Shown here: piece after piece, positions 1 to 64,000 of the stretch
How positions within the stretch are numbered: position 1 is the first letter of the stretch
How the letters are laid out: the number at the start of each line of letters is the position of its first letter
Source of the DNA: Methylacidiphilum caldifontis
GTDB lineage: Bacteria > Verrucomicrobiota > Verrucomicrobiia > Methylacidiphilales > Methylacidiphilaceae
DNA length: 64,000 nt
NCBI RefSeq assembly: GCF_017310505.1
Contig: NZ_CP065957.1
Coordinates: forward strand, 1,922,001 to 1,986,000
Reading direction: 5' to 3'
Position numbers and translations under genes: made by a program
Notes under the pieces: model-generated
What the model was told of the DNA's origin: nothing
What the model saw: only the letters and a program-made list of their open reading frames with translations
The model's database searches: none

Positions 1-1416
1 ACGGGTTCTAACGTAATCGGTTACAAAGAAGGGGTCTGGGAAAAAGCGGGAGGATGGGGTCAACTGGGTGATCCTGGAAGTGGTTATAGGATAGGTAGAG
101 GAGGATTAGAAAGAATTTTTTTAGATTTTGATCTGACGAAGAAAAATTCAGCTCTTGCTCAGGCTTTTCTTAGTTATTGTTGTCTTAACGATCTTTCCGA
201 GTTTCTTCGCTATGTACTGGCTCAATTTGGAAGAAAAGATTTTATTGCTTCTTTTGCTCCCATCGTTCTGGAAATGGCAGAAAAGGGGGATGAAAGCTCA
301 CTTGAAATAGTAAAAAAAGAAGCTTCATCTCTGGCGTGGCGAGTACAGATAGTAGCCGAAAGGTTGCAATTTATCCAACCCCAGGTAGCCTTGGTTGGAG
401 GACTCTTTGAGAATTCCTCGTTTTATGTGCGGATTTTTGGGGAGGAGTTGAAGCGGTTTCTGCCTTTTTCTAGGTATTTTGTATGTAACAGCCCTGGGCC
501 TTGGGGAGCTCTCCGATTACTCAAACTTTCTTCCAGTCCCTTATCCATAAAAAGTGAGAGTTTACTTCCCGATGAACAGCAAAGAAAAGCCCTTGACCAA
601 GCTTTAACTGAAGAAAGAAACCCTCGTTCTTCATCCCTCGAAAAGAAAACAGTAGATGAACTAGTCGATCTGTTTATTTCTGAAGAGACTTTTGTCCAAT
701 CTGCATTGGAAAAATGCAGAAAAGAAATTACATCGGCCGTTTTGGCTGTCTGCTCAACATTGTCTCAAGGAGGAAGGCTTTTTTACGTTGGAGCAGGGAC
801 AAGCGGAAGGCTAGGGGTACTAGATGCCAGCGAAATGCCACCCACTTTTAATGTTTCTCCTGAAATTGTCCAAGCCATCATGGCGGGTGGATCTGAAGCG
901 GTTCTACGAAGCATGGAAGGCATAGAAGACGATAGGGAAGAAGGTTATAAGAGTATATTGAACCGGGGTATAACCCAAAAGGACATTGTTTGTGGAATTA
1001 GTGCAAGTGGAAGAACCCCGTTTGTCATTGCAGCCCTCGAAGCGGCCCAAGAAAGAGGAGCTCAAACAATCTTAGTGAGTTGTAACCCTCGTAGACCTCC
1101 TTGCCCTTATGCGGACTTAACGATCGATTTGCCGACTGGGCCAGAAATCGTTGCGGGATCAACGAGATTAAAAGCGGGTACAGCAACAAAGATTGTCTTG
1201 AACATGCTCAGTACGATAGCAATGATTCGAACAGGAAAGGTCAAAGATAACCTGATGATCAATCTTCAACCCAAGAGCATGAAGCTGCGTTATCGTTCCT
1301 TGCGTATCCTTATGACCCTTTATGGTCTGGATGAAAAAACCGCTGTTAAATTATTGGGAAAAAAAGGATGGTTACTCTCTGCGGTCATTGCTGAAATGGA
1401 ATCAGAAAAGGGATAA
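1..1416 (+). CDS. murQ: BadF/NagK-type sugar kinase fused to MurQ etherase (5' end outside window)
   Basis: The reading frame is open from base 1, so the gene starts upstream; 471 residues are visible. Residues 1-175 match the C-terminal half of a BadF/BadG/N-acetylglucosamine kinase domain (TGSNVIG, then GGWGQLGDPGSGYRIG). Residues from about 195 to the end are a full MurQ domain: the SIS-fold sugar-phosphate site GAGTSGRLGVLDASEMPPTF near 263-282, and SMEGIEDD, which carries the second conserved acidic position of the family. MurQ cleaves the lactyl ether of N-acetylmuramate 6-phosphate, giving GlcNAc-6-P and lactate in cytoplasmic cell-wall recycling. A kinase fused to it would supply the phosphorylated substrate, or phosphorylate GlcNAc, in the same polypeptide. 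The kinase substrate cannot be decided from sequence. The gene is convergent with gatB. Confidence 0.9.
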   Translation, partial: TGSNVIGYKEGVWEKAGGWGQLGDPGSGYRIGRGGLERIFLDFDLTKKNSALAQAFLSYCCLNDLSEFLRYVLAQFGRKDFIASFAPIVLEMAEKGDESSLEIVKKEASSLAWRVQIVAERLQFIQPQVALVGGLFENSSFYVRIFGEELKRFLPFSRYFVCNSPGPWGALRLLKLSSSPLSIKSESLLPDEQQRKALDQALTEERNPRSSSLEKKTVDELVDLFISEETFVQSALEKCRKEITSAVLAVCSTLSQGGRLFYVGAGTSGRLGVLDASEMPPTFNVSPEIVQAIMAGGSEAVLRSMEGIEDDREEGYKSILNRGITQKDIVCGISASGRTPFVIAALEAAQERGAQTILVSCNPRRPPCPYADLTIDLPTGPEIVAGSTRLKAGTATKIVLNMLSTIAMIRTGKVKDNLMINLQPKSMKLRYRSLRILMTLYGLDEKTAVKLLGKKGWLLSAVIAEMESEKG

Positions 1417-1457
1417 CATAAGATCCGTTTTTAACTCTGCGTTTGCAAGGAAACGTT

Positions 1458-1485
1458 GGGTTTTAAGAGATTGTTAAACCCTTTT
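1458..1485 (+). terminator. Probable intrinsic terminator after murQ
   Basis: GGGTTTTAA and TTAAACCC form an 8-bp stem with one bulge around a 7-base loop, followed by TTTT. It lies between convergent murQ and gatB, touches the gatB stop, and could serve both directions. Confidence 0.45.
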
Positions 1486-2941
1486 ATGTTATTTCTCTTA
1501 ATTTTTTTTCCAACAGATCATGAATAATCTGTGGATTAGCTTTTCCCTTTGTCTTTTTCATCACGTAGCCTTTCAAGGCGTTAAGGGCCGCTACTTTTCC
1601 TGCTCGGTAATCTGAGACGCTCTTGGGGTTAGCATCAATTGCTTCTTTACAGAGTGCTTCAAGCATGTCCACGCTGGTTATCTGGCCCAGTCCTTGTTCT
1701 TGGACGATCACTGAAGGTCTTTTCTTTTCGCTTACCATCACTTTGACCATCTCTTTTGCCTGTTTCATATGAACCTGACCTTGGTCAACAAGGTTGGACA
1801 ATTCGCTAAAATATTCTGCAGGAAGCGGAATAGCTGTTTCGAAATCAGATACCAGGGCAAGATAATCGTTGATGAGAAAATTGGCTACAGCTACTTTATT
1901 GGAAGCGCTCTTTGCCGCTTTTTCAAAATAATCGGCAAGCTGCGGATCCGCAGCAAGAACGCTGGATTGATATTCGGAAAGCCCATAGGTTTCACAGAGT
2001 CTCTGTTTTTTCTGCTCAGGTAGTTCAGGGATCCTTTTTTTTGCTTCCTCTATCAATTCTCCTTCTGTAACCACGGTTAAAAGATCGGGATCAGGAAAAT
2101 ACCTGTAATCATGAGCGTATTCCTTTGTCCTCATCAGTATGGTTTGTCCTCTTTGATCATCCCAACGGAGCGTTTCTTGCTCGATCTTATTTCCCATAGA
2201 TAAAACCTGAATCTGTCTTTGAATTTCGTATTTCAAAGCTTTGCGTACTGCACTAATGCTATTGAGATTTTTTATCTCGCATTTTGTTCCCCATTTTTCT
2301 TCTCCGACGGGTTTAACACTCACATTAACATCACATCGAAGCTGGCCTTTTTCCATGTCGCAATCGCTTACATTCCCGTACCGTAGTATCTGGCGGAGGG
2401 CAGAAAGATAAGCAAACGCTTCTTCAGGGCTACGGATATCGGCCTCAGATACAATCTCCATTAAAGGTGTTCCAGCACGGTTAAAATCTATCCCACTGTT
2501 TTCTTCGAAATGAAAGGATTTTCCAACGTCTTCTTCAAGATGAACCCTAACGATCCGGATTTTTTTTCGGATCTGGGCTTGAGGATCTTTTTGGGCATCC
2601 TTGGGAAAAGCTAAAGGGTAGAGTTGGATGTAGCCGCCTTTGCACAAGGGTTGGTCATATTGTGAGATCTGGTAATTTTTGGGCATATCGGGATAGAAAT
2701 AATTTTTCCTGTCGAATTTGCCTCTAGGGGAGATTTCCGAACCAAGCATCAACCCTGTCTGGATCGTTAAGATAATGGCCTGTTTGTTAGGCGAAGGGAG
2801 TGCTCCAGGCAAGCCTAGGCACACCGGGCATACTCGGCTGTTGGGATCTGCTCCATATTCCACGGTACAGCCGCAAAAAAGTTTTGTCTGGGTTTTTAGC
2901 TGAACGTGAACTTCAAGTCCTATTATCGCTTCATAGTCCAT
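1484..2941 (-). CDS. gatB: Aspartyl/glutamyl-tRNA amidotransferase subunit B
   Basis: GatB binds mischarged Glu-tRNAGln or Asp-tRNAAsn and, in the GatCAB complex, activates and amidates the amino acid with ammonia from GatA. The protein is 485 residues, the usual length. It shows GLEVHVQL near the N-terminus, the paired cysteines of the zinc site (FCGC and CPVC), the family signature DFNRAGTPLMEIVSE near residue 155, and a C-terminal YqeY-like tRNA-binding tail. It follows gatA on the minus strand, 50 bases downstream, so gatC-gatA-gatB form one operon. ATG start; no competing start upstream. Confidence 0.97.
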   Translation of the reverse strand: MDYEAIIGLEVHVQLKTQTKLFCGCTVEYGADPNSRVCPVCLGLPGALPSPNKQAIILTIQTGLMLGSEISPRGKFDRKNYFYPDMPKNYQISQYDQPLCKGGYIQLYPLAFPKDAQKDPQAQIRKKIRIVRVHLEEDVGKSFHFEENSGIDFNRAGTPLMEIVSEADIRSPEEAFAYLSALRQILRYGNVSDCDMEKGQLRCDVNVSVKPVGEEKWGTKCEIKNLNSISAVRKALKYEIQRQIQVLSMGNKIEQETLRWDDQRGQTILMRTKEYAHDYRYFPDPDLLTVVTEGELIEEAKKRIPELPEQKKQRLCETYGLSEYQSSVLAADPQLADYFEKAAKSASNKVAVANFLINDYLALVSDFETAIPLPAEYFSELSNLVDQGQVHMKQAKEMVKVMVSEKKRPSVIVQEQGLGQITSVDMLEALCKEAIDANPKSVSDYRAGKVAALNALKGYVMKKTKGKANPQIIHDLLEKKLREIT

Positions 2942-2991
2942 AGCTTTATTCTATGTAGTTATATAAGGGCTACAAAAAAGTTAATCTAATC

Positions 2992-4452
2992 CTACCCATC
3001 GGTTTGTTCATCAAGAGGAGGGAGGGGAGGAGTCCACCCTGTTGTTTTTTGATAAATATAGCCTAGGGCCAAAATGACATCTTCTTTCCATGGAGGGCCA
3101 ATCAGCTGAAATCCTATGGGAAGACCTTCTGTCGATCGGCCGCAGGGAACGGATAGGGCACAAATGCCGGCTAGATTAACAGCGATTGTGAATATATCGG
3201 CTAGATACATTTGTAAAGGATCGGCTGTTTTTTCTCCAATGCGAAAGGCACAAAAAGGTGAAGTAGGGGTTAAAAGAGCCTGACACTTTTTGAAAGCTAA
3301 AGAAAAATCCTGCTTTATCTTTTCCCTCACCTTAAGGGCTCGTAAATAATAGGCGTCATAGTAACCCGAACTTAAGACATAGGTTCCAAGCAGAATTCTC
3401 CTCTTGACTTCAGAGCCGAAACCTTCTCCCCTTGTTTTCCCGTAATAATCGAATAAATCAGTATAATTTTTGGCCCGTTTCCCGTATCGAATACCATCAA
3501 ACCTGGCAAGATTAGCGGAGGCTTCAGCTGTAGCTAAAATATAATAGGTCGCAACCGCGTAAGGAGTATGAGCTAAAGAGACTTCTTCAATTTTTGCTCC
3601 CAAGGATTCGTAATGGGCAATAACCTTGGTAACGGCTTGTCGCACTTCATCATCAATGCCTTCTATGAAATACTCTTTGGGTATCCCCAGGACGAAGTCT
3701 TTGAGAGAAAGTTGTTCCAGCAGCTTGGAAAACGGTGGAACAGCAACTTTTTCGGAAGTGTTATCGAATGGATCGAATCCGGCGATCACTTCAAGTAAAA
3801 GGGCAGCATCTTCCACGGTTTTCGTTATCGGTCCGATTTGATCTAAACTGGAAGCGAAAGCCGTCAGGCCGTATCTTGACACTCTACCGTATGTGGGCTT
3901 GAGACCAACGCAACCGCAAAAAGAAGCCGGCTGGCGGATAGAGCCTCCTGTATCGCTTCCAAGAGCACAAATGGCTTCGTGGGAAGCTACAGCAGCTGCT
4001 GATCCCCCACTGCTTCCCCCCGGGACCCGATCAATATCCCATGGGTTTCGAGTTATCCCTAAGGAGGAATTTTCTGTAGAAGAGCCCATAGCAAACTCAT
4101 CCATGTTCGTTCTTCCCACTAAAATGGCACCCATGTTTTTCAATTTTGCGACAACGGTACTGTCGTAAGGAGATAGGTAGCCTTCAAGAATACGGGATGC
4201 ACACCGACAAGGTTCTCCGCGCACATTAATGTTGTCCTTAATGGCGATGGGAATACCCCCCAAGGGAAGGGTTATATCAGCCTTTTTAGCAGCTTCAATA
4301 GCTCTTTCGTGATTAAGATAGCTGTAAGCAAAAATCTTCGGATCGACTTCTGCAATTCTAGTCAGAAGGTTTTCGACTACTTCTACAGGACTAACTTCTT
4401 TTTGAGATAGAAGCTTTCTTAGCTTTTGAATTGAATATTCAAATAGTTTCAC
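2992..4452 (-). CDS. gatA: Aspartyl/glutamyl-tRNA amidotransferase subunit A
   Basis: This is the glutaminase subunit of GatCAB, an amidase-signature enzyme that releases ammonia from glutamine and channels it to GatB. The catalytic Lys-cisSer-Ser triad is visible as K72 (IAIKDNIN), S147 (PGGSSGGSAAAVA) and S171 (GSDTGGSIRQPA), with the spacing expected for GatA. At 486 residues it is normal in length. Its ATG overlaps the gatC stop by four bases (ATGA), which suggests translational coupling. An active GatCAB implies that Gln-tRNA and/or Asn-tRNA are made by transamidation in this organism. Confidence 0.97.
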   Translation of the reverse strand: MKLFEYSIQKLRKLLSQKEVSPVEVVENLLTRIAEVDPKIFAYSYLNHERAIEAAKKADITLPLGGIPIAIKDNINVRGEPCRCASRILEGYLSPYDSTVVAKLKNMGAILVGRTNMDEFAMGSSTENSSLGITRNPWDIDRVPGGSSGGSAAAVASHEAICALGSDTGGSIRQPASFCGCVGLKPTYGRVSRYGLTAFASSLDQIGPITKTVEDAALLLEVIAGFDPFDNTSEKVAVPPFSKLLEQLSLKDFVLGIPKEYFIEGIDDEVRQAVTKVIAHYESLGAKIEEVSLAHTPYAVATYYILATAEASANLARFDGIRYGKRAKNYTDLFDYYGKTRGEGFGSEVKRRILLGTYVLSSGYYDAYYLRALKVREKIKQDFSLAFKKCQALLTPTSPFCAFRIGEKTADPLQMYLADIFTIAVNLAGICALSVPCGRSTEGLPIGFQLIGPPWKEDVILALGYIYQKTTGWTPPLPPLDEQTDG

Positions 4453-4736
4453 TCTATGATTTTCGGTACTATAAAAAGGTTATTAAAATGGCTTGGGGCA
4501 TTACGAATCACTTCCTCAACGGTTAAACCCTTTGTGGGAATATCGTCTCGCAAGTTATTTTTAAACCCTTCTTCCTCTCCTTTTAAAATAACATCCTCAA
4601 TATTCACCTCTTTGAGCTTTTCAATATATCCAAGAATGGAAGAGAACTGCTCGCCAAAAACTTTTCTTTCTTCAGCTTTTAAAGATATTCTTGCCAGGTC
4701 GGCAACGTAATCTATGTCTATTGAAAGCTTTTCCAT
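4449..4736 (-). CDS. gatC: Aspartyl/glutamyl-tRNA amidotransferase subunit C
   Basis: GatC is the small belt subunit that wraps GatA and GatB. The 95-residue protein from ATG 4736 has the typical beginning (IDYVADLARISLKAEE) and the later RDDIPTKGLTVEEVIRNAPSH, which matches the family ending with DxP and NAP motifs. The frame is open further to a TTG at 4772, but the extra residues do not look like GatC and the ATG gives the normal length. First gene of the gatCAB operon. No convincing Shine-Dalgarno sequence precedes either start. Confidence 0.92.
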   Translation of the reverse strand: MEKLSIDIDYVADLARISLKAEERKVFGEQFSSILGYIEKLKEVNIEDVILKGEEEGFKNNLRDDIPTKGLTVEEVIRNAPSHFNNLFIVPKIIE

Positions 4737-4850
4737 GCTATAAGCAGTAAAAGATAATAAACCGAGTTTCAAGTATGAAAATAATATAAGGCTGTTCTTG
4801 ATCCTTAACTGGCTTTAAAATAATTTTCCATCATCTTTTCCATTTCTTCT

Positions 4851-4856
4851 TATAAT
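4851..4856 (+). promoter_or_regulatory. Candidate -10 element of proS
   Basis: A perfect TATAAT lies 48 bases before the proS ATG. The -35 region is weak (TTTTCC or TTCCAT at unfavourable spacing), so this rests on the -10 only. Confidence 0.35.
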
Positions 4857-4904
4857 GATACCAAAGGGATGGATTAGACAGTAAAAAAAAATAAGGTTAG
4901 AGAT

Positions 4905-6443
4905 ATGTCAAACCTCAGTCAAAAAAAAGAGTATGCGATTAGTCCTAGGCGCAGTGAAGATTTCCCGGAGTGGTACCAACAGGTGATTGCGGCAGCCGAT
5001 CTTGCGGAAAACTCCGAAGTTCGAGGGTGCATGATTATTAAACCTTGGGGTTATGCTTTATGGGAAAGAATTCAAAAACAGTTGGATCTGCGGATTAAAC
5101 AAACGGGTCATAAGAATGTTTATTTCCCGCTGTTTATCCCTCTTGAATATCTTCAAAAGGAAGCTGAACACGTGGAAGGCTTTGCTAAGGAATGTGCAGT
5201 CGTTACACATCACAAACTGGAAAAAAGGGCTGACGGCAAGCTTTATCCGGCTTCTCCCCTTACTGAACCTTTGGTGATCAGGCCAACGTCAGAAACGATC
5301 ATTGGTGCAGCCTTTTCAAGATGGATTCAATCTTATCGTGATCTACCCTTGCTGATCAATCAATGGGCAAATGTGGTCAGATGGGAAATGCGACCGAGGC
5401 TTTTCTTGAGAACAACTGAATTTCTTTGGCAAGAAGGCCATACAGCCCATGCCAATCCGGAAGAAGCTAGGCAGGAAGCCCTTTCTATTTTAAATCTCTA
5501 TGAAGAGTTCATACGCAGTTACTTGGCCTTGCCTGTCGTTGTTGGGGAGAAACCTGAAAGCGAAAAGTTTCCTGGAGCAGATACAACCTATACTCTTGAA
5601 GCCATGGTACAAGACAGAAAGGCAGTACAGGTTGGAACCTCTCATTTCCTTGGCCAGAACTTTTCAAAAGCGAATAATATTCGATTTTTGGACAGGAATG
5701 GGAAAATGGAATTTGCCTGGACATCCAGCTGGGGAGTAAGCACAAGGCTTATCGGGACTTTAATTATGGCGCATGGGGATGACAATGGATTGGTCCTCCC
5801 TCCCACCCTTTCGCCTCTCCAAGTGGTCATACTACCGTTGATTAAAAAAGAGGAAGAGAAACCGACAATTTTGGAGTTTGCTGAAAAGCTCATCAACCAG
5901 ATGGAAAGATTGGAGTTTGCGGGTGAAAAAATTAGGGTAGAAATAGATAAAAGAGAAATTGGGGGAGGCATAAAGTCCTGGGAATGGATCAAGAAAGGGG
6001 TCCCCTTACGAATAGAAATTGGTCCTCAAGAAATTTCTTCTGGAATACTGACCATCAAAAGGAGGGATAAAGAGGTCAAAGAAAAGGAAAAGCTTGAATT
6101 GCAGCAGTTTCTAGACAAACTTCCTTTTCTTCTTTCTGAAATTCAGCAAGGGATCTATTCACGGGCTGAAAGCTTTCTTAAAGACCATAGCCGGCTCATA
6201 GATACAAAAGAAGATTTTTACGAGTTTTTCTCCTCTTCTGATTCGTCGGATAAAGAAATTGGAGGGGGCTTTGCCTATGCCCATTGGGATGGCTCTAGGG
6301 AGATAGAAGAAAAACTTAAAGAAGACCTTAAGATCACCATTCGTTGTATTCCTTATAAATCTAGCTATGGGGATGAACCAGGAATCTGTCCTTTTTCCGG
6401 CAATCCAAGCAAAAGAAGAGTGATTTTTGCCAAGGCCTATTAA
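4905..6443 (+). CDS. proS: Prolyl-tRNA synthetase, archaeal/eukaryal (short) type
   Basis: Class II aminoacyl-tRNA synthetase that charges tRNA-Pro. The 512-residue protein begins with SPRRSEDFPEWYQQVI, has the motif 2 region RPTSETIIGAAFSRW...RWEMRPRLFLRTTEFLWQEGHTAH, and ends in the tyrosine-terminated tail KRRVIFAKAY. That tail and the absence of the editing insertion mark the archaeal/eukaryal-like ProRS rather than the long bacterial type. It is transcribed alone, with gatC divergent upstream and a convergent small membrane gene downstream. Early horizontal acquisition of this ProRS type is known in several bacterial lineages; for this organism it is inference. Confidence 0.95.
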   Translation: MSNLSQKKEYAISPRRSEDFPEWYQQVIAAADLAENSEVRGCMIIKPWGYALWERIQKQLDLRIKQTGHKNVYFPLFIPLEYLQKEAEHVEGFAKECAVVTHHKLEKRADGKLYPASPLTEPLVIRPTSETIIGAAFSRWIQSYRDLPLLINQWANVVRWEMRPRLFLRTTEFLWQEGHTAHANPEEARQEALSILNLYEEFIRSYLALPVVVGEKPESEKFPGADTTYTLEAMVQDRKAVQVGTSHFLGQNFSKANNIRFLDRNGKMEFAWTSSWGVSTRLIGTLIMAHGDDNGLVLPPTLSPLQVVILPLIKKEEEKPTILEFAEKLINQMERLEFAGEKIRVEIDKREIGGGIKSWEWIKKGVPLRIEIGPQEISSGILTIKRRDKEVKEKEKLELQQFLDKLPFLLSEIQQGIYSRAESFLKDHSRLIDTKEDFYEFFSSSDSSDKEIGGGFAYAHWDGSREIEEKLKEDLKITIRCIPYKSSYGDEPGICPFSGNPSKRRVIFAKAY

Positions 6444-6458
6444 CTAAAAATTTATGAA

Positions 6459-6493
6459 GGGCTATTGGCAGGAAAACTCCTGCTTTAGCCTCT
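6459..6493. terminator. Bidirectional hairpin between proS and the DUF2892 gene
   Basis: GCAGGA-AAAC-TCCTGC forms a perfect inner stem, extended by GGCTA/TAGCC across short internal loops. It sits between convergent stop codons. The flanking T/A tracts are short, so termination strength is uncertain. Confidence 0.45.
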
Positions 6494-6499
6494 TCTTGC

Positions 6500-6718
6500 T
6501 CAAGAATGAGCTTCTTTTTGAGCGGTGGTGGGATGCTTTTTTTCTTCTAATTTCTTAAGAACCATTTCTGCAGGACAAAACCCGCTAAAAGCGGATTGAA
6601 ATAGATTCAAGCCAACAAATGCGGTAAGCAGAAGCCACCACTTGCTCAAGAAAGAAAGCCCCAAGCTGATCAATACCAGACTTCCTGCCAAAGCCCTTAT
6701 TTTTCTTTCAATACTCAT
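6500..6718 (-). CDS. DUF2892-family small inner-membrane protein
   Basis: 72 residues from ATG 6718, chosen because a strong Shine-Dalgarno (AAAGGAGG) lies just upstream; the frame is open to 6742 but that would include the ribosome-binding site. The sequence IERKIRALAGSLVLISLGLS and a second hydrophobic segment WWLLLTAFVGLNLFQSAF, followed by GFCPAEMVLKKL, fit the DUF2892 (YgaP C-terminal-like) two-helix membrane domain. It is the last gene of the TolC-RND operon, about 100 bases after the RND stop. Related proteins often accompany rhodanese or RND genes; the function here is unknown. Confidence 0.8.
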   Translation of the reverse strand: MSIERKIRALAGSLVLISLGLSFLSKWWLLLTAFVGLNLFQSAFSGFCPAEMVLKKLEEKKHPTTAQKEAHS

Positions 6719-6817
6719 CTTTATCCTCCTTTCTAAAAACAATAATAAACGGAAGCGAAAGAAAAATCAACAGGATATTACATGCACTTACAGTAAATTA
6801 TATTTATATTTTACTGT

Positions 6818-9800
6818 TTAGGTTTGGGCTTCGATGGGTGGGCTGAAGGGACTCTTTTTTTCTTCTGGTTTCTTTTTTTTCATCAGAAGGTAATAAAAGA
6901 CTGGCACAGCCGTTCTTGAAAGGAGGGTGGAAGCGACTTCTCCAGCCATGAGGGATAAAGCCATCCCTTGAAATATTGGATCGAACAGTATGACTGAACT
7001 GCCCACAATAACAGAAGAGGCTGTAAGAAGCATTGGCCTGAAGCGAACAGCACCCGCTTCGATCACTGCCTCTTCGAGTCTATCGCCATGAGCCAGGCGC
7101 AGCTCTATAAAATCAACCAAAATGATCGCATTTCGGACGACTATTCCGGCCCCGGCTATCATTCCAATCATGGAAGTAGCGGTGAAGAACATCCCGGTAA
7201 GCCAATGAGCGGGCAAAATGCCCACAAGAGATAGGGGAATGGGGAGCATGACTGCCCATGGAGTCCTAAATGATTGGAACCAACCCACGACAAGGATGAA
7301 AATAAGAATTAAGACGATACCAAAAGCTGTACCCAAATCCCTGAATACTTCGTAGGTAACCTGCCATTCCCCGTCCCATTTTACCGCCCAGGAAAGGGGG
7401 TTGTAAGGTTGATGGGTAAAAAGAATTTCCAGTGGCTTACCGTCGGGGGCTGTGATTTTGTTTAGTTTTTTCTGGAAATCAATGATCGCATAAACCGGGC
7501 TACCCACCTCGTTGGTGACATCCGCAAGGACGTAGGACACGGGCATGAGGTTTTTGTGGTATAAAGAATGGTGCTGGTAGCCCATCACTTTGCTGACGAG
7601 GTTATCGATGGGGATGAGCCTCATGAACCTCGAAAGCAAAGAAATAGAAAGAAAAGAACTATCCTGTGATCTATCTTCTTTAGGTAACCTGACGACAATA
7701 TCTACAGGCTCAGGTTCATCCTTTACATGAGCAAGGCCAGGGCTTTGTCCATGTAAAGCGGTTGTGATAGACTGGGAGATAAGCTCTGAAGAAAGACCAT
7801 TCAAGGATGACTTGACAATATCAATATCGAGTCTTTCTAAAGGAAAATCCGCTTCTTCATAGGTGGCTATATCCGTAATGCCTGGCGTTTCTTTTAAAAG
7901 TTGTTCCAGTTTTAAAGCTAACTCTCTTCTTTCCTTTGTTTCAGGACCGTAGACTTCAAGGACGAGCGTGGAAAGGACGGGGGGACCAGGGGGAACTTCT
8001 GCAACTTGGGCATGAGCGCCCTCTGCTTGAGCGATTGTATTTATTTCTTTGCGTATACTTTCGGCAATGTCATGACTTTGTCTTTTTCTTTTATGTTTAT
8101 CCACGAGATTAACTTGAAGGTCTCCTTGATAGGGATTTTCCCGCAAGAAATAATGCCTGACAAGACCGTTAAAATTATAGGGTGAGTGCGTGCCAGCCTG
8201 GATTTCAATGTTTTTAACTTCTTTGAGGTTTAAAGCCACTTTAGCCATTTTATCGAGTACGGCTTCCGTTTTTTCCACGGGAGTGCCTTCGGGCATATTG
8301 AGAATGACCTGGAATTCATTTTTGTTGTCGAAAGGCAGCATTTTGGCGCGAACGACCTTTAAGGGAATCAACGCGACTGATCCAAGCAAAAGAATGGTTA
8401 ATAGCAGAAGGAAAAGAAAGCGTATAAAGGCATTGTATATGAGGGGAGCCATCATGGTTCTATAAATACGGGTGAGAAGATCTTCTCCCTTATCTTTTGT
8501 TTCTTTAATCCCTTTGAGCAGAAGATCGGCCGCCCATGGGGTAACAGACAAGGAAACGAGCATGGAAAAGATCATGGCAGCACTGGCTCCGATAGGAATT
8601 GGACGCATGTAAGGCCCCATGAGACCTCCGACAAAAGCCATCGGTAAAATAGCTGCGATGACCGCCATCGTGGCTAAAACAAGTGGGCTGACAATTTCTT
8701 CCATAGCTCCGATGGTTATAGTGAGTAGACTTTTGCCTCGATTTACAGCCAAATGAATGTGCCTGACGATGTTTTCGATACCCACTATAGGGTCGTCAAC
8801 AAGAATACCGATTGTAAAAATAAGGGCGAAAAGAGTAACTCTATTGATCGTAAAACCGAAAATATAAAAGGTAAGCAGCGTTAGTGCCAGGGTTGTCGGA
8901 ATAGCGATAATCACGACCAGTGCAGCCCTTAATCCTAAGGCAAACCAAATGAGCAAACTCACCCCGACTATGGCAATGCCCATATGCTTCAGCAACTCAT
9001 TGGATTTATCCGCAGCGGTTTCCCCATAATTTCTCGTAATGACATAATGAACGTCGGAAGGAACTATTTTGCCTTCCAATTCCTTGATCGTCCCGAGTAT
9101 TTTATTGGCTAAAAAAGTGGCATTAGATCCCTTTCTTTTCGCCAAGGATAGGGTAACGGCTGAGATTTTTCCCGAAAGTTTTTCCTTTTCATCCCAAGAA
9201 GGACCAGGGATGAGACTGACCTCTTTTTCTTCTTGATCAGGTCCATCGACAATTTGGGCTACATCCTTTAAGTAAACAACCTGCCCTTGACTGACACCGA
9301 CGACAAGATTTTCTAGGTCTTCTTTTTTCTGGATAAAGGAATTGGGTTCAACATCGATGAGTTTGGGTTCAGACTCAATATGCCCTGCGGGCATTCTCAC
9401 ATTGGTTTGAAGGATCAGTTTATAGATTTCTTGGGGAGAAAGAAGTCTTTTGGCGATTTTCGAAGGATCGAAAAAAATCTGGAATTGTCTTTTTCTCCCT
9501 CCGATTAAAGTTGTTTCGGAAACATCTTGAAGGTGATTGATACTATCCCGGAGAGTGGCTACTATTTTCCTTAATTCAATGGGCGAACGTTCAAGGCTAT
9601 AGAAAGTCAGGGCTAAAATAGGAACGTCATCTATGGATCTTGTTTTAATCAAAGGAGTGGTTGCTCCCGGGGGAAGGAAATCAAGGTTAGAATAGACCTT
9701 GGTGTAAAGCTTGATTAAGCTTTTTTCCATATCTTCTCCAACCTTGAATCGGACGATGAAAAGGGCACCGTTTGGGGCAGCCGTCGAATAGACATATTCA

Positions 9801-10069
9801 ACACCGGATATTTGCCAGAAAACCCTTTCTCCATTGGTAACAATCCTTTTTTCGATTTCTTGAGGGCTGGCCCCTGGCATTGAAACAAAGACATCGAAAA
9901 TGGGCACGATGATTTGAGGTTCTTCTTCTCGAGGAAGTTGGTAAAGGGCGAAACTCCCCAGAAGGATAGAAGCTAAAACCAAAAGAGGAGTAATCTTAGA
10001 TTGAGCAAAGAACCCAATAAATTTTCCCGCCCACTGTCCACCATGTATTTTGGTTTCAGTTTCGTCCAT
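6818..10069 (-). CDS. RND-family efflux permease (AcrB/HAE1-like)
   Basis: Inner-membrane proton/substrate antiporter of 1083 residues, the usual RND length. It has an N-terminal transmembrane helix, two large periplasmic loops and two six-helix bundles. The TM4 proton-relay motif GILVDDPIVGIENIVRHI lies near residue 423, matching the Asp-Asp pair of AcrB, and GIVVRNAIILVDF is the TM10 counterpart. Substrate is unclear; the heavy-metal CusA methionine signature was not recognised. Its ATG lies two bases after the TolC stop, so the two are probably translationally coupled. No periplasmic adaptor (MFP/HlyD) gene is in the operon, which is unusual for a tripartite pump. Confidence 0.93.
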   Translation of the reverse strand: MDETETKIHGGQWAGKFIGFFAQSKITPLLVLASILLGSFALYQLPREEEPQIIVPIFDVFVSMPGASPQEIEKRIVTNGERVFWQISGVEYVYSTAAPNGALFIVRFKVGEDMEKSLIKLYTKVYSNLDFLPPGATTPLIKTRSIDDVPILALTFYSLERSPIELRKIVATLRDSINHLQDVSETTLIGGRKRQFQIFFDPSKIAKRLLSPQEIYKLILQTNVRMPAGHIESEPKLIDVEPNSFIQKKEDLENLVVGVSQGQVVYLKDVAQIVDGPDQEEKEVSLIPGPSWDEKEKLSGKISAVTLSLAKRKGSNATFLANKILGTIKELEGKIVPSDVHYVITRNYGETAADKSNELLKHMGIAIVGVSLLIWFALGLRAALVVIIAIPTTLALTLLTFYIFGFTINRVTLFALIFTIGILVDDPIVGIENIVRHIHLAVNRGKSLLTITIGAMEEIVSPLVLATMAVIAAILPMAFVGGLMGPYMRPIPIGASAAMIFSMLVSLSVTPWAADLLLKGIKETKDKGEDLLTRIYRTMMAPLIYNAFIRFLFLLLLTILLLGSVALIPLKVVRAKMLPFDNKNEFQVILNMPEGTPVEKTEAVLDKMAKVALNLKEVKNIEIQAGTHSPYNFNGLVRHYFLRENPYQGDLQVNLVDKHKRKRQSHDIAESIRKEINTIAQAEGAHAQVAEVPPGPPVLSTLVLEVYGPETKERRELALKLEQLLKETPGITDIATYEEADFPLERLDIDIVKSSLNGLSSELISQSITTALHGQSPGLAHVKDEPEPVDIVVRLPKEDRSQDSSFLSISLLSRFMRLIPIDNLVSKVMGYQHHSLYHKNLMPVSYVLADVTNEVGSPVYAIIDFQKKLNKITAPDGKPLEILFTHQPYNPLSWAVKWDGEWQVTYEVFRDLGTAFGIVLILIFILVVGWFQSFRTPWAVMLPIPLSLVGILPAHWLTGMFFTATSMIGMIAGAGIVVRNAIILVDFIELRLAHGDRLEEAVIEAGAVRFRPMLLTASSVIVGSSVILFDPIFQGMALSLMAGEVASTLLSRTAVPVFYYLLMKKKKPEEKKSPFSPPIEAQT

Positions 10070-10071
10070 GG

Positions 10072-11661
10072 TTAATTTTCACCTCCAAGTTCGCTTGCCA
10101 GTTTTTCAACCTGATAGTCATCAAGTTGGCCAGAAAGGAAATAAAGTTTAGCTTTTGAAGATTCGTAACGGGCAACGCTTTCAAGGTAACTGATTTCCAC
10201 CTGCAAGCCATATACCCTGGCTTGGATAAGATCAGCAATGGTCTTTCTGCCTTCCCTATAAAGATCCCTTGTCATAAGGATAGACTGCGTGGCATCCATT
10301 AAAGAACGGTAAAGGATTTCTGAGTCTCTATAGGCACTTTCCAAGTCGGTAACGGCTTGAGCCAATTTCGTCTGGATAGTGTCTTTGAGAACATTTTCTT
10401 CGTGCCTAAGCTGTTCTTCCTCGGCTTTAGCTCTTTTTATTCTTGGATCACGGGAAGGATCAAAAAGAGCCATGGTTCCCAAGACACCCACGGTGTAACT
10501 TCTTCCTCCGGTCGTGAAATTATCACTGTCAAGCATTCCTGTAGCAAAACCGTTGACATTAGGCATGATGGAGTCTTTCTCTTTTTTTACTTCTGTATGC
10601 TGGACTTGGATCATGTGTCTTAAAGCGGCTAGATCGCTTCGATAGAGGATAGCTTCCTGGAACCAGGCATTGAGAGGCTTTGAAATTTTTTTCGGCCTGG
10701 GAAGGTTTTTGGGAATAGCAATTTCAGATTCTGCTGGAGTCCCAGCCAAGGTATTTAAGGTCACAAGCGCCACTCTTTTTCTTGATTGATACCCATTTTT
10801 GGATTGCTCAATGGAAGCGGCTAAGGACCTTCCCATGTAAAAATCTGCACCCAGGACAAGACCTTGCTCCATAAGCTGTAGAGCCTCGTTAAGATCGGTT
10901 TTTGAAGACTCGAGTTGGGACAAAGCTTTATAGAGTTCAGCATCGGCAAAAAGAAGACTTACCCAGGCATCGATTGTTAAAAAAGAGGCTTCCATCCGGG
11001 TGTATTTTTCTTCTTCTTCTTTGGCTTTGATGGCGTCTTTGGCTGCTTTCACCGAGTCGATGGTCTGCATGGCATCAAAGATAGGAAAAATGGCCAATAG
11101 CCCTGCATTTTGATTAGAAACTGTACCTGGATGGTTCAAGGTATTCACGTTGAAGTCTTGGGCCGTAAAATTCCTCTCTGTCATGTGCATCATAAAGCCA
11201 AGGATCGGGTTGTCTGAAGTAATCGTATCTGCCCATCCATAAAGCCTTGGGTAATAACCCGATTCGGCTAGCGCTTTTTGAGCGATCGCCTCAGAAAGTT
11301 TCGCATGTTTTTTCTTGAGTTCAGGATAATGAGCAAGAATTTTTTTCCAAACGGCAATGAAAACCGCCTTTCCCCCTTTACCGTGAAACCCGTCTGGAGA
11401 ATGGAGAGATTGGGTTTTTTTGAAAGCTAATTCCACCTGTTCGGTTTGAGAAGGATACTCATTGTGCGGAGCCAAAACGGGTTGTTGCGAGGGTATGCTG
11501 GTTGGTGAACTGGGGGATGAGGGTTGAACTTTATCAGCTGGGGCATATGGGCCTGAAACATTGTCATTAAGGGGATTAGCTGATTCGGATCGAAGGATTG
11601 CTATCTCAAGCATAAATAAAAAAAAGAGCAGAGGAGCAATAGAAAGAAGTTTTTTGACCAT
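10072..11661 (-). CDS. TolC-family outer-membrane efflux protein
   Basis: 529 residues with an N-terminal signal peptide (KKLLSIAPLLFFLFMLEIA), a proline/serine/glutamine-rich linker to about residue 65, then long alpha-helical repeats typical of the outer-membrane efflux protein family. Two similar halves are seen, each with long coiled-coil helices (for example KAKEEEEKYTRMEASFLTIDAWVSLLFADAE and the later KTIADLIQARVYGLQVEISYLES region). It would form the outer-membrane/periplasmic exit duct for the RND permease encoded next. First gene of the operon; the promoter must lie in the 309-base divergent region shared with fbp. Confidence 0.9.
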   Translation of the reverse strand: MVKKLLSIAPLLFFLFMLEIAILRSESANPLNDNVSGPYAPADKVQPSSPSSPTSIPSQQPVLAPHNEYPSQTEQVELAFKKTQSLHSPDGFHGKGGKAVFIAVWKKILAHYPELKKKHAKLSEAIAQKALAESGYYPRLYGWADTITSDNPILGFMMHMTERNFTAQDFNVNTLNHPGTVSNQNAGLLAIFPIFDAMQTIDSVKAAKDAIKAKEEEEKYTRMEASFLTIDAWVSLLFADAELYKALSQLESSKTDLNEALQLMEQGLVLGADFYMGRSLAASIEQSKNGYQSRKRVALVTLNTLAGTPAESEIAIPKNLPRPKKISKPLNAWFQEAILYRSDLAALRHMIQVQHTEVKKEKDSIMPNVNGFATGMLDSDNFTTGGRSYTVGVLGTMALFDPSRDPRIKRAKAEEEQLRHEENVLKDTIQTKLAQAVTDLESAYRDSEILYRSLMDATQSILMTRDLYREGRKTIADLIQARVYGLQVEISYLESVARYESSKAKLYFLSGQLDDYQVEKLASELGGEN

Positions 11662-11970
11662 GACCCGAACCTAACTTAAGAATTTTATTGTATTATCCTT
11701 ATAAAAAGAATTCTTTGAAGTTATTTTTATAAGGATGAGGACAATTTTGGTATCGGTTCTTTCTTGAAAGGATATATAACAAACCATTTGCTGGGTGATG
11801 ATAAAAGAAAAAAAAGGTAATGACAAGAGATTATAAGAAGAATATTAAATTGATTTTTTTCTAATAAAAAATTCATGTAAGCTTATTTTTATTGAAAAAA
11901 ATTTTTTAATTTTTAGCATTGTTTGAATAGATCTTAGATTATAGAAAGGTCAGAATATCGTTTATTATTT
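11662..11970. other. Divergent intergenic region between the TolC gene and fbp
   Basis: AT-rich, 309 bases, no reading frame of note. It must hold the promoters of both divergent units. I see several TATTAT/TATAAA-like -10 candidates but no convincing -35 pairing. Confidence 0.5.
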
Positions 11971-13041
11971 ATGAGTTATCATCGAATGACATTGAGTAAA
12001 TTTTTGCTGGAACAGCGCAAGATGGGGCTTATTGATCCTGGTCTTGGTTCATTGATCAACGATATTGAAAGTGCCTGCAAGTATGTGGCTGCTGCTGTAT
12101 CGAAAGGAAAGCTTGCCTCCCATGAAGTCAGCGTGGGGGTTAATGTCCAGGGAGAAGAACAGAAACCCCTTGATGTTATTGCCAACGAGATTTTCTTAAA
12201 AATCTGTGAACAGGGAGATCAGTTGCAGGGAATGGTTTCAGAGGAGATGGAAACTCCCTATATCATTCCTCCCGAGCATAGGCGAGGGAAATACCTACTC
12301 ATTTACGATCCGCTCGATGGGTCTTCTAATTTGGATGTGAATCTTACAGTCGGCTCTATATTCTCTGTGTTGAGAGCTCCAGAAGGGGAGGAACAGTTGG
12401 AAGAAAAGCATTTTTTAAGACCGGGCAGAGAACAGGTAGCTGCGGGTTTTACCCTCTATGGTCCCAGTGTCATGTTTATTTTGACTTTGGGTAACGGGGT
12501 CAATGGATTTACCCTAGATCGTGAAGTGGGCATATTTACTTTGACTCATCCCAATATGCAGATTAGTCCCTCGACGAAAGAATTTGCAATCAATGCTTCC
12601 AACGAGAGATTCTGGGAACCTCCTGTCCGTCGCTACGTGGAAGAGTGTATAAAAGGCAAAACCGGTCCGAGAGGAAAGGATTTCAATATGCGCTGGATAG
12701 CTTCCATGGTTGCCGAAGTTTATCGAATACTGATCAGAGGGGGTCTTTTTATGTATCCTCGAGATACTAAAGATCTATCCAAACCGGGAAGACTGCGGTT
12801 GCTTTATGAAGCTAACCCCATGGGTTTTATTGTTGAGCAAGCCGGAGGACTGATTTCTACGGGAAGGGAATCTATTCTTGATGTAGTCCCTAAAAGCCTT
12901 CACCAGCGGATCGCTGTTATTCTCGGCTCTAAGGAGGAGGTAGAGCTGCTTAACCGTTACCACAAGGATTACGATAGTGGAAAACAAGAGGAGTTTGAGT
13001 CTCCCCTTTTTGCCACAAGATCACTGTTTCGAAACCTTTAA
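11971..13041 (+). CDS. fbp: Fructose-1,6-bisphosphatase class I
   Basis: Hydrolyses fructose 1,6-bisphosphate to fructose 6-phosphate, for the Calvin cycle and gluconeogenesis. The 356-residue protein has the metal site motif YDPLDGSSNLDVNLTVGSIF near residues 110-130, an upstream SEEME that supplies another metal ligand, and the C-terminal LYEANPMGFIVEQAGG near 281. The start ATG opens a typical class I N-terminus (MTLSKFLLEQ). It is followed after 18 bases by phosphoribulokinase, which points to a Calvin-cycle (cbbF) role. In Methylacidiphilum-type organisms carbon is fixed from CO2 by this cycle. Confidence 0.96.
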   Translation: MSYHRMTLSKFLLEQRKMGLIDPGLGSLINDIESACKYVAAAVSKGKLASHEVSVGVNVQGEEQKPLDVIANEIFLKICEQGDQLQGMVSEEMETPYIIPPEHRRGKYLLIYDPLDGSSNLDVNLTVGSIFSVLRAPEGEEQLEEKHFLRPGREQVAAGFTLYGPSVMFILTLGNGVNGFTLDREVGIFTLTHPNMQISPSTKEFAINASNERFWEPPVRRYVEECIKGKTGPRGKDFNMRWIASMVAEVYRILIRGGLFMYPRDTKDLSKPGRLRLLYEANPMGFIVEQAGGLISTGRESILDVVPKSLHQRIAVILGSKEEVELLNRYHKDYDSGKQEEFESPLFATRSLFRNL

Positions 13042-13059
13042 CAAGAATTTTTTGGGCAT

Positions 13060-13935
13060 ATGTCTGCTAAACATCCGATCATTTCCATTACGGGTTCTTC
13101 AGGTGCAGGAACAACAACTGTAAAGGTGGCTTTTCAACATATTTTCAGAAGGGAAAAAATTAACGCTTTCATTATCGAAGGCGATGCCTTTCACAGGTAT
13201 GACCGCCAAGAAATGAGGGCCAAAATGGAAGAAATGGAGAAGAAAGGTAATCCTCATTTTAGTCATTTTGGACCTGAAGCTAATCTTTTCGAAGAACTCG
13301 AAGCCCTTTTTAGAGAATATGGGCAAACGGGCAGAGGAAAATACAGGAAATATCTTCACAACGAAGAGGAAGCAGCCCAATATGGACAGCAGCCAGGCAC
13401 TTTTACACCCTGGCAAGATATTCCTGAGGGGACAGATCTGCTTTTTTATGAAGGTCTTCATGGAGCACTGGTTACCGATAAAGTGAATGTTGTGCAGTAC
13501 ACGGACCTAGCGATCGGTATAGTTCCCATTATAAACCTTGAATGGATCCAGAAACTGCATCGAGATAAAAAGGAAAGAGGGTATGCCCATGAGGATGTCG
13601 TGCACACGATTTTGCGAAGAATGCCTGATTACGTGAACTATATCTGTCCTCAATTTTCACATACCGCAGTCAATTTCCAAAGGGTTCCCATAGTTGACAC
13701 TTCCAATCCTTTCATTGCTCGCGATATCCCTTCTCCCGATGAAAGCATGCTTGTGATTCGGTTCCGCAATCCAAAGGGAATCGATTTCCCCTACCTGCTA
13801 TCTATGCTCAAGGATTCCTTTATGTCACGGCCTAATACGATCGTTTGCCCGGGGTCGAAAATGCCATTGGCTATCGAACTTATATTCACCCCGATGATCT
13901 GGCAGCTGATGCATAGAAAAAGACTAAGTTCCTAA
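13060..13935 (+). CDS. prk: Phosphoribulokinase
   Basis: Phosphorylates ribulose 5-phosphate to the Rubisco substrate ribulose 1,5-bisphosphate. The 291-residue protein has the P-loop GSSGAGTTT at residues 12-20 and the characteristic early EGDAFHRYDR, EGLHGALV and RRMPDYVNYI blocks of proteobacterial-type (octameric, NADH-regulated) PRK. The length matches that class rather than the longer plant/cyanobacterial form. It is in an fbp-prk operon. Directly after it come about 150 bases of unassigned sequence and then the IS605 element, so the original downstream neighbour may have been displaced. Confidence 0.96.
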   Translation: MSAKHPIISITGSSGAGTTTVKVAFQHIFRREKINAFIIEGDAFHRYDRQEMRAKMEEMEKKGNPHFSHFGPEANLFEELEALFREYGQTGRGKYRKYLHNEEEAAQYGQQPGTFTPWQDIPEGTDLLFYEGLHGALVTDKVNVVQYTDLAIGIVPIINLEWIQKLHRDKKERGYAHEDVVHTILRRMPDYVNYICPQFSHTAVNFQRVPIVDTSNPFIARDIPSPDESMLVIRFRNPKGIDFPYLLSMLKDSFMSRPNTIVCPGSKMPLAIELIFTPMIWQLMHRKRLSS

Positions 13936-14065
13936 TCCCCGGGATATTTAGAAATCCTTACAACAAGCTTGGTCAGTCTAGGTTACGCAATGGAGTTAAA
14001 AAAAACAAAGATTTCTTGGGCAATTGAGTTGATCGGGGTACAAACTATCAGTTGTAGAATCGGTG

Positions 14066-14575
14066 TCATTTCAAGCAGTTGGACAATGACCAAGTGCGCG
14101 GGCTTGCCCCGCCGCTTGGGGCGGGGAAGGATAGCGCGGACGGCGTAGCCGTCCTTGGTTTCAGTGTGGCGTCTGCAGCTGCCCTGGTGTAATGGCGCAC
14201 GATGGAAATCGGCGCGCCCCCGCAGCTTGAAGCGAAGTACGACGGCGACCACAGCACACCGCGCCAGTACCAGCTCTGAATGTCGGGCCGCTCCTTGCGC
14301 AGCAGCCGGCTGGATACGCCCTTGAGACTGTTCACCAGATTGGAGACGGCGACCTTGGGTGGATATTCCACGAGCAGATGGACGTGATCGTCCTTGCCGT
14401 CCATTTCGACGAGTTGCGCCTCAAAGTCGGCACAGACCTTGGCGAAGATCGTGCGCAGCCGGTTGATGGCGTCGTCGTCGAACACTTTGCGGCGGTATTT
14501 CGTCACGAAGACCAAATGGAGGTGCATCTTGAAGACACAGTGCCGTCCATGTCTTATATCTTGATTTTGCACCAT
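14066..14575 (-). pseudogene. tnpA: IS200/IS605 TnpA transposase, probably frameshifted at the C-terminus
   Basis: HUH single-strand transposase. Residues 1-129 are normal: RHGRHCVFKMHLHLVFVTKY, the HUH motif H64-V-H66 in DDHVHLLVEYPP, WSPSYFASSCGGAP, and the nucleophile tyrosine Y129. After Y129 the family normally reads IEQQxTPH and stops. Here the frame instead reads TRAAADATLKPRTATP and runs on through the left-end hairpins to 14066. A one-base shift after Y129 restores a reading ending in QTPH, with a stop at 14161-14163, so I infer a one-base insertion. The lost helix should carry the glutamine that ligates the metal in IS608 TnpA (Q131), so this copy is probably inactive unless frameshifting rescues it. 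Confidence 0.75.
14107..14154. repeat. Left-end subterminal hairpins of the IS605 element
   Basis: Two hairpins in tandem: CCCCGCC/GGCGGGG at 14107-14126, and GGACGGC-GTA-GCCGTCC at 14138-14154, a perfect 7-bp stem with a 3-base loop. IS200/IS605 TnpA recognises such folded single-strand ends. Confidence 0.65.
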
Positions 14576-14595
14576 AGGCTAAGTATAATGTTTCC

Positions 14596-15876
14596 ATGCT
14601 TATCCGCCAAGCCTTCAAGTACGAATTGATGCCAAACGGCCAGCAAGAGCGGCAAATGTGCCGCTTTGCTGGCTCATGCCGGTTCGTCTACAACAGGGCG
14701 CTGGCGTTGCAGAAGGAGCGCCACGAGCGAGGCGAGAAAAAACTTGGCTACGCTGGGTTGTGCAAGCTGCTCACCGAGTGGCGCAACAGCGCGGAGACGG
14801 CATGGCTCAAGGACGCTCCGGTGCATCCCTTGCAACAATCCCTCAAAGACCTGGAGCGAGCCTACGCCAACTTCTTTGCCAAGTGGGCTGGTTTCCCACG
14901 CTTCAGGAAGAAAGGCACGTCGGATAGCTTCCGCTACCCCGACCCGAAGCAGATCAAGCTGGAGCAGCACAACAACCGCATCTTTCTGCCCAAGCTCGGC
15001 TGGCTGCGCTACCGCAACAGCCGGGAGCTGCTCGGTGTAGTCAAGAACGTCACCGTAAGCCAGTCATGCGGTAAGTGGTACGTGAGCATCCAGGCCGAGC
15101 GGGAGGTGGAGCGTCCCATCCCGCAAGGGGGTACGGTTGGCATCGACATGGGGATCGCCCGCTTCGCTACGCTTTCGGATGGCACGTTCTACGCCCCGCT
15201 CCACAGCTTCAGACGGCATGAGCAACGCTTGGGCAAGGCGCAGCAGTCATTGAGCCGCAGGGTCAGATTCAGCAACAACTGGAGGAAGGCAAAAGCAAGA
15301 GTTGGGCGCATCCACGCACGCATCGCCAATGTCCGCCGCGACTTCCTGCATAAGACCTCGACCGCGATCAGCAAAAACCACGCTGTAGTCTTCGTCGAGG
15401 ACCTGCAGGTACGGAACATGTCCGGGTCGGCGGCGGGCACTGTCGAGGCTCCAGGCCGAAACGTTCGGGCCATGTCCGGCCTGAACAAGTCGATCCTGGA
15501 TCAAGGTTGGTTCGAGTTCGGTCGCCAACTGGACTACAAGCTGGCATGGCGGGGCGGCCGGCTGATCGCCGTGCCGCCGCAGAACACGAGCCGCGCCTGC
15601 CCGTGCTGCGGACACGTTTCGGCGGACAACCGCCAGACGCAGGCCTGGTTTGCGTGTGTGGAATGCGGTTTCGAGGACAACGCCGATGTGGTCGGTGCAA
15701 TCAACATCCTCTCTTGTGGGATGCAAATGTTGCGGGACGAAGGGCAGGGCACGCTGCACGCTTGCAGCGGGATGGCGCAAGCCATCAGCCCGGATGGCCT
15801 GTGGATCGAACCGCGCTGGCGGTCGGAAGCAGGAACCCACCGAAGCGACCCAGGAGAGGCGCCATGCCACCCCTGA
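14596..15876 (+). CDS. tnpB: TnpB, IS605-type RNA-guided nuclease
   Basis: TnpB is the RuvC-type, omega-RNA-guided nuclease of IS605 elements and an ancestor of Cas12. This copy, 426 residues, looks complete. It starts with the standard LIRQAFKYELMPNGQQ, and the RuvC residues are D184 (GIDMGIARF), E268 (FVEDLQVRNM) and D364 (NADVVGAINIL). The zinc ribbon is C335/C338 with C354/C357. Codon use is strongly GC-rich, unlike flanking genes. The C-terminal 35 residues overlap the right-end/omega-RNA region. It can cut the empty site opposite the element and so favour its retention; whether it is expressed here is unknown. Confidence 0.93.
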   Translation: MLIRQAFKYELMPNGQQERQMCRFAGSCRFVYNRALALQKERHERGEKKLGYAGLCKLLTEWRNSAETAWLKDAPVHPLQQSLKDLERAYANFFAKWAGFPRFRKKGTSDSFRYPDPKQIKLEQHNNRIFLPKLGWLRYRNSRELLGVVKNVTVSQSCGKWYVSIQAEREVERPIPQGGTVGIDMGIARFATLSDGTFYAPLHSFRRHEQRLGKAQQSLSRRVRFSNNWRKAKARVGRIHARIANVRRDFLHKTSTAISKNHAVVFVEDLQVRNMSGSAAGTVEAPGRNVRAMSGLNKSILDQGWFEFGRQLDYKLAWRGGRLIAVPPQNTSRACPCCGHVSADNRQTQAWFACVECGFEDNADVVGAINILSCGMQMLRDEGQGTLHACSGMAQAISPDGLWIEPRWRSEAGTHRSDPGEAPCHP

Positions 15877-15939
15877 GCGCCGTAGGAATCTCCGGCCTTC
15901 AGGCCGGGGAGGATGTCAAAACTTTAGGCAGGGGAAAAG
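15760..15939 (+). ncRNA. Predicted omega RNA of TnpB with guide reading into the right flank
   Basis: In IS605 elements the omega RNA covers the 3' part of tnpB and the right end, and its guide is the roughly 16-20 bases just outside the element. Here the right-end hairpin is at 15890-15912 and the guide would start at 15920, inside the ndh fragment. The 5' boundary is a guess; the assignment rests on position and known TnpB biology, not on a covariance search. Confidence 0.4.
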
Positions 15940-16109
15940 CTTTAGTTCAATTCCGTAATTGGGGATTTAATGGTTTTATTGCTTGGATCGTTTGGCTGCT
16001 TATTCATATAATCACACTGATCTCATTTAGAAATCGACTTTCTGTTTTGATCCAATGGGCTTGGGCTTATCTCCGTTTCAAACCTGGAGCAAGACTACTT
16101 TCGAAATGA
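15920..16109 (+). pseudogene. ndh: 3' remnant of a type II NADH dehydrogenase gene
   Basis: Immediately outside the IS right end the frame reads TLGRGKALVQF, then FNGFIAWIVWLLIHIITL, then SFRNRLSVLIQWAWAYL and FKPGARLL, stopping at 16107-16109. This is the C-terminal membrane-anchoring tail of bacterial NDH-2, the single-subunit quinone-reducing NADH dehydrogenase; the family reads TIGR-x-AVAxF, GFxAWLxWLxxH and FRNRLxVLxQWAW. About 62 of roughly 420 residues remain. No matching 5' part is visible to the left of the element, so the loss involved a deletion as well as, or before, the insertion. Confidence 0.75.
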
Positions 16110-16605
16110 CCCGGTCACATAGCCAGATTGCTTACAAATTTAAGGTTATCTTGGAAAAAAATGGTTTAGGCACCAAAAGTGAGAACATAATAGAAAAACA
16201 GATTAAAACCTAGATCTTGATCGTTTTGATAGGCAAAGCTTTCCCTTTTTTGGCTACCTTCTCTTAAATGGCTACGAGAGGATATATAAGCAGAAATAGA
16301 TCCCAACCATTTTATACTTAAGACTTCTTAATTTATTCTTAGGATGATTTAAAACCTCTTATAAAGTAGAAAATGCATTTCAAAAAAATACTATTAATAT
16401 ATTTTATTAATCAATTTTTTATTTTTAATGATATATTTTTCCTGAAAATTATAAATTCCAGAGTAAATAGGATTATTTCCTAAAATTATTCCCTCTTAAA
16501 TGTCTGTTTATCTCATCATATTTTTTAATATTTTTTTATCTAAGAAGAAAAAATAATTAATTGATATTTTGATTCTTTCTCAAAAGAAACAAAGGATTGG
16601 TTCAT
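16110..16605. other. AT-rich intergenic region
   Basis: About 500 bases, extremely AT-rich from 16330 on, with no credible gene or RNA. A Shine-Dalgarno-like AAAGGA at 16591-16596 serves the next gene. Confidence 0.5.
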
Positions 16606-17337
16606 ATGATTTTTCACTTTCATCCTAAAAAAGAAGAAAAGATCGATTTTAAAAATAATAGAATAAATTTTTTGTTTATTCCCCTTTTTCTTTTTGTATG
16701 CCTGGACATGTTACAAAATTCCTTATTTTTAGATTCCCTACAAACAGCTGTAATTTATAACAAGCCTTATCGATTTACCCGAGACACTTTTACTGATAGA
16801 ATTCCTTTTTGGAAACAAGATCTTTTGGAATATAAAGGAAAACCACATCTTAGCTATCTAGAAATAGGGGTCCATGAAGGAAGATCTGCTCTTTGGATGC
16901 TTGAAAATATATTAACAGATCCCACCTCGACTCTTATCATTATTGATGACTTTGGAGAGCACTCCTACGGTACATTTATTTCCAATGTTAATCTTTCTGG
17001 TGAAGCTTACAAGTTTAAGATTTTAAAAGGGTTGTCTACAGAGAAAATTAAGGAAGTACCCTTGAACTCCATCGATATAGCCTATATCGATGGATCAGGC
17101 AGAAGTGACATCATGTTAGCCGATCTGATTAATTCGTGGGATAGGGTAAAACTAGGAGGCTTAATTATTTGCAATCGTTATTCGATGACGAGGCATTTGA
17201 GATGGGCATTGAATGCACCACCAGAGGATTTGGGACCGGTTGGAGCCATAAATACTTTTTTGGATCGTTACAAATCCCGTCTTAAAGTTGTTAGATTTAT
17301 GTCGAACTTTGTTATTGTTCGAAAAATGAGCGAATAA
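16606..17337 (+). CDS. Class I SAM-dependent methyltransferase-like protein (Methyltransf_24 type)
   Basis: 243 residues from ATG 16606, preferred over the TTG at 16597 because AAAGGA lies nine bases before the ATG. The core shows the SAM-binding loop YLEIGVHEGRSALWML, the acidic end of strand 2 (LIIIDDFGEHSYG), IDIAYIDGSG and a VKLGGLIICNRY strand, the order seen in class I methyltransferases that resemble cephalosporin hydroxylase/Methyltransf_24. A hydrophobic N-terminal stretch (NFLFIPLFLFVCLDML) may be a membrane anchor. The substrate is unknown. It stands alone between AT-rich, gene-poor stretches, and its codon use is strongly AT-biased. Homologues often modify glycans, but nothing nearby supports that here. 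Confidence 0.65.
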   Translation: MIFHFHPKKEEKIDFKNNRINFLFIPLFLFVCLDMLQNSLFLDSLQTAVIYNKPYRFTRDTFTDRIPFWKQDLLEYKGKPHLSYLEIGVHEGRSALWMLENILTDPTSTLIIIDDFGEHSYGTFISNVNLSGEAYKFKILKGLSTEKIKEVPLNSIDIAYIDGSGRSDIMLADLINSWDRVKLGGLIICNRYSMTRHLRWALNAPPEDLGPVGAINTFLDRYKSRLKVVRFMSNFVIVRKMSE

Positions 17338-17685
17338 GACTCGTATTTCTCATTAATTATCTATTTATACATTGCCAACTCATAATAATCTTCCTTTTTC
17401 TCTGTATAAGAAAGCGGCAAGTCGGTAAGTGGTCAGATACGATTCAGTGAAAGCTTGGGGTAAGAAAATTTTAGCTATTGATGAATGAATTGTTGATTTA
17501 GGGGTGGGAGGCTTGAGTGGGTTAGATGAGCTATTACAAGACGCGCTCTTTTTCTTTACCCTAAGCTCTTCCTTGAGTGTTCAGCTGGCTTCCAATGGGT
17601 AGGCTACTGCTGCAAAAGATGTCAAAATCCTATAGGATATCTGATCTAAAAAAAACGGTTTTTATGCTCCAATACGAAAAAGAGA
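17338..17685. other. Intergenic region with an imperfect inverted repeat
   Basis: No gene recognised. AGCTTGGGGTAAGAAAA (17452-17468) is nearly the reverse complement of TTTTTCTTTACCCTAAGCT (17549-17567), about 80 bases apart. Its meaning is unknown. Confidence 0.35.
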
Positions 17686-18960
17686 TCAGTCCTCTGTGTC
17701 AGGGAAAAAAACAAGCGGCAATGCAGTAAGCCCCCAATAGATTAGGACTACGATCCACAGGGTAGCTGCAAAAGAAATCACAATGGGCCTTAATGTAGCA
17801 AAAAAATCAGCAGTAAGCCTTAACAAAAGAGAGAGCAAAACTCCAAGTGTGACGATGTCCAGTGGATAAAAGTAAGAAGACAAAAAGGAGGTTCTTCCAG
17901 AAAAACCAAAGACTACTCGAGAACCTACCATTATAATCATCAATCCTCCCCCACCCAGAAAAAAAAGATGAAGCCAGTCGGCCCTTTTTAGTAGAAAAAA
18001 TGAACTTAAAATAAAACCTAATACACTGAAGAGTAGGGCAAGACGGAATCCTCTAGGCACGGTTCCCCTTTTTAATAGATTTATTTTCGTTGGAAAGGCT
18101 ATCAATAAGTAGCCTATAATCGTACAAGCTCGAAGGATTCCTCCGGCAAAGAAGAGTCCCGCGGCTTCAAAAATAAAGCTTAATAAAAGAAAGAAAGCTG
18201 CTGTAGTGGCAAGGAAAGCCCGTTTTATCCATTGTTTTGAAAATTGCAGAGAAGTAGGAAAAATTTCTGGACTTTCTTTATCAAAGACTCGGGGTAAGAA
18301 ATAAGCACTCACTCCAAGGATGGGGAAAAGTGGCAATCCTTGAAAGAGCAAAAGAAGGCTGAAATGATGAAGAAATAGACCGATGGACCGACCAGACTCT
18401 TCTATTGCTTGTAAAAATGTACCTAAAGTAGCCCCTGCAACGCCAAAGAATGGAAAAGAAAAACTGGGTGGAGGATTATCCTTGCGAAAAGGAAAACGGG
18501 AAACAAAGGCGAAAAGAAACAATAATAGGCTAAAACCAAAAGATAAATCCCCGGCAGCGAAAAAACCAAAAAAATGGAATGAATTGGACACAAAAAGAAA
18601 CAATCCAATAAGAAATAAGAGGATAAAGCTCAATGGGGGAACTTCAAGAAGCCTGGGCAGAGAGGTACATAAAAAACCGATGACAAAAGAACCAACAAAA
18701 CCTTCGATCATAATTCGTGGATGACTGAGAGCGGGAACAGAAGGCATCCAACCAAAAGTCGAAAGAGGCCAAAGTAACGTTCCAATAATCCCCCAAAATA
18801 TTCCTAGTGGGAAAAAGAACCGGTATGGCTCTTTTATCCCCAATCGGAAATAATCCCTAAAGCTTAATGCTTTGGTTGGTTCATTCTTTAACCATTGTCT
18901 TTGCATTACTTTTAATATAGGTCCTTTAGACAAAACATTACCGCTGGACAGGACCTTCAT
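17686..18960 (-). CDS. NnrS-family membrane protein (copy 1)
   Basis: NnrS proteins are multi-span haem/copper membrane proteins linked to nitric oxide stress and denitrification. This 424-residue protein is almost wholly hydrophobic, with about 12 predicted helices, starting after the conserved GIKEPYRFFFPLGIFWGIIG block. It includes SHPRIMIEGFVGSFVIGFL, the position where classical NnrS has HxHEMLFGF. The start ATG at 18960 overlaps the nirK 3' end by 23 bases, implying cotranscription with nirK; a second ATG at 18906 is possible and neither has a strong ribosome-binding site. A diverged paralogue lies at 20863-22071. Confidence 0.8.
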   Translation of the reverse strand: MKVLSSGNVLSKGPILKVMQRQWLKNEPTKALSFRDYFRLGIKEPYRFFFPLGIFWGIIGTLLWPLSTFGWMPSVPALSHPRIMIEGFVGSFVIGFLCTSLPRLLEVPPLSFILLFLIGLFLFVSNSFHFFGFFAAGDLSFGFSLLLFLFAFVSRFPFRKDNPPPSFSFPFFGVAGATLGTFLQAIEESGRSIGLFLHHFSLLLLFQGLPLFPILGVSAYFLPRVFDKESPEIFPTSLQFSKQWIKRAFLATTAAFFLLLSFIFEAAGLFFAGGILRACTIIGYLLIAFPTKINLLKRGTVPRGFRLALLFSVLGFILSSFFLLKRADWLHLFFLGGGGLMIIMVGSRVVFGFSGRTSFLSSYFYPLDIVTLGVLLSLLLRLTADFFATLRPIVISFAATLWIVVLIYWGLTALPLVFFPDTED

Positions 18961-19969
18961 GAGATATCGATGGGTTGGCTGAGCCTGTTACAATAAGCTC
19001 TCCTCCAAGACCCTTTTCTTGCCTTGAGAAAAAATGATCGATGATCGGGTATGTCCCGGGAACTTTCGGGACAAATTCGACAAAACCAGATCCTCCAGCG
19101 GGTACAAAGATTGAACAGGTATTTTCTCTCATCGGAGAGAGAGTACTTCCATCCGAAGAAACATGTTCTAACACAGCCCCAAGGAGATGAAGATTGGAAG
19201 AAAAGTTAGGACCAGCATTACCAAAATAAATTCTAATTTTTTCTCCTACCTTTGCATGAAGAGGATGATGTTTTAAAGCATTGACAGACCCGTTGAAGAC
19301 GAAATACTCAGGGGATGAATGAAGTGTTTTAAGGGCATCGGACTCCTGATGGCCACTAGCTCCGAAAGACCCGGCAGTATAAATCTCTCCTTCCATGATA
19401 TAGAATTCATGGTCAACTTTTGGCATGCCTTGGACTGGCTAAATCAGTATAAGACCATACATCCCGTTGGCTACATGTTGAGCTACCATGGGAGTACCGC
19501 AGTGATAGACAGGATTAAGGGCTTTAAAACTAAAAATTTTTTCCTGTCCGGGCATAGCTTGTGTCACGGCTGCCCCTCCAGCAAATCCCCATGCCGCATG
19601 GAAATCTATCGAATGAACCATCAGGTTTTTGGAATCGTTGATAAGATGAATTTCTAAAACGTCTCCAACCCGTGCTCTAAGAAATGGACCTGGAACTTTA
19701 CCATCGAACGTCCAATACCGAAAGGAAGTGTGTTCGGCTAGCTTTCCTTCAATCTCAATTGCATGGAGAGTAATCTTCAGGACCTTTGGGGGCCTCTTTC
19801 CGATAGGAGGAGGGACATCTGCGGGATCTCGGCTAATATCAGGGATATTGTCAGAAGAAGAAACCTCGGCTCCATGGAGGTTTAAAAATTGAATCAGAAA
19901 AAATAAGACAATCGAAGCTAAATAGCTCTTCTTTTTTCTAAAAATGTTTTTCAGTACGAAATGATACAT
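18938..19969 (-). pseudogene. nirK: Copper nitrite reductase NirK interrupted by one in-frame amber codon
   Basis: NirK reduces nitrite to NO in the periplasm. The frame runs 343 codons with a signal peptide (YLASIVLFFLIQFLNLHGA). It carries the type 1 copper ligands H119, C157, H165 and M170, and the type 2 ligands H124 and H156 with D122. After MYGLILI a TAG at 19439-19441 (codon 177) replaces the glutamate normally found in LILVEPEGGLPKV. The same frame then continues without shift as PVQGMPKVDHEFY, supplying the catalytic His (about 261, NLHLLGAV) and the third type 2 ligand (about 312, PIIDHF). The truncated product cannot form the type 2 site. A recent nonsense mutation, sequencing error or readthrough are the options. 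Confidence 0.88.
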
Positions 19970-20862
19970 ATTTTTTCTTACTTTGTTTCAAGAATATAAA
20001 CATTTTTTTAAGTCAAGGTTCCAAATTTAGAATCTTTAATCTTTTCATGTTAAACAACTTTCAAATTATTCATTCTCTTGTAGCGCTGGATACTCTTCCT
20101 GGATCCCATTGTCTTGGTCAAAGAAAAAACAAAACTTTTCCCCTGTTTTCATGCTTTATCCAAAAAATAAACCTAACCGTCCCCCTGTTACAGCAACTGG
20201 CAAAAGCGCTGTGAAATGCCTTCTTCTGTACTCCATGGTTTTTTAATCTCCCGAAAATGCCTCATTGCAACAAAAGCTCGACTGACATCCTTCTTCTTGC
20301 CCATGGGCACGGATTCATGACATAATCACTGATTGCCAAACCCTGCATTGGCTATTGTTGCATACAATACTCTGCCTTTGATACTGGAGCGCCTGAGTAC
20401 TTAAGCAGATCAACTCCTTACTAGGTATATGACGGCCACAATGGACTCACCCTACTACAGTAGGTAGCACTAACTCGATTGCCCTGAGGCCTGCGAAAGC
20501 AAGACTTGGAGTTTGCAGTGGTTGTCGCATTGTGGTTTGAGATAGCTCATTTTTCTTTTGGATTAGCCTCTCTGCAATTGCCGTAGACTTTCGCTTTACA
20601 GCTTATGTATAGGTTTTCTACCCTTGTTCCAATTCTAAAAAGCAAAGCGTGATATCCTAATCAGATTATTTTTTCCGTACTATGTCAATTCTAGTTGTTT
20701 AGCTACCCAAATTCACTTAATCCTGAATGGGCATCTGACGCTCTTCCCTCCGTTCCTTATCCTCAGCATTATGTTAAAATTGATGTAGATCAATTATTTT
20801 TCTCTTTCTTCCCATCATCTGTTGCATGAGGCTTTCTTTCACTATTTTTTTATACTAAGCAG
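19970..20862. other. Gene-free region between nirK and the second nnrS gene
   Basis: About 890 bases with stop codons in all frames and no recognised RNA. Base composition from 20100 to 20600 is more balanced than ordinary intergenic DNA here, which may mean a decayed gene, but I found no protein match by eye. It must contain the divergent promoters of nirK and the nnrS copy. Confidence 0.4.
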
Positions 20863-22071
20863 ATGAATACCGTTGGGCTTTCAAATAAAAACATACGGTT
20901 TTCTGATTATCTGGAACTAACGGGCCGCGAACCCTATCGGCTCCTTTTCCCTCTTGGACTGCTACTAGCTATCTTGGGTGTAAGCCTCTGGCCATTAAAC
21001 CAGCTATCACTCTATTCTGTTAGTCCATCGATTGCTCATCCAAGAATCATGATTCAGGGGTTTGTCAATGCATTTATACTTGGATTTTTAGGAACAGCTT
21101 TCCCCAGGCTTCTTGAGTCTCGACCTCTGACAAAAAAGCAAAGTTGGCTGTTTGCTTGCCTCCTTTTGATTCTTTCAATAGCTCATGCGGCTGGATTCTT
21201 CATGGTTGGAGATCTGCTGTTTGTTCTCTGCTTAGTGAGCTTTGTGTTTTGTCTTTTTAGCCGCTTTACTGCAAGAAAAGCGAATCCTCCGCCCAATTTT
21301 ATTCTTGTGGCTTTAGGAATTTTTTCTGGACTGAGCGGTGGATTGATCGAACTGTTCTCTTTTGTATCTAATCTTCCACCTCCATTGATTATATTGGGAA
21401 GAAGGCTTCTTTTCGAAGGATTTCCCCTTTTACCCATCCTAGGGGTAGGATCCTTTCTTTTGGTCCGATTTCTTAAATACCAGAAAGAAGAGGATTTCAT
21501 CCAATCGGTTCGAAGTATTCGGGAGTGGAAGAAAAAAGCGATCCTTGCTTTTGTCATGGGTATCAGTTTCATTGGAAGTTTTCTTTTGGAATCCTTTCAT
21601 TTTTATAGAACTGCTTCCTTTTTAAAATTATCAGTTTTCTTAGCTTACCTTGTTTTTCCTCTTCTGATGGATCCAAAAGCTTTGCCGCAAAAAAATACCA
21701 TGGCTTTTTGGACAAGGTTTTCTGTTCTTGCTTTTCCTTTTGGATATATTCTTTTGCTTATGGATCCCAATCATGCTTTAGGTTGGTTGCATAACATCTT
21801 TATTCTTGGAGTTGGGCTTCTCATTTTTGTTGTCGCTACCCGGGTTATATTTGGCCACAGTGGGCAACAAGAAAAGTTTGCAGCAAAATTATTGTTTCTT
21901 TCCTGTTCAGCAATCATTTTTTTGGTTGCAACTATTCTTAGAATCGTCGCTGATTTTGACTATTCAAGTCGTCTTCTGGTTCTTTCCTTTTCTTCCCTTC
22001 TTTGGATTGGTGGCTGTGTTCTGTGGGCGTTGTTCGTTCTTCCCTCGGTCCTTATTCCAGATAGAGGCTAG
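20863..22071 (+). CDS. NnrS-family membrane protein (copy 2)
   Basis: 402 residues, polytopic, and clearly a paralogue of the protein at 17686-18960: REPYRLLFPLGLLLAILG against KEPYRFFFPLGIFWGIIG, and AHPRIMIQGFVNAFILGFLG against SHPRIMIEGFVGSFVIGFLC. Both share the closing ATRVIFGHSGQ/GSRVVFGFSGR and the LRIVADF/LRLTADF helix. It is divergent from nirK. Known NnrS proteins help withstand NO-derived stress; with nirK adjacent, a role in NO handling is likely but inferred. No regulator is adjacent. Confidence 0.8.
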   Translation: MNTVGLSNKNIRFSDYLELTGREPYRLLFPLGLLLAILGVSLWPLNQLSLYSVSPSIAHPRIMIQGFVNAFILGFLGTAFPRLLESRPLTKKQSWLFACLLLILSIAHAAGFFMVGDLLFVLCLVSFVFCLFSRFTARKANPPPNFILVALGIFSGLSGGLIELFSFVSNLPPPLIILGRRLLFEGFPLLPILGVGSFLLVRFLKYQKEEDFIQSVRSIREWKKKAILAFVMGISFIGSFLLESFHFYRTASFLKLSVFLAYLVFPLLMDPKALPQKNTMAFWTRFSVLAFPFGYILLLMDPNHALGWLHNIFILGVGLLIFVVATRVIFGHSGQQEKFAAKLLFLSCSAIIFLVATILRIVADFDYSSRLLVLSFSSLLWIGGCVLWALFVLPSVLIPDRG

Positions 22072-22547
22072 CTTTTTTATTTAACGAAACTTAGCCTATA
22101 GAATTTATATATTTCCTTGGTCCTCTATAGAAGTACTTAATTAGCTACATTCTAAATTTGAAGTCTATTTCCAGGAAAACTAACTCTTGTTGTAGTTTTG
22201 ATTAATTTTCACCTTGCCTTATACAAAGATTGCAGCCGTGTTGCTCTCGCCCCTAAAGGCAGTCGACATGAGACTTTGAAAAAGGTAGTTTGGCCATCCT
22301 AATGGCCGTTACGGCAGTAAGCCATCACTTCGTATGTTCTTTATACTCTATACTCTAAGCTTTACTCCAAGTGGACGCATTGAGCATGCTTGGATAAGTG
22401 AATCTTGTTCACCTAAGCAATAGCAACGAGGTGCAATCCGAAAAAAAATCTTCTTTAGGTAACATCCAGCTTAACTTACTACAGCAGTTACTGCCTCTTT
22501 TTTATATACTAGCAAGTAGGCTTTTCAAAGGGAAAGCTTAGAATAAG
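22072..22547. other. Gene-free region after the second nnrS gene
   Basis: About 475 bases, no gene, RNA or clear terminator recognised. Like the 20.1-20.6 kb stretch it is less AT-rich than typical spacers here and could be gene decay. Confidence 0.4.
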
Positions 22548-22925
22548 TTATTTACTTTCACCCCTCTTGCATCGTTTAATGATTTTATCAGCAAAACTGA
22601 TACTTTCTTGAACTTTTTTAGACAGTCCTTCCATTTGATCTTTGTAGTCGCAGACGTTTCGCCATTTCCGCAACCTTCCCAAAGCAGAAGCAATAACTGG
22701 CATTTTTTCCTTTTTGAAGTACTGTCTAAGACGTTCATGATCCTCCCCTTTCCCGGTTGGTTGAAATCCAAGGCAGTCCTTAGCATAATTTCGTGCCAAG
22801 CAGAAGGCCGAGTAATATGCACGACTTACTGCAGAGCGGTAACTTGCTTCCTGTGAAAATATAGTGTCGTGTTTCCCAGAGAGGTACTTGGCTAGTTCTA
22901 AATACTCCCACCAGTCAAATGACAT
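22548..22925 (-). CDS. HEPN-domain protein (UPF0332-like), third gene of a cassette
   Basis: 125 residues from ATG 22925; a TTG nine bases upstream is less likely. The first half has the HEPN helix SYRSAVSRAYYSAFCLARNYA, the second half LRKWRNVCDYKDQMEG. Active HEPN RNases carry R-x4-6-H (often RNxxxH); here the His position is Tyr (RNVCDY), as in the UPF0332-type RxxADY group, so RNase activity is doubtful. HEPN proteins usually work in toxin-antitoxin, CRISPR-linked or abortive-infection systems. It sits five bases after an unknown gene and a TIGR04255 gene, all on the minus strand, so probably one operon. Function unknown. Confidence 0.75.
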   Translation of the reverse strand: MSFDWWEYLELAKYLSGKHDTIFSQEASYRSAVSRAYYSAFCLARNYAKDCLGFQPTGKGEDHERLRQYFKKEKMPVIASALGRLRKWRNVCDYKDQMEGLSKKVQESISFADKIIKRCKRGESK

Positions 22926-22930
22926 CTTTC

Positions 22931-23389
22931 TCAATCCTCATACTCCGTGTCCAACTGGATCCATCCTTTTTTGTCCACAAGATCATTCAAAAATTCTGAT
23001 TCTGCTTTTTCTATCTTCTCAATGATAGATTCATTATATTCTTTGAGCCGAACGGACACCGAAATATATTTGTCATCAATCTCAGGGTCAAAATACACAT
23101 CCATAAACAACCGGGCATTAGGGAAATACTTTTGAGCAGCGGCTACAGCCTTAGGAACAACTTCAATCAATTCGGGAAACTGGGCGAGATATTCTTTTAT
23201 CTTTGCAATATTCCTTAAATGCACCCATTTCTCCAGTAATGCTATTAAATTTTCGACTTCTAACGTAATAGAACTGCGAGATGACTGATCTGCTGGAATA
23301 GAGGCGCTCCAGCTCAAAATGATACCATTATAGCCGCTAAGCTGCCTCAACATCATTTCCGTTTTAGACAAAGTTAAGGTATCAGACAT
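22931..23389 (-). CDS. Uncharacterised protein, middle gene of the TIGR04255/HEPN cassette
   Basis: 152 residues from ATG 23389, two bases after the stop of the TIGR04255 gene; the frame is open further upstream but would overlap that gene. I do not recognise a named family. Visible features are a central helical part (VENLIALLEKWVHLRNIAKIKEYLAQFPEL), then KYFPNARLFMDVYFDPEIDDKYISVSVR, a beta-hairpin-like acidic motif, and a charged helical C-terminus. There is no signal peptide or membrane segment, so it is probably cytoplasmic. The tight spacing to both neighbours suggests the three products act together. Confidence 0.7.
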   Translation of the reverse strand: MSDTLTLSKTEMMLRQLSGYNGIILSWSASIPADQSSRSSITLEVENLIALLEKWVHLRNIAKIKEYLAQFPELIEVVPKAVAAAQKYFPNARLFMDVYFDPEIDDKYISVSVRLKEYNESIIEKIEKAESEFLNDLVDKKGWIQLDTEYED

Positions 23390-23391
23390 TT

Positions 23392-24126
23392 TTAGACGCC
23401 TCCTAAAACAATTCTTAGCTTGTCTGTGATACATCCTTCAAAAACTTCTTCCACTCGATTGTGTGCTTCTTCAACCCAACTGAGTGCGGCAGATACTTCC
23501 AGACCGCGAGAACGAGCAAGGAAGTAATCAATATCGAGAAACACAGCGGTCATTTTTTCATTGCCAATACTTGGCATGAGTTGAACGCGGCAACGATCAC
23601 GGTCTGCTTCGTAAGAGAACTCGCTTCCCACAATAAAAGAAGTCTTCTGCTTTGGTAATTTCTTGCCAATGAATGGATAGAACTCAAGATATTCCTCTAA
23701 CATTGAGTCCTGAGTTGGAAATTCGATTTGGTTAATGTACCGGAGGCCGATTCGTTCTAACCCTCGGATCTCTACGACCTCTTGCAAGCTGCTCCAAGCC
23801 TTCTGAATACGCTGCTTAAACTGCTGCCAATTCGGATAAGGTTTCAGAATATTAACCACAAGTAAGTGGGGTCCAACCTGTATGAGTGTTTTCCTGTCTG
23901 GAGCAAATAAGAAGCTGCGCTCTGAGGTTCCTATTCGTTGCTGCAAGCTTTGAGGCCCCTTGGCCAACTCAAACTCCTGAATCATCCGTTGCTCTCGCTC
24001 TGGATAAGTATCTTTAACCTTTTCATAGAATAGCCCGGGTACAATAAGATCCCAATGAGTATCTTTAGTGAGTCGGAACTCACATAGGGCCTCAATTATG
24101 GGAGTGTTTTTGTAATTTTTCCCCAT
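23392..24126 (-). CDS. TIGR04255-family protein, first gene of the cassette
   Basis: 244 residues beginning GKNYKNTPIIEALCEFRL, which matches the hallmark start of the sporadically distributed TIGR04255 family (YKNPPIVEALCEF). Later family-like blocks include RIGLRYINQIEFP and FLDIDYF. The biochemical function of the family is unknown; members are patchily distributed and often lie beside accessory genes, which is consistent with a defence or conflict role, though unproven. It heads a compact three-gene unit with a two-base and a five-base gap, next to tRNA-Arg and the decayed nirK region. The promoter should lie in the 430 bases upstream. Confidence 0.8.
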   Translation of the reverse strand: MGKNYKNTPIIEALCEFRLTKDTHWDLIVPGLFYEKVKDTYPEREQRMIQEFELAKGPQSLQQRIGTSERSFLFAPDRKTLIQVGPHLLVVNILKPYPNWQQFKQRIQKAWSSLQEVVEIRGLERIGLRYINQIEFPTQDSMLEEYLEFYPFIGKKLPKQKTSFIVGSEFSYEADRDRCRVQLMPSIGNEKMTAVFLDIDYFLARSRGLEVSAALSWVEEAHNRVEEVFEGCITDKLRIVLGGV

Positions 24127-24557
24127 AGCTGGTTACTTTGCTTTGTTTTATTTTAAAAGGCTTAAATTTATTGCTCTTTCTATTTTTGACGTACCAAAGT
24201 CAATAATCAATACCGTTTCTACTACTTTTTTGCTTTCTACCAAAACGACTTGCGTTATTGGGAAGATTCTTGTTAATGATCTAAGAAATTTGATGGTTTG
24301 CTCATACTCTTATATACTTGCTTTTTAAAGATAGCCCTTTAACACGACCTTCGAAAGCATGGATAGATCTAATAGATATTTCTAGGAAATCATTATATTT
24401 TTCTTCTCTGGAGTTGTTGACATGTTTTTTGACATTTTATCACACATATTTTGAAATATTTTTAGACATTTTCCCGTAGTGTTACGTATTATTACGGATT
24501 CACTAAATTCGGCTTAGTTTTCTCTTCTGAAGTTGACTTATGGATTTTTACGAGGAT
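24127..24557. other. Intergenic region between the cassette and tRNA-Arg
   Basis: AT-rich, 431 bases. A 61-codon plus-strand frame at 24143-24328 has no recognisable features and I do not call it. No attachment-site duplication of the tRNA 3' end was seen. Confidence 0.4.
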
Positions 24558-24631
24558 TAGTCCCGGGCGGATTCGAACCGCCGACCCGCGCTTTAGGAAA
24601 GCGCTGCTCTATCCTTCTGAGCTACGGGACC
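24558..24631 (-). tRNA. tRNA-Arg (anticodon CCT)
   Basis: A full cloverleaf of 74 bases: acceptor GGTCCCG/CGGGACT, D stem GCTC/GAGC, anticodon stem GCGCT/AGCGC with loop TTCCTAA (anticodon CCT, reading AGG), T arm GGCGG-TTCGAAT-CCGCC, and discriminator A. The first pair is a G-U wobble. CCA is not encoded. Confidence 0.93.
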
Positions 24632-24765
24632 TGCTTTTTTTATTAAAATATATCAAAAAATAACCTTATTTATTTATATAACCCAATAACGATGCTTTTG
24701 GCGAGGGATTTTCATCCTTTTAATTTAAAACCTAAAAGGAGGCTCTGCGCGGACTCTCCCTTGTT

Positions 24766-25779
24766 TTAAATAATGAGCATGGCATCTCCATAACTATAAA
24801 ACCGGTAGCCCTTCTGAATGGCTTCTTTGTAAGCTTCCTTAAGGAGATCTGTTCCAGCGAAGGCGCAGGTCAAAAGGAACAAACTTGATTTTGGCAGATG
24901 AAAATTTGTGATCATAGCATGGGTATTTTTAAAGGAAAAAGGTGGAAAGATGAATAGATCGGTCCAACCAGATTGAGGTTCAAAATCTTTTATGGTTTCT
25001 AAAACGCGGACGACGGTTGTCCCTACTGCAACAACACGCCTTCCTGGTCTGAATTGTTCTTTGAGGCTTCCATCAATAGAATAGTATTCAGGTTCAAGTC
25101 TTCCAGAAGAAAGTTGTTCAACAGAAAGGGGTCGAAATGTAGCAGGACCAACGTGAAGGGTAATAAAAGCGGTAGAAAAATTTTCTAACATTTCTTTTGA
25201 AAAATGAAGTCCAGCTGTGGGGGCAGCAATGGATCCTAGCTGCTTAGCAAAGACGGTTTGGTAATATTCCCTGTCCTTTTGCTCGATTTCTGCACGGTTT
25301 TTCTTTTTCCTCAGCTTTCGAATATAAGGGGGTAAAGGGGGTAATCCGAGTGATTCCAAGTTTATCTCCTTTTCAAATTCCAAGATGTAATAACCGCCAG
25401 GCAGTTTATCTTTGATTATAACAGGGACATCACAAGGGTTAGTTTGTCCTGCACTTTTAAGATTAATAATCGAGTCCTTTTTGAGATATTTTCCCGGAGA
25501 AGCCATGACTTTCCAACGAAAAGGATCCAAGGCATTGATGAATAGGAAACTTACTTTTTCATCTGCTGATTTGAATAAGGCTGGAATGACCTTTGAGTTA
25601 TTAAGAACCAGAAGATCTTCTTTTGATAGAAAAAGGGAAAGTTCAGAAAAACTATGGTGATAAAACCGTTTGGCTTTTCTATCTACAACCATTAATTTAC
25701 AGGCTTCTCTCTGAATAAGAGGATCAAGAGCAATCAGTTCAGGGGGTAAATCAAAGGAATAATTGTCCAACCAATCCAT
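24766..25779 (-). CDS. queA: S-adenosylmethionine:tRNA ribosyltransferase-isomerase
   Basis: Adds the epoxycyclopentane ring to preQ1 in the wobble position of GUN-decoding tRNAs, using the ribosyl part of SAM, in queuosine synthesis. The 337-residue protein is of normal length and has the typical start (YSFDLPPELIA), AAPTAGLHF, HVGPATFRPL, RRVVAVGTTVVRVLE and the late MITNFHLPKSSLFLL, all QueA hallmarks. It is transcribed alone, divergent from a GntR-type regulator, with tRNA-Arg downstream on the same strand. No riboswitch was recognised upstream. Confidence 0.96.
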   Translation of the reverse strand: MDWLDNYSFDLPPELIALDPLIQREACKLMVVDRKAKRFYHHSFSELSLFLSKEDLLVLNNSKVIPALFKSADEKVSFLFINALDPFRWKVMASPGKYLKKDSIINLKSAGQTNPCDVPVIIKDKLPGGYYILEFEKEINLESLGLPPLPPYIRKLRKKKNRAEIEQKDREYYQTVFAKQLGSIAAPTAGLHFSKEMLENFSTAFITLHVGPATFRPLSVEQLSSGRLEPEYYSIDGSLKEQFRPGRRVVAVGTTVVRVLETIKDFEPQSGWTDLFIFPPFSFKNTHAMITNFHLPKSSLFLLTCAFAGTDLLKEAYKEAIQKGYRFYSYGDAMLII

Positions 25780-25918
25780 CTTTTTGCGATAGGCTTAAAG
25801 GAATCTAAAAGAAAGTTTTATTTAAAAAAAGTGGTAAAAAAATCATTATCCCTAAATGTAATGAGAGGATATAATAAATTATTCTAGATAAAAAAATTTT
25901 TTTTGATTTGTTTTAAAA

Positions 25919-25933
25919 TATAGTATATCTATA
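25919..25933. promoter_or_regulatory. Candidate operator upstream of the GntR-family gene
   Basis: A perfect inverted repeat TATAG-TATAT-CTATA lies 12 bases before the regulator ATG. GntR/HutC proteins often autoregulate through such short palindromes, but the AT-rich context makes chance likely. Confidence 0.22.
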
Positions 25934-25945
25934 GAGAAAAAACAA

Positions 25946-26779
25946 ATGCAATTTAGTTCATCACGTCAACAACGGCTTCCTCGTCATGAGGTAGTAAGTC
26001 AGTGGATAAGAAACGAGATTGATTCAGGCAGACTTAGCATTGGTGCCCAGTTGCCTTCAGAAAAAGAGCTTCAAAGGACTTTTAACATCAGTCGTATTAC
26101 TGTTCGAAGAGCGCTTCAAACATTAGAATCTGAAGGGTTGATCTATCGGAAACAGGGGTTGGGATCTTTTGTTGCTGATTTTAGAGTTAGACATGGCTTG
26201 GTTCGGTTGACTGATTTTTCCGAAGATATTTCTGGTGCGGGGATTGAGCCTTCTTCAAAAGTTCTATTTTATGCTCAAGAAAATGCCTCAGAGGAAGTCG
26301 CTACTGCTTTAGGTATTGAGCCAAATAGCGTTTGTGTGCGATTGGATAGGTTAAGGTTGGGTAATGGTAAACCCATAGCTTTTGATAGAACATGGCTTCC
26401 TCTTTATTATGCCCGGCTTCTCGATGGAAGAGATCTTAGTAAAGAAACAATTTATCAAATTTTACAACGTGAATACAAGATTCCGGTAGTTCGTGGCCGG
26501 TATTTAATCGAAGCGGTTAATGCGGATAAGGAACTTGCAGGTTATTTGGAAATCAAAGAGAACCAGGCTGTTCTGTCCATTCACCGCACTTCTTTTACGG
26601 TATCTGACCAACCTATTTATGTGCAGAAACGGTTTTATCGCTGTGACAGGGTAATTTACGAACTGGAGTTGGAGAGGGATTCTTCCAAAAATTACCCCAT
26701 TGCTTCAGCATTACCCCTACGACAATTTTCACCTCTTTTCGTGCAGTGGCCTAAAAATGGTCATAGACTTCAAAAATAG
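25946..26779 (+). CDS. GntR/HutC-family transcriptional regulator
   Basis: 277 residues. The N-terminal winged helix (residues about 10-80) shows the GntR signature: WIRNEIDSGRLSIGAQLPSEKELQ, then FNISRITVRRALQTLESEGLIYRKQGLGSFV. The rest is a UTRA ligand domain: LTDFSEDISGAGIEPSSKV, VCVRLDRLRLGNGKPIAFDRTWLP, and the closing FTVSDQPIYVQKRFYRCDR. UTRA regulators sense small metabolites such as amino sugars or urocanate. It is divergent from queA and convergent with the sulfite reductase gene, with no obvious catabolic target adjacent, so its ligand is unknown. Confidence 0.88.
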   Translation: MQFSSSRQQRLPRHEVVSQWIRNEIDSGRLSIGAQLPSEKELQRTFNISRITVRRALQTLESEGLIYRKQGLGSFVADFRVRHGLVRLTDFSEDISGAGIEPSSKVLFYAQENASEEVATALGIEPNSVCVRLDRLRLGNGKPIAFDRTWLPLYYARLLDGRDLSKETIYQILQREYKIPVVRGRYLIEAVNADKELAGYLEIKENQAVLSIHRTSFTVSDQPIYVQKRFYRCDRVIYELELERDSSKNYPIASALPLRQFSPLFVQWPKNGHRLQK

Positions 26780-26820
26780 TTTGCTGGACAACTTCTCTAT
26801 TAGTTTAGGATCAATGCGTT

Positions 26821-28548
26821 TTAAGTCGAATTTTTCGCCTGCAAAGAGAGCTGTTCTTGATGAAATTGTTGAGGTGTTGACTCTTCACAGCCAGGATTAA
26901 TTCTTTGCCAATACTGGCTAAAAGATTCTTCAGGTCTTCTATTTTGAACAAAATCTTCCAGATACTCTCGGACAACTGAAGGAATATCGGCAAGTTCAAC
27001 AACCCTTTTTTGTAAACTTGCAAGTCGATCGCCCGCTATCGATCCACCAACATAAAGCGCATAGCGGTTAGGGGCTCTCCCGACGAATGCGATATCTGCA
27101 TTGTAAGGTCTTGAGCAACCGTTGGGACAACCACTCATCCGAATAAGGATTTCTTCTTTGCTTAGACCTAACTCAACAAGAATTTCTTCTATTTTATCCA
27201 TGATCTGGGGAAAGACCCTTTCACTTTCCGCAAGGGCAAGACCGCAGGTAGGAAGAGCTACACAGGCATGAGCAACGTTCCGTGCAACGGTCTTCAAAGA
27301 CACTGGAAAGAGACGGTTTTGTACAAGCAGGCGATTGATATGTTCTTTTTTATCTTCATCGATATCACATAAAAGAATGTTGGCATTAGGGGTCAGGCGA
27401 ATCGAAGGTTGGTAATCTTGAATAAGATTCCGAAGAATACTTCTCAAAGGCAAAGAAGGAAAATCTCCGATGCGGCCATTTTCAACTCGTATGCCCAGAA
27501 AATATTTTCCATCTCCTTGAGAATGCCAACCCAGTCTATCGGAAACACTGGAGAAAGAAAAGGGTTTGGGCTCTTCGGGAACAAAGGAAAGCCGACTGCA
27601 TACTTCTGAGCGAAACCAATCTATTCCCCGTTCGTCGATGAGATACTTGAGCCTTGCTCTTTTCCGATCTTCCCTATTGCCAAAATCTCTCTGGGTTTGG
27701 ACTATAGCGATAGCCGTTTCAGATAACTTTTCCAGGGGTATAAAAAAGAGGGGAACAGCTAGTTTTGGGTATGTTTTGACTATCCCATGGGTCATTCCAT
27801 GGCTTCCGCCAACCAAAACCGTAAAGCCCTCGATTTTATTAGCTGAAACATGGGTTACAAATCCAAGGTCTTGAGAATAAATATCCACATCATTATGGGG
27901 AGGAATGACAAAGCCGATTTTAAATTTCCGGGGAAGATAGACCTTCCCATATATTGGTTCCTCTTCAAGCTGGTTTTCATTTTCCAGCCCATATTCAACA
28001 GGAATACTGTTAATCCAGATTTCAGTGTAAGCCTTGCTTTTGGAAAGAAAAAGATTGCTAATAGACAACGCAATCTGTTGAATCTGATCATGCACGCCAT
28101 CTTTTATTGGAGAAGGAGAAGCGACAACATTTCTCACTATATCTCCACAAGCTCCCCAGGTATGTATTCCTGAACCGATAATCGAAGAAATGCATCGACG
28201 CAATCCTCCAAAAACAACCCCATGAAGCTGAATCCCTTGCCTGGTTGTGATTCTCAAAGTACCATTGCCTACCGCATCACTCAACTTGTCCAATGAAAGA
28301 TATTGGGAAGCACTTAAGGCTCCTCCAGGACACTTGGTCCGAACCATAAAGATCCATGCCTTGTCCAGTCCCTGCTTTTTTCTTTCGTTTCTTAAATCCC
28401 TGTTGTCCTGCTGATAACATCCATGGAATTTAAGGACTTGGGCATCCTCTTCTGAAAAATGGGTCTCCGATGCTTTTTTAAGAGTTTCTAAAATGGCTCC
28501 ACGAAGAGATCGGCTCTTTTCCTTTATGTGTTCGATTGGAGATGGCAT
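26821..28548 (-). CDS. cysI: Assimilatory sulfite reductase haemoprotein (CysI-like)
   Basis: Sirohaem/4Fe-4S enzyme that takes sulfite to sulfide by six electrons; related nitrite reductases share the fold. The 575-residue protein has two ferredoxin-like/haemoprotein half-repeats. The C-terminal half contains both cysteine pairs that bind the cluster and sirohaem, CVALPTC near 430 and GCPNGC near 475. The N-terminal part has KFHGCYQQDNRDLRNERKKQ and LRITTRQGIQLHG as in CysI. Length and motifs favour NADPH-type CysI over plant-like nitrite reductase. No CysJ flavoprotein gene is adjacent, so its electron donor is unclear. It stands alone, convergent with the GntR regulator. Confidence 0.9.
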   Translation of the reverse strand: MPSPIEHIKEKSRSLRGAILETLKKASETHFSEEDAQVLKFHGCYQQDNRDLRNERKKQGLDKAWIFMVRTKCPGGALSASQYLSLDKLSDAVGNGTLRITTRQGIQLHGVVFGGLRRCISSIIGSGIHTWGACGDIVRNVVASPSPIKDGVHDQIQQIALSISNLFLSKSKAYTEIWINSIPVEYGLENENQLEEEPIYGKVYLPRKFKIGFVIPPHNDVDIYSQDLGFVTHVSANKIEGFTVLVGGSHGMTHGIVKTYPKLAVPLFFIPLEKLSETAIAIVQTQRDFGNREDRKRARLKYLIDERGIDWFRSEVCSRLSFVPEEPKPFSFSSVSDRLGWHSQGDGKYFLGIRVENGRIGDFPSLPLRSILRNLIQDYQPSIRLTPNANILLCDIDEDKKEHINRLLVQNRLFPVSLKTVARNVAHACVALPTCGLALAESERVFPQIMDKIEEILVELGLSKEEILIRMSGCPNGCSRPYNADIAFVGRAPNRYALYVGGSIAGDRLASLQKRVVELADIPSVVREYLEDFVQNRRPEESFSQYWQRINPGCEESTPQQFHQEQLSLQAKNST

Positions 28549-28880
28549 ATATATTCCCTATAGATAATATAGGAAAATAATATAATTTTTTTAAAATAAA
28601 AGAAAAAAAAGCATTGGCAGGTATAAATTCTTTGAGTTTGGATAGCTCTAAAAAAGGATTACTCTTTAAAAAAATTTTGAAATGCTTGAGACTAAGCCTT
28701 TGCAAGGATAGTTTGGCAAGTTAAGACTTAGGATCAGATATAAAAATAAGATAGAGGCAGTTTTTCTCCTCTCTCAGGAAGCTAGAACCAAAGGAATTGG
28801 TCCTTGGAAATGGAAAATAATTTTTTTTGATATTAATTGAAAGGCTAAGAAGAAGGATAAGGCTTTTTTCTTTTATTCTA
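28549..28880. other. AT-rich intergenic region
   Basis: 332 bases with no gene seen. It must carry the promoter of the sulfite reductase gene on the minus strand. A weak hairpin, CCAAAGGA/TCCTTGG, lies at 28788-28807, followed later by a T run. Confidence 0.4.
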
Positions 28881-29327
28881 TTAGTGTTCAGGGGAAGGAT
28901 GACGGGCGATAAGCACTGAACAGCTTGCTTCTTCAGTCACCCGAGCAGCCGTGCTGCCTAGTGCTCTTCCTAGTGCACCTGAATAGCCACTATGACCAAG
29001 AATGATCAGGTCATAATGGTTTTCGTTTGCACAGTAGACTATTTCCAGGGCAGGATGTCCATACCTTTTGTAAAATTCGCTCACTTTCAGTCCCCATTTC
29101 TTTTCGGCTTCTTCAATGTCTTTTTTGATTTCTTTAAAAAAAGTCTTTTCTCCTTCTTCTTCCTCCTCGTGTTCAATGACCAACGTTATCGCGTAATAGG
29201 GGATGGGAGGAACGACCCAAATGATACCCACTTTACAATCAAGAGTTTTTGCTAAATAAAAACCTTCTTCAATAGCTAATTTTGCCCCTTTAGAACGGTC
29301 ATAGGCAATAAGTATTTTTGAGTACAT
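28881..29327 (-). CDS. Universal stress protein, UspA family
   Basis: 148 residues. It begins with the characteristic KILIAYDRSKGAKLAIEEGF and ends with the ATP-binding signature GHSGYSGALGRALGSTAARVTEEASCSVLIAR, in which the G-x2-G-x9-G(S/T) pattern is intact, so nucleotide binding is likely. A lysine/glutamate-rich segment lies in the middle (EHEEEEEGEKTFFKEIKKD). UspA proteins are cytoplasmic and act in stress survival; the specific role is unknown. It is divergent from the thioredoxin-fold gene with an 85-base gap. Confidence 0.9.
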   Translation of the reverse strand: MYSKILIAYDRSKGAKLAIEEGFYLAKTLDCKVGIIWVVPPIPYYAITLVIEHEEEEEGEKTFFKEIKKDIEEAEKKWGLKVSEFYKRYGHPALEIVYCANENHYDLIILGHSGYSGALGRALGSTAARVTEEASCSVLIARHPSPEH

Positions 29328-29412
29328 ATTAGAGGTGAGTTCGTTATTTACTTTTATAGTTTATTTCACAATCATAGTTTAAAGAAAATAAAGAAAAAAA
29401 CGGAGAAATTTT

Positions 29413-29994
29413 ATGGCTGTTCCCTCGGTAATGCTTCCACTAGGCACAAAAGCTCCTGGGTTTAGTTTGCCTGATGCTCGAAGCGGAAAAATTTATTCTT
29501 TGGATGATTTCAAAGATTTTCCGGCTTTATTGGTTATGTTTATTTGCAACCACTGTCCTTATGTTAAACATATTCAACAACATTTAGTCCAGACTATTTC
29601 CAAGTATCAAAAAGAGGGATTAGCGGCGGTGGCTATTAATTCTAACGATGTCCAGCGATATCCCGATGACAGCCCGGAAAAAATGAAAGAGATAGCCATT
29701 AAGTATGGGTATCCTTTCCCTTATCTTTTTGATGAAACCCAAGAAACGGCTAAAGCCTATAGGGCAGCTTGTACGCCTGACTTCTTTCTTTTTGACGGGG
29801 AACGACTGCTAGTTTATAGAGGTCGTTATGATGAAAGCAGGCCAAATAGTGGAATAACCGTTACGGGTAGCGACCTTTGCCGTGCTATTGAAGCTGTCCT
29901 CAAAGGTGAAAAAGTTGATCCTGATCAGAAGCCAAGCATCGGCTGTAGTCTTAAATGGAAACCGGGTAATGAACCTTCATGGTGGAACTTTTAG
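29413..29994 (+). CDS. Thioredoxin-fold redox protein (AhpC/TSA/redoxin type)
   Basis: 193 residues with the peroxiredoxin-like opening LGTKAPGFSLPDARSGKIYSLDDF and the active-site CNHCPYVKH (a CxxC pair), followed by VAINSNDVQRYPDDSPEKM and the cis-proline region ACTPDFFLFD. This CNHCPYV family is widespread but poorly characterised; a thiol oxidoreductase is the likely activity. A third cysteine occurs in SIGCSLKWK near the C-terminus, usual for the family. It has no signal peptide, so it is probably cytoplasmic. An A-rich leader with GGAGAAA precedes the ATG. Confidence 0.88.
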   Translation: MAVPSVMLPLGTKAPGFSLPDARSGKIYSLDDFKDFPALLVMFICNHCPYVKHIQQHLVQTISKYQKEGLAAVAINSNDVQRYPDDSPEKMKEIAIKYGYPFPYLFDETQETAKAYRAACTPDFFLFDGERLLVYRGRYDESRPNSGITVTGSDLCRAIEAVLKGEKVDPDQKPSIGCSLKWKPGNEPSWWNF

Positions 29995-30042
29995 GAGCCT
30001 TTTGGCTAATTTTGATGGGAGGTTTGAGTCAGAAACTTTTAG

Positions 30043-30360
30043 TCAATTTTTAAGTTTATTTTCCTTGCTTGATAATTTTTTTTGTCCATTTTTCAAAGAA
30101 TTGCCCTTTGATTTTTTTTGGTTAACCGCCGTCTTTATTAGATCGTTTTTCTTTTCAGAATGATTCGATGCCCTCATAAGGGGTTGAACATAGACTTTGC
30201 CTTTGGGAAGATGACTGGGGTTATTCTTTTCCACGTTTTTTACAGCATGAGGATTAAGAATCGTTACCCGGTGGCCTTTGGAAGTCTCTACAAGCAAAGC
30301 CTGGCTAGAAATGGGAATCAATAGAAAGTAGACAAACAACGATGATTTTACACCCTTCAT
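30043..30360 (-). CDS. Small secreted lysine-rich protein of unknown function
   Basis: 105 residues with a clear signal peptide (SSLFVYFLLIPISSQALL), then a short domain ETSKGHRVTILNPHAVKNVEK, and a very basic, low-complexity tail rich in Lys, Asn and Ser. I recognise no family. It lies alone between a convergent redoxin gene and recR, and could be a periplasmic protein. The signal peptide and the codon bias similar to its neighbours support a real gene, but the function is unknown. Confidence 0.55.
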   Translation of the reverse strand: MKGVKSSLFVYFLLIPISSQALLVETSKGHRVTILNPHAVKNVEKNNPSHLPKGKVYVQPLMRASNHSEKKNDLIKTAVNQKKSKGNSLKNGQKKLSSKENKLKN

Positions 30361-30424
30361 CTCTTAAGAAAACTTTTACGAAAATGAATTTTTTTTAGCA
30401 ATGAAATATTGGGTTAGGGTAAAC

Positions 30425-31024
30425 TTAAAGTTCTCTTCTTCCTGATAAAGCGTAACTAAGAGTGATGCTATCGGCATATTCAAGCCCGCTTCCTGCAGGA
30501 AGTCCCATCGCTAAGGAGGAGACCTTGATAGCTCTTTTTTTCAGAACCTGTCCTATGTATAACGCTGTGGCTTCGGCTTCTGCATCAGTCCCAAAGGCTA
30601 AAATAATTTCCTTTGGTTTTTCCTCATCCACGCGTTGAAGGAGCTGGGCAAGGGGGAGGTCTTCAGGGTCATGGCCTTCGAGAGGAGAGATCTTTTTCCC
30701 AAGGACATGATATAGCCCGCGAAAAGCTCCTGTTCTTTCAATTTTCAATACATCGATAGGATGAATAACAAGGCAAAAGCAGTGTTTATCCCGGGAATTA
30801 TCCTGGCAAATCGAACAGAGCCGATCTTCGGCATAAAATCCACATCGTGGACAGAGCTTGATTTTTGTCCCTATTTCATTTAAAAATAAAACCAGCCTTT
30901 GCTTTGTTCCTTTCGTTTCCTCCAACAAATAGAGGGCTATTCTTTCGGCAGAACGGGGTCCAATGCCTGGCAGTTCTTTTAAAGATTGAATAAGGTTTTG
31001 GATTGAAGGAGGAAAATCGATCAT
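30425..31024 (-). CDS. recR: Recombination protein RecR
   Basis: RecR works with RecF and RecO to load RecA on gapped DNA. The 199-residue protein from ATG 31024 contains the helix-hairpin-helix LPGIGPRSAERIALYLL, a four-cysteine zinc finger (CPRCGFYAEDRLCSIC), and the Toprim domain with ILAFGTDAEAEATALYIG. A TTG four codons upstream is also in frame, but the ATG gives the normal length. It follows ybaB by 17 bases in the ffs-dnaX-ybaB-recR order conserved in many bacteria. Confidence 0.96.
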   Translation of the reverse strand: MIDFPPSIQNLIQSLKELPGIGPRSAERIALYLLEETKGTKQRLVLFLNEIGTKIKLCPRCGFYAEDRLCSICQDNSRDKHCFCLVIHPIDVLKIERTGAFRGLYHVLGKKISPLEGHDPEDLPLAQLLQRVDEEKPKEIILAFGTDAEAEATALYIGQVLKKRAIKVSSLAMGLPAGSGLEYADSITLSYALSGRREL

Positions 31025-31041
31025 TTTTGATTGCAACTCTT

Positions 31042-31350
31042 TTAGAACATTCCCGGAATGCCTAGATTCCCACCAAGCTTTTGAAACTGGCTTTGGGAAG
31101 CTTCCTTGGCTTTTTCTTGGGCAGCCTGAACCGCAACGACAATCAGATCTTCAATCATGTCATTATCTTTGGAATCGAGCAATTGGGGATCTACAGTGAT
31201 TTTTAAAAGAACACCTTCTCCATTAACAACCGCTTTGACTTTGCCTCCCCCACTTTCACCTTCGAAAGAGAGTGCAGCTATCTGTTCTTGGATCTTTTTG
31301 GCTTCCTCTTGTAACTTTTGTGCTTGTTTGAGTATCTTGTTAATGTTCAC
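31042..31350 (-). CDS. ybaB: YbaB/EbfC-family nucleoid-associated protein
   Basis: 102 residues. YbaB/EbfC proteins are small dimeric DNA-binding proteins that affect nucleoid structure and gene expression. The sequence [27 protein letters not shown] starts a coiled-coil helix, then [26 protein letters not shown] and a C-terminal amphipathic helix with LGIPGMF, all typical. The GTG start overlaps the dnaX stop by four bases (GTGA), suggesting coupling, and the order dnaX-ybaB-recR supports the call. Confidence 0.95.
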
Positions 31351-33137
31351 GGGATTCCTTCGTCTTTTCGATTTTCTATGTTTGAAATCCTACCCTTGAA
31401 CAGCTCAAGGGCATCTTTTATTAAAGGATCATTTTTAAGGGCAGTTTCGTCAATAGGGAAATTGTTGGATATATTTTTTTTGTTCTGAGTCGAGTAACTT
31501 TTTCTTTTACTTTGAGTTGAGCTTTCGGTTTTAGCGGGTTGGGTTGAATTGAAATGGAGAGGATAGAAGGAAAGCTTTTTATCAAAAACTTTTTTTACTT
31601 CTTGAGCCAGTAAATTTTGAAAGGGAGAGACCAGTTTTGAGAAATCTTGCTGCGTCATCTCATATTGAATGATGAGTTCCTCTGAACGAAGTTCATAAAA
31701 GTGAAGCTTCTCAGCAATAGGTTTAAATTCCGCCATTTCTTCAGAAACCGATTTAACGATCTTATTCCACTGTTCTATAGGAGATATTGAAGATTGAGGC
31801 TCAGCGGGTAAAACGACATCTTGCTCTTTTTTTTGGACATCGATTTCAGCAATGGGACTTGTTACAGATTGTTTTTCGGTGCTAGAAGAAGAGTGGTTAT
31901 CTTTGTGGGCTGAAGGATTAACAGCTTGGGAAAGATTTTTCTCCTCTTGGGCAGCCAAGAGAGGAGAAGAAAGGGGCTCTTTTTCTTTGGTTAAACTTTC
32001 TTTAATCTCTCCAGATGTCCTCCATTGAGCTAAAAGTTCTTCTAAGCCAACTTTTTCTTTGAGCTGGGAAAGTTCAAGAATAGCGATTTCAAACAAAACT
32101 TCTTTGTGAAGGGCATAACGCAGCTTGTTTTCCCAGCCGTCTAGAGCATCAAGCAGGTTGATCACGAAAGGAACTGAAAGCTGTTTTGAAATGAATTGAA
32201 CCCTATCCAGCTCTTCAGGGTCAAGCTCAAGCCTTACCGTTTCAACTGAAGCCATAAAAAGAGCGATATTATGAAGCAGGTTTCGGAATTCACGAACTAA
32301 AGAGATGGGATCTTTGCCTGATTCGAGAAGAGTATGAGCTTCTTTTAATGCTTGGAGGCTATCCCCCCTGTTGAGGTGGGACAGTAGACAACACAAAGAG
32401 TCTAATCCTACCAAACCAAACATTTCCTGAACGCAAGATTGATCAATCTTTTCTCCATAAAAACTGATTAATTGATCCAGGGCTACCTCGGCATCACGAA
32501 GAGCTCCTTCGCTTATATCAGCAATGACTTCAAGAGCTTTGCGATCCGCTTCGATGTTTTCCTGCAGGCATATTTTTTGAAGATGATCGACAATGAGCCT
32601 TCGAGGAATGCGTTTGAAATGAAATCTCTGGCATCTGGAAGTAACCGTAGAGGGAATCTTGTAGGGTTCGGTCGTGGCAAAAATGAATTTGACGTGTTCG
32701 GGAGGTTCTTCAAGAATTTTAAGAAGGGCGTTGAAGGCTGCCTGGGTGAGCATGTGGACTTCATCTATAATATATATTTTGTAACGGGATTGGACGGGAA
32801 GAGATTTAGCCGCTTCCCGAAGATCTCTGACTTGATCCACCCCATTGTTTGATGCCCCATCAATTTCAATGCAATCAAAAGACCGACCTGCATCGATATC
32901 CATGCAAATTGGATCTTCAGGATCAAAATCGGCATTGGGTCCACCCGTGCAGTTAAGGGATTTGGCCAGAATTCTGGCAATGGTTGTCTTGCCCGTTCCC
33001 CTAGGCCCGGAAAAAAGATAGGCATGAGCTACTCTTCCGAGCTGAATAGCGTTTTTTAATGTCCTGACTACATGCTCTTGCCCAACAACTTCGGAAAAGA
33101 CTCTTGGACGATATTTCCTGCTAAAAACCTGATACAT
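31347..33137 (-). CDS. dnaX: DNA polymerase III tau/gamma subunit
   Basis: Clamp-loader ATPase. The start is set at ATG 33137 ([12 protein letters not shown]), because the frame upstream runs into the SRP RNA; this gives 596 residues. Visible features: Walker [10 protein letters not shown] near 45, Walker B region YIIDEVHML, the Arg finger TSRCQRF, and the AAA+ lid. The zinc module seems degenerate: where four cysteines usually occur, only C (LNCTGG) and C (PICMDI) remain. The C-terminal third is a charged, low-complexity linker plus a tau-type domain. An A8 run at 31827-31834 could produce a short gamma form by slippage. Confidence 0.94.
31827..31834 (-). other. A8 slippery run inside dnaX
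   Basis: On the coding strand codons 435-438 read CAA AAA AAA GAG. A -1 shift here meets TGA about ten codons later, giving a product of about 446 residues that keeps the ATPase domains, close in plan to gamma of E. coli (431 residues) and Thermus. No clear stimulatory hairpin was seen downstream. Confidence 0.4.
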
Positions 33138-33154
33138 GTGCGTGTGTGAAAAGG

Positions 33155-33242
33155 CCAAGGACAGTAACAGGAAAGGTCAAGTTACCGTTGCTTCCTTTCG
33201 GACCTGGCGGGGTTAGCTCGCCTCTGCCTTTACTGTCCCTGG
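33155..33242 (-). ncRNA. ffs: Signal recognition particle 4.5S RNA
   Basis: The minus strand contains the conserved SRP domain IV core CCAGGTCCGAAAGGAAGC with its apical GAAA-type loop. The outer arms CCAGGGACAGTAA and TTACTGTCCTTGG pair over 13 bases (one G-U), giving an 88-base hairpin RNA of the short bacterial type. It lies 17 bases before dnaX, in the same ffs-dnaX order as in Bacillus. Confidence 0.93.
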
Positions 33243-33249
33243 TTATTGA

Positions 33250-33278
33250 ATATTATTCGAATTTCTTTCTCACTGCAA
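33250..33278 (-). promoter_or_regulatory. Promoter of ffs (sigma-70 type)
   Basis: TTGCAG (33273-33278) and TAATAT (33250-33255) are separated by exactly 17 bases, and the -10 lies seven bases before the ffs 5' end. It probably also drives dnaX-ybaB-recR. Confidence 0.65.
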
Positions 33279-33506
33279 AGAAAGAAAATAAACTATTGTT
33301 CAAAATCCATCAGGCTTATTCATTCCAGCCCAAGGGTAGGGATAAACCCGCTCTTTTCCCATTGAAGCTTGAGCCATCTAGCTTTATCGATCCAATCCAA
33401 AGCTCTGTGCTTCACAGGCTAGGCTAATGGCCAACTTGGCTATAAACTCATCATAGCCTTAGGCCTGGTTTTAAGCTCAGTGTGCAATCTACACACAACC
33501 AGCTTT

Positions 33507-33926
33507 TTAGGGATTTTGAGGCTCGGAAGGAACCTCAGGTTGAATCTCGGTCTTCTGTTTTACCTCTTTTTCCACATTTGTAGCTTCTTTTTCTGCCGCC
33601 GTAGCCTCTTTTTTCTCTTCCTGCTGAATGGATTGAGTTGGAGAGGGAGCCTGGGGTTGATTTTGTTCTTCAGACTGGGAGGAAGGAGCCGGTGGGTTTT
33701 CTTCTTTTTGTTTTGGAGCTGAAAACTCTGGTGAAGGAGGAGCAGGTTCTGGAGAAGAAGACTCGGCCGAAGGAGCTTCTTCTTTTTTCTTGTCATTTCC
33801 TCCATCTCCGCTCTTGGCTGTAGGCTTACATCCAGCTAAAAATGAAAGGAACAACAGGGGTAACAAAAGTTTTTTCCAATGTCGATAATAACCATTGAGT
33901 TTTAAATACTTGTTTAATTTACGCAT
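33507..33926 (-). CDS. Low-complexity lipoprotein of unknown function
   Basis: 139 residues. A hydrophobic N-terminal segment ends in the lipobox LSFLAGC, so the mature protein should be lipidated on cysteine 33 and tethered to a membrane facing the periplasm. The mature part is an unstructured Pro/Glu/Ser/Lys-rich tail (EEAPSAESSSPEPAPPSPEF and similar) with no domain. Two other frames across the same DNA are open for long stretches, as expected from the GAA/CCA-rich repeats, but only this frame has a signal sequence. The function is unknown; a spacer or tether role is speculative. Confidence 0.7.
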   Translation of the reverse strand: MRKLNKYLKLNGYYRHWKKLLLPLLFLSFLAGCKPTAKSGDGGNDKKKEEAPSAESSSPEPAPPSPEFSAPKQKEENPPAPSSQSEEQNQPQAPSPTQSIQQEEKKEATAAEKEATNVEKEVKQKTEIQPEVPSEPQNP

Positions 33927-34023
33927 GAGATTCCCTTTTTGGGGTTAAATTTTGGCATCCATTTAATAAAAGTAAATATTAATATGTCAACTCCAGATCT
34001 TTGATGAATTGCATAAATAGTTG

Positions 34024-36234
34024 TTATTTATCAAAAGGGAGTGGAAAACTGCTGGTCAGTTCTAGAACCGATTGCCTTATTTTTTCAAGGGTTTGAGGAT
34101 CATTGCGGTGTGTCAAAGCCTGGTGAATCCATGAAGCGATATCAAACATTTCGTTTTCTTTCATCCCACGAGTAGTTACAGCTGGAGAACCTATACGGAT
34201 CCCTCCTCCTTGGTAGGGAGGTATTGTGTCAAAAGGTAAAGTATTTTTATTAACAGTAATCCCTACGCGATCGAGGATATCCTGTGCTTCTTTACCTGTG
34301 ATACCCATAGGTCTCAAGTCAACAAGCATAAGATGATTTTCTGTTCCTCCAGCTATAAGGCGGTAACCATTTTTCTTCATGCCTTCTGCAAGGGCTTTCG
34401 CGTTTTTGAGCACCTGTTTCTGGTATTCAACAAACGAATCCTGGAGAGCTTCGTGAAAACATACCGCTTTAGCCGCAATGACATGAACAAGGGGACCGCC
34501 TTGAATACCTGGGAAAATTTGGCTGTCGATTTCCTTCGCATATTTTGCTTTACAGAAAATCACTCCTCCCCGTGGTCCACGTAATGTCTTATGTGTAGTT
34601 GTCGTAACGAAGTCCGCATAGGGGATTGGAGAAGGATGAAGGCCTGTGGCAACAAGTCCTGCTATATGAGCCATATCGACCATGAGATAGGCACCTACGG
34701 AGTCTGCGATAGCTTTTAATCTCGGGAAATCAATAATGACAGGATAAGCTGAAGCCCCAGCAACCAACATCCTAGGTCGATGCTCTTTTACCGCTGTTTC
34801 AAGGCTGTCGTAGTCGATTCTTTCATCTTTGGGACTGACTCCATAATGAATAACATTGTAGAACCTGCCCGAAAAATTCATTTTAAACCCGTGTGTCAGA
34901 TGCCCTCCATGACTAAGGTCCATGCTCATGATGGTCTCGAAGGGCTTGAGCATCGCAAAGTAAACTGCCATATTAGCTTGGGAACCTGAATGGGGCTGAA
35001 CATTAACATGCTCAGCTTTGAAAAGTTCCTTTGCCCTTTCTATGGCCAGCGATTCAATTTCGTCGACATTTTCGCATCCTCCATACCATCGGCGGCCTGG
35101 GTAACCTTCGGCATATTTGTTGGTCAGACAACTGCCCTGGGCTTCCATTACCGCAGGACTGGCAAAATTTTCAGAAGCGATCAGTTCCAGATTTTGTTTT
35201 TGTCTTTGTGCTTCTTTTTTAATCAAAAAAAAGATTTTTGGATCAACCAAAGATAAAGCCGTAGAAGATTGATAAGGAATGTGCATAGAAGGATAGGTTA
35301 ATGGTTCGGTTTTTAAAGTATTTTGTTTATGAGACAACTTTTCATAAAAAGTTTCAAGCCAAGCTTCCAAAATTGGGGGAAGATCTTCTGCCCTGATATA
35401 CCGGCTTCCCAGGCATAAAACATTACAGTTTAATTCATTTCTTGCAATCTGAATATCAGTTAAAGAAGAGACACGAACTGCCCGGATTTGAGGAATTTTA
35501 TTGGCAGCGATTTCCATTTCTATGCCATGTTTAGAAAAGAGGATACCGGTAGAAAAAGGGGTTTCAAGAAGTTCAAGGGCCATTCTTTCGATTATTGCAG
35601 AGATATCCATGGGATTCTCGACCTCGATATCTTCCAAGGGAATCTGCCATCGGAAAAGGATAGCTCGACAAGCGTTTTTGAGCTCAGCTCCGTTCGGATC
35701 AGAGCCAAGAAATACACGAAGATTATTTCTATCCAGGCTTTTCCCTTCAGAAAGGGAGAATTCGGGTTGGGAAGGGGAAGAATTCAACACAAAAGATAAA
35801 ATTTTGGGCATGACCTGTCTCATCTGATCCCGGCAAAGCTTGTAAAGTTCAATGGAGCCGCCTATGGGATCGGGAATTTCTCTTGCCATAATCGGTAAGT
35901 CCTGGGCAAATTCAAGAAGGAGAAATATCTTGTCTCCAGCATCGGGATAAAGGAGAAGAAGGGAGTCGAGATGAGAATAACTCATGCAAAAAATGAAATC
36001 AGCTTTCCTAATTAATTCTGAATTGACGGGCTTACTCCGTATGTGAGAGATGTCTATGCCTATTTCAGCCATCACTTCTATGGCATGTGGACTTGGAGGA
36101 AGGCCACTAACTGCTCCAATACCGGCAGAATCAACCTGGATATCCTTATTACCTTGGATCAAAGACTCAAAAAGCCCTTTAGCCATAGGACTCCTGCAGA
36201 TGTTACCGGTACATACAAACAAAATATTTTTCAT
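34024..36234 (-). CDS. glyA: Triple fusion: low-molecular-weight phosphatase, degenerate RpiB domain, serine hydroxymethyltransferase
   Basis: 736 residues with three modules. Residues 1-150 are a low-molecular-weight protein phosphatase: P-loop CTGNICRSP (Ile at the position that is Thr in arginine phosphatases, suggesting phosphotyrosine) and the acid in IPDPIGGS. Residues about 172-315 align with RpiB ([34 protein letters not shown]), but key residues are lost: the catalytic Cys is Ser, the DH motif is DPN, and the later catalytic His is absent. Residues 325-736 are a complete GlyA, with the PLP lysine in [14 protein letters not shown], making glycine and methylene-THF from serine. Bacillus has the same order as separate genes (ywlE, ywlF, glyA). 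One continuous frame, no internal start needed. Confidence 0.92.
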
Positions 36235-36548
36235 CCTTGGGTTTTTCTAAATCTTATTCTTTAGTTTCAACTCAATTGTTCTCAAAAAAAAATTTTCATC
36301 CCTTTCAATTACTTAGAAAAAGCGGATTAGAAAAATAGGTCTTTTAGAACTCAATGATTGACAAAAGAATCTTCCTTAGTTTATGATAAAAACTCAAATT
36401 CACTTTCAATCAAAGAAACATTGATAACTTAAAATTTCAAGAAACTTTCTTCTTATAAAAATCAAAAACCAGTTGACCCTAAAAAGCTAAAGGAGAATTG
36501 CCGTCTGTTTGCCGAAGATCTCGCCTCCTTTCATTGGAAAAGAAAATA
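36235..36548. other. Intergenic region upstream of the glyA fusion
   Basis: 314 AT-rich bases with no gene seen. It holds the start region of the fusion gene and the 3' end of the acc operon. Confidence 0.45.
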
Positions 36549-37385
36549 TTACTTTAAAAAATAGAGGAGTTGTTTAAGGGTTGACCGAAGTTCCTTCCTA
36601 TGGACGATCTTGTCGATAAGACCTTTTTCTAACAGGAATTCTGCCGTTTGAAATCCTGGAGGAAGATCTTGTTGCGTTGTTTCTTTGATCACTCGACTTC
36701 CTGCAAACCCGATCATCGCTTTAGGTTCAGCAAGGATTATATCTCCCAGTGAAGCAAAGCTAGCGATGACCCCAGCCATAGTGGGATTGGTTAAGATAGA
36801 TATATAAGGGATCCGGGCTTGGGATAGTCGGTGTAAGGCTGCAGCAGTTTTAGCCATCTGCATGAGACTGAACATTCCTTCATACATCCGTGCTCCTCCA
36901 GAAGCGCAAATAATGATGAGGGGAATTTTTGAGCTGAGTGATCTTTCAATTGCCCGGGTTATTTTCTCTCCAACAACACTGCCCATGCTTCCCCCAAGAA
37001 AACTGAAATCCATGACACAGAGTGAAATGGGGATAGATCCAAGGGTACAACTTCCACAGACAACCGCTTCATTCAGTGCAGTTTTATTACGGTAATAATC
37101 GAGCCGTTCTTGATAGCTTTTTTCCCCATCGAATCCGAGGATATCGATAGAATATAAATTCTGGTCGTGTTCGATGAAACTATCCCTGTCAGCAATATAG
37201 CCGATGCGTTCAGTAGCCTTGATGGGAAAATGGTGTTGACAGTACTGACAGACTGATTGATTCAGCTCCAGTTCTTTTGTATAGAGGAAACGGTTACAAC
37301 CGGGGCATTTGGTCCATAATCCTTCTGGGATATCCAGCATTTTTTCTCCCGATGGAATTTGGGGCTTGTTTTCCTTGTTAATCAT
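36549..37385 (-). CDS. accD: Acetyl-CoA carboxylase carboxyltransferase subunit beta
   Basis: Transfers the carboxyl group from carboxybiotin to acetyl-CoA, making malonyl-CoA, together with AccA. The 278-residue protein from ATG 37385 has an N-terminal four-cysteine zinc ribbon (CPGC...CQYC), then a crotonase-fold domain with SFLGGSMGSVVGEKITRAIE, IICASGGARMYEGMFSLMQM and SILTNPTMAGVIASFASLGD. The frame is open to 37466 but that would overlap comF, and the ATG gives the usual start. It is the last gene of accA-CPBP-comF-accD. Confidence 0.95.
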   Translation of the reverse strand: MINKENKPQIPSGEKMLDIPEGLWTKCPGCNRFLYTKELELNQSVCQYCQHHFPIKATERIGYIADRDSFIEHDQNLYSIDILGFDGEKSYQERLDYYRNKTALNEAVVCGSCTLGSIPISLCVMDFSFLGGSMGSVVGEKITRAIERSLSSKIPLIIICASGGARMYEGMFSLMQMAKTAAALHRLSQARIPYISILTNPTMAGVIASFASLGDIILAEPKAMIGFAGSRVIKETTQQDLPPGFQTAEFLLEKGLIDKIVHRKELRSTLKQLLYFLK

Positions 37386-37417
37386 TTTTGAGCGCTTTTT
37401 TGTACAGTTTTCTCCAT

Positions 37418-38086
37418 TTAGCTCCGGGCAATGGTCAAAACCGCTATTTCTTTTGCCCCACCCCAATTTTTAAGCATAACAGCACATTCGTGGACAGTTG
37501 CCGTTGTAGTAATAATGTCGTCTATAATTAACAGGTTTTTGCCCTTCAAGTCAAAACCCCTTTTCAGCTTAAAAGCTCCTTTAAGGTTTAGAGTTCTCTC
37601 CATGAATGTAAGGGCTGATTGTTGCTCGGTTGGTTTTATTCTTTTTAAAGCGGGAAGATAAGCCAGTTTTTGATGTTTGCTAAGAAATTGGGCCAGTTCT
37701 TCAGCAATGTTAAACCCTCTTTGCCTGAACTGGATGGGATGGATGGGAACCGGAACAACCCCATGACAAGGCCATCCTCCGATATATTTCCGGTAAGCTT
37801 TCTCCAACCATTCTTCGAGCAGGGGGATCAAATGATATTTTTGATCATATTTGACCCAATGGATCACTTTGCGGACAAGACCGCAGAAAACGAATCCCGA
37901 TCTTGCAAAGAGAAAAGCCCTTGGATAAGCGATGCAATTATTACAGTAGTGGGAGTAAACTAACCCCTGTTGAAAGGGTTTAGAGCAACGGAAACAGAAG
38001 GGAGGATCGAGAGAAACGATGGGCAGATCGGGTAGTTCAGCTGGAGGATAGACTAGAGCAAGAAAACTCTGCGTTCCTTTTGCCAT
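37418..38086 (-). CDS. comF: ComF-family phosphoribosyltransferase-like protein
   Basis: 222 residues from ATG 38086; ATG 38116 and TTG 38128 are in-frame alternatives. It has the double zinc ribbon (CFRCSKPFQQG, then HYCNNC), a central VPIHPIQFRQRGFNIAEELAQFL, and the PRPP-binding loop LLIIDDIITTTATVHE, the hallmarks of ComF. ComF takes part in DNA uptake in competent bacteria; its biochemical action is linked to DNA translocation and recombination. It overlaps the upstream CPBP gene by about 34 bases, implying coupling, and the accD start follows 32 bases later. Confidence 0.9.
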   Translation of the reverse strand: MAKGTQSFLALVYPPAELPDLPIVSLDPPFCFRCSKPFQQGLVYSHYCNNCIAYPRAFLFARSGFVFCGLVRKVIHWVKYDQKYHLIPLLEEWLEKAYRKYIGGWPCHGVVPVPIHPIQFRQRGFNIAEELAQFLSKHQKLAYLPALKRIKPTEQQSALTFMERTLNLKGAFKLKRGFDLKGKNLLIIDDIITTTATVHECAVMLKNWGGAKEIAVLTIARS

Positions 38087-38907
38087 CTCCCAGAGGAATT
38101 TAACCAGAATATCCATAAAATGGTACAAAAGAAAGCCAGCAGCAGGGCTTCCTTAGGATCGCCTAACCATCGCTCGGGATCTATCCAGCATTGAATATGG
38201 ACGAAAAAAACTATCCCGCCATGAACTCCGATTGCTCTCCATAAGTTTTTATCCTTTATATAAACAACTCCAAGAATCAGGCCAAGCAAAAACAACACCA
38301 ATCCTTTTATAGAAAACCATTCGAGATCAAAGAAGGGTTTAACCATTGTCTGTAATAAAAGAAAACCACTATAGGGAAGAGGGGTGATGTCGGAAAAATT
38401 GTTGGGTTGGACGTTCAAAAAATGAGAAAAAGAATACAGGGCCGAACTCAAAAAAAGGGCGGGGATATCTCCAGTGGATCTCGAAATAACTCCTAAAAGG
38501 ATACCTCTCATTAATATTTCTTCAATTATAGCGACTGAAGCCGCTTTGAATAAAATTTTGATAATTTCAGTTGGCAAAACAAACGTTGGACAGGGAAAAG
38601 TGGGTTTTTTCTCAAAAATTGCTGGTTCTATAGCCACAGAACCCACCGTAATGAGTATGGATAAGCCGATGCCATAAAAAAGGGCTTTAAAGAAAGGTTT
38701 TTTAAACCCTATGTCAGACCAGTGAAAAAGTCCTAGTTTTTTCCTGAAAATCAAAATCGAGCCCAGCAGCAAGACTTCAACAAGGCGGTGATACAAACGA
38801 AGGAAAGAAAAGTGTCCGAAGTAAGGACTGAGTAAAAAATAACTGATTGGACTTAAGGCTGCCGAGAGCAGGAAAGAAAAAAGAATAAGGATCAATAGAA
38901 CAAACAC
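38053..38907 (-). CDS. CPBP-family intramembrane metalloprotease
   Basis: 284 residues, GTG start (no nearer ATG). About eight hydrophobic segments and the CPBP (CAAX protease/bacteriocin-processing) motifs: EEILMRGILLG (EExxxR) near residue 130, FSHFLN (FxxxH) and a later H in IKDKNLWRAIGVHGG (the HxxxN/D region). Homologues process prenylated proteins or act in bacteriocin self-immunity; the bacterial substrate is unknown here. Its place between accA and comF in a tight operon gives no direct hint. The 3' end overlaps comF. Confidence 0.82.
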   Translation of the reverse strand: MFVLLILILFSFLLSAALSPISYFLLSPYFGHFSFLRLYHRLVEVLLLGSILIFRKKLGLFHWSDIGFKKPFFKALFYGIGLSILITVGSVAIEPAIFEKKPTFPCPTFVLPTEIIKILFKAASVAIIEEILMRGILLGVISRSTGDIPALFLSSALYSFSHFLNVQPNNFSDITPLPYSGFLLLQTMVKPFFDLEWFSIKGLVLFLLGLILGVVYIKDKNLWRAIGVHGGIVFFVHIQCWIDPERWLGDPKEALLLAFFCTILWIFWLNSSGRWQKERRVFLL

Positions 38908-38969
38908 CGATAATAGGGTAAAGACAAAAAGCAGCTGGATTAAAGTAAAAAGTAAAGATCCCTATTTTT

Positions 38970-39938
38970 TTATTCTCGATTTTTTTCAACCCATTGACCA
39001 ATGGTTCGGTATCGAAGATAGCGGTTTTCTAACAGTTGTTGAGGATTGACATCCAACAAGGCGGTTAAGCTTGAAAGCAAGTGGTCTTTGAGCATTTTAG
39101 CCGCAGCATCCCAATCCCAGTGAGCACCACCAGGAGGTTCGGGAATAATCTGGTCAATGATATTAAACTGAAGCAGTTCCTGTGCCGTTAACTTCAGATA
39201 AGAAGCTGCCTGTGGAGCATATTTTTTGTCTTTCCACAAAATGGCTGCACACCCTTCGGGGGATATGACCGAATAGTAGGCATGTTCCATCATTAAAACC
39301 TTATCTGCAACCCCAATGCCCAATGCTCCACCACTTCCTCCTTCTCCGATCACAACCGAAATGATAGGGACAGTCAAACCGAACATTTCCATAAGATTAT
39401 TGGCTATGGCTGCACCAACGTGTCTTTCTTCTGAACCGATACCTGGATAAGCTCCAGCGGTGTCTATAAATGTAATAATGGGAAGACGGAACTTTTCAGC
39501 CAGTTTCATCAGTCTCAAGGCCTTTCGATAACCTTCGGGCATAGGGCAACCAAAATTCCTTGATAGGTTTTCTTTTAATGTTCTGCCTTTCATCTGGCCA
39601 ATAGCCATGACTTTTATGTCGTCAATGCTGACAAATCCCCCTATGATCGAAAGATCGTTTCTGAAGAGCCGGTCTCCATTAAGCTCGAAAAAGCCGGTTC
39701 CTATCCTATTGATATAGTCCAAAAAGTAGGGTCTTTTGGGGTGACGGGCAATCTGAACTTTCTGCCAAGGAGACAGGTTGGAATAAATAGCTTTTTGGGT
39801 TTGTTTCAGTTCTTCTTCAAGGATGCTCTGTTGCTTTTTTAATTCTTCAGCAGAAAGCGTTTTGTCGTTTTTTATGAACTCCAAGCGTTGCTGAAGATCG
39901 ATTATAGGTTTTTCGAATTCTAGATAACCGTTAGACAT
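38970..39938 (-). CDS. accA: Acetyl-CoA carboxylase carboxyltransferase subunit alpha
   Basis: 322 residues with the standard AccA plan: an N-terminal helical arm (EFEKPIIDLQQRLEFIKNDK), RHPKRPYFLDYINRIGTGFFELNGDR, TFIDTAGAYPGIGSEERHVGAAIANN and IGEGGSGGALGIGVADKVLMME, in which GGSGGAL forms the oxyanion site for the carboxybiotin. It partners AccD (36549-37385) in this operon and AccB at 49580-50035; AccC, the biotin carboxylase, is not in the window. The first step of fatty-acid synthesis is therefore encoded in two separate clusters here. Confidence 0.97.
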   Translation of the reverse strand: MSNGYLEFEKPIIDLQQRLEFIKNDKTLSAEELKKQQSILEEELKQTQKAIYSNLSPWQKVQIARHPKRPYFLDYINRIGTGFFELNGDRLFRNDLSIIGGFVSIDDIKVMAIGQMKGRTLKENLSRNFGCPMPEGYRKALRLMKLAEKFRLPIITFIDTAGAYPGIGSEERHVGAAIANNLMEMFGLTVPIISVVIGEGGSGGALGIGVADKVLMMEHAYYSVISPEGCAAILWKDKKYAPQAASYLKLTAQELLQFNIIDQIIPEPPGGAHWDWDAAAKMLKDHLLSSLTALLDVNPQQLLENRYLRYRTIGQWVEKNRE

Positions 39939-40038
39939 AAAACTTAAAGTGTATCGGTTTTTTTAAGAATAAAAAAAATAAAAAGATCGCATTTTACAAA
40001 AAAGAGTCTATCACCAGTTTATATTGAAGCAAAGGCCT

Positions 40039-40482
40039 ATGGAGCAAAAAGGACCATTTCGATTTGGAATCATTGTCAGTTCTTACAACAAGGAATATAC
40101 AAGCCGGATGGTAGAATCCGCCCTGAGTGTATTGAAGGGAAACACGGTTGATGTCGTTTGGGTTCCCGGCTCTTTTGAAATCCCCCTTCAAGCTCAAAGA
40201 TTAGCCAAGAAAAAGATCTATGACTGTATTCTCTGTTTTGGAATCGTATGGCAAGGAAAGACCGCTCATGCCACTGAAATACTTCGTGCTTGTACGGATG
40301 CTCTCATGAGGATTGGCCTTGAAAACGATGTTCCGGTTATCCATGAAATTCTGTCTGTTAGCAATGAATCCCAAGCCAAGGCCCGTACATCAGGCAGGCT
40401 TGATCGAGGCGCAGAAGGGGCTAGAACAGCACTCCAAATGGCCTCGTTGAATTATAATCATGATAATGGATCAAAAGAGTAA
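40039..40482 (+). CDS. ribH: 6,7-dimethyl-8-ribityllumazine synthase
   Basis: Penultimate riboflavin enzyme, condensing 5-amino-6-ribitylaminouracil with dihydroxybutanone phosphate, usually a 60-mer or pentamer. The 147-residue protein has WVPGSFEIPLQAQRLAKKK (VPGxxExP) and GIVWQGKTAHATEI, where the His is the catalytic residue of the family; the lead-in FGIIVSSYN is also typical. The ATG at 40039 is chosen over a TTG at 40024. It lies alone on the plus strand, divergent from accA; ribD is 1.5 kb downstream. The C-terminus is short and asparagine-rich. Confidence 0.93.
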   Translation: MEQKGPFRFGIIVSSYNKEYTSRMVESALSVLKGNTVDVVWVPGSFEIPLQAQRLAKKKIYDCILCFGIVWQGKTAHATEILRACTDALMRIGLENDVPVIHEILSVSNESQAKARTSGRLDRGAEGARTALQMASLNYNHDNGSKE

Positions 40483-40744
40483 TCCTCTCTGACCCTAAAA
40501 GGGATGACGGCTAGCTGGATACTAAAAAAATAAAGTTCTTAAAGTTATCGTGAAAAGTTCAGGATAAAAAAAGAAGAAAAGCAAGCTTAGGGACTTGTTC
40601 ATTTTGGTTGTATGTCCAGCTTGGCTTTAATATGAGATAAAAACAACAAAAGAGATAGAAAAAATGACCACCCCTCTGTATATTTGAGCGGTCTATTTTT
40701 GATGTTCTTTTTATCCTTGTTGGAGAAGTTCAAAAGTTGGGAAT

Positions 40745-41179
40745 ATGATAAGCAGGCGAAAAATTAGAGAAAGGATAGTTCAGTTCCTTTACCAATGGGA
40801 GATGAGTAAAGGCATTGGGTTTGAAGAAATGCTTAGGCATTTCTGGGATTTTTCCCAATTCGATCAAAAAGAAGATAGGCAGCAAGTAGAACAATGGCTT
40901 AAGGCTATTGCCCAGCATAAAGAAGAGATTGAAAAAAAGATTAACAGTTATGTAAAGAACTGGAGTGTGGATAGACTTGCCCTGGTTGATAAATGTATTC
41001 TTATCATGGGCATCTATGAGATCTTTTATAGAAAAGACATTCCTCCAGCTGTGAGTATCAACGAGTCGGTTGAAATTGCAAAGAAATATAGCACGGAAGA
41101 ATCGGGCAAATTTGTCAATGGCATTCTTGACTCGGTTCTCAAGGATTCGGGAAGGAAAGCTTGGGTGTCATGTCCTTAA
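40745..41179 (+). CDS. nusB: Transcription antitermination factor NusB
   Basis: RNA-binding protein of the rRNA antitermination complex. The 144-residue all-helical protein has MISRRKIRERIVQFLYQWEMSKG, the family-defining N-terminus, and the later DKCILIMGIYEIFYRKDIPPAVSINESVEIAKKYSTEESGKFVNGILDSV, with the conserved FVNGIL motif. It begins a plus-strand series nusB-ftsY-ribD-hpt, with short gaps or overlaps. RibH-NusB neighbourhood is common in bacteria, and here a 262-base gap separates the two. Confidence 0.93.
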   Translation: MISRRKIRERIVQFLYQWEMSKGIGFEEMLRHFWDFSQFDQKEDRQQVEQWLKAIAQHKEEIEKKINSYVKNWSVDRLALVDKCILIMGIYEIFYRKDIPPAVSINESVEIAKKYSTEESGKFVNGILDSVLKDSGRKAWVSCP

Positions 41180-41198
41180 TAAGCTTAAATAGAAGAAT

Positions 41199-42044
41199 AT
41201 GTCTTTTTGGAGAAATTTAGTTGGAAAATTTGTTAGTCTTGTTGGACCCAAGGAGCAAATCGACTGGGAAGCTCTTTTGATTGAATCTGACATGGGAATA
41301 AATCTTTCCCAGAAACTCTATGCTCTATTGGATAAAGAGGGACTACTTGGAAAAGCTGAGCTAGCCGAAAGAAGGATTAAAAACGAACTCTTGCATATCC
41401 TTCAGAACCATAAGGCTCCTTTACCTGTAGGCAAGCCTGGGGTTATCCTCCTTGTGGGAGTCAATGGGGGGGGAAAGACGACTACAGCCGCAAAGCTTGC
41501 CTATAGGTTCAAAACCGAAGGCAAGAAGGTTTTTTTTGCTGCTTGTGATACCTTCAGAGCGGCGGCTACTGAACAGCTTAAAATCTGGGCAGAAAAGTTG
41601 GATGTTCCCATGGTTTCAGGAAAGGAAGGTGCAGATGCTGCCAGCGTTGCTTTTAGAGCTTTTGTTCAAGCCTCGGAGGCCCAGGCTGATTATTTGATTG
41701 TCGACACGGCGGGAAGACAAGCGAACAAGAAAAACTTGATGATGGAACTAGGAAAACTCAAAAGAACATTGGAAAAAGTTTCAGCTCAAACCCCTCTTTT
41801 TATTTTACTTGTTGTTGATGGGACTTCGGGCAGTAACATTCTGGTTCAAGCCAAAGAGTTCAACGAGGCTCTTGGTCTTTCGGGGATGATCATGACCAAG
41901 CTTGATAGTTCTTCTAAAGGTGGCATGGTGGCTGCTGTTAAATATGAACTGGGTATCCCGACCTATTTTATTGGTCGGGGTGAAAATCTTGAATCTTTAG
42001 AAGAGTTCAATCCGGAGGGATTTGTTGAAGAATTCTTTTCCTGA
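41199..42044 (+). CDS. ftsY: Signal recognition particle receptor FtsY
   Basis: GTPase receptor that docks SRP-ribosome complexes at the membrane. The 281-residue protein consists of the NG domain only: N domain helices at residues 1-80, then G1 GVNGGGKTTTAAKLA, DTFRAAATEQL (G2), DTAGRQ (G3), TKLDSSSKGG (G4) and closing G5 region. The long acidic A domain of E. coli FtsY is absent, as in many bacteria. It partners Ffh (not in window) and the 4.5S RNA at 33155-33242. Its stop lies inside the ribD start region, so the two are overlapping. Confidence 0.96.
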   Translation: MSFWRNLVGKFVSLVGPKEQIDWEALLIESDMGINLSQKLYALLDKEGLLGKAELAERRIKNELLHILQNHKAPLPVGKPGVILLVGVNGGGKTTTAAKLAYRFKTEGKKVFFAACDTFRAAATEQLKIWAEKLDVPMVSGKEGADAASVAFRAFVQASEAQADYLIVDTAGRQANKKNLMMELGKLKRTLEKVSAQTPLFILLVVDGTSGSNILVQAKEFNEALGLSGMIMTKLDSSSKGGMVAAVKYELGIPTYFIGRGENLESLEEFNPEGFVEEFFS

Positions 42045-43107
42045 AGATCGTTATTGGATGAAGGAAGCCTTGAAATGCGCTCTTTTAGGGGAAGGATTGA
42101 CAAATCCCAATCCTGCCGTTGGGGCTGTACTGGTCAAAAATGGAGAGCTCATCGGAAAGGGCTATCACAGCAGAGCAGGAGCGGCCCATGCGGAGATCGA
42201 GGCGATCGAAGATGCAAAAAAAAGAGGCATATCGGTTTGCGGATCAACCTTGTATGTTACTCTTGAACCCTGCAACAGTTGGGGAAAAACGCCCCCATGT
42301 ACCCAGTACATTATTAGGGAAAAGATCGGTCGTGTAGTGGCTGGATCCCCTGATCCTAACCCCAAAAACAATCCGAGAGCTGTTGAAGTCCTGCCTTCTA
42401 TGGGGATCAGTTTTTCATGGGAACTCCTTGATGAAGCCCTTTTTCTTAATCGGGGGTTTTATCATAGGGTTTTGACAGGAAAACCCTGGGTGATCGCCAA
42501 GATCGCTATGGCTATAGATGGTAGCCTTTCTGCAGGAGTGGGAGATGAAAGATGGATTTCAGGCCTTCCCGCACGCACCTTAGCCCATAAGCTAAGGATG
42601 GTTGCCGATGGCATCTTGATTGGAGCGCAGACGGCAAGAGTAGATAACCCCCAGTTAACCATACGGCTCGTAGACAAACGGTATAAAGTCCAACCGTGGA
42701 GGGTGATCCTTAGTCTTTCAGGAAAGTTACCCAGAGATTTAACCCTATTTAGAGATGCTTTTAAAGAAAGGACTTTGGTGTGTGTGAGGATGCCCATGGA
42801 GATGGTGCTCAAGGAGTTGGGCTCAAGAGAGGTGAGTATTTTACTCGTGGAAGGGGGAGCAGCCGTTCTGCACGAAATGCTTAAAGAAGGATGTGTTCAT
42901 GAGATTTCTTTTTTCCTTTCAGCTGTAATCATCGGTAAACAACCCCTGGATGTTAACCCGTACAGTCCTGCCAACCTTTCTTTTCCTTTTGCATTAGTCA
43001 AGCCCTCATGGGAAAAATTGGGTGAGGACATTTATTGTCATGGACTTTTAGAAAAAGGATCCAAGTTTCTTGAAAGCATTCGGATAGAGTATGCCAGCAA
43101 AGGATAA
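42025..43107 (+). CDS. ribD: Bifunctional riboflavin deaminase-reductase
   Basis: Deaminates then reduces the pyrimidine intermediate of riboflavin synthesis. About 360 residues. The N-terminal cytidine-deaminase-type domain has HAEIEAIEDA (zinc His and catalytic Glu) and the zinc cysteines in LEPCNSWGKTPPC. The C-terminal reductase has KIAMAIDGSLS, DGILIGAQTARVDNPQLTIR and the late VEGGAAVLHEML. The start is most likely TTG 42025, five bases after GGAGGG; the frame also allows TTG 42022. It overlaps the end of ftsY by about 20 bases. With ribH it covers two riboflavin steps in this region. Confidence 0.94.
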   Translation: MKNSFPEDRYWMKEALKCALLGEGLTNPNPAVGAVLVKNGELIGKGYHSRAGAAHAEIEAIEDAKKRGISVCGSTLYVTLEPCNSWGKTPPCTQYIIREKIGRVVAGSPDPNPKNNPRAVEVLPSMGISFSWELLDEALFLNRGFYHRVLTGKPWVIAKIAMAIDGSLSAGVGDERWISGLPARTLAHKLRMVADGILIGAQTARVDNPQLTIRLVDKRYKVQPWRVILSLSGKLPRDLTLFRDAFKERTLVCVRMPMEMVLKELGSREVSILLVEGGAAVLHEMLKEGCVHEISFFLSAVIIGKQPLDVNPYSPANLSFPFALVKPSWEKLGEDIYCHGLLEKGSKFLESIRIEYASKG

Positions 43108-43112
43108 AGTTT

Positions 43113-43703
43113 ATGAGTGGTTTTGTAGATCGTCGTTGCGTTGGAACTCATTATAGGATAGGCAGGGTACTGCTTACCCAACAAAGTATACAGAAGAGAG
43201 TTGCCGAACTTTCCATAGAAATTCGGAAAGAATACCGCAAAAAACCTTTTATGATCTTGGGTCTTTTAAATGGAGCCCTTTTTTTTGTAGCTGATCTTTT
43301 GAGAAACTTACCTTTAAGAACAGAGGTCGAGTTCTTGCAAGTTAAAAGTTATTCTGGAACTTCTTCTCGAGGATATGTCCAAGGCCTGGAGTTGATAGAT
43401 AAAACAAGGGTAGCCTCCAAGCATATTCTGGTCATCGATGATATCCTTGATACGGGCTTAACATTATCGACCGTAAGGGAGGAACTTTACAATGCGGGAG
43501 CAAGTGCTGTTGAATTTTGTGTGCTTCTGAGAAAAAAGAAAGAGGGTCAAAAAGCGATCGAACCGAAGTGGATAGGATTTGAAATTCCTGATGAATTTGT
43601 CGTGGGTTATGGCTTAGATTTTGAGGGGATGTTCAGAGCTTTGAAATCTATTCGTTCTTTTTCTGTTAATAAGGAGAATGGAGGACATATTGTGAGCAGT
43701 TAA
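43113..43703 (+). CDS. hpt: Hypoxanthine/guanine phosphoribosyltransferase family protein
   Basis: Salvage of purine bases with PRPP. The 196-residue protein has the PRPP loop ILVIDDILDTGLTLSTV, the early GLLNGALFFVADL (a K/R-G-type loop region), and the flexible-loop SYSGTSSRGYVQ. The C-terminal FVVGYGLDFEGMFRAL resembles HPRT (VGYGLDYxxxYR). It follows ribD by five bases. Guanine versus hypoxanthine preference cannot be told. The extra 15 residues at the C-terminus (FSVNKENGGHIVSS) look non-conserved. Confidence 0.92.
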   Translation: MSGFVDRRCVGTHYRIGRVLLTQQSIQKRVAELSIEIRKEYRKKPFMILGLLNGALFFVADLLRNLPLRTEVEFLQVKSYSGTSSRGYVQGLELIDKTRVASKHILVIDDILDTGLTLSTVREELYNAGASAVEFCVLLRKKKEGQKAIEPKWIGFEIPDEFVVGYGLDFEGMFRALKSIRSFSVNKENGGHIVSS

Positions 43704-43829
43704 AGAAAAGGTGCTTTTAGGTCCAGGGATGAACAGTGGCCGTTTAGGGGAGCAAAAAAAGAGGCCAGGATTGGCTACAATACATGCTGGATTTGGGTTC
43801 ATGGTGAAGAGGGAAAAAAAGAGAAAGAT

Positions 43830-44300
43830 TTAATCTTTTCTTTCCTGTTCTTTCTGAGGGGATTCTGTGAGGGAGCGCTTGGATGTAGACCAGAGTATGG
43901 GAGGGAACATCAGGGCAATAGTGCGGCCTAAAACAAGAACGATGACCGCAAGGCTCCATATCAAGACGTTCAGACCGGAGATCTTTTCATCAAGAAGTGA
44001 AAGCATCAATTCTCTAAGCACAAAGGCTGCTCCCGCCTCTAATAGAACATGAAGCCTGATACGATCGAATTGGAAATATTCAACAAAAGCACGCAAAAGC
44101 TCAAGGATAACGACTAGGGAAAGAATGCGGCCTACAAGATCTCTAAAGCTCCAGGCCGTTGCATTTTTTGTTAATCCAGGTGTAAGTTCCCAAACACTGC
44201 GCACTATTTCTACTCCTAAGCCGACAAGAAGAAGAAAAATGATCAGGTTAAAGGCCACAGCAACCGCCATACGAAAAAAATAGAGAAGAACCTTTTGCAT
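43830..44300 (-). CDS. PsiE-like small membrane protein
   Basis: 156 residues with about four transmembrane segments. The central part DLVGRILSLVVILELLRAFVEY and FDRIRLHVLLEAGAAFVLRELMLSLL resembles the phosphate-starvation-inducible PsiE family, including the typical charged FQFDRIRLH link between helices. The role of PsiE proteins is unknown beyond phosphate-starvation induction in E. coli. It is a lone minus-strand gene, convergent with hpt and 250 bases from lnt, so the promoter is probably its own. Confidence 0.65.
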   Translation of the reverse strand: MQKVLLYFFRMAVAVAFNLIIFLLLVGLGVEIVRSVWELTPGLTKNATAWSFRDLVGRILSLVVILELLRAFVEYFQFDRIRLHVLLEAGAAFVLRELMLSLLDEKISGLNVLIWSLAVIVLVLGRTIALMFPPILWSTSKRSLTESPQKEQERKD

Positions 44301-44553
44301 CGTATCCTGTGTCTGTCAGTGATCTAAAAAGGTTTAAGGACCGGTCTATAAAAAAACTTTAACATACTTCAAAACTAAAAATCGTCAAATGTATAAAGCT
44401 AGCTTTCCAGATGGGCTTTGTGGGGGATGCTGATAAAAAACTGGCCTTTTTAGGGCTGCACTGAGACTTTGAGTAACCTTTTTTTATTAGTTTCTATCAA
44501 AACAATACAAGCGGAGAGAGATAGATATAAGCTTTAAAAAAAGGATCTAGGGT

Positions 44554-46158
44554 TTAATTTTTTTTGATTATCTTTTTATGGGAAAATGGAGGAACTAGGA
44601 GGAGTCCCAAACTTGTAAAGGCCAAGAGAACGATCCAATCTCCAAGTTTTTGATATGGAGTGGCTACGGGGTGATGCCAGTAAGCTTCTCCGAGCAGAAT
44701 CCCCTTGCAATCTACCGCTTTGCCCTCTTTTTGGGTAAGCATCTGGGTTATTCTTCCTCTTTGGTCTATCCACACCGATATGCCCGTGTTTGTACATCTA
44801 AGCATAGGAATGTCTAATTCGACTGTCCGGAAAAGGGCATTTATCATGTGGAGGAAAGCTCCCGGGGAGTCTTTGAACCATCCATCGTTGGTAATATCAA
44901 TAAGAAGATCGGGGTTCTGGGCTGTCATTTCCCGTACGTAGCTGGCAAGGGTGTCTTCAAAACAGATCAAAGGGGCGATTTTGAGTTGGGGTCTGTCAAG
45001 AAAGAAGAGGTTGTGTTCTGTGCCAGGAGAAAGATCGATCTGAAAAGGAACTAATTTACGCAAAAACGGAAAAATATGGGCAAAAGGGGTATATTCACCA
45101 AAAGGAACGAGGTGGTTTTTCGCATAAACTTGAGGATCTTCTCCAGCAGATTTGTATAAAACGGCCACATTGAACAGTTCGGTTGCGGAGGCTTTGAATG
45201 ATCCGGCAAGAAAAGAAAAAGGATGAGCTTCTTGGAGTTTATGGATCGGTTCAAGAAGTTTGGGTGAAGCAAAGAAGTCGATGCCGAAAGGACTTTCCGG
45301 CCAACAAACAAGATCGGGCTTGAAGCTTAGGGTTTGTCGACTTAAAGTAATTTCTTCAAGGAAGGCTTCTTCAGGATCAACGGGAATGTATAAATCTTGA
45401 GGGATATTGGGTTGAATGGCTGCGAAACGGATTTTTAAGGCTTTGTCTTCGGCAGAGTCTTTGATTAACCGCTGTTCTCCATAAAAAAAACCGAGTCCAA
45501 AAAGAAGGATTGCCGTTAGGGCTTCAATTTTTGGTAAATAGAGTAATTTTGTAGTAAAATGGCTGAATACGGATCGGACCATAAAATAAAGAAGGGCATT
45601 AATAAAAGCGATGAACCAGGAAAGCAAGAATACCCCACCCAAACTACAGAGTTGGATAAGAAGAATGTTTTTGTAGGCGCTACTGCCTAGTTCATTCCAA
45701 GGAAAGCCGCTAAACAACCAACTTCTAAACCATTCAGAAATGATCCACAAGTTGGCAATTACGAGAGCATTGATTAGGTTATCCTTGGCCGAAGTGGATT
45801 GATAATTTACAAACGGAGGGCTTATTGCTAAGAGCCAAATTGCGGGATAAAGCGCTAGATAAGCAATGAGGGCAACTGTTCCGATAACAGTGACGAGCCC
45901 AATCCACCAGAATGATAAAGCAAAAAAAATGATTCCGAAAAAAAACCCACAGCCGAATCTTTTTACTGGGCTCTGCTTGTAAAAATCGCCGCTTGCAATG
46001 AGAGGAATAAGACTTATCCAGCAAAAAGAAGATGGGATTTTGGGATTAAAGCAAGAAGCTAAAAGAATGGCTGAAAGAGTTGGAGAAATAAAAAAGAAGA
46101 AAAGATCAGTTAGAATGGATTGTTTTGTTTTTTTTTCTTTTATTTTTAGATTGTCCAT
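44554..46158 (-). CDS. lnt: Apolipoprotein N-acyltransferase
   Basis: Adds the third acyl chain to the N-terminal cysteine of lipoproteins at the inner membrane. About 534 residues from ATG 46158 (a GTG lies five codons upstream). The N-terminal half has about six membrane helices (with WIGLVTVIGTVALIAYLALYPA), the C-terminal half is a nitrilase-like domain with the E-K-C triad: the Glu in WPESPFG, Lys in YAKNHLVPFGEYTPF and Cys in PLICFEDTL. This implies a full diderm lipoprotein pathway, in line with the lipoprotein at 33507-33926. Gene stands alone. Confidence 0.95.
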   Translation of the reverse strand: MDNLKIKEKKTKQSILTDLFFFFISPTLSAILLASCFNPKIPSSFCWISLIPLIASGDFYKQSPVKRFGCGFFFGIIFFALSFWWIGLVTVIGTVALIAYLALYPAIWLLAISPPFVNYQSTSAKDNLINALVIANLWIISEWFRSWLFSGFPWNELGSSAYKNILLIQLCSLGGVFLLSWFIAFINALLYFMVRSVFSHFTTKLLYLPKIEALTAILLFGLGFFYGEQRLIKDSAEDKALKIRFAAIQPNIPQDLYIPVDPEEAFLEEITLSRQTLSFKPDLVCWPESPFGIDFFASPKLLEPIHKLQEAHPFSFLAGSFKASATELFNVAVLYKSAGEDPQVYAKNHLVPFGEYTPFAHIFPFLRKLVPFQIDLSPGTEHNLFFLDRPQLKIAPLICFEDTLASYVREMTAQNPDLLIDITNDGWFKDSPGAFLHMINALFRTVELDIPMLRCTNTGISVWIDQRGRITQMLTQKEGKAVDCKGILLGEAYWHHPVATPYQKLGDWIVLLAFTSLGLLLVPPFSHKKIIKKN

Positions 46159-46284
46159 AGACTGATTAATCACTTAAGACCATAAAAAGAAGAAAATGAA
46201 AATAATGTTAAAGAATAGCCCTTTTCTTTTTAGCATATCTTCGAGAATGGAGGAGAAAAGGATAGAGAAAAAAGAGAACAACCT

Positions 46285-47808
46285 ATGTTAAAAATTCTAC
46301 GTACGCATTCATGGTTACTCATCATTGTACTTGCGGTCATTGGCATCTCTTTCTTATTATTTTTTAACATACCCGCTTTAAGCGGATTGAAAAATCCTTC
46401 GGTTGCTAAAATAGCAGGGAAAAGTATTTCACTAGAAACTTTTAGGCTAGCAAGGCAAGCCAGTTCCATAGAAATGGCACTGAGTGGACCCGCTCAAAAC
46501 TATGGAGAAAATACACAGCTGGTACTCGATCAGATGGCCTGGACTAGGCTCATTTTTCTCCAGGCAGCAAAAGAGTTGCATTGTATCGTTCCAGAGGAAG
46601 AAGTTGTCCGGTTTATTCAAGGGCTTCCTTTTCTTCAAAAAGATGGGAAATACGATGCTTCGACTTATAAGCGGTTTGTCTCCTCTTTTTTAAATCCCCA
46701 GGGAATATCCGAGGAGAGGTTTCTGCAGGTTATGCATGAAGAACTGCTTATTGGAGAACTAAAAAAGGTTTTGGTAGCCCCTATTGAAGTTATACCCAAG
46801 GAAGTGGATGAGATATATACCATGACTTTCGGCCAAGTCCAGGTTTCTCTATTTCGGATGAACCTTCAAGAGTTTATGAAGGATATACAACTCAAAGCTG
46901 AGGAGATAGAAAAAGAATATAAAAATCATCCTAAAGATCCAGATTATTATACCCCTGAAAAACGAAAAGCCGGTTTTGTTTTTTTCCCCTTTCCTGAAAA
47001 TATCCAAAATTTAAAGGGAAAAGAGCTAGAAGATGCCAAAAGGAAAATTTTAGAAGAAGCAGAAGATTTTGCCATAGAAGCCTCACGGCAGACGGAAACA
47101 GCCGAGATGAATATGGAAAAGCTAGCTAAAGAAAAAAATTTAACTTATCAAACGACCGAACCGTTTACATTAGATAAACCGCCGGTCACTGTTGTGGATC
47201 CTCCAAAATTTTCCAAAACCGTTTTTGAACTGTCTCTGGATAAAGCGGTCAGTGAACCGGTTGAAACTTCCAAGGGATATTATGTCATTGTTCTTTTGAA
47301 CGTTGAGAAAGGCGTGTTACGCCCTTTCAATGAGCTAAAACCAGTAATTGAAGAAAAACTGAAGAGAAAGAAAGCTTTTGAAGCCTTGTTCCAAAAATCA
47401 GTGGGAGTTGAAAAAGACTTGAACAAGGCTCTTAAAGAGGGCAAGGATCTCGAGCAGATTGCAAGCAAAGAAGGGCTGATGGTTGAAAAGCCCCAGGCTT
47501 TTATTCCCGTTGATCCCCCAAAAGATTTGGAAGCAGCTAATGAAATCGGTTTTATATGCCAGTTACTCGAGCCTTTGCATTTAAGTCATTTTTTACCTAC
47601 TCCTAGCGGAGGTGTTTTTGTTTATTTGAAGAGTAGGTCTGCTCCAACCTTACCCAATGAGATGGAAATCAAAGACAGACTCGAAAAGGATCTGCTCATC
47701 AGCAGAAGACAAGCTTTCCTTGAGGAATGGGTGCTGAATAGGAGTAAACTTCCTGGATATGCTCCTCCTGCCTCTCTTTTGCAACGATCTGCAGCTCAAG
47801 AAAACTAA
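46285..47808 (+). CDS. PpiD/SurA-like periplasmic foldase
   Basis: 507 residues. A single N-terminal transmembrane helix (LLIIVLAVIGISFLLFFNI) is followed by a SurA_N/PpiD-type helical domain with VAKIAGKSISLETFRLA, a parvulin-like PPIase stretch near residues 205-345 (KAGFVFFPFPENIQN, then FSKTVFELSLDKAVSEPVETSKGYYVIVLLN), and a helical C-terminal arm. This is the PpiD layout: an inner-membrane-anchored periplasmic chaperone with peptidyl-prolyl isomerase-like domain. Key PPIase catalytic residues are hard to judge by eye, so enzyme activity is uncertain. Convergent with the LptF/G gene. Confidence 0.82.
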   Translation: MLKILRTHSWLLIIVLAVIGISFLLFFNIPALSGLKNPSVAKIAGKSISLETFRLARQASSIEMALSGPAQNYGENTQLVLDQMAWTRLIFLQAAKELHCIVPEEEVVRFIQGLPFLQKDGKYDASTYKRFVSSFLNPQGISEERFLQVMHEELLIGELKKVLVAPIEVIPKEVDEIYTMTFGQVQVSLFRMNLQEFMKDIQLKAEEIEKEYKNHPKDPDYYTPEKRKAGFVFFPFPENIQNLKGKELEDAKRKILEEAEDFAIEASRQTETAEMNMEKLAKEKNLTYQTTEPFTLDKPPVTVVDPPKFSKTVFELSLDKAVSEPVETSKGYYVIVLLNVEKGVLRPFNELKPVIEEKLKRKKAFEALFQKSVGVEKDLNKALKEGKDLEQIASKEGLMVEKPQAFIPVDPPKDLEAANEIGFICQLLEPLHLSHFLPTPSGGVFVYLKSRSAPTLPNEMEIKDRLEKDLLISRRQAFLEEWVLNRSKLPGYAPPASLLQRSAAQEN

Positions 47809-47812
47809 CCGG

Positions 47813-48925
47813 TTAAGAATGTCTTGAGAACAAACGTATCCCAAAAAGTGGAGCGATCCTGTAAAGGGAAAAAAGAGTGAATGCGGCTAGCGGACTAAAG
47901 ATGGCAACAGCTGGGGGAATCCTCGAACCTTGACCTAAAATTTGAAAAAAATGGAAGATTAAGTAAAAAGCGATGAGAATAAACAGAGCGTTAAAAACTC
48001 CTGCCGTAGGATGCCTGCTGCTTAGTCTTCCTCCCTCGGCAAGCCCAATTAGAAGAAGAACAAGCATGGATAAAGGTTCAGCAACCAAAGTATAGAACTG
48101 GACTTGATAAGGAGCAAGCAGGGCTTTTTGGATACTACGGGGTTTATCGATCAATTTCCAGAGTTCGGAAGCATTAAGATCACGGGGTTTTTTCTCAAGG
48201 GCGACCATTTGTCTAGGAGGGGTATTCCAGGAAACCAAAGAGAGCGTATCGAAATAGGTGCTTTGGGAAAAATTGTTTGCAGAGTCATAATCAATGCGGT
48301 TAACCTCGTTGAGGGTCCAATGATTGTCTTTCCATATAGCCCTTCGTGCGAAATATTTTTTTAGATCTTTTCCTGAATTTTCTTGAACGACAACTTCTAC
48401 ATCTTCTCCTTGATTTTTGGTGAAATCAAGTTGTCGAAAATACCATACTCTTTTTTCAGCTTCTTCTTTATAAATTATTCCTCGAACAGCATGCACAGCG
48501 GCTTTGTTTCCTTTAATATCTTCCATTATTTGGTCTCTTTTGGCCTGAGAGTTGCCTCCTGGACCAAGTTGAAGGGCTGTAAGAGAAAGGGTCATCAGCA
48601 CTCCGATAATCAAAAAAGGAGCAAATATTTTTTGTAGAGGAACCCCACAGGCTTGCATGGCTATGAACTCCCCATGTCTGTGCAGTTGCATGAGAAAGTA
48701 AAGTGAAGAAAAAAGAGAAGCCGGAGGAACAATCATGATGATAACGGCTGGAAAATAAGCCAGATAATAGTGAAAAATTTGACTGGCGGTAGCCTTGTTT
48801 TGAATGAAATCTTCGAGTGAACCAAAAAGATCGGCAATAATAACCAAGGAACAGAATGCGATGATTGTAAAAAGCAGGGGAAATAAAAAGCCCTTGAAAA
48901 GATAACGAAATAAAATCTTGTTCAT
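47813..48925 (-). CDS. LptF/LptG-family lipopolysaccharide export permease
   Basis: 370 residues of the YjgP/YjgQ family. It begins ILFRYLFKGFLFPLLFTIIAFCSLVIIADLF with three N-terminal helices, a periplasmic beta-jelly-roll from about 150 to 265 (GIIYKEEAEKRVWYFRQLDF), and three C-terminal helices, one with LLIGLAEGGRLSSRHPTAGVF. LptF and LptG form the membrane part of the LptB2FG exporter. Only one paralogue is here, and I cannot say whether it is F or G. Transcribed alone; convergent with the PpiD-like gene. Confidence 0.9.
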   Translation of the reverse strand: MNKILFRYLFKGFLFPLLFTIIAFCSLVIIADLFGSLEDFIQNKATASQIFHYYLAYFPAVIIMIVPPASLFSSLYFLMQLHRHGEFIAMQACGVPLQKIFAPFLIIGVLMTLSLTALQLGPGGNSQAKRDQIMEDIKGNKAAVHAVRGIIYKEEAEKRVWYFRQLDFTKNQGEDVEVVVQENSGKDLKKYFARRAIWKDNHWTLNEVNRIDYDSANNFSQSTYFDTLSLVSWNTPPRQMVALEKKPRDLNASELWKLIDKPRSIQKALLAPYQVQFYTLVAEPLSMLVLLLIGLAEGGRLSSRHPTAGVFNALFILIAFYLIFHFFQILGQGSRIPPAVAIFSPLAAFTLFSLYRIAPLFGIRLFSRHS

Positions 48926-48984
48926 TATTCAGCAGTCGAATATAGCATGTATGATGCTGCGGCCGTTATTTTTTGATAGAAAAC

Positions 48985-49587
48985 ATGGATAACATAGCTG
49001 TTAACTCAAGTCAAATTATTGGCAAGGAACTGGCTGAGCTCTGTGATTTAACAACCAAACTGCAAAAGACCACGAGCGTGCTTTTAAATATTGCAGAGCG
49101 CATACTGCACTGTTTTGAACAAGACAAAAAAATTCTTTGTGCGGGCAATGGCGGCAGTGCAGCTCAAGCAATGCATTTTGTTGAAGAGTTGGTCGGAAAA
49201 TTCAGGAATGAAAGAAGACCTCTTGGTGCCCTATCGCTCGTTTCAGATGGGCCTACTCTCAGTTGCATCGCTAATGACTTTGGCTATGACGAGGTTTTTT
49301 CAAGACAGATAGAAGCTTTAGGGAATGTTGACGATCTGTTGATTTTATTCTCCACCAGTGGGGCTTCCCGCAATCTTGTTCGTGCCGTCCATACGGCAAA
49401 AAATCTTGGAATGTTTTCTGTTGCTTTTTTGGGTAAGGGGGGTGGAGAACTGGCTCACCAGGTTGATTTAGCTTGGATTGTTCCGAGTGAGAGTACTTCG
49501 AGAATTCAGGAAATGCATTGTTGGGCTACCCATGTACTCCTTGAAATCGTCGAAGAATGGGTAACGTTCCAGCAAAAAATCAAATAA
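48985..49587 (+). CDS. gmhA: Phosphoheptose isomerase (SIS family)
   Basis: Converts sedoheptulose 7-phosphate to glycero-manno-heptose 7-phosphate for the LPS inner core. About 200 residues from ATG 48985 (a TTG lies four codons upstream). It has the SIS signature CAGNGGSAAQAMHFVEELVGKF, where the Glu is the likely catalytic base, FSTSGASRNLVRAV and the C-terminal IQEMHCWATHVLLEIVEEW with the conserved His. It is divergent from the LptF/G gene and ends eight bases inside accB on the other strand. Both neighbours agree with an outer-membrane/LPS context. Confidence 0.88.
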   Translation: MDNIAVNSSQIIGKELAELCDLTTKLQKTTSVLLNIAERILHCFEQDKKILCAGNGGSAAQAMHFVEELVGKFRNERRPLGALSLVSDGPTLSCIANDFGYDEVFSRQIEALGNVDDLLILFSTSGASRNLVRAVHTAKNLGMFSVAFLGKGGGELAHQVDLAWIVPSESTSRIQEMHCWATHVLLEIVEEWVTFQQKIK

Positions 49588-50035
49588 GTTTTACTCTGAA
49601 AAGAGGTCTGTTAAAATCCACCGGTTTGCCATTTTCCGCTAATACCTCGGTAATAATCCCATGCAGCTCTGCTTTTATCTCGTTCATGACCTTCATTGCT
49701 TCAATAATACAAACTACGGTATCCTCGTGGACTTCCTGTCCAACCTCGACGTAAGGTTGAGCGTTAGGGGAAGGAGCCCTATAAAATATGCCTACCATGG
49801 GTGAACGGATTTCTGCTGTTTGAGAAGGGCTTAACAGTGAAGTCTCTTTGTCTTTGATTTCTACAATATGTTGGCTACTTCCTAAATAGTGAGGCGGAGG
49901 GTTGGGTAAGGGTGGGGGGTGAGGGGCAAAGTCCTTTCTTAGCCTGATTTTCGAATTTTCTTCTTCAATCTCGATTTCATTAAGATTGTTCCTGACCATC
50001 AGTTCGATAAGTTCGGTAATTTTAGCTATGTCCAT
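49580..50035 (-). CDS. accB: Biotin carboxyl carrier protein of acetyl-CoA carboxylase
   Basis: 151 residues. The C-terminal biotinyl domain holds the biotinylation motif EAMKVMNEI, preceded by the conserved SPMVGIFYRAPSPNAQPYVEVGQEV and followed by GIITEVLAENGKPVDFNRPLFRV. The N-terminal helix (MDIAKITELIELMVRNNLNEIEI) and a proline-rich linker (APHPPPLPNPPPH) are typical of AccB. The BirA ligase at 58623-59627 would add the biotin. accC, usually next to accB, is not adjacent on this strand; a 263-base gap lies upstream, so accB here may be monocistronic. Confidence 0.95.
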   Translation of the reverse strand: MDIAKITELIELMVRNNLNEIEIEEENSKIRLRKDFAPHPPPLPNPPPHYLGSSQHIVEIKDKETSLLSPSQTAEIRSPMVGIFYRAPSPNAQPYVEVGQEVHEDTVVCIIEAMKVMNEIKAELHGIITEVLAENGKPVDFNRPLFRVKLI

Positions 50036-50298
50036 AGATTTTTCCCATCTCTATCAATATCTTCCATTTTGAAGAAAATATCACTACAATCAATGCATTT
50101 CATCGACAAATCATGATTTTAAAAAACAAAAGAAAGAAAACCTGGCAACGGTCAAGCTTGTCAACCCCCTAGCTTCACCTTGGTTTCGGTCCATGTACTT
50201 TAAGGATTTGATTAATTTTTGTTAAATTTTTTAACGTTTTCTAGAGTCCTATTGCGCTTAGTACCTGGCTTTGCGTTAAAAGAAAAAATAATATTTTT

Positions 50299-51174
50299 TT
50301 AATTCCGGGTAATATTTCTAGGGAGAAAAGCGGCTTCTATGGCCAGGCTTTCTTCCATGCCATAATTGAGATCCTGGTTAAGTCTTTCTACACGGCGTAT
50401 CTCTTCTATTAATTTTAAACAACTTTGAGCTGAAGCCCCTTTTTCCATTTCCGCTTGTATTTTATGCCAGCAAGCCAGTTCTACGAGTCGTAAAAACCGT
50501 TCCCTTTTTTCGAGTATTTCTAGGGCAACCCCTTCTTGGCTTTCTTTTTCTTGCTGGTCTTCTTCTTTTTTTTCGGATTCAATGGCAATTTTAGCCTTCT
50601 GGATAAAATCATTAAGAAAAGCGATTTTTTTTAGCCTTCCTATTTCTTCCTCTTCTTCGATTTCAAGCCATTTTTGAACCTCGGGCCAGATGTCTTGATC
50701 TTCAGGAGAAATTTCAAAAGGAAAGCCACTGACTGAAAGACATAAACATCGGGATAAAAGAGTAGGAAATAGAGCCATCGGTCGAGTTGAAGTTAAAATG
50801 ATGGTCGTATTGAAAGGAGGCTCTTCGAGAGTTTTTAAAAAAGCATTAGCTGCTTCTCCTCCTCCAAAACACATGGATTCGGCTTGCAGGATGAGACAAA
50901 CCTTCCTAGACTCTCGATAAGGTCTTAAATAGAGATCCCTGCAGACATCCTTGATTTGCTGAACGCTGATCCGTTTTAATTTTGTCTGGGGTTTAAGGAG
51001 GTAAAAATCGGGATGTTTTGAGGGATCAGAGCCGAGCAACTCTCTAGAGATTTCCATCCCCAAGTTCAACAATAAAGAAGAACTAACCCCGCTAATAAGA
51101 TAGGCCGAGGCGATCCTTTGGTTCAAGATCGCTTTTTTAAAAAGCCCAAGACAATTTTCATAACTCAAAGACAT
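50299..51174 (-). CDS. holB: DNA polymerase III delta-prime subunit-like AAA+ protein
   Basis: 291 residues from ATG 51174; the open frame continues upstream but would enter tmk. The fold shows the clamp-loader series: AYLISGVSSSLLLNLGMEISREL in place of a P-loop, LYLRPYRESRKVCLILQAESM, ANAFLKTLEEPPFNTTIILTSTRPMALFPTLLSRC, the sensor and Arg-finger-like region. The canonical Walker A is absent, as is common for the non-hydrolysing delta-prime. It overlaps tmk by 17 bases in the fabI-to-holB run; the tmk-holB order is conserved widely. Confidence 0.85.
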   Translation of the reverse strand: MSLSYENCLGLFKKAILNQRIASAYLISGVSSSLLLNLGMEISRELLGSDPSKHPDFYLLKPQTKLKRISVQQIKDVCRDLYLRPYRESRKVCLILQAESMCFGGGEAANAFLKTLEEPPFNTTIILTSTRPMALFPTLLSRCLCLSVSGFPFEISPEDQDIWPEVQKWLEIEEEEEIGRLKKIAFLNDFIQKAKIAIESEKKEEDQQEKESQEGVALEILEKRERFLRLVELACWHKIQAEMEKGASAQSCLKLIEEIRRVERLNQDLNYGMEESLAIEAAFLPRNITRN

Positions 51175-51799
51175 TTTTGACTTTCTCCCATATCCGAGCA
51201 GAGATTGTTTGAGGACTAGATGTTCCTTCGATAATGTAAAAACGCTGAGGCTCTCTTTTAGCCAGATCAAGATAAGCTTGCCTTATCTGTTTTAGGGAAT
51301 TTTCAAATTCATCTTGCAGCCGGTCCGTAGTTGTTTTTGAGCCATCCCTCTTTTTGATCCTTAACTGTGAGCACTGATAGGGAATATCTAAGAGGATGGT
51401 CAGGGAAGGTTTTATTCCTGATGAAGCTAGGGCATTTAATTGTTCAATAATTTTTAATGGGATACCGCGAACAATCCCCTGGTAGACCAGAGTTGAATCG
51501 GTGAACCGATCAGCAAGGATCCATGAGTTTTCAGCCATTCCAGGCTCGATGACTTGCTTGATCAGCTCCACTCTACTGGCTTCGAATAAAAACAGTTCTG
51601 CTAGTGGACTTAGGCTAAAGGAAGGGTGTTTGAGAATCTTGCGAAGCCGCTCTCCTAATTTTGTTGTTCCTGGCTCTCGGACGACAACGACTTTCTCTCC
51701 ACGGTTTTCCAACCGTTTTTTGAGCAGCCGAATCTGTGTGGTCTTTCCACATCCTTCACTGCCTTCGAAGCTGATGAAACGCGTTTTTACTCTTTCCAT
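51158..51799 (-). CDS. tmk: Thymidylate kinase
   Basis: Phosphorylates dTMP to dTDP. 213 residues from ATG 51799, set by the P-loop distance: FISFEGSEGCGKTTQIRLLKKRL begins at residue 7. The LID/DR motif ADRFTDSTLVYQG and ENSWIL (dTMP-site) are visible, plus the later SLTILLDIP. The frame is open upstream into cysS, which it would overlap by about 90 bases; the chosen start overlaps by 13. It is followed by holB (delta-prime), a common partner. Confidence 0.92.
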   Translation of the reverse strand: MERVKTRFISFEGSEGCGKTTQIRLLKKRLENRGEKVVVVREPGTTKLGERLRKILKHPSFSLSPLAELFLFEASRVELIKQVIEPGMAENSWILADRFTDSTLVYQGIVRGIPLKIIEQLNALASSGIKPSLTILLDIPYQCSQLRIKKRDGSKTTTDRLQDEFENSLKQIRQAYLDLAKREPQRFYIIEGTSSPQTISARIWEKVKNVFEL

Positions 51800-53196
51800 G
51801 CTTTCTGTCCTTCGGGGGTATCCTGGACAATCCAACCCTTGTCTAGAAGTGCTTGTCTTAGCCTGTCGCTTGTCTGCCAATCCTTTTTTTTACGGGCCTC
51901 AGCCCTCATCGAAAGAAGGGATTGAATTTCTGGGGGTATTTCTACGTTGAGTTCTCCAACTCCTAAAAGAGAATCTACAAGCTGCCAGCTTTTATAGAGA
52001 GGAGGCAACTGCTTGCCCTCATCCATCATCCGATTGGTCAGTCTGATCCAATCGAACAGATGGCCAACGGCCTCGGTTATATTCAGATCGTCAGCTAAGG
52101 CTTCTAAAAACCGGCGATTAAACGATATTTGTTCGTCGGTTTCATGACCTAGAAATTGAGAAGGGGGGATATCTCGTTGCCTACTCAGCCATGAGTCTAT
52201 TCTTTTAAGGGCTTCCCGAGACGATTCCATTCCATGCCAGCTGAAATTGAGGGTTTGTCGGTAATGGGAAGAGGTCAAAAGATGATACCGAAGTACCCTG
52301 GCACTGAAACCTTTGTTTAGAACATCTCGTAAAGTATAAATGTTGCCCAGTGATTTTGACATTTTTTCACCTTCAACAAGAACATGGGAAACGTGGAACC
52401 AGTGACGGACAAATTTAGTACCGGTCATGGATTCACTCTGGGCTATTTCGTTTTCGTGATGAGGGAAAATCAGGTCTACTCCACCGCAGTGAATATCAAT
52501 TTGCTTTCCTAAATAACAAATGCTCATGGTTGAACATTCGATATGCCACCCCGGTCTACCTATTTCCCACGGAGAAATCCAGCCGACATCTCCATCTTCG
52601 GCTTTTTTCGCTTTCCAGAGTGCAAAGTCACCATAATTTTCTTTGACATATTCATCTGAAAAAACCTGTGTCCCAATCTTTAATTTCTCTTTATCTAAAT
52701 GTGAAAGCTTTCCGTAGTCGGGGAAAGAGGAGATACGAAAATAAACCGAGCCATCCTGACCTATGTAAGCATGATCTTTTTCCAGGAGTTGGCGAATGAA
52801 TTCGATCATTTTTTCAATATGTTCGGTAGCCCGCGGTTGAAAATGAGGCTTGAGCATATTGAGAGTCCGCATATCCTTTTCAAATTCATCAATATAACGT
52901 TGGGTATAGGCGGCTAAGGAAATGCCCGCTGCTCGCGAAGCAGCGATGGTTTTGTCATCCACATCGGTATAGTTCATTACGTGAGTGACTTTATATCCAA
53001 AAAGCTCAAGTGCCCGGCGTAAAAGATCAACGCAAAGAAACGTTCTGAAATTACCGATATGGGCAAGATTATAAACGGTTGGACCACAGGCATACAGGGT
53101 AATCTGTGGAGGATGAATTGGATTTATAGGTTCGATACTTCGAGAAAGAGTATTGAAAAGTTTAAATGGGGGAAGTGGGAATGAGAAATCCATCAT
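51787..53196 (-). CDS. cysS: Cysteinyl-tRNA synthetase
   Basis: Class I synthetase, 469 residues. [20 protein letters not shown]-type start ([17 protein letters not shown]) contains the zinc cysteine and HIGN, the later KMSKSLGN is the second ATP-binding signature, and the zinc site is completed by [10 protein letters not shown] and [10 protein letters not shown]. Length and motifs are those of bacterial CysRS. It lies in a minus-strand cluster with tmk and holB downstream and the flavoprotein 50 bases upstream. Confidence 0.96.
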   Translation of the reverse strand: [469 protein letters not shown]

Positions 53197-53246
53197 GGCT
53201 TGGTACTTCAGTTTTGAGTTAAAGAGTTGCGTTGTTCAAGGCAAAA

Positions 53247-54674
53247 TCATAAAGTTAGCTTTACAGGATTTTTTTCTTTTTTTTCCCTAACTGTAGTGAA
53301 AATTTCTTCGGCTGGGTAGCTTATGATTTCAGAAAGGGTAGGATGATAAAAAGGCATTTTTACAAGGTCTTCAACAGTTCCTTTGAAATACATACATTGG
53401 GATAGTTGATGGATCAACTCCGAGGCATGAGGCCCAATGATCGTTCCAAAGAGAATTTCTCCTGAAGAAGGATCAGCACAAATTTTTACGAAACCCTCTT
53501 CTTTACCTTCAATAATAGCTTTACCATGGTCCCTGAACATATACTTTGCACAGAGCACCTTGCGATTTGAAGGCAATAGCCCCACCATCGCGACTTCAGG
53601 ATCGGTAAAAACAACCTCCATAGTTAAACGCCTTGATACAACATGTGTTGGAGACTTCCCTGCAAGGATTTCGAGTGCATTCTTTGCCGCGACTTCTCCT
53701 TCTTCTCTTGCAATGTGCACTATGCCAAAGTTGGCTGAGGCATCTCCAGCTATGAAGATATGAGGAATAGAGCTCTGCATTTTATCATTGATAGACAAAG
53801 GTTGCATTGAGGTATCAATGCCAATTTTTTCTAGCCCCAGTTTTTCGATGTTAGGTTTTCTTCCAAGAGCATAGAAAATTTCTTCAGAAAAGACTTCAGT
53901 CTTTTTCCCTTTGTGAAGAAAAGAAACTTTTTTTCTTCCCTTTTCTTTTGTTACGGCCTTGATTTGGGTATCGCTAAAAACCGTTATGCCTTCGGATAGA
54001 AAAGATTCTTTGAGACAATCAGAAACTTCCGGGTCGAACGATTTTAAAAGCCTGGGACTACGTTGAACAATCGTTGTTTTGCAACCGAGCCTGGAAAAAA
54101 ACTGGGCGAACTCACATCCCACTGGACCTCCTCCTAAAACGGTCAAGCTTCCAGGAAGTTGGTTAAGCTCTAGTGCGGAGTCGCTTGTGAGGAATCCGGT
54201 TTGTTCTAACCCATCGATAGGCAGGATATCGATGAGTGAACCCGTAGCGATGATAAACGTTTTTGAAGAAATGACTCGTTCTTTAGAGTCAGCTTCTTTG
54301 ATGAGCAGTTCATTGGGATTTATAAAGGAAGCGCTTCCACGATAAAAATCGACGGGCAGAGAAAGAATTTCTTCTTTCCTGTAACGGGCAAATTCTTCGA
54401 TCAAGGTTTTTTTCCTCAACTGGATAGAAGGCATATCCGCAGAGACGCTTCCGACTTTTAATCCAAAACGGTTGGCTCTTCGGATTTCCCAGTAGCGGTT
54501 ACTCGATTCGATAAAAGTTTTTGAAGGCATGCACCCTTTGAGAATACAGAGTCCACTCAGTTTTTCAGCCTTGTCAATCAAGGCGATAGAGATCGGTTCT
54601 TTAGAAGCCAACGATGCAGCAGCAAAACCTGCTGATCCTGCTCCTATAATGGTTAGCTCGTAATGTTTTTTCAT
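53247..54674 (-). CDS. FAD-dependent pyridine nucleotide-disulfide oxidoreductase (dihydrolipoyl dehydrogenase-like)
   Basis: 475 residues. FAD-binding GAGSAGFAAA (residues 11-20), a redox pair C43-x4-C48 in GLCILKGCMPSK, the NAD-binding VLGGGPVGCEFAQFFSRLG, the FAD motif IFIAGDAS and the dimerisation-domain active site YHPTLSEIISYPAEE. Family members include dihydrolipoyl dehydrogenase, mercuric reductase and glutathione reductase; the His-Glu end pattern fits dihydrolipoyl dehydrogenase or a relative. No 2-oxoacid dehydrogenase subunit or metal-resistance gene is adjacent, so the substrate is open. Clustered on the minus strand with cysS. Confidence 0.85.
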   Translation of the reverse strand: MKKHYELTIIGAGSAGFAAASLASKEPISIALIDKAEKLSGLCILKGCMPSKTFIESSNRYWEIRRANRFGLKVGSVSADMPSIQLRKKTLIEEFARYRKEEILSLPVDFYRGSASFINPNELLIKEADSKERVISSKTFIIATGSLIDILPIDGLEQTGFLTSDSALELNQLPGSLTVLGGGPVGCEFAQFFSRLGCKTTIVQRSPRLLKSFDPEVSDCLKESFLSEGITVFSDTQIKAVTKEKGRKKVSFLHKGKKTEVFSEEIFYALGRKPNIEKLGLEKIGIDTSMQPLSINDKMQSSIPHIFIAGDASANFGIVHIAREEGEVAAKNALEILAGKSPTHVVSRRLTMEVVFTDPEVAMVGLLPSNRKVLCAKYMFRDHGKAIIEGKEEGFVKICADPSSGEILFGTIIGPHASELIHQLSQCMYFKGTVEDLVKMPFYHPTLSEIISYPAEEIFTTVREKKEKNPVKLTL

Positions 54675-54690
54675 TTAACTACTTAGTTCT

Positions 54691-55428
54691 TTAGCTCTTT
54701 TCACAAAGGTAAGCGCTTGCTTTATCGGATGGCTCGATGAAAGGGAAAATGGACAAGAAATCGGACAGGCTGGAAAAATTCGCAAAAAGATAATCAGGAT
54801 AGAATTGTTTGAGTTGTTCCTGGCTATATCCACCTGTTGAAACGGCGATCGAAGAAAAACCAGCCGACTTGGCACATAATACGTCATGGGGAGTGTCGCC
54901 GATTACCCAGATATTTTTATTTTCGATGACCGATCCGGTTATTCCCTTAACCAGATCCGCGGCTAACTGGGCCAGATAATTGCGTGATTCATGCAGGTCA
55001 CCAAAAATACCAAAAGAAAAATAAGTCCAAAGCCTGTAATAGGAGAGTTTAATCTGGGCAGCCTTTTTAAAGTTTCCTGTGAGAAGACCCATTTTAACCG
55101 TAGGGATCTGGTCCAAAGTTTTCAGTATGTCTAATATTCCTGGGCAAAGGGTTCCTTTATGATTTTTGGTCATCTCTTCTTGAAGAATTCTAAAATAATG
55201 ATTCCTATAAAGAGAAAGGTTTTTCGAGCTGAAAGGAACAGCACATCTTTTTAAAACTTGCATTGCGATCATGAGGTCAGTTCTACCCCTATAATCTATT
55301 TCGTCTGGGGATAATTCTAGATTATAGAGTTCCTTGATGGTGCGAAAAATGGCTATTACCCCAGAGCCACCGGTCTGTATAAGGGTCCCATCAATATCCC
55401 ATAGAAAGATATATTTTGTTTTCTTCAT
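54691..55428 (-). CDS. HAD-superfamily hydrolase (phosphoglycolate-phosphatase-like)
   Basis: 245 residues. Motif I WDIDGTLIQTGG carries the nucleophile Asp and the acid/base Asp; motif II VGLLTGNFKK, motif III K, and motif IV VIGDTPHDVLCAKSAGFSSIAVSTGGYS. A cap domain is seen between residues 15 and 85. This is the pattern of beta-PGM/phosphoglycolate phosphatase-type HADs. In a Calvin-cycle organism phosphoglycolate removal is a reasonable role but other small phosphates are possible. Placed between fabI and the flavoprotein, 16-37 bases apart, in one strand-wise run. Confidence 0.8.
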   Translation of the reverse strand: MKKTKYIFLWDIDGTLIQTGGSGVIAIFRTIKELYNLELSPDEIDYRGRTDLMIAMQVLKRCAVPFSSKNLSLYRNHYFRILQEEMTKNHKGTLCPGILDILKTLDQIPTVKMGLLTGNFKKAAQIKLSYYRLWTYFSFGIFGDLHESRNYLAQLAADLVKGITGSVIENKNIWVIGDTPHDVLCAKSAGFSSIAVSTGGYSQEQLKQFYPDYLFANFSSLSDFLSIFPFIEPSDKASAYLCEKS

Positions 55429-55465
55429 GAAAAGAACGCTTTAGGGAGGCAACAAAGCCCTGGCT

Positions 55466-56251
55466 TTAAAAGCCCATTATGGAATAACCACAATCGATAT
55501 AAATGGTTTGGCCCGTAATGGCTCTTGAATCGTCTTTGGCAAGGAATAACGCGGCAGAAGCCACATCCGAGGCTTCGGTATTTTTCCCAAGGGGAGATTT
55601 TGATGCACATTCTTTTAAAAATTTTGTAAATCCAGTTATTCCCCGTGCAGCCAGGGTATTGATTGGACCAGGACTTAAGGCGTTGACCCGAATCCCATCC
55701 TTACCTAATTCATAGGCTAGGTACCGGACGGCAGATTCAAGGGCAGCCTTTGCCGGTCCCATGATTTTATAGTTTGAAATGACTTTTTCTGACCCGTAAT
55801 AAGACAAAGTTAAAATACTGCCTCCATCCGAAAATAAAGCTTTGGCTTCCCTGGCAAGGGCTAGAAGGGAATAAACGCTGATTTCGAAAGTTTTTAAAAA
55901 ATCCTGTCGGGAGGTTTCGTAGAAATTTTTTTCAAGGGCTTCCTTGGGTGCAAAAGCGATGGAGTGCAACAAAATATGTATTTTGGGAAAATGTTCCCTT
56001 GTTTTTGAAAAAAACTGGATGATCTGATCTTCATCGGTTACGTCGCAGGGATAAGCCAGAGGAGGATTCTCTCCACTAAGCTCAGAAAGAAGATCTTCAA
56101 CCGATTTTTTCAGTCTCTCTCCCTGGTATCCAATGATCAAGTTTGCTCCGGCTTCATGCCACGCTTTGGCAATTGCCCAGGCAATACTCCACTTATTAGC
56201 GATACCAAATACAAGGGCATTCTTTCCTGATAAAGGCTTGTCCATCGTCAT
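55466..56251 (-). CDS. fabI: Enoyl-ACP reductase (NADH), FabI
   Basis: Last reducing step of fatty-acid elongation. About 261 residues from ATG 56251 (an ATG two codons later and TTG at 56281 are alternatives; no clear ribosome-binding site). The SDR-like fold shows GKNALVFGIANKWSIAWAIA (the FabI NAD site), HSIAFAPKEALE, and the catalytic Tyr-x6-Lys in YKIMGPAKAALE. The C-terminal RAITGQTIYIDCGYSIMGF is normal. Leads a minus-strand run with a HAD gene 37 bases later. Consistent with acc genes nearby. Confidence 0.94.
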   Translation of the reverse strand: MTMDKPLSGKNALVFGIANKWSIAWAIAKAWHEAGANLIIGYQGERLKKSVEDLLSELSGENPPLAYPCDVTDEDQIIQFFSKTREHFPKIHILLHSIAFAPKEALEKNFYETSRQDFLKTFEISVYSLLALAREAKALFSDGGSILTLSYYGSEKVISNYKIMGPAKAALESAVRYLAYELGKDGIRVNALSPGPINTLAARGITGFTKFLKECASKSPLGKNTEASDVASAALFLAKDDSRAITGQTIYIDCGYSIMGF

Positions 56252-56281
56252 AGTGTTTTTAAATGAAGAAAACAGAATCAA

Positions 56282-56678
56282 AGATAAAGAGCAAATTTTA
56301 AATTAGCTCCAAAGATCTTCATTGATGAGAAAAGCTATAAATGGGCTAATATAAGGATTATCCCATTTTATAAAAAAATCTTCTTAAGGTTCATTTTTCT
56401 TAAAAAAACCGAAAAGATAGAAAAAAAGTAAGTCTTAAAAAGCAGATAAGTAGGTTATATTATAAAAACATCTTGTGGCTCTTTTTTATCAGCAAATAAT
56501 TTGATGTTATAAATAGAAGATCTTCTTTTTTTATGTCGAATATTTCAATAGCTTTTACATACAAGCTCATTCAATACGTTTATAATTGTCAATTGCTTTA
56601 TTTTTCTTTAAAAAAATCGATGAGTAATTGAATTATATAATGAGGATCCAAAAGGTTGAGCCACACAGCTCATAAAGA
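56282..56678. other. Divergent AT-rich intergenic region between fabI and the glycosyltransferase fusion
   Basis: 397 bases, very AT-rich, no gene found. Should contain both divergent promoters; many TATAAT-like hexamers occur by base composition alone, so I call none. Confidence 0.5.
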
Positions 56679-58616
56679 ATGAAACGCATACTTATTCTTA
56701 CCGCTGGCTTTGGCGAAGGTCATAATACAGCGGCTCGAAACATCCAGGAGGCAATCGAACATCTGGAGCCGGATAAAGCTCTTGTTGACCGCATCGATCT
56801 ATTTGATTCCTGTTATGGAAAGTTCAGTGATCTTTTGCGTCAAGGGTATCTTACCGCCATTAATCGAGCCCCCATCATATGGAGGGGGATCTATTCTATT
56901 TTCGATCGGACAACTTTTATTGAAGATGTCCTTGTTGCCTTTGCTAAGATGAAGCAAGCCTTGGATTGGTTGTTAAGGGAAATGCAGCCTGATGTCGTAT
57001 TATCTACCTATCCTTTTTATAATTTTTTAATCGATGAAATATTTAAAGATGGAAAGGAAAAAAATTTTGTTCAAATCACGGTTATAACCGACTCGATTAC
57101 GGTCAACTCTTTTTGGTATAGGAGTTGGAGTGACTATTATATTGTACCTAATGCCGATACCGCTGCTATTTTGAAATCAGTGGGTATAGCTGAACATCGG
57201 ATCCTTGAATATGGTTTTCCTGTCCAGCTTGAATTTTTGGAATCAACTCAAAATGGGCTTTCTTTAGAAGAAATAAATCGGCCAAAAATTTTATACATTA
57301 TTAATTCGGGAAGAAAAAAGGCGGCCAAGATTATTGAACAGCTTCTTTTAAGGAAACATTGGCAGTCGACAATTGTTGTGGGTAAAGATCAAAAACTGTT
57401 CTATACCGTGGCTGATCAAGTCAAGGGATTTGAAGAACGCGTCGAGGTATTGGGCTGGACAAACAAGATCCCCGAGCTGTTGCTCAATCATCATGTCGTG
57501 ATTAGCAAAGCGGGAGGAGCAACGGTCCAGGAAGCCATTGCAGCTTGTTGTCCCATGATTATTCCTCAAGTTGTGCCTGGACAAGAAGAAGGTAATTATG
57601 AACTATTGCGCAGGTATGAAGTAGCTTGTTTTGCTGAAAAACCTGCAGATATTGGACTTGCGCTTGAATATCTTTTCGAAAATGAGGCTCAAAAATGGAA
57701 ACAGTTAAAGAATAATCTTAGAAAAATTAGCAAACCGGATAGTTCACTTAAAATCGCTCGTTTTGTCCTGGATCAATCGCTGCTTGAGACCGTTCCTTCA
57801 AGAGTCTTTCATTTCCCTGCGGGAAAGTTAACTGACATAAACTTTTCGGTGCTGAAATCACAAGGCTCTCAAGCCCTGTTATGTGATTTTCATATCCATT
57901 CAACCTATTCTGACGGAAGGCTCTCCATTAGCGAGATTGTTGATTTTTATGGACAGAGAGGATTTGATTGTATCTGTGTGACTGATCACCTTGTCGATAG
58001 GAAAAGATTGATTGGTAAATTTTGTGAACTCACAGGCCTCGTTCTGACCCCAACCAAAGTCGGTGAATATTTTGACACGATAGAGAAAGAAAAGAAAAGA
58101 GCATGGAAGAAGTATGGGATGATTCTTTTCTGTGGAATAGAATTTAACAAGGATGGGTATAGCCCTAAGACATCAGCCCATCTCTTAGGAATTGATCTGA
58201 AGAGCCCAATAGATCCCTGTTTATCGTTAAAAGAAATTATAGCTGAAATTCATAAACAAAACGCTTTAGCTGTAGCTTCCCATCCCCATGTTTTCCAGAG
58301 TGTTTGGGGGCCTAACACTCTTTTTTTGTGGGAAAACCAGCAAGAATATGCCCCGTTACTTGATGCTTGGGAAGTAGCCAATAGGTACGATCTTTTTTCT
58401 CCTGTCGGTCTTAAGAAACTGCCTTTTATTGCCAACAGTGATTTTCATAAACCTAAGCATATCTATTCCTGGAAAACAATCTTGCATTGCCCCAAGGATC
58501 CTGAAGAGATTAAAGAATGTATTCGATCCAATAGAAATGTGGCTATCACCCTTTACAGGGATCACAAGTTTGGTGCAATTTTCCAGAAGAATGTGTCGGA
58601 GTTAGAAATAGCTTAA
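56679..58616 (+). CDS. Glycosyltransferase (MGDG synthase/UgtP-like) fused to a PHP domain
   Basis: 645 residues, two modules. Residues 1-375 resemble the MGDG synthase/processive diacylglycerol glucosyltransferase family: an N-terminal LTAGFGEGHNTAARNI, and the UDP-sugar C-domain LLNHHVVISKAGGATVQEAIAACCPMIIPQVVPGQEEGN. Residues about 405-640 are a PHP phosphoesterase domain with CDFHIHSTYSDGRLS (HxH), ICVTDH, GIEFNKDG, ASHPHVF and NSDFHKP, all the expected metal ligands in order. Transfer of sugar to a lipid acceptor is likely for the first; the PHP domain may hydrolyse a phosphoester of the same pathway, but I do not know the substrate. One continuous frame. Confidence 0.85.
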   Translation: MKRILILTAGFGEGHNTAARNIQEAIEHLEPDKALVDRIDLFDSCYGKFSDLLRQGYLTAINRAPIIWRGIYSIFDRTTFIEDVLVAFAKMKQALDWLLREMQPDVVLSTYPFYNFLIDEIFKDGKEKNFVQITVITDSITVNSFWYRSWSDYYIVPNADTAAILKSVGIAEHRILEYGFPVQLEFLESTQNGLSLEEINRPKILYIINSGRKKAAKIIEQLLLRKHWQSTIVVGKDQKLFYTVADQVKGFEERVEVLGWTNKIPELLLNHHVVISKAGGATVQEAIAACCPMIIPQVVPGQEEGNYELLRRYEVACFAEKPADIGLALEYLFENEAQKWKQLKNNLRKISKPDSSLKIARFVLDQSLLETVPSRVFHFPAGKLTDINFSVLKSQGSQALLCDFHIHSTYSDGRLSISEIVDFYGQRGFDCICVTDHLVDRKRLIGKFCELTGLVLTPTKVGEYFDTIEKEKKRAWKKYGMILFCGIEFNKDGYSPKTSAHLLGIDLKSPIDPCLSLKEIIAEIHKQNALAVASHPHVFQSVWGPNTLFLWENQQEYAPLLDAWEVANRYDLFSPVGLKKLPFIANSDFHKPKHIYSWKTILHCPKDPEEIKECIRSNRNVAITLYRDHKFGAIFQKNVSELEIA

Positions 58617-58622
58617 AGATTG

Positions 58623-59627
58623 ATGAATGGTTCGGAGTGTACCTATTGCAAGCTGAGTTGTGATCCTGTAGAAAATTTGCTCTTAAGGCTTTTGCTATCT
58701 GAAAAGGAGGAAAGGTTTTCGTTTCGAACTCTTTTGAGTGCTATAGGTTCCAATGAAAAAGAAATTTGGGATAGTCTTTGTTCCTTGGAATCCAAGGGAT
58801 TTTTGATGAGTTATTCTCCTCTCCGAGGTTTTGCGATTACCGAACCTTTGCCCGATTTCTTTCATCCAGCAGAAGTTCAATTCATTCTCGAAAGAATGAA
58901 CGGTTATATCAATTGGAGAGCAGAAATTTTTGAAGTTATCGATTCAACCAGTGACGAGGTTCTACGCAGGGGAAAAAGAGGGGAAAAAGAAGGACTTGTA
59001 GTCATCTCGGACAAGCAATTGCAGGGGAGGGGAAGACAGGGAAGATCGTGGGAGTCTTCTTCATCTCTTGGTCTTTATATGACATTGCTTTTAGAACCTC
59101 GCTTTCAGCCCATCATTCCTCAACAGTTTGCGATTATGAGTTCTCTTTCTGTGGTTGAAGCTTTAAAGGGTATGGGATTGGAGAATGTGGGTATAAAATG
59201 GCCTAACGATATTATGGTCGATTCAAGAAAGCTTGGAGGCATTCTTATTGAGACAGACTATGGGGCAGCTGGCAAGAGGTTTGTCGCCATCGGCATTGGT
59301 ATAAATGTGAATCATAAAAAACATCAGTTTTCAAAACCATTGCAAAAAAAAGCGACATCCATTTACATGGAAACAGGCCAAACCCAAAGAAGGATAGAAG
59401 TTATGGCCGAGGTATTAAGAAGGATCGATCATAATTACAGGTTATCCTTTTCTGAAGTCAAAGAGAAATGGATAATGCAGATGGTTAACCTGGATCAAAA
59501 AATAGAAATTGAGGAGAGGGGACAGAAAATTAAAGGAAGGATACGGGGAGTTGCAGAAATGGGTTGGCTGATTGTTGAAAAAGAAGATGGGTCAATCCAG
59601 AAGGTTTTTTCGGCAGGAACCTTTTAG
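58623..59627 (+). CDS. birA: Biotin-[acetyl-CoA-carboxylase] ligase BirA
   Basis: Attaches biotin to AccB. About 334 residues from ATG 58623; a TTG lies one codon earlier. The N-terminal helical part may be a winged-helix DNA-binding domain (residues about 18-85: FRTLLSAIGSNEKEIWDSLCSLESKGFL), consistent with a bifunctional BirA repressor, but the HTH is weak by eye. The catalytic core has GRGRQGRSWES, the biotinyl-AMP loop, then IKWPNDIMV and KLGGILIET, and a C-terminal SH3-like segment. It begins seven bases after the fusion gene, so they are cotranscribed. Confidence 0.93.
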   Translation: MNGSECTYCKLSCDPVENLLLRLLLSEKEERFSFRTLLSAIGSNEKEIWDSLCSLESKGFLMSYSPLRGFAITEPLPDFFHPAEVQFILERMNGYINWRAEIFEVIDSTSDEVLRRGKRGEKEGLVVISDKQLQGRGRQGRSWESSSSLGLYMTLLLEPRFQPIIPQQFAIMSSLSVVEALKGMGLENVGIKWPNDIMVDSRKLGGILIETDYGAAGKRFVAIGIGINVNHKKHQFSKPLQKKATSIYMETGQTQRRIEVMAEVLRRIDHNYRLSFSEVKEKWIMQMVNLDQKIEIEERGQKIKGRIRGVAEMGWLIVEKEDGSIQKVFSAGTF

Positions 59628-59722
59628 CTGTTAATAGCTGGATTTTAAAAATAAACAAAAAACCTATCCAAAAAAAGAAAAAATACTCTTTTTTAATTTC
59701 TAGAATGAGTTAGAATGAAACT

Positions 59723-59881
59723 ATGGTTGCCAATCCCAAGAGATGGCCAGGTCCTGGTGGGGGAGATCCAGGAGGGAGATGGGATAAAGAAAACAAAGTA
59801 ATAATTTTTATATTTTTATTTTTGTTTGGTCTTTACATGGCGGCTTTGTTTTTCCGAATATGGAGAGCATTCGGTTGGTGA
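59723..59881 (+). CDS. Small membrane protein (52 residues)
   Basis: A 53-codon frame that is short but looks real. The N-terminal part is Gly/Pro-rich and polar (WPGPGGGDPGGRW), followed by KENK and one long transmembrane helix (VIIFIFLFLFGLYMAALFF) with a positive tail RIWRAFGW. It lies between birA and the metallo-beta-lactamase gene on the same strand, in a stretch otherwise without a gene. It has no strong Shine-Dalgarno (GAAACT precedes). I know no family for it; whether it is translated is unproven. Confidence 0.45.
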   Translation: MVANPKRWPGPGGGDPGGRWDKENKVIIFIFLFLFGLYMAALFFRIWRAFGW

Positions 59882-59966
59882 AGGTCTAAAAAATCGATTT
59901 ATAAGTAGCTTTTTTGAAATCGTTCCAGGGTTTTTTCAGAACTCAAAGTCAAAGGAGAACAGCTAT

Positions 59967-60782
59967 ATGATTCCATTAGAAGATAACTATACCGATGTTA
60001 TTGGAAAAGCACAAAGGGGGCTTAATCTTTCCGATAGTTTGCTTGCGGAAAAAGCAAAAGTATCTGTTGAACAGCTTCGAAAAGTAAAGGAGGGAGAACC
60101 GATTGATGAAATTTTAGAAAAAATTGCTCCTGTTTTGGGTTTAGGAAAGAAAGCCCTTCTTGATCTAGCCAAAGGACTGTACTATCCCCAAGATCGGGGT
60201 ATAATCCCGGGTTTATTTCATTTCAATACAAGATGGGAAGATATGACAGTAAACAGCTATCTTGTTTGGGATACAACCACAAAGGAGGCGGCGGTTTTTG
60301 ATACGGGTGGAAATTGTACCGAAATGCTCGATGCAATCAAGGTCCATGGATTGCACGTAAAATATATCTTTCTTACCCATACCCATGCTGATCATATTGC
60401 CGAGCTGGGAAGGCTGAAACGAGCCGTCGGGGCTCCGGCCTATTGTTGTGAGCTCGAAATGATATCTGGAACTGAACCTTTTAGTCCAGGAAAGGAATTT
60501 CAACTGTCCCATCTTTCTATCCGATCATTTCTTACAAATGGTCATTCTCCAGGTGGAGTGTCTTATTATATTACCGGGGGAGAACATAAGTTTGTGATTG
60601 TCGGCGATTCGATTTTTGCAGGATCCATGGGAGGTGGAAACTATTCCTATTCCGATGCCCTGAAGAACAATAAAGAAAAAATTTTAACTTTACCCGACGA
60701 CACGATCATTTGTCCTGGTCATGGTCCGCTGACTACGGTAGGTGAAGAAAAGATTCACAATCCATTTTTTGCTTTTAGTTAA
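59967..60782 (+). CDS. Metallo-beta-lactamase-fold hydrolase with an N-terminal HTH-like segment
   Basis: 271 residues from ATG 59967, chosen because AAAGGAG lies nine bases upstream; the open frame reaches 59826 but overlaps the small membrane gene. Residues 1-60 look like a helix-turn-helix of the XRE kind (DVIGKAQRGLNLSDSLLAEKAKVSVEQLRKVKEG). The rest is an MBL fold: HTHADH near 138-143 (HxHxDH), HSPGGVSYYI with the next His, VIVGDSIFAG with the bridging Asp, and CPGHGP with the last His. It resembles glyoxalase II or persulfide/quorum-type hydrolases; the exact substrate is unknown. HTH plus MBL in one short protein is an odd mix. Confidence 0.8.
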   Translation: MIPLEDNYTDVIGKAQRGLNLSDSLLAEKAKVSVEQLRKVKEGEPIDEILEKIAPVLGLGKKALLDLAKGLYYPQDRGIIPGLFHFNTRWEDMTVNSYLVWDTTTKEAAVFDTGGNCTEMLDAIKVHGLHVKYIFLTHTHADHIAELGRLKRAVGAPAYCCELEMISGTEPFSPGKEFQLSHLSIRSFLTNGHSPGGVSYYITGGEHKFVIVGDSIFAGSMGGGNYSYSDALKNNKEKILTLPDDTIICPGHGPLTTVGEEKIHNPFFAFS

Positions 60783-60882
60783 AAGCTAAGATATGGAATT
60801 ATGCATTGGATATTCGATAAGTTTTTCCTTAATGATAAGGTAAGGAAAAAAATAACCTAAAAAAAATTAAAAAGGAGGTAAA

Positions 60883-61323
60883 ATGAAACTTGTTCCATTG
60901 ATTGGTTCTGGTGTTGCCGGTCCACTAGGCGTTCTACATTTGCCAAGGATGTGGCTCAAATGTATTCTGGCAGCTAAGGGCATGCTTGCTGATGGTTATC
61001 CCGATCTGGGTAAAGGATTCGATGCGATGACCATGGCAGCACTCAATCTTACCGAAGAAGAAACAAGAAATTATATTAGGACTAATTTGCCCAGTTACAT
61101 TGAGTTTGAAAACTGGATTGTCCAGAAAAACGGAGGTAAGATCGATGGGGCAAAGGTAGCTGCTCACAACAGGGCAGTGCTACAGTATCATCATGATGAA
61201 GAAACCAAAAAAGCCATTCTTTCAGAAGCTGGCTTGAAAGATGACGGATCATTGCCTGATGCCGTTAACCTCAATGCTATAGATGATTATACCTGTTTCC
61301 ATAAGTGGTTGAAGTCCCAGTAA
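60883..61323 (+). CDS. DUF5069-family protein
   Basis: 146 residues, with the strong Shine-Dalgarno AAAGGAGGT six bases before ATG. Sequence features include GVLHLPRMWLKCILAAKG, GYPDLGKGFDAMTMAALNL and YIEFENWIVQKNG, and a late AIDDYTCFHKWL, which resemble DUF5069 proteins common in Verrucomicrobia and relatives. No catalytic motif is recognised. It ends a plus-strand group that starts at 56679 and is closed by a strong terminator. The strong ribosome-binding site suggests high expression. Confidence 0.75.
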   Translation: MKLVPLIGSGVAGPLGVLHLPRMWLKCILAAKGMLADGYPDLGKGFDAMTMAALNLTEEETRNYIRTNLPSYIEFENWIVQKNGGKIDGAKVAAHNRAVLQYHHDEETKKAILSEAGLKDDGSLPDAVNLNAIDDYTCFHKWLKSQ

Positions 61324-61338
61324 TAGACTTAACCCTTT

Positions 61339-61373
61339 AAAGGCTAAGAGATTTTTTTCTCTTAGCCTTTTTT
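61339..61373 (+). terminator. Strong intrinsic terminator
   Basis: A perfect 13-bp stem (AAAGGCTAAGAGA paired with TCTCTTAGCCTTT) around a 6-base T loop, followed by more Ts. It ends the DUF5069 gene and separates it from the metal transporter. Confidence 0.9.
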
Positions 61374-61394
61374 ATTTTCTGTTTTATCCTATAC

Positions 61395-61410
61395 TAATAA
61401 TTCATTATCA
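61395..61410. promoter_or_regulatory. Candidate Fur/Zur-type operator upstream of the metal transporter
   Basis: AATAATTCATTATC carries GATAAT/ATTATT half-sites in inverted orientation, similar in plan to Fur-family boxes, and lies 16 bases before the transporter ATG, between the terminator and the gene. AT-rich context weakens it. Confidence 0.3.
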
Positions 61411-61425
61411 GTTTGTCGACTGCTC

Positions 61426-62382
61426 ATGCTTTTAAGAATGGCTGATTTAAAAGGATTTTGGCTCTTGGGAAGGACTGTGGTTATAGCCTTTTTGTTTTTC
61501 TTGCTCCTTATTCCTGGCTATGGGTTGGCTAAAATACAAGTTCTGACCTCTATTGCTCCACTGTACTGTTTTTGCGTAAATGTGGGGGGAGAATACGTGG
61601 AAGTTAAAAATCTGTTTATTGGGGGTGCAGACCCTCACGAAAGCTCGCTTTCGGCAAAACAACTTAAAGATATCCATTCCAGCGATCTGATTGTTATTAA
61701 CGGACTTGGAATGGAACATTGGGTCGATCTTGCTCTGAGTGCAGAAGAAAAATCAAAGAAGTTGGTTGTTTCTACTCTAGGGATCTCTCCAATAACTGCA
61801 GCCGGCTACCACGTGGAGAAAGGACTAGCTCAACCTGAATATGCTTTTAATCCTCATGTTTGGCTAGATCCCAACTTGGCCAGCATTCAAGTGATGAATA
61901 TCTCGAAAGCTTTATCCCTAAGAGATCCCCTACATAAAGAGATATTCGAAAGGAATGCAACACTTTACATTTCAAAATTAAAAGAAATCGATCAGTTATA
62001 TCAACAGAAACTGGATAGTAACCGTTCTAAAAAAGCTTTTTTTTACAACGATGCTTTCATGTACTTGGCCAATCGCTATGGTATTGTGGTTGCAGGTATT
62101 GTTGAGGAGTGTGGTGAAAGGGGAGGACCCTCTCCTAGAAAGCTAGCAACCATTCTTGGAGTGATGAAAATCAAGAAAATCCCTTTTTTTTATACCCCCT
62201 TTTCCAATGCTTTTCTTGTTAAAGAGATTATAAGAGAAGGTCAGTCTAGGTCAGCAGAAATTGATGCCATGGAAGGAGCTGAGCTCCATCCTTTAATGTA
62301 TGAAAAGGTTGCAAAGAAAAATCTCGCCATTTTTATGGATGTTTTTGGAGGGATAATCCTTTCGTTCAAAAGAAATTTTTAA
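61426..62382 (+). CDS. znuA: Metal ABC transporter substrate-binding protein (ZnuA-like)
   Basis: 318 residues with an N-terminal hydrophobic signal (VVIAFLFFLLLIPGYGLA), then QVLTSIAPLYCFCVNVGG. Metal-ligand positions: His in GADPHESSLS, His in NPHVWLDPNL, and the third position, usually His in FHDAY, is Asn here (FYNDAFMYLANRYG); the later acidic DAMEG ends the site. Cluster A-I family members bind Zn, Mn or Fe; the metal cannot be told, and the Asn change hints at altered preference. A second ATG at 61438 could be the start. First gene of a three-gene operon. Confidence 0.85.
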   Translation: MLLRMADLKGFWLLGRTVVIAFLFFLLLIPGYGLAKIQVLTSIAPLYCFCVNVGGEYVEVKNLFIGGADPHESSLSAKQLKDIHSSDLIVINGLGMEHWVDLALSAEEKSKKLVVSTLGISPITAAGYHVEKGLAQPEYAFNPHVWLDPNLASIQVMNISKALSLRDPLHKEIFERNATLYISKLKEIDQLYQQKLDSNRSKKAFFYNDAFMYLANRYGIVVAGIVEECGERGGPSPRKLATILGVMKIKKIPFFYTPFSNAFLVKEIIREGQSRSAEIDAMEGAELHPLMYEKVAKKNLAIFMDVFGGIILSFKRNF

Positions 62383-62394
62383 GTCCAAGTCCCT

Positions 62395-63159
62395 ATGCAA
62401 AAATGGGAAGTTAAAGAAACTCAATCAGCCTTTATAGTCCAACAAGGGGAAAAATTGCTTTTGAAAGCCGACGATTTAACGATCGCTTATACTGAAGAGT
62501 CGGCCTTGGAAGACATTTCAATGGAAATAGAAAAAGGGAAGATCATCGCCCTTATTGGTCCAAATGGAGCGGGCAAAACAACTCTTTTGAAATGCTTTGC
62601 GGGTATAATTAAACCGAAGAAAGGCAAAATATGGCGCAAGGAAGGACTTAGAGTAGGCTATTTAGCCCAAAGACCATCCGTTCCACGATACTTACCCGTA
62701 ACGGTAGAAGAATTTGTTGCTTTAAGGTTGAGTTGTTTCCGGCTTTTTGATTGGCCATTTGAGAAAAAGCAAAGAGAGAAAAAGATCATTGAAATTTTGG
62801 AATCTTTTCATGCAGAAGGTCTTCTACATAAAAAGCTCAATGAACTTTCAGGTGGAGAAATGCAAAAGGTTATGATCGCATCTACGCTTGCCAAGAATCC
62901 GGGTTTATTGTTATTGGATGAACCCCTTACAGGGATAGATGCTGTAGGAGGATTTGAGTTTGACCAGTTGCTTCATGAACTAAAGGAAAAAAAAGAAATT
63001 GGCACCGTTTTGGTCAGTCATGATCTTCAGCTTGTTTCCCATATTGCTGATTGGGTCTATTTTTTAAATCACCGGATTCTTGTCCAAGGAAGACCTTCGG
63101 ATGTCCTCCAGGAAAAAAAGCTTGCTGCTGTCTATAGCCTTATCCATACCAAGGGCTAA
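62395..63159 (+). CDS. znuC: Metal ABC transporter ATP-binding protein (ZnuC-like)
   Basis: 254 residues. Walker A GPNGAGKTT near residue 57, signature LSGGEMQKV, Walker B LLLLDEPLTGID, and H-loop VLVSHDLQLV are all intact. The family match is with ZnuC/MntB-type proteins. It starts 12 bases after the substrate-binding gene and precedes the permease by 17 bases. The N-terminus carries about 25 residues before the ATPase core (TQSAFIVQQGEK), slightly longer than usual. It should energise uptake through the permease that follows. Confidence 0.93.
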   Translation: MQKWEVKETQSAFIVQQGEKLLLKADDLTIAYTEESALEDISMEIEKGKIIALIGPNGAGKTTLLKCFAGIIKPKKGKIWRKEGLRVGYLAQRPSVPRYLPVTVEEFVALRLSCFRLFDWPFEKKQREKKIIEILESFHAEGLLHKKLNELSGGEMQKVMIASTLAKNPGLLLLDEPLTGIDAVGGFEFDQLLHELKEKKEIGTVLVSHDLQLVSHIADWVYFLNHRILVQGRPSDVLQEKKLAAVYSLIHTKG

Positions 63160-63176
63160 AGGAATTAACAAAAAGC

Positions 63177-64000
63177 ATGGATATTTTTTCTTTTGATTTT
63201 TTTAGGCGTTCCTTGTTGGCAGCTCTTTTATCAGGACCAACATGTGCTCTTTTAGGAGTAATCACTACGTCTCGGGGACAGGCTTTTTTCAGTGACTCTC
63301 TTGCTCATTCTACCATTGCTGGATACGGACTTGGACTGCTTATTCAGCTTTTATTGAGTCAGCTCTTAGGAATAAGTTTTTCTTCCGTTTTTATTTCTTC
63401 TTTTATGTTTTTTTACTGTCTTGGAGTTTCTCTTCTTTTCATCTTGTTTTTAAACAAAACAAGGTTGGAATCGGATACGCTTCTTTCCCTTATTTTTACG
63501 GGCAGTGTAGCCTTAGGGATTCTTATTTTGACCAAGATGATCCGTTATCCTTTTCTTGAATCCCTACTTTTTGGGGATATCAATGCTTGTTCTTGGACGG
63601 ATGTCCTTCTGCTTGGCCTGGTCAGTCTGAGTGCTTTTTTCTTCCTTTTTAAAAACATGCCTGGCCTTTTGCTTTTAATGATTGATGAAAACATGGCCGT
63701 TGCTGAAGGGGTGCAAGTCAAGAAATTAAATTATCAAACGGTCATTCTTATCGGAGGGATTATCGCTCTTAGTCTTAAACTTCTAGGAGCAATTCTTGTC
63801 AGTGCAATGATCGTCATTCCTGCAGCAACAGCCAAGTTGTTGGCCTGGAATTTTCGTTCCCTTCTTTTTTTGTCTCTTTTATATGGACTGTTAGGAGCGG
63901 TTGGAGGGGTCCTTTTATCCTATTACATTGATGCCATGACCGGGCCTACGATAGGTGGTTTTGAGATTTTGCTCCTATTGTTTTCCTTTTTTATAAAAAA
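63177..64000 (+). CDS. znuB: Metal ABC transporter permease (ZnuB-like), truncated by window end
   Basis: An open frame from ATG 63177 runs off the window (about 274 residues visible). The sequence is strongly hydrophobic with some eight predicted helices; LLAALLSGPTCALLGVITTSRGQAFFSDSLAHSTIAGYGLG matches the start of ABC-3 family metal permeases, and the later VQVKKLNYQTVILIGGIIALSLKLLGAILVSAMIVIPAATA contains the family EAA-like loop region. It is third of the znuACB-like operon. A stop codon is not reached. Confidence 0.88.
   Translation, partial: MDIFSFDFFRRSLLAALLSGPTCALLGVITTSRGQAFFSDSLAHSTIAGYGLGLLIQLLLSQLLGISFSSVFISSFMFFYCLGVSLLFILFLNKTRLESDTLLSLIFTGSVALGILILTKMIRYPFLESLLFGDINACSWTDVLLLGLVSLSAFFFLFKNMPGLLLLMIDENMAVAEGVQVKKLNYQTVILIGGIIALSLKLLGAILVSAMIVIPAATAKLLAWNFRSLLFLSLLYGLLGAVGGVLLSYYIDAMTGPTIGGFEILLLLFSFFIK

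Follow-up and report, generated by a model that had tools for sequence, protein, structure and literature searches.

The copper nitrite reductase gene (nirK) in the 64,000-nucleotide stretch of DNA analysed here ('the window') is very probably a recently inactivated pseudogene, bearing at least two separate lesions. The ancestral gene would have encoded a working copper nitrite reductase that was probably exported. Three codons have been lost in frame, which takes out part of the strand that carries the His-Cys ligands; and where the first cupredoxin domain ends, a nonsense change to TAG severs the catalytic His, along with the third type 2 copper ligand, from the product. Neither inactivating change occurs in any of 32 aligned relatives and, to judge from the sequence, an active NirK enzyme is presumably not made. 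The genome is most likely that of Methylacidiphilum caldifontis IT6, for which N2O respiration has been demonstrated, and the event is a case of ordinary gene decay in an interesting ecological setting, the host being a heat- and acid-loving, methane-eating bacterium. Four other genomes of the genus were compared: G001 (a 90-contig draft), G002, G003 and G004, the last three of which we take to be those of strain V4, M. fumariolicum SolV and strain Kam1, respectively.

Table 1. Features of the nirK region, in window coordinates.
Feature	Coordinates	Strand	Remarks
nirK (copper nitrite reductase) pseudogene	18938-19969	minus	343 codons + TAA, one interruption
In-frame TAG, codon 177	19439-19441	minus	Glu in 32/32 aligned relatives
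ORF still open from the normal start	19439-19969	minus	176 aa: signal region + first cupredoxin domain
Junction of the three-codon in-frame deletion (between P153 and V154)	19508-19513	minus	immediately before the His156-Cys157 copper ligands
nnrS gene 1	17686-18960	minus	424 aa, uninterrupted; its first 23 bases overlap the nirK end
nnrS gene 2	20863-22071	plus	402 aa, uninterrupted; divergent from nirK
10.6-kb stretch, PRK gene to tRNA-Arg(CCT)	13936-24557		absent from congener G002; holds nirK + both nnrS
IS200/IS605-type insertion (Y1 transposase + OrfB/TnpB)	14066-15876		61% GC
tRNA-Arg (CCT)	24558-24631	minus	right border of the 10.6-kb stretch

The original prediction of one continuous NirK frame, made with no strand given, holds for the minus strand (Table 1). 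When read through the TAG, this frame is a two-domain cupredoxin match to the NirK model TIGR02376 over residues 41-335 (E 1e-73 in a profile search; 248.5 bits, under the curated cut-off of 296.3), and the halves before and after the TAG match the model independently (E 3e-41 and 8e-26, respectively). A chance frame is excluded, as the match covers both halves with all ligands in order. Scanning of NirK segments from Methylacidiphilaceae (the window nirK plus L035, L036, L037, L039 and L040) placed all five uninterrupted segments, with scores of 256-269, below the same cut-off, so that annotation based on TIGR02376 alone could miss this clade. The solved structures with the best sequence match to the frame are the nitrite reductases 2dv6, 6tfd and 6the.

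Codon 177, predicted to be a TAG in place of a family Glu, indeed aligns with Glu in every relative (GAG in 22, GAA in 10). The arrangement of ligands around it was likewise predicted correctly: the alignment places all four type 1 copper ligands (H119, C157, H165, M170), the type 2 ligands H124 and H156 and the catalytic Asp (D122) before the TAG, with H261 (the catalytic His) and H312 (the remaining type 2 ligand) after it, the roles of these residues being those known for the family, placed on invariant alignment columns. The three type 2 His residues and the catalytic Asp and His are thus not united in one product, nor is the frame uninterrupted, given the TAG at codon 177. The 32 relatives derive from 29 loci, minus L005 and L006 (whose contigs, judged by length, are those of G009 and G010a) and the partial L030 and L033, plus seven further nirK loci; L050 (45% identical, with the tripeptide residues discussed below kept, by eye) and more distant homologs were left out too, and the L021 row extends beyond its own terminal stop.

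The gene had been described as clean apart from this single change. That description fits the part 3' of the stop, but is wrong for the gene as a whole, as it overlooked a second lesion upstream, at the copper site. Three residues lost between P153 and V154 are kept in 32/32 relatives, in all of which a Gly-x-Tyr/Phe tripeptide precedes [x]YHC, whereas the window nirK reads ALNP---VYHC; the same three-residue gap appears in both displayed alignments to solved structures. In an AlphaFold2 model of the read-through product, pLDDT falls below 50 at residues 156-161, where no strand is formed, and block means over 151-170 are 50 and 52; the intact control L005 forms its strand (147-152) and reaches block means of 80 and 90 over 151-170 (overall means 75.0 for the read-through model vs 82.3 for the control). 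Both models were built from the same set of 15 sequences, which makes them a weak judge of the deletion, and the control shows a weak spot of its own at 121-124. As modelled, a read-through nirK product would probably have a damaged copper site as well.

Evidence on the age of the loss comes from the pattern of substitution. In a branch model of eight Methylacidiphilaceae genes (312 codons; a custom script, with synonymous change saturated at a branch length of 2.5 and base composition differing between lineages), omega was 0.045 on the IT6 branch vs 0.103 in the background, and omega = 1 was rejected on that branch for the whole gene (p about 3e-13), the 5' part (omega 0.070, p 2e-8) and the 3' part (omega 0.025, p 5e-7). 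The difference between branch and background (IT6 branch lower, p 0.027) could be an artefact of these features of the test. Given the saturation and the compositional difference, only a coarse statement is safe, namely that the IT6 branch experienced purifying selection for most of its length and that the lesions came late. As the gene is otherwise constrained, its loss is recent relative to divergence, and both lesions appear to be recent. The original prediction of a recent loss is therefore upheld on other grounds, namely strong purifying selection in the 3' part and the second lesion; decay of the 3' half, which would mean an older pseudogene, was not seen. The low omega would also fit a nirK still in use, and an in-frame deletion is of a kind tolerable under selection on a working protein, which counts against a pseudogene.

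Of 49 strictly invariant columns, the window nirK departs at two, corresponding to the deletion and the stop and nothing else; among the 32 relatives, 23 depart at none of these columns, eight at one, and L029 at six. Wholesale decay is thus not seen. Columns at least 90% conserved show more change (9/85; seven family controls have 2 to 6 changed of 84-86), and the protein branch leading to the window nirK, measured from the fork that it shares with its two sisters, has roughly double their length (0.43 vs 0.20 and 0.22). From the longer branch and the changed conserved columns, some relaxation before the lesions is possible.

The position of the stop, at the end of domain 1 and after all four type 1 ligands, is what would be expected had the gene undergone domain fission, such that the 176-aa ORF encodes a type 1 copper cupredoxin that stands alone, is exported and is maintained by selection. 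The deletion, however, strikes the His-Cys ligand strand itself, and the severed 3' part is at least as constrained as the 5' part (see the omega values above), which is not as a long-standing truncation predicts; we regard this reading as very improbable.

An assembly or sequencing error concealing an ordinary nirK, an option raised by the original prediction, would agree with the constraint on the remainder of the gene, and only a single genome bears the lesions. Both separate defects would need to be errors, however, and the genome forms a single contig (2,254,698 bases; 99.98% complete). Moreover, 9/9 compared genes flanking the 10.6-kb stretch match their G002 counterparts exactly in length, so that the assembly is not error-ridden in general. 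Assemblies of the PacBio/HGAP type err mostly by single-base indels, rather than by a substitution accompanied by a clean deletion of 9 bases. Given two separate lesions and nine flanking genes of equal length, such an error is unlikely. For IT6, PMC8630023 (in excerpt) names PacBio RSII and Illumina HiSeq as the sequencing platforms and HGAP as the assembler.

Programmed or suppressor-based readthrough of the amber codon, also proposed originally, would still yield full-length NirK, and the frame is indeed open and constrained on either side of the TAG. Yet 0/46 tRNAs above the RF00005 cut-off (from 150 scored of 166 first-look candidates) are read by ARAGORN as carrying a CTA anticodon, and at a 47th, weak RF00005 match ARAGORN finds no tRNA. 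The open frame for RF1 scores 469.5 bits against a cut-off of 423.25, so that no release-factor change is seen at the level of a profile match. TAG also serves as an ordinary stop, ending 5 of 32 long, mostly non-overlapping ORFs hand-picked from the 112 in the window (TAA ends 23, TGA 4), and the copper-site deletion would probably harm the product regardless. Readthrough is accordingly unsupported, and we give it very little credence; inactivation by two lesions remains the preferred reading.

The pseudogene lies within a 10.6-kb stretch whose left border is the end of the PRK gene (13935) and which contains the IS200/IS605-type element, a methyltransferase-like gene, nnrS1, nirK and nnrS2. 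As nnrS1 starts inside the nirK end, the TAG may lower its translation. The divergent nirK/nnrS layout also occurs in G011, a member of another genus (nirK C164:5303-6241 (-), nnrS 7142-7879 (+)). In G002, only 66 bases separate PRK and tRNA-Arg; the distance between PRK and tRNA-Arg-queA is about 1 Mb in both G003 and G004, and the draft G001 has them on different contigs, so that gain here and loss in G002 are indistinguishable. Integration at the tRNA site was considered and is unsupported, as the ends of the stretch share no repeat: the tRNA and positions 13901-14100 have no exact same-strand word of at least 8 bases in common. No direct repeat longer than 20 bases was found in 13800-24800, a Pfam scan of seven ORFs in the stretch revealed no integrase, and plasmids gave no near match (by protein, 402 plasmid records, all <60% identity). 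Downstream of the IS200/IS605-type element, positions 15960-16109 resemble, by eye, the C-terminus of a type II NADH dehydrogenase.

Loss of nirK would have been tolerated if nitrite reduction by NirK was dispensable, and a second, predicted NirK-like protein may be the reason. Its gene (L052, G000:C1:406351-407178) is uninterrupted in this genome, retains all aligned copper ligands and the catalytic Asp and His, and is 32% identical to the window nirK; its 192 bits fall short of the 296.3 that TIGR02376 requires. Counterparts are found in 4/5 genus genomes, this one included, a pattern among strains that suggests the Mfumv2_1120 type. L052 lies about 1.4 kb after another cupredoxin-type match (C1:404222-404941). 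The genome also encodes five PF00115 proteins, one of which (C1:1419368-1420585), with no NCBIfam match, could be a candidate NorB.

Among the five genus genomes, the NosZ propeller domain is found in this one alone. The available sections of PMC11102522 record NosZ in M. caldifontis IT6, describe other Methylacidiphilum species, including M. fumariolicum, as lacking it, show growth of IT6 dependent on N2O, and argue for lateral acquisition of the N2O reductase; the assignment of the genome to IT6 follows from this match. A rather improbable further reading couples this lateral gain with loss of the canonical nirK: the lineage would have become a consumer of N2O in which NO is no longer produced via NirK, and the second, Nitrosomonas-like NirK homolog alone would remain. 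Denitrification genes are patchy from strain to strain in Methylacidiphilum, and gene inventories underlie claims on nitrite tolerance and N2O output, in which the window nirK is not to be counted as functional. A nirK caught soon after inactivation, likely in an isolate that respires N2O at pH 2, illustrates the modularity of the pathway.

No report of a lesion in nirK of Methylacidiphilum or M. caldifontis is announced in the listed titles and abstract openings of the literature on this gene, strain inventories in supplements aside; specifically, none is mentioned in the excerpts of PMC11102522, PMC6688271, PMC8498564, PMC8630023, PMC5623727, PMC2924362, PMC8779874 and PMC7907005. In the accessible text of the first of these, NirK is named twice, in the methods and in a reference title.

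Of the four other genus genomes, G003 has a close nirK; none was found in G001, G002 and G004. This distribution agrees with the strain pattern given in PMC6688271 (in excerpt), where SolV has two putative nitrite reductases, V4 one and Kam1 none. The NirK of SolV (Mfumv2_1973) is a close known counterpart: it shares the clade and domain layout of the window nirK and is 72% identical to it, with all ligands aligned. The G003 copy (L129:11743-13107) is uninterrupted, has 56% GC within a region of 40% GC, and groups with the G011 gene rather than with the window nirK. Its setting differs too, as nirK lies about 17 kb downstream of PRK on the same strand in SolV and 5 kb downstream on the opposite strand here, and nirK is the sole blastn match between the 20-kb nirK region of G003 and positions 10-30 kb of the window. 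The high GC and the grouping with G011 suggest that the G003 nirK was a separate, later acquisition.

A known parallel for the loss itself is Neisseria meningitidis, in which inactivation or absence of nirK (aniA) recurs within one species under relaxed selection: according to the sections available, nirK was not detected in 7/26 strains, and a frameshift and an inactivating missense change were present in 5/23 and 8/31, respectively (PMC2924362). The meningococcal defects cited there are frameshifts and missense changes in another lineage, whereas the M. caldifontis gene carries a nonsense codon together with an in-frame deletion.
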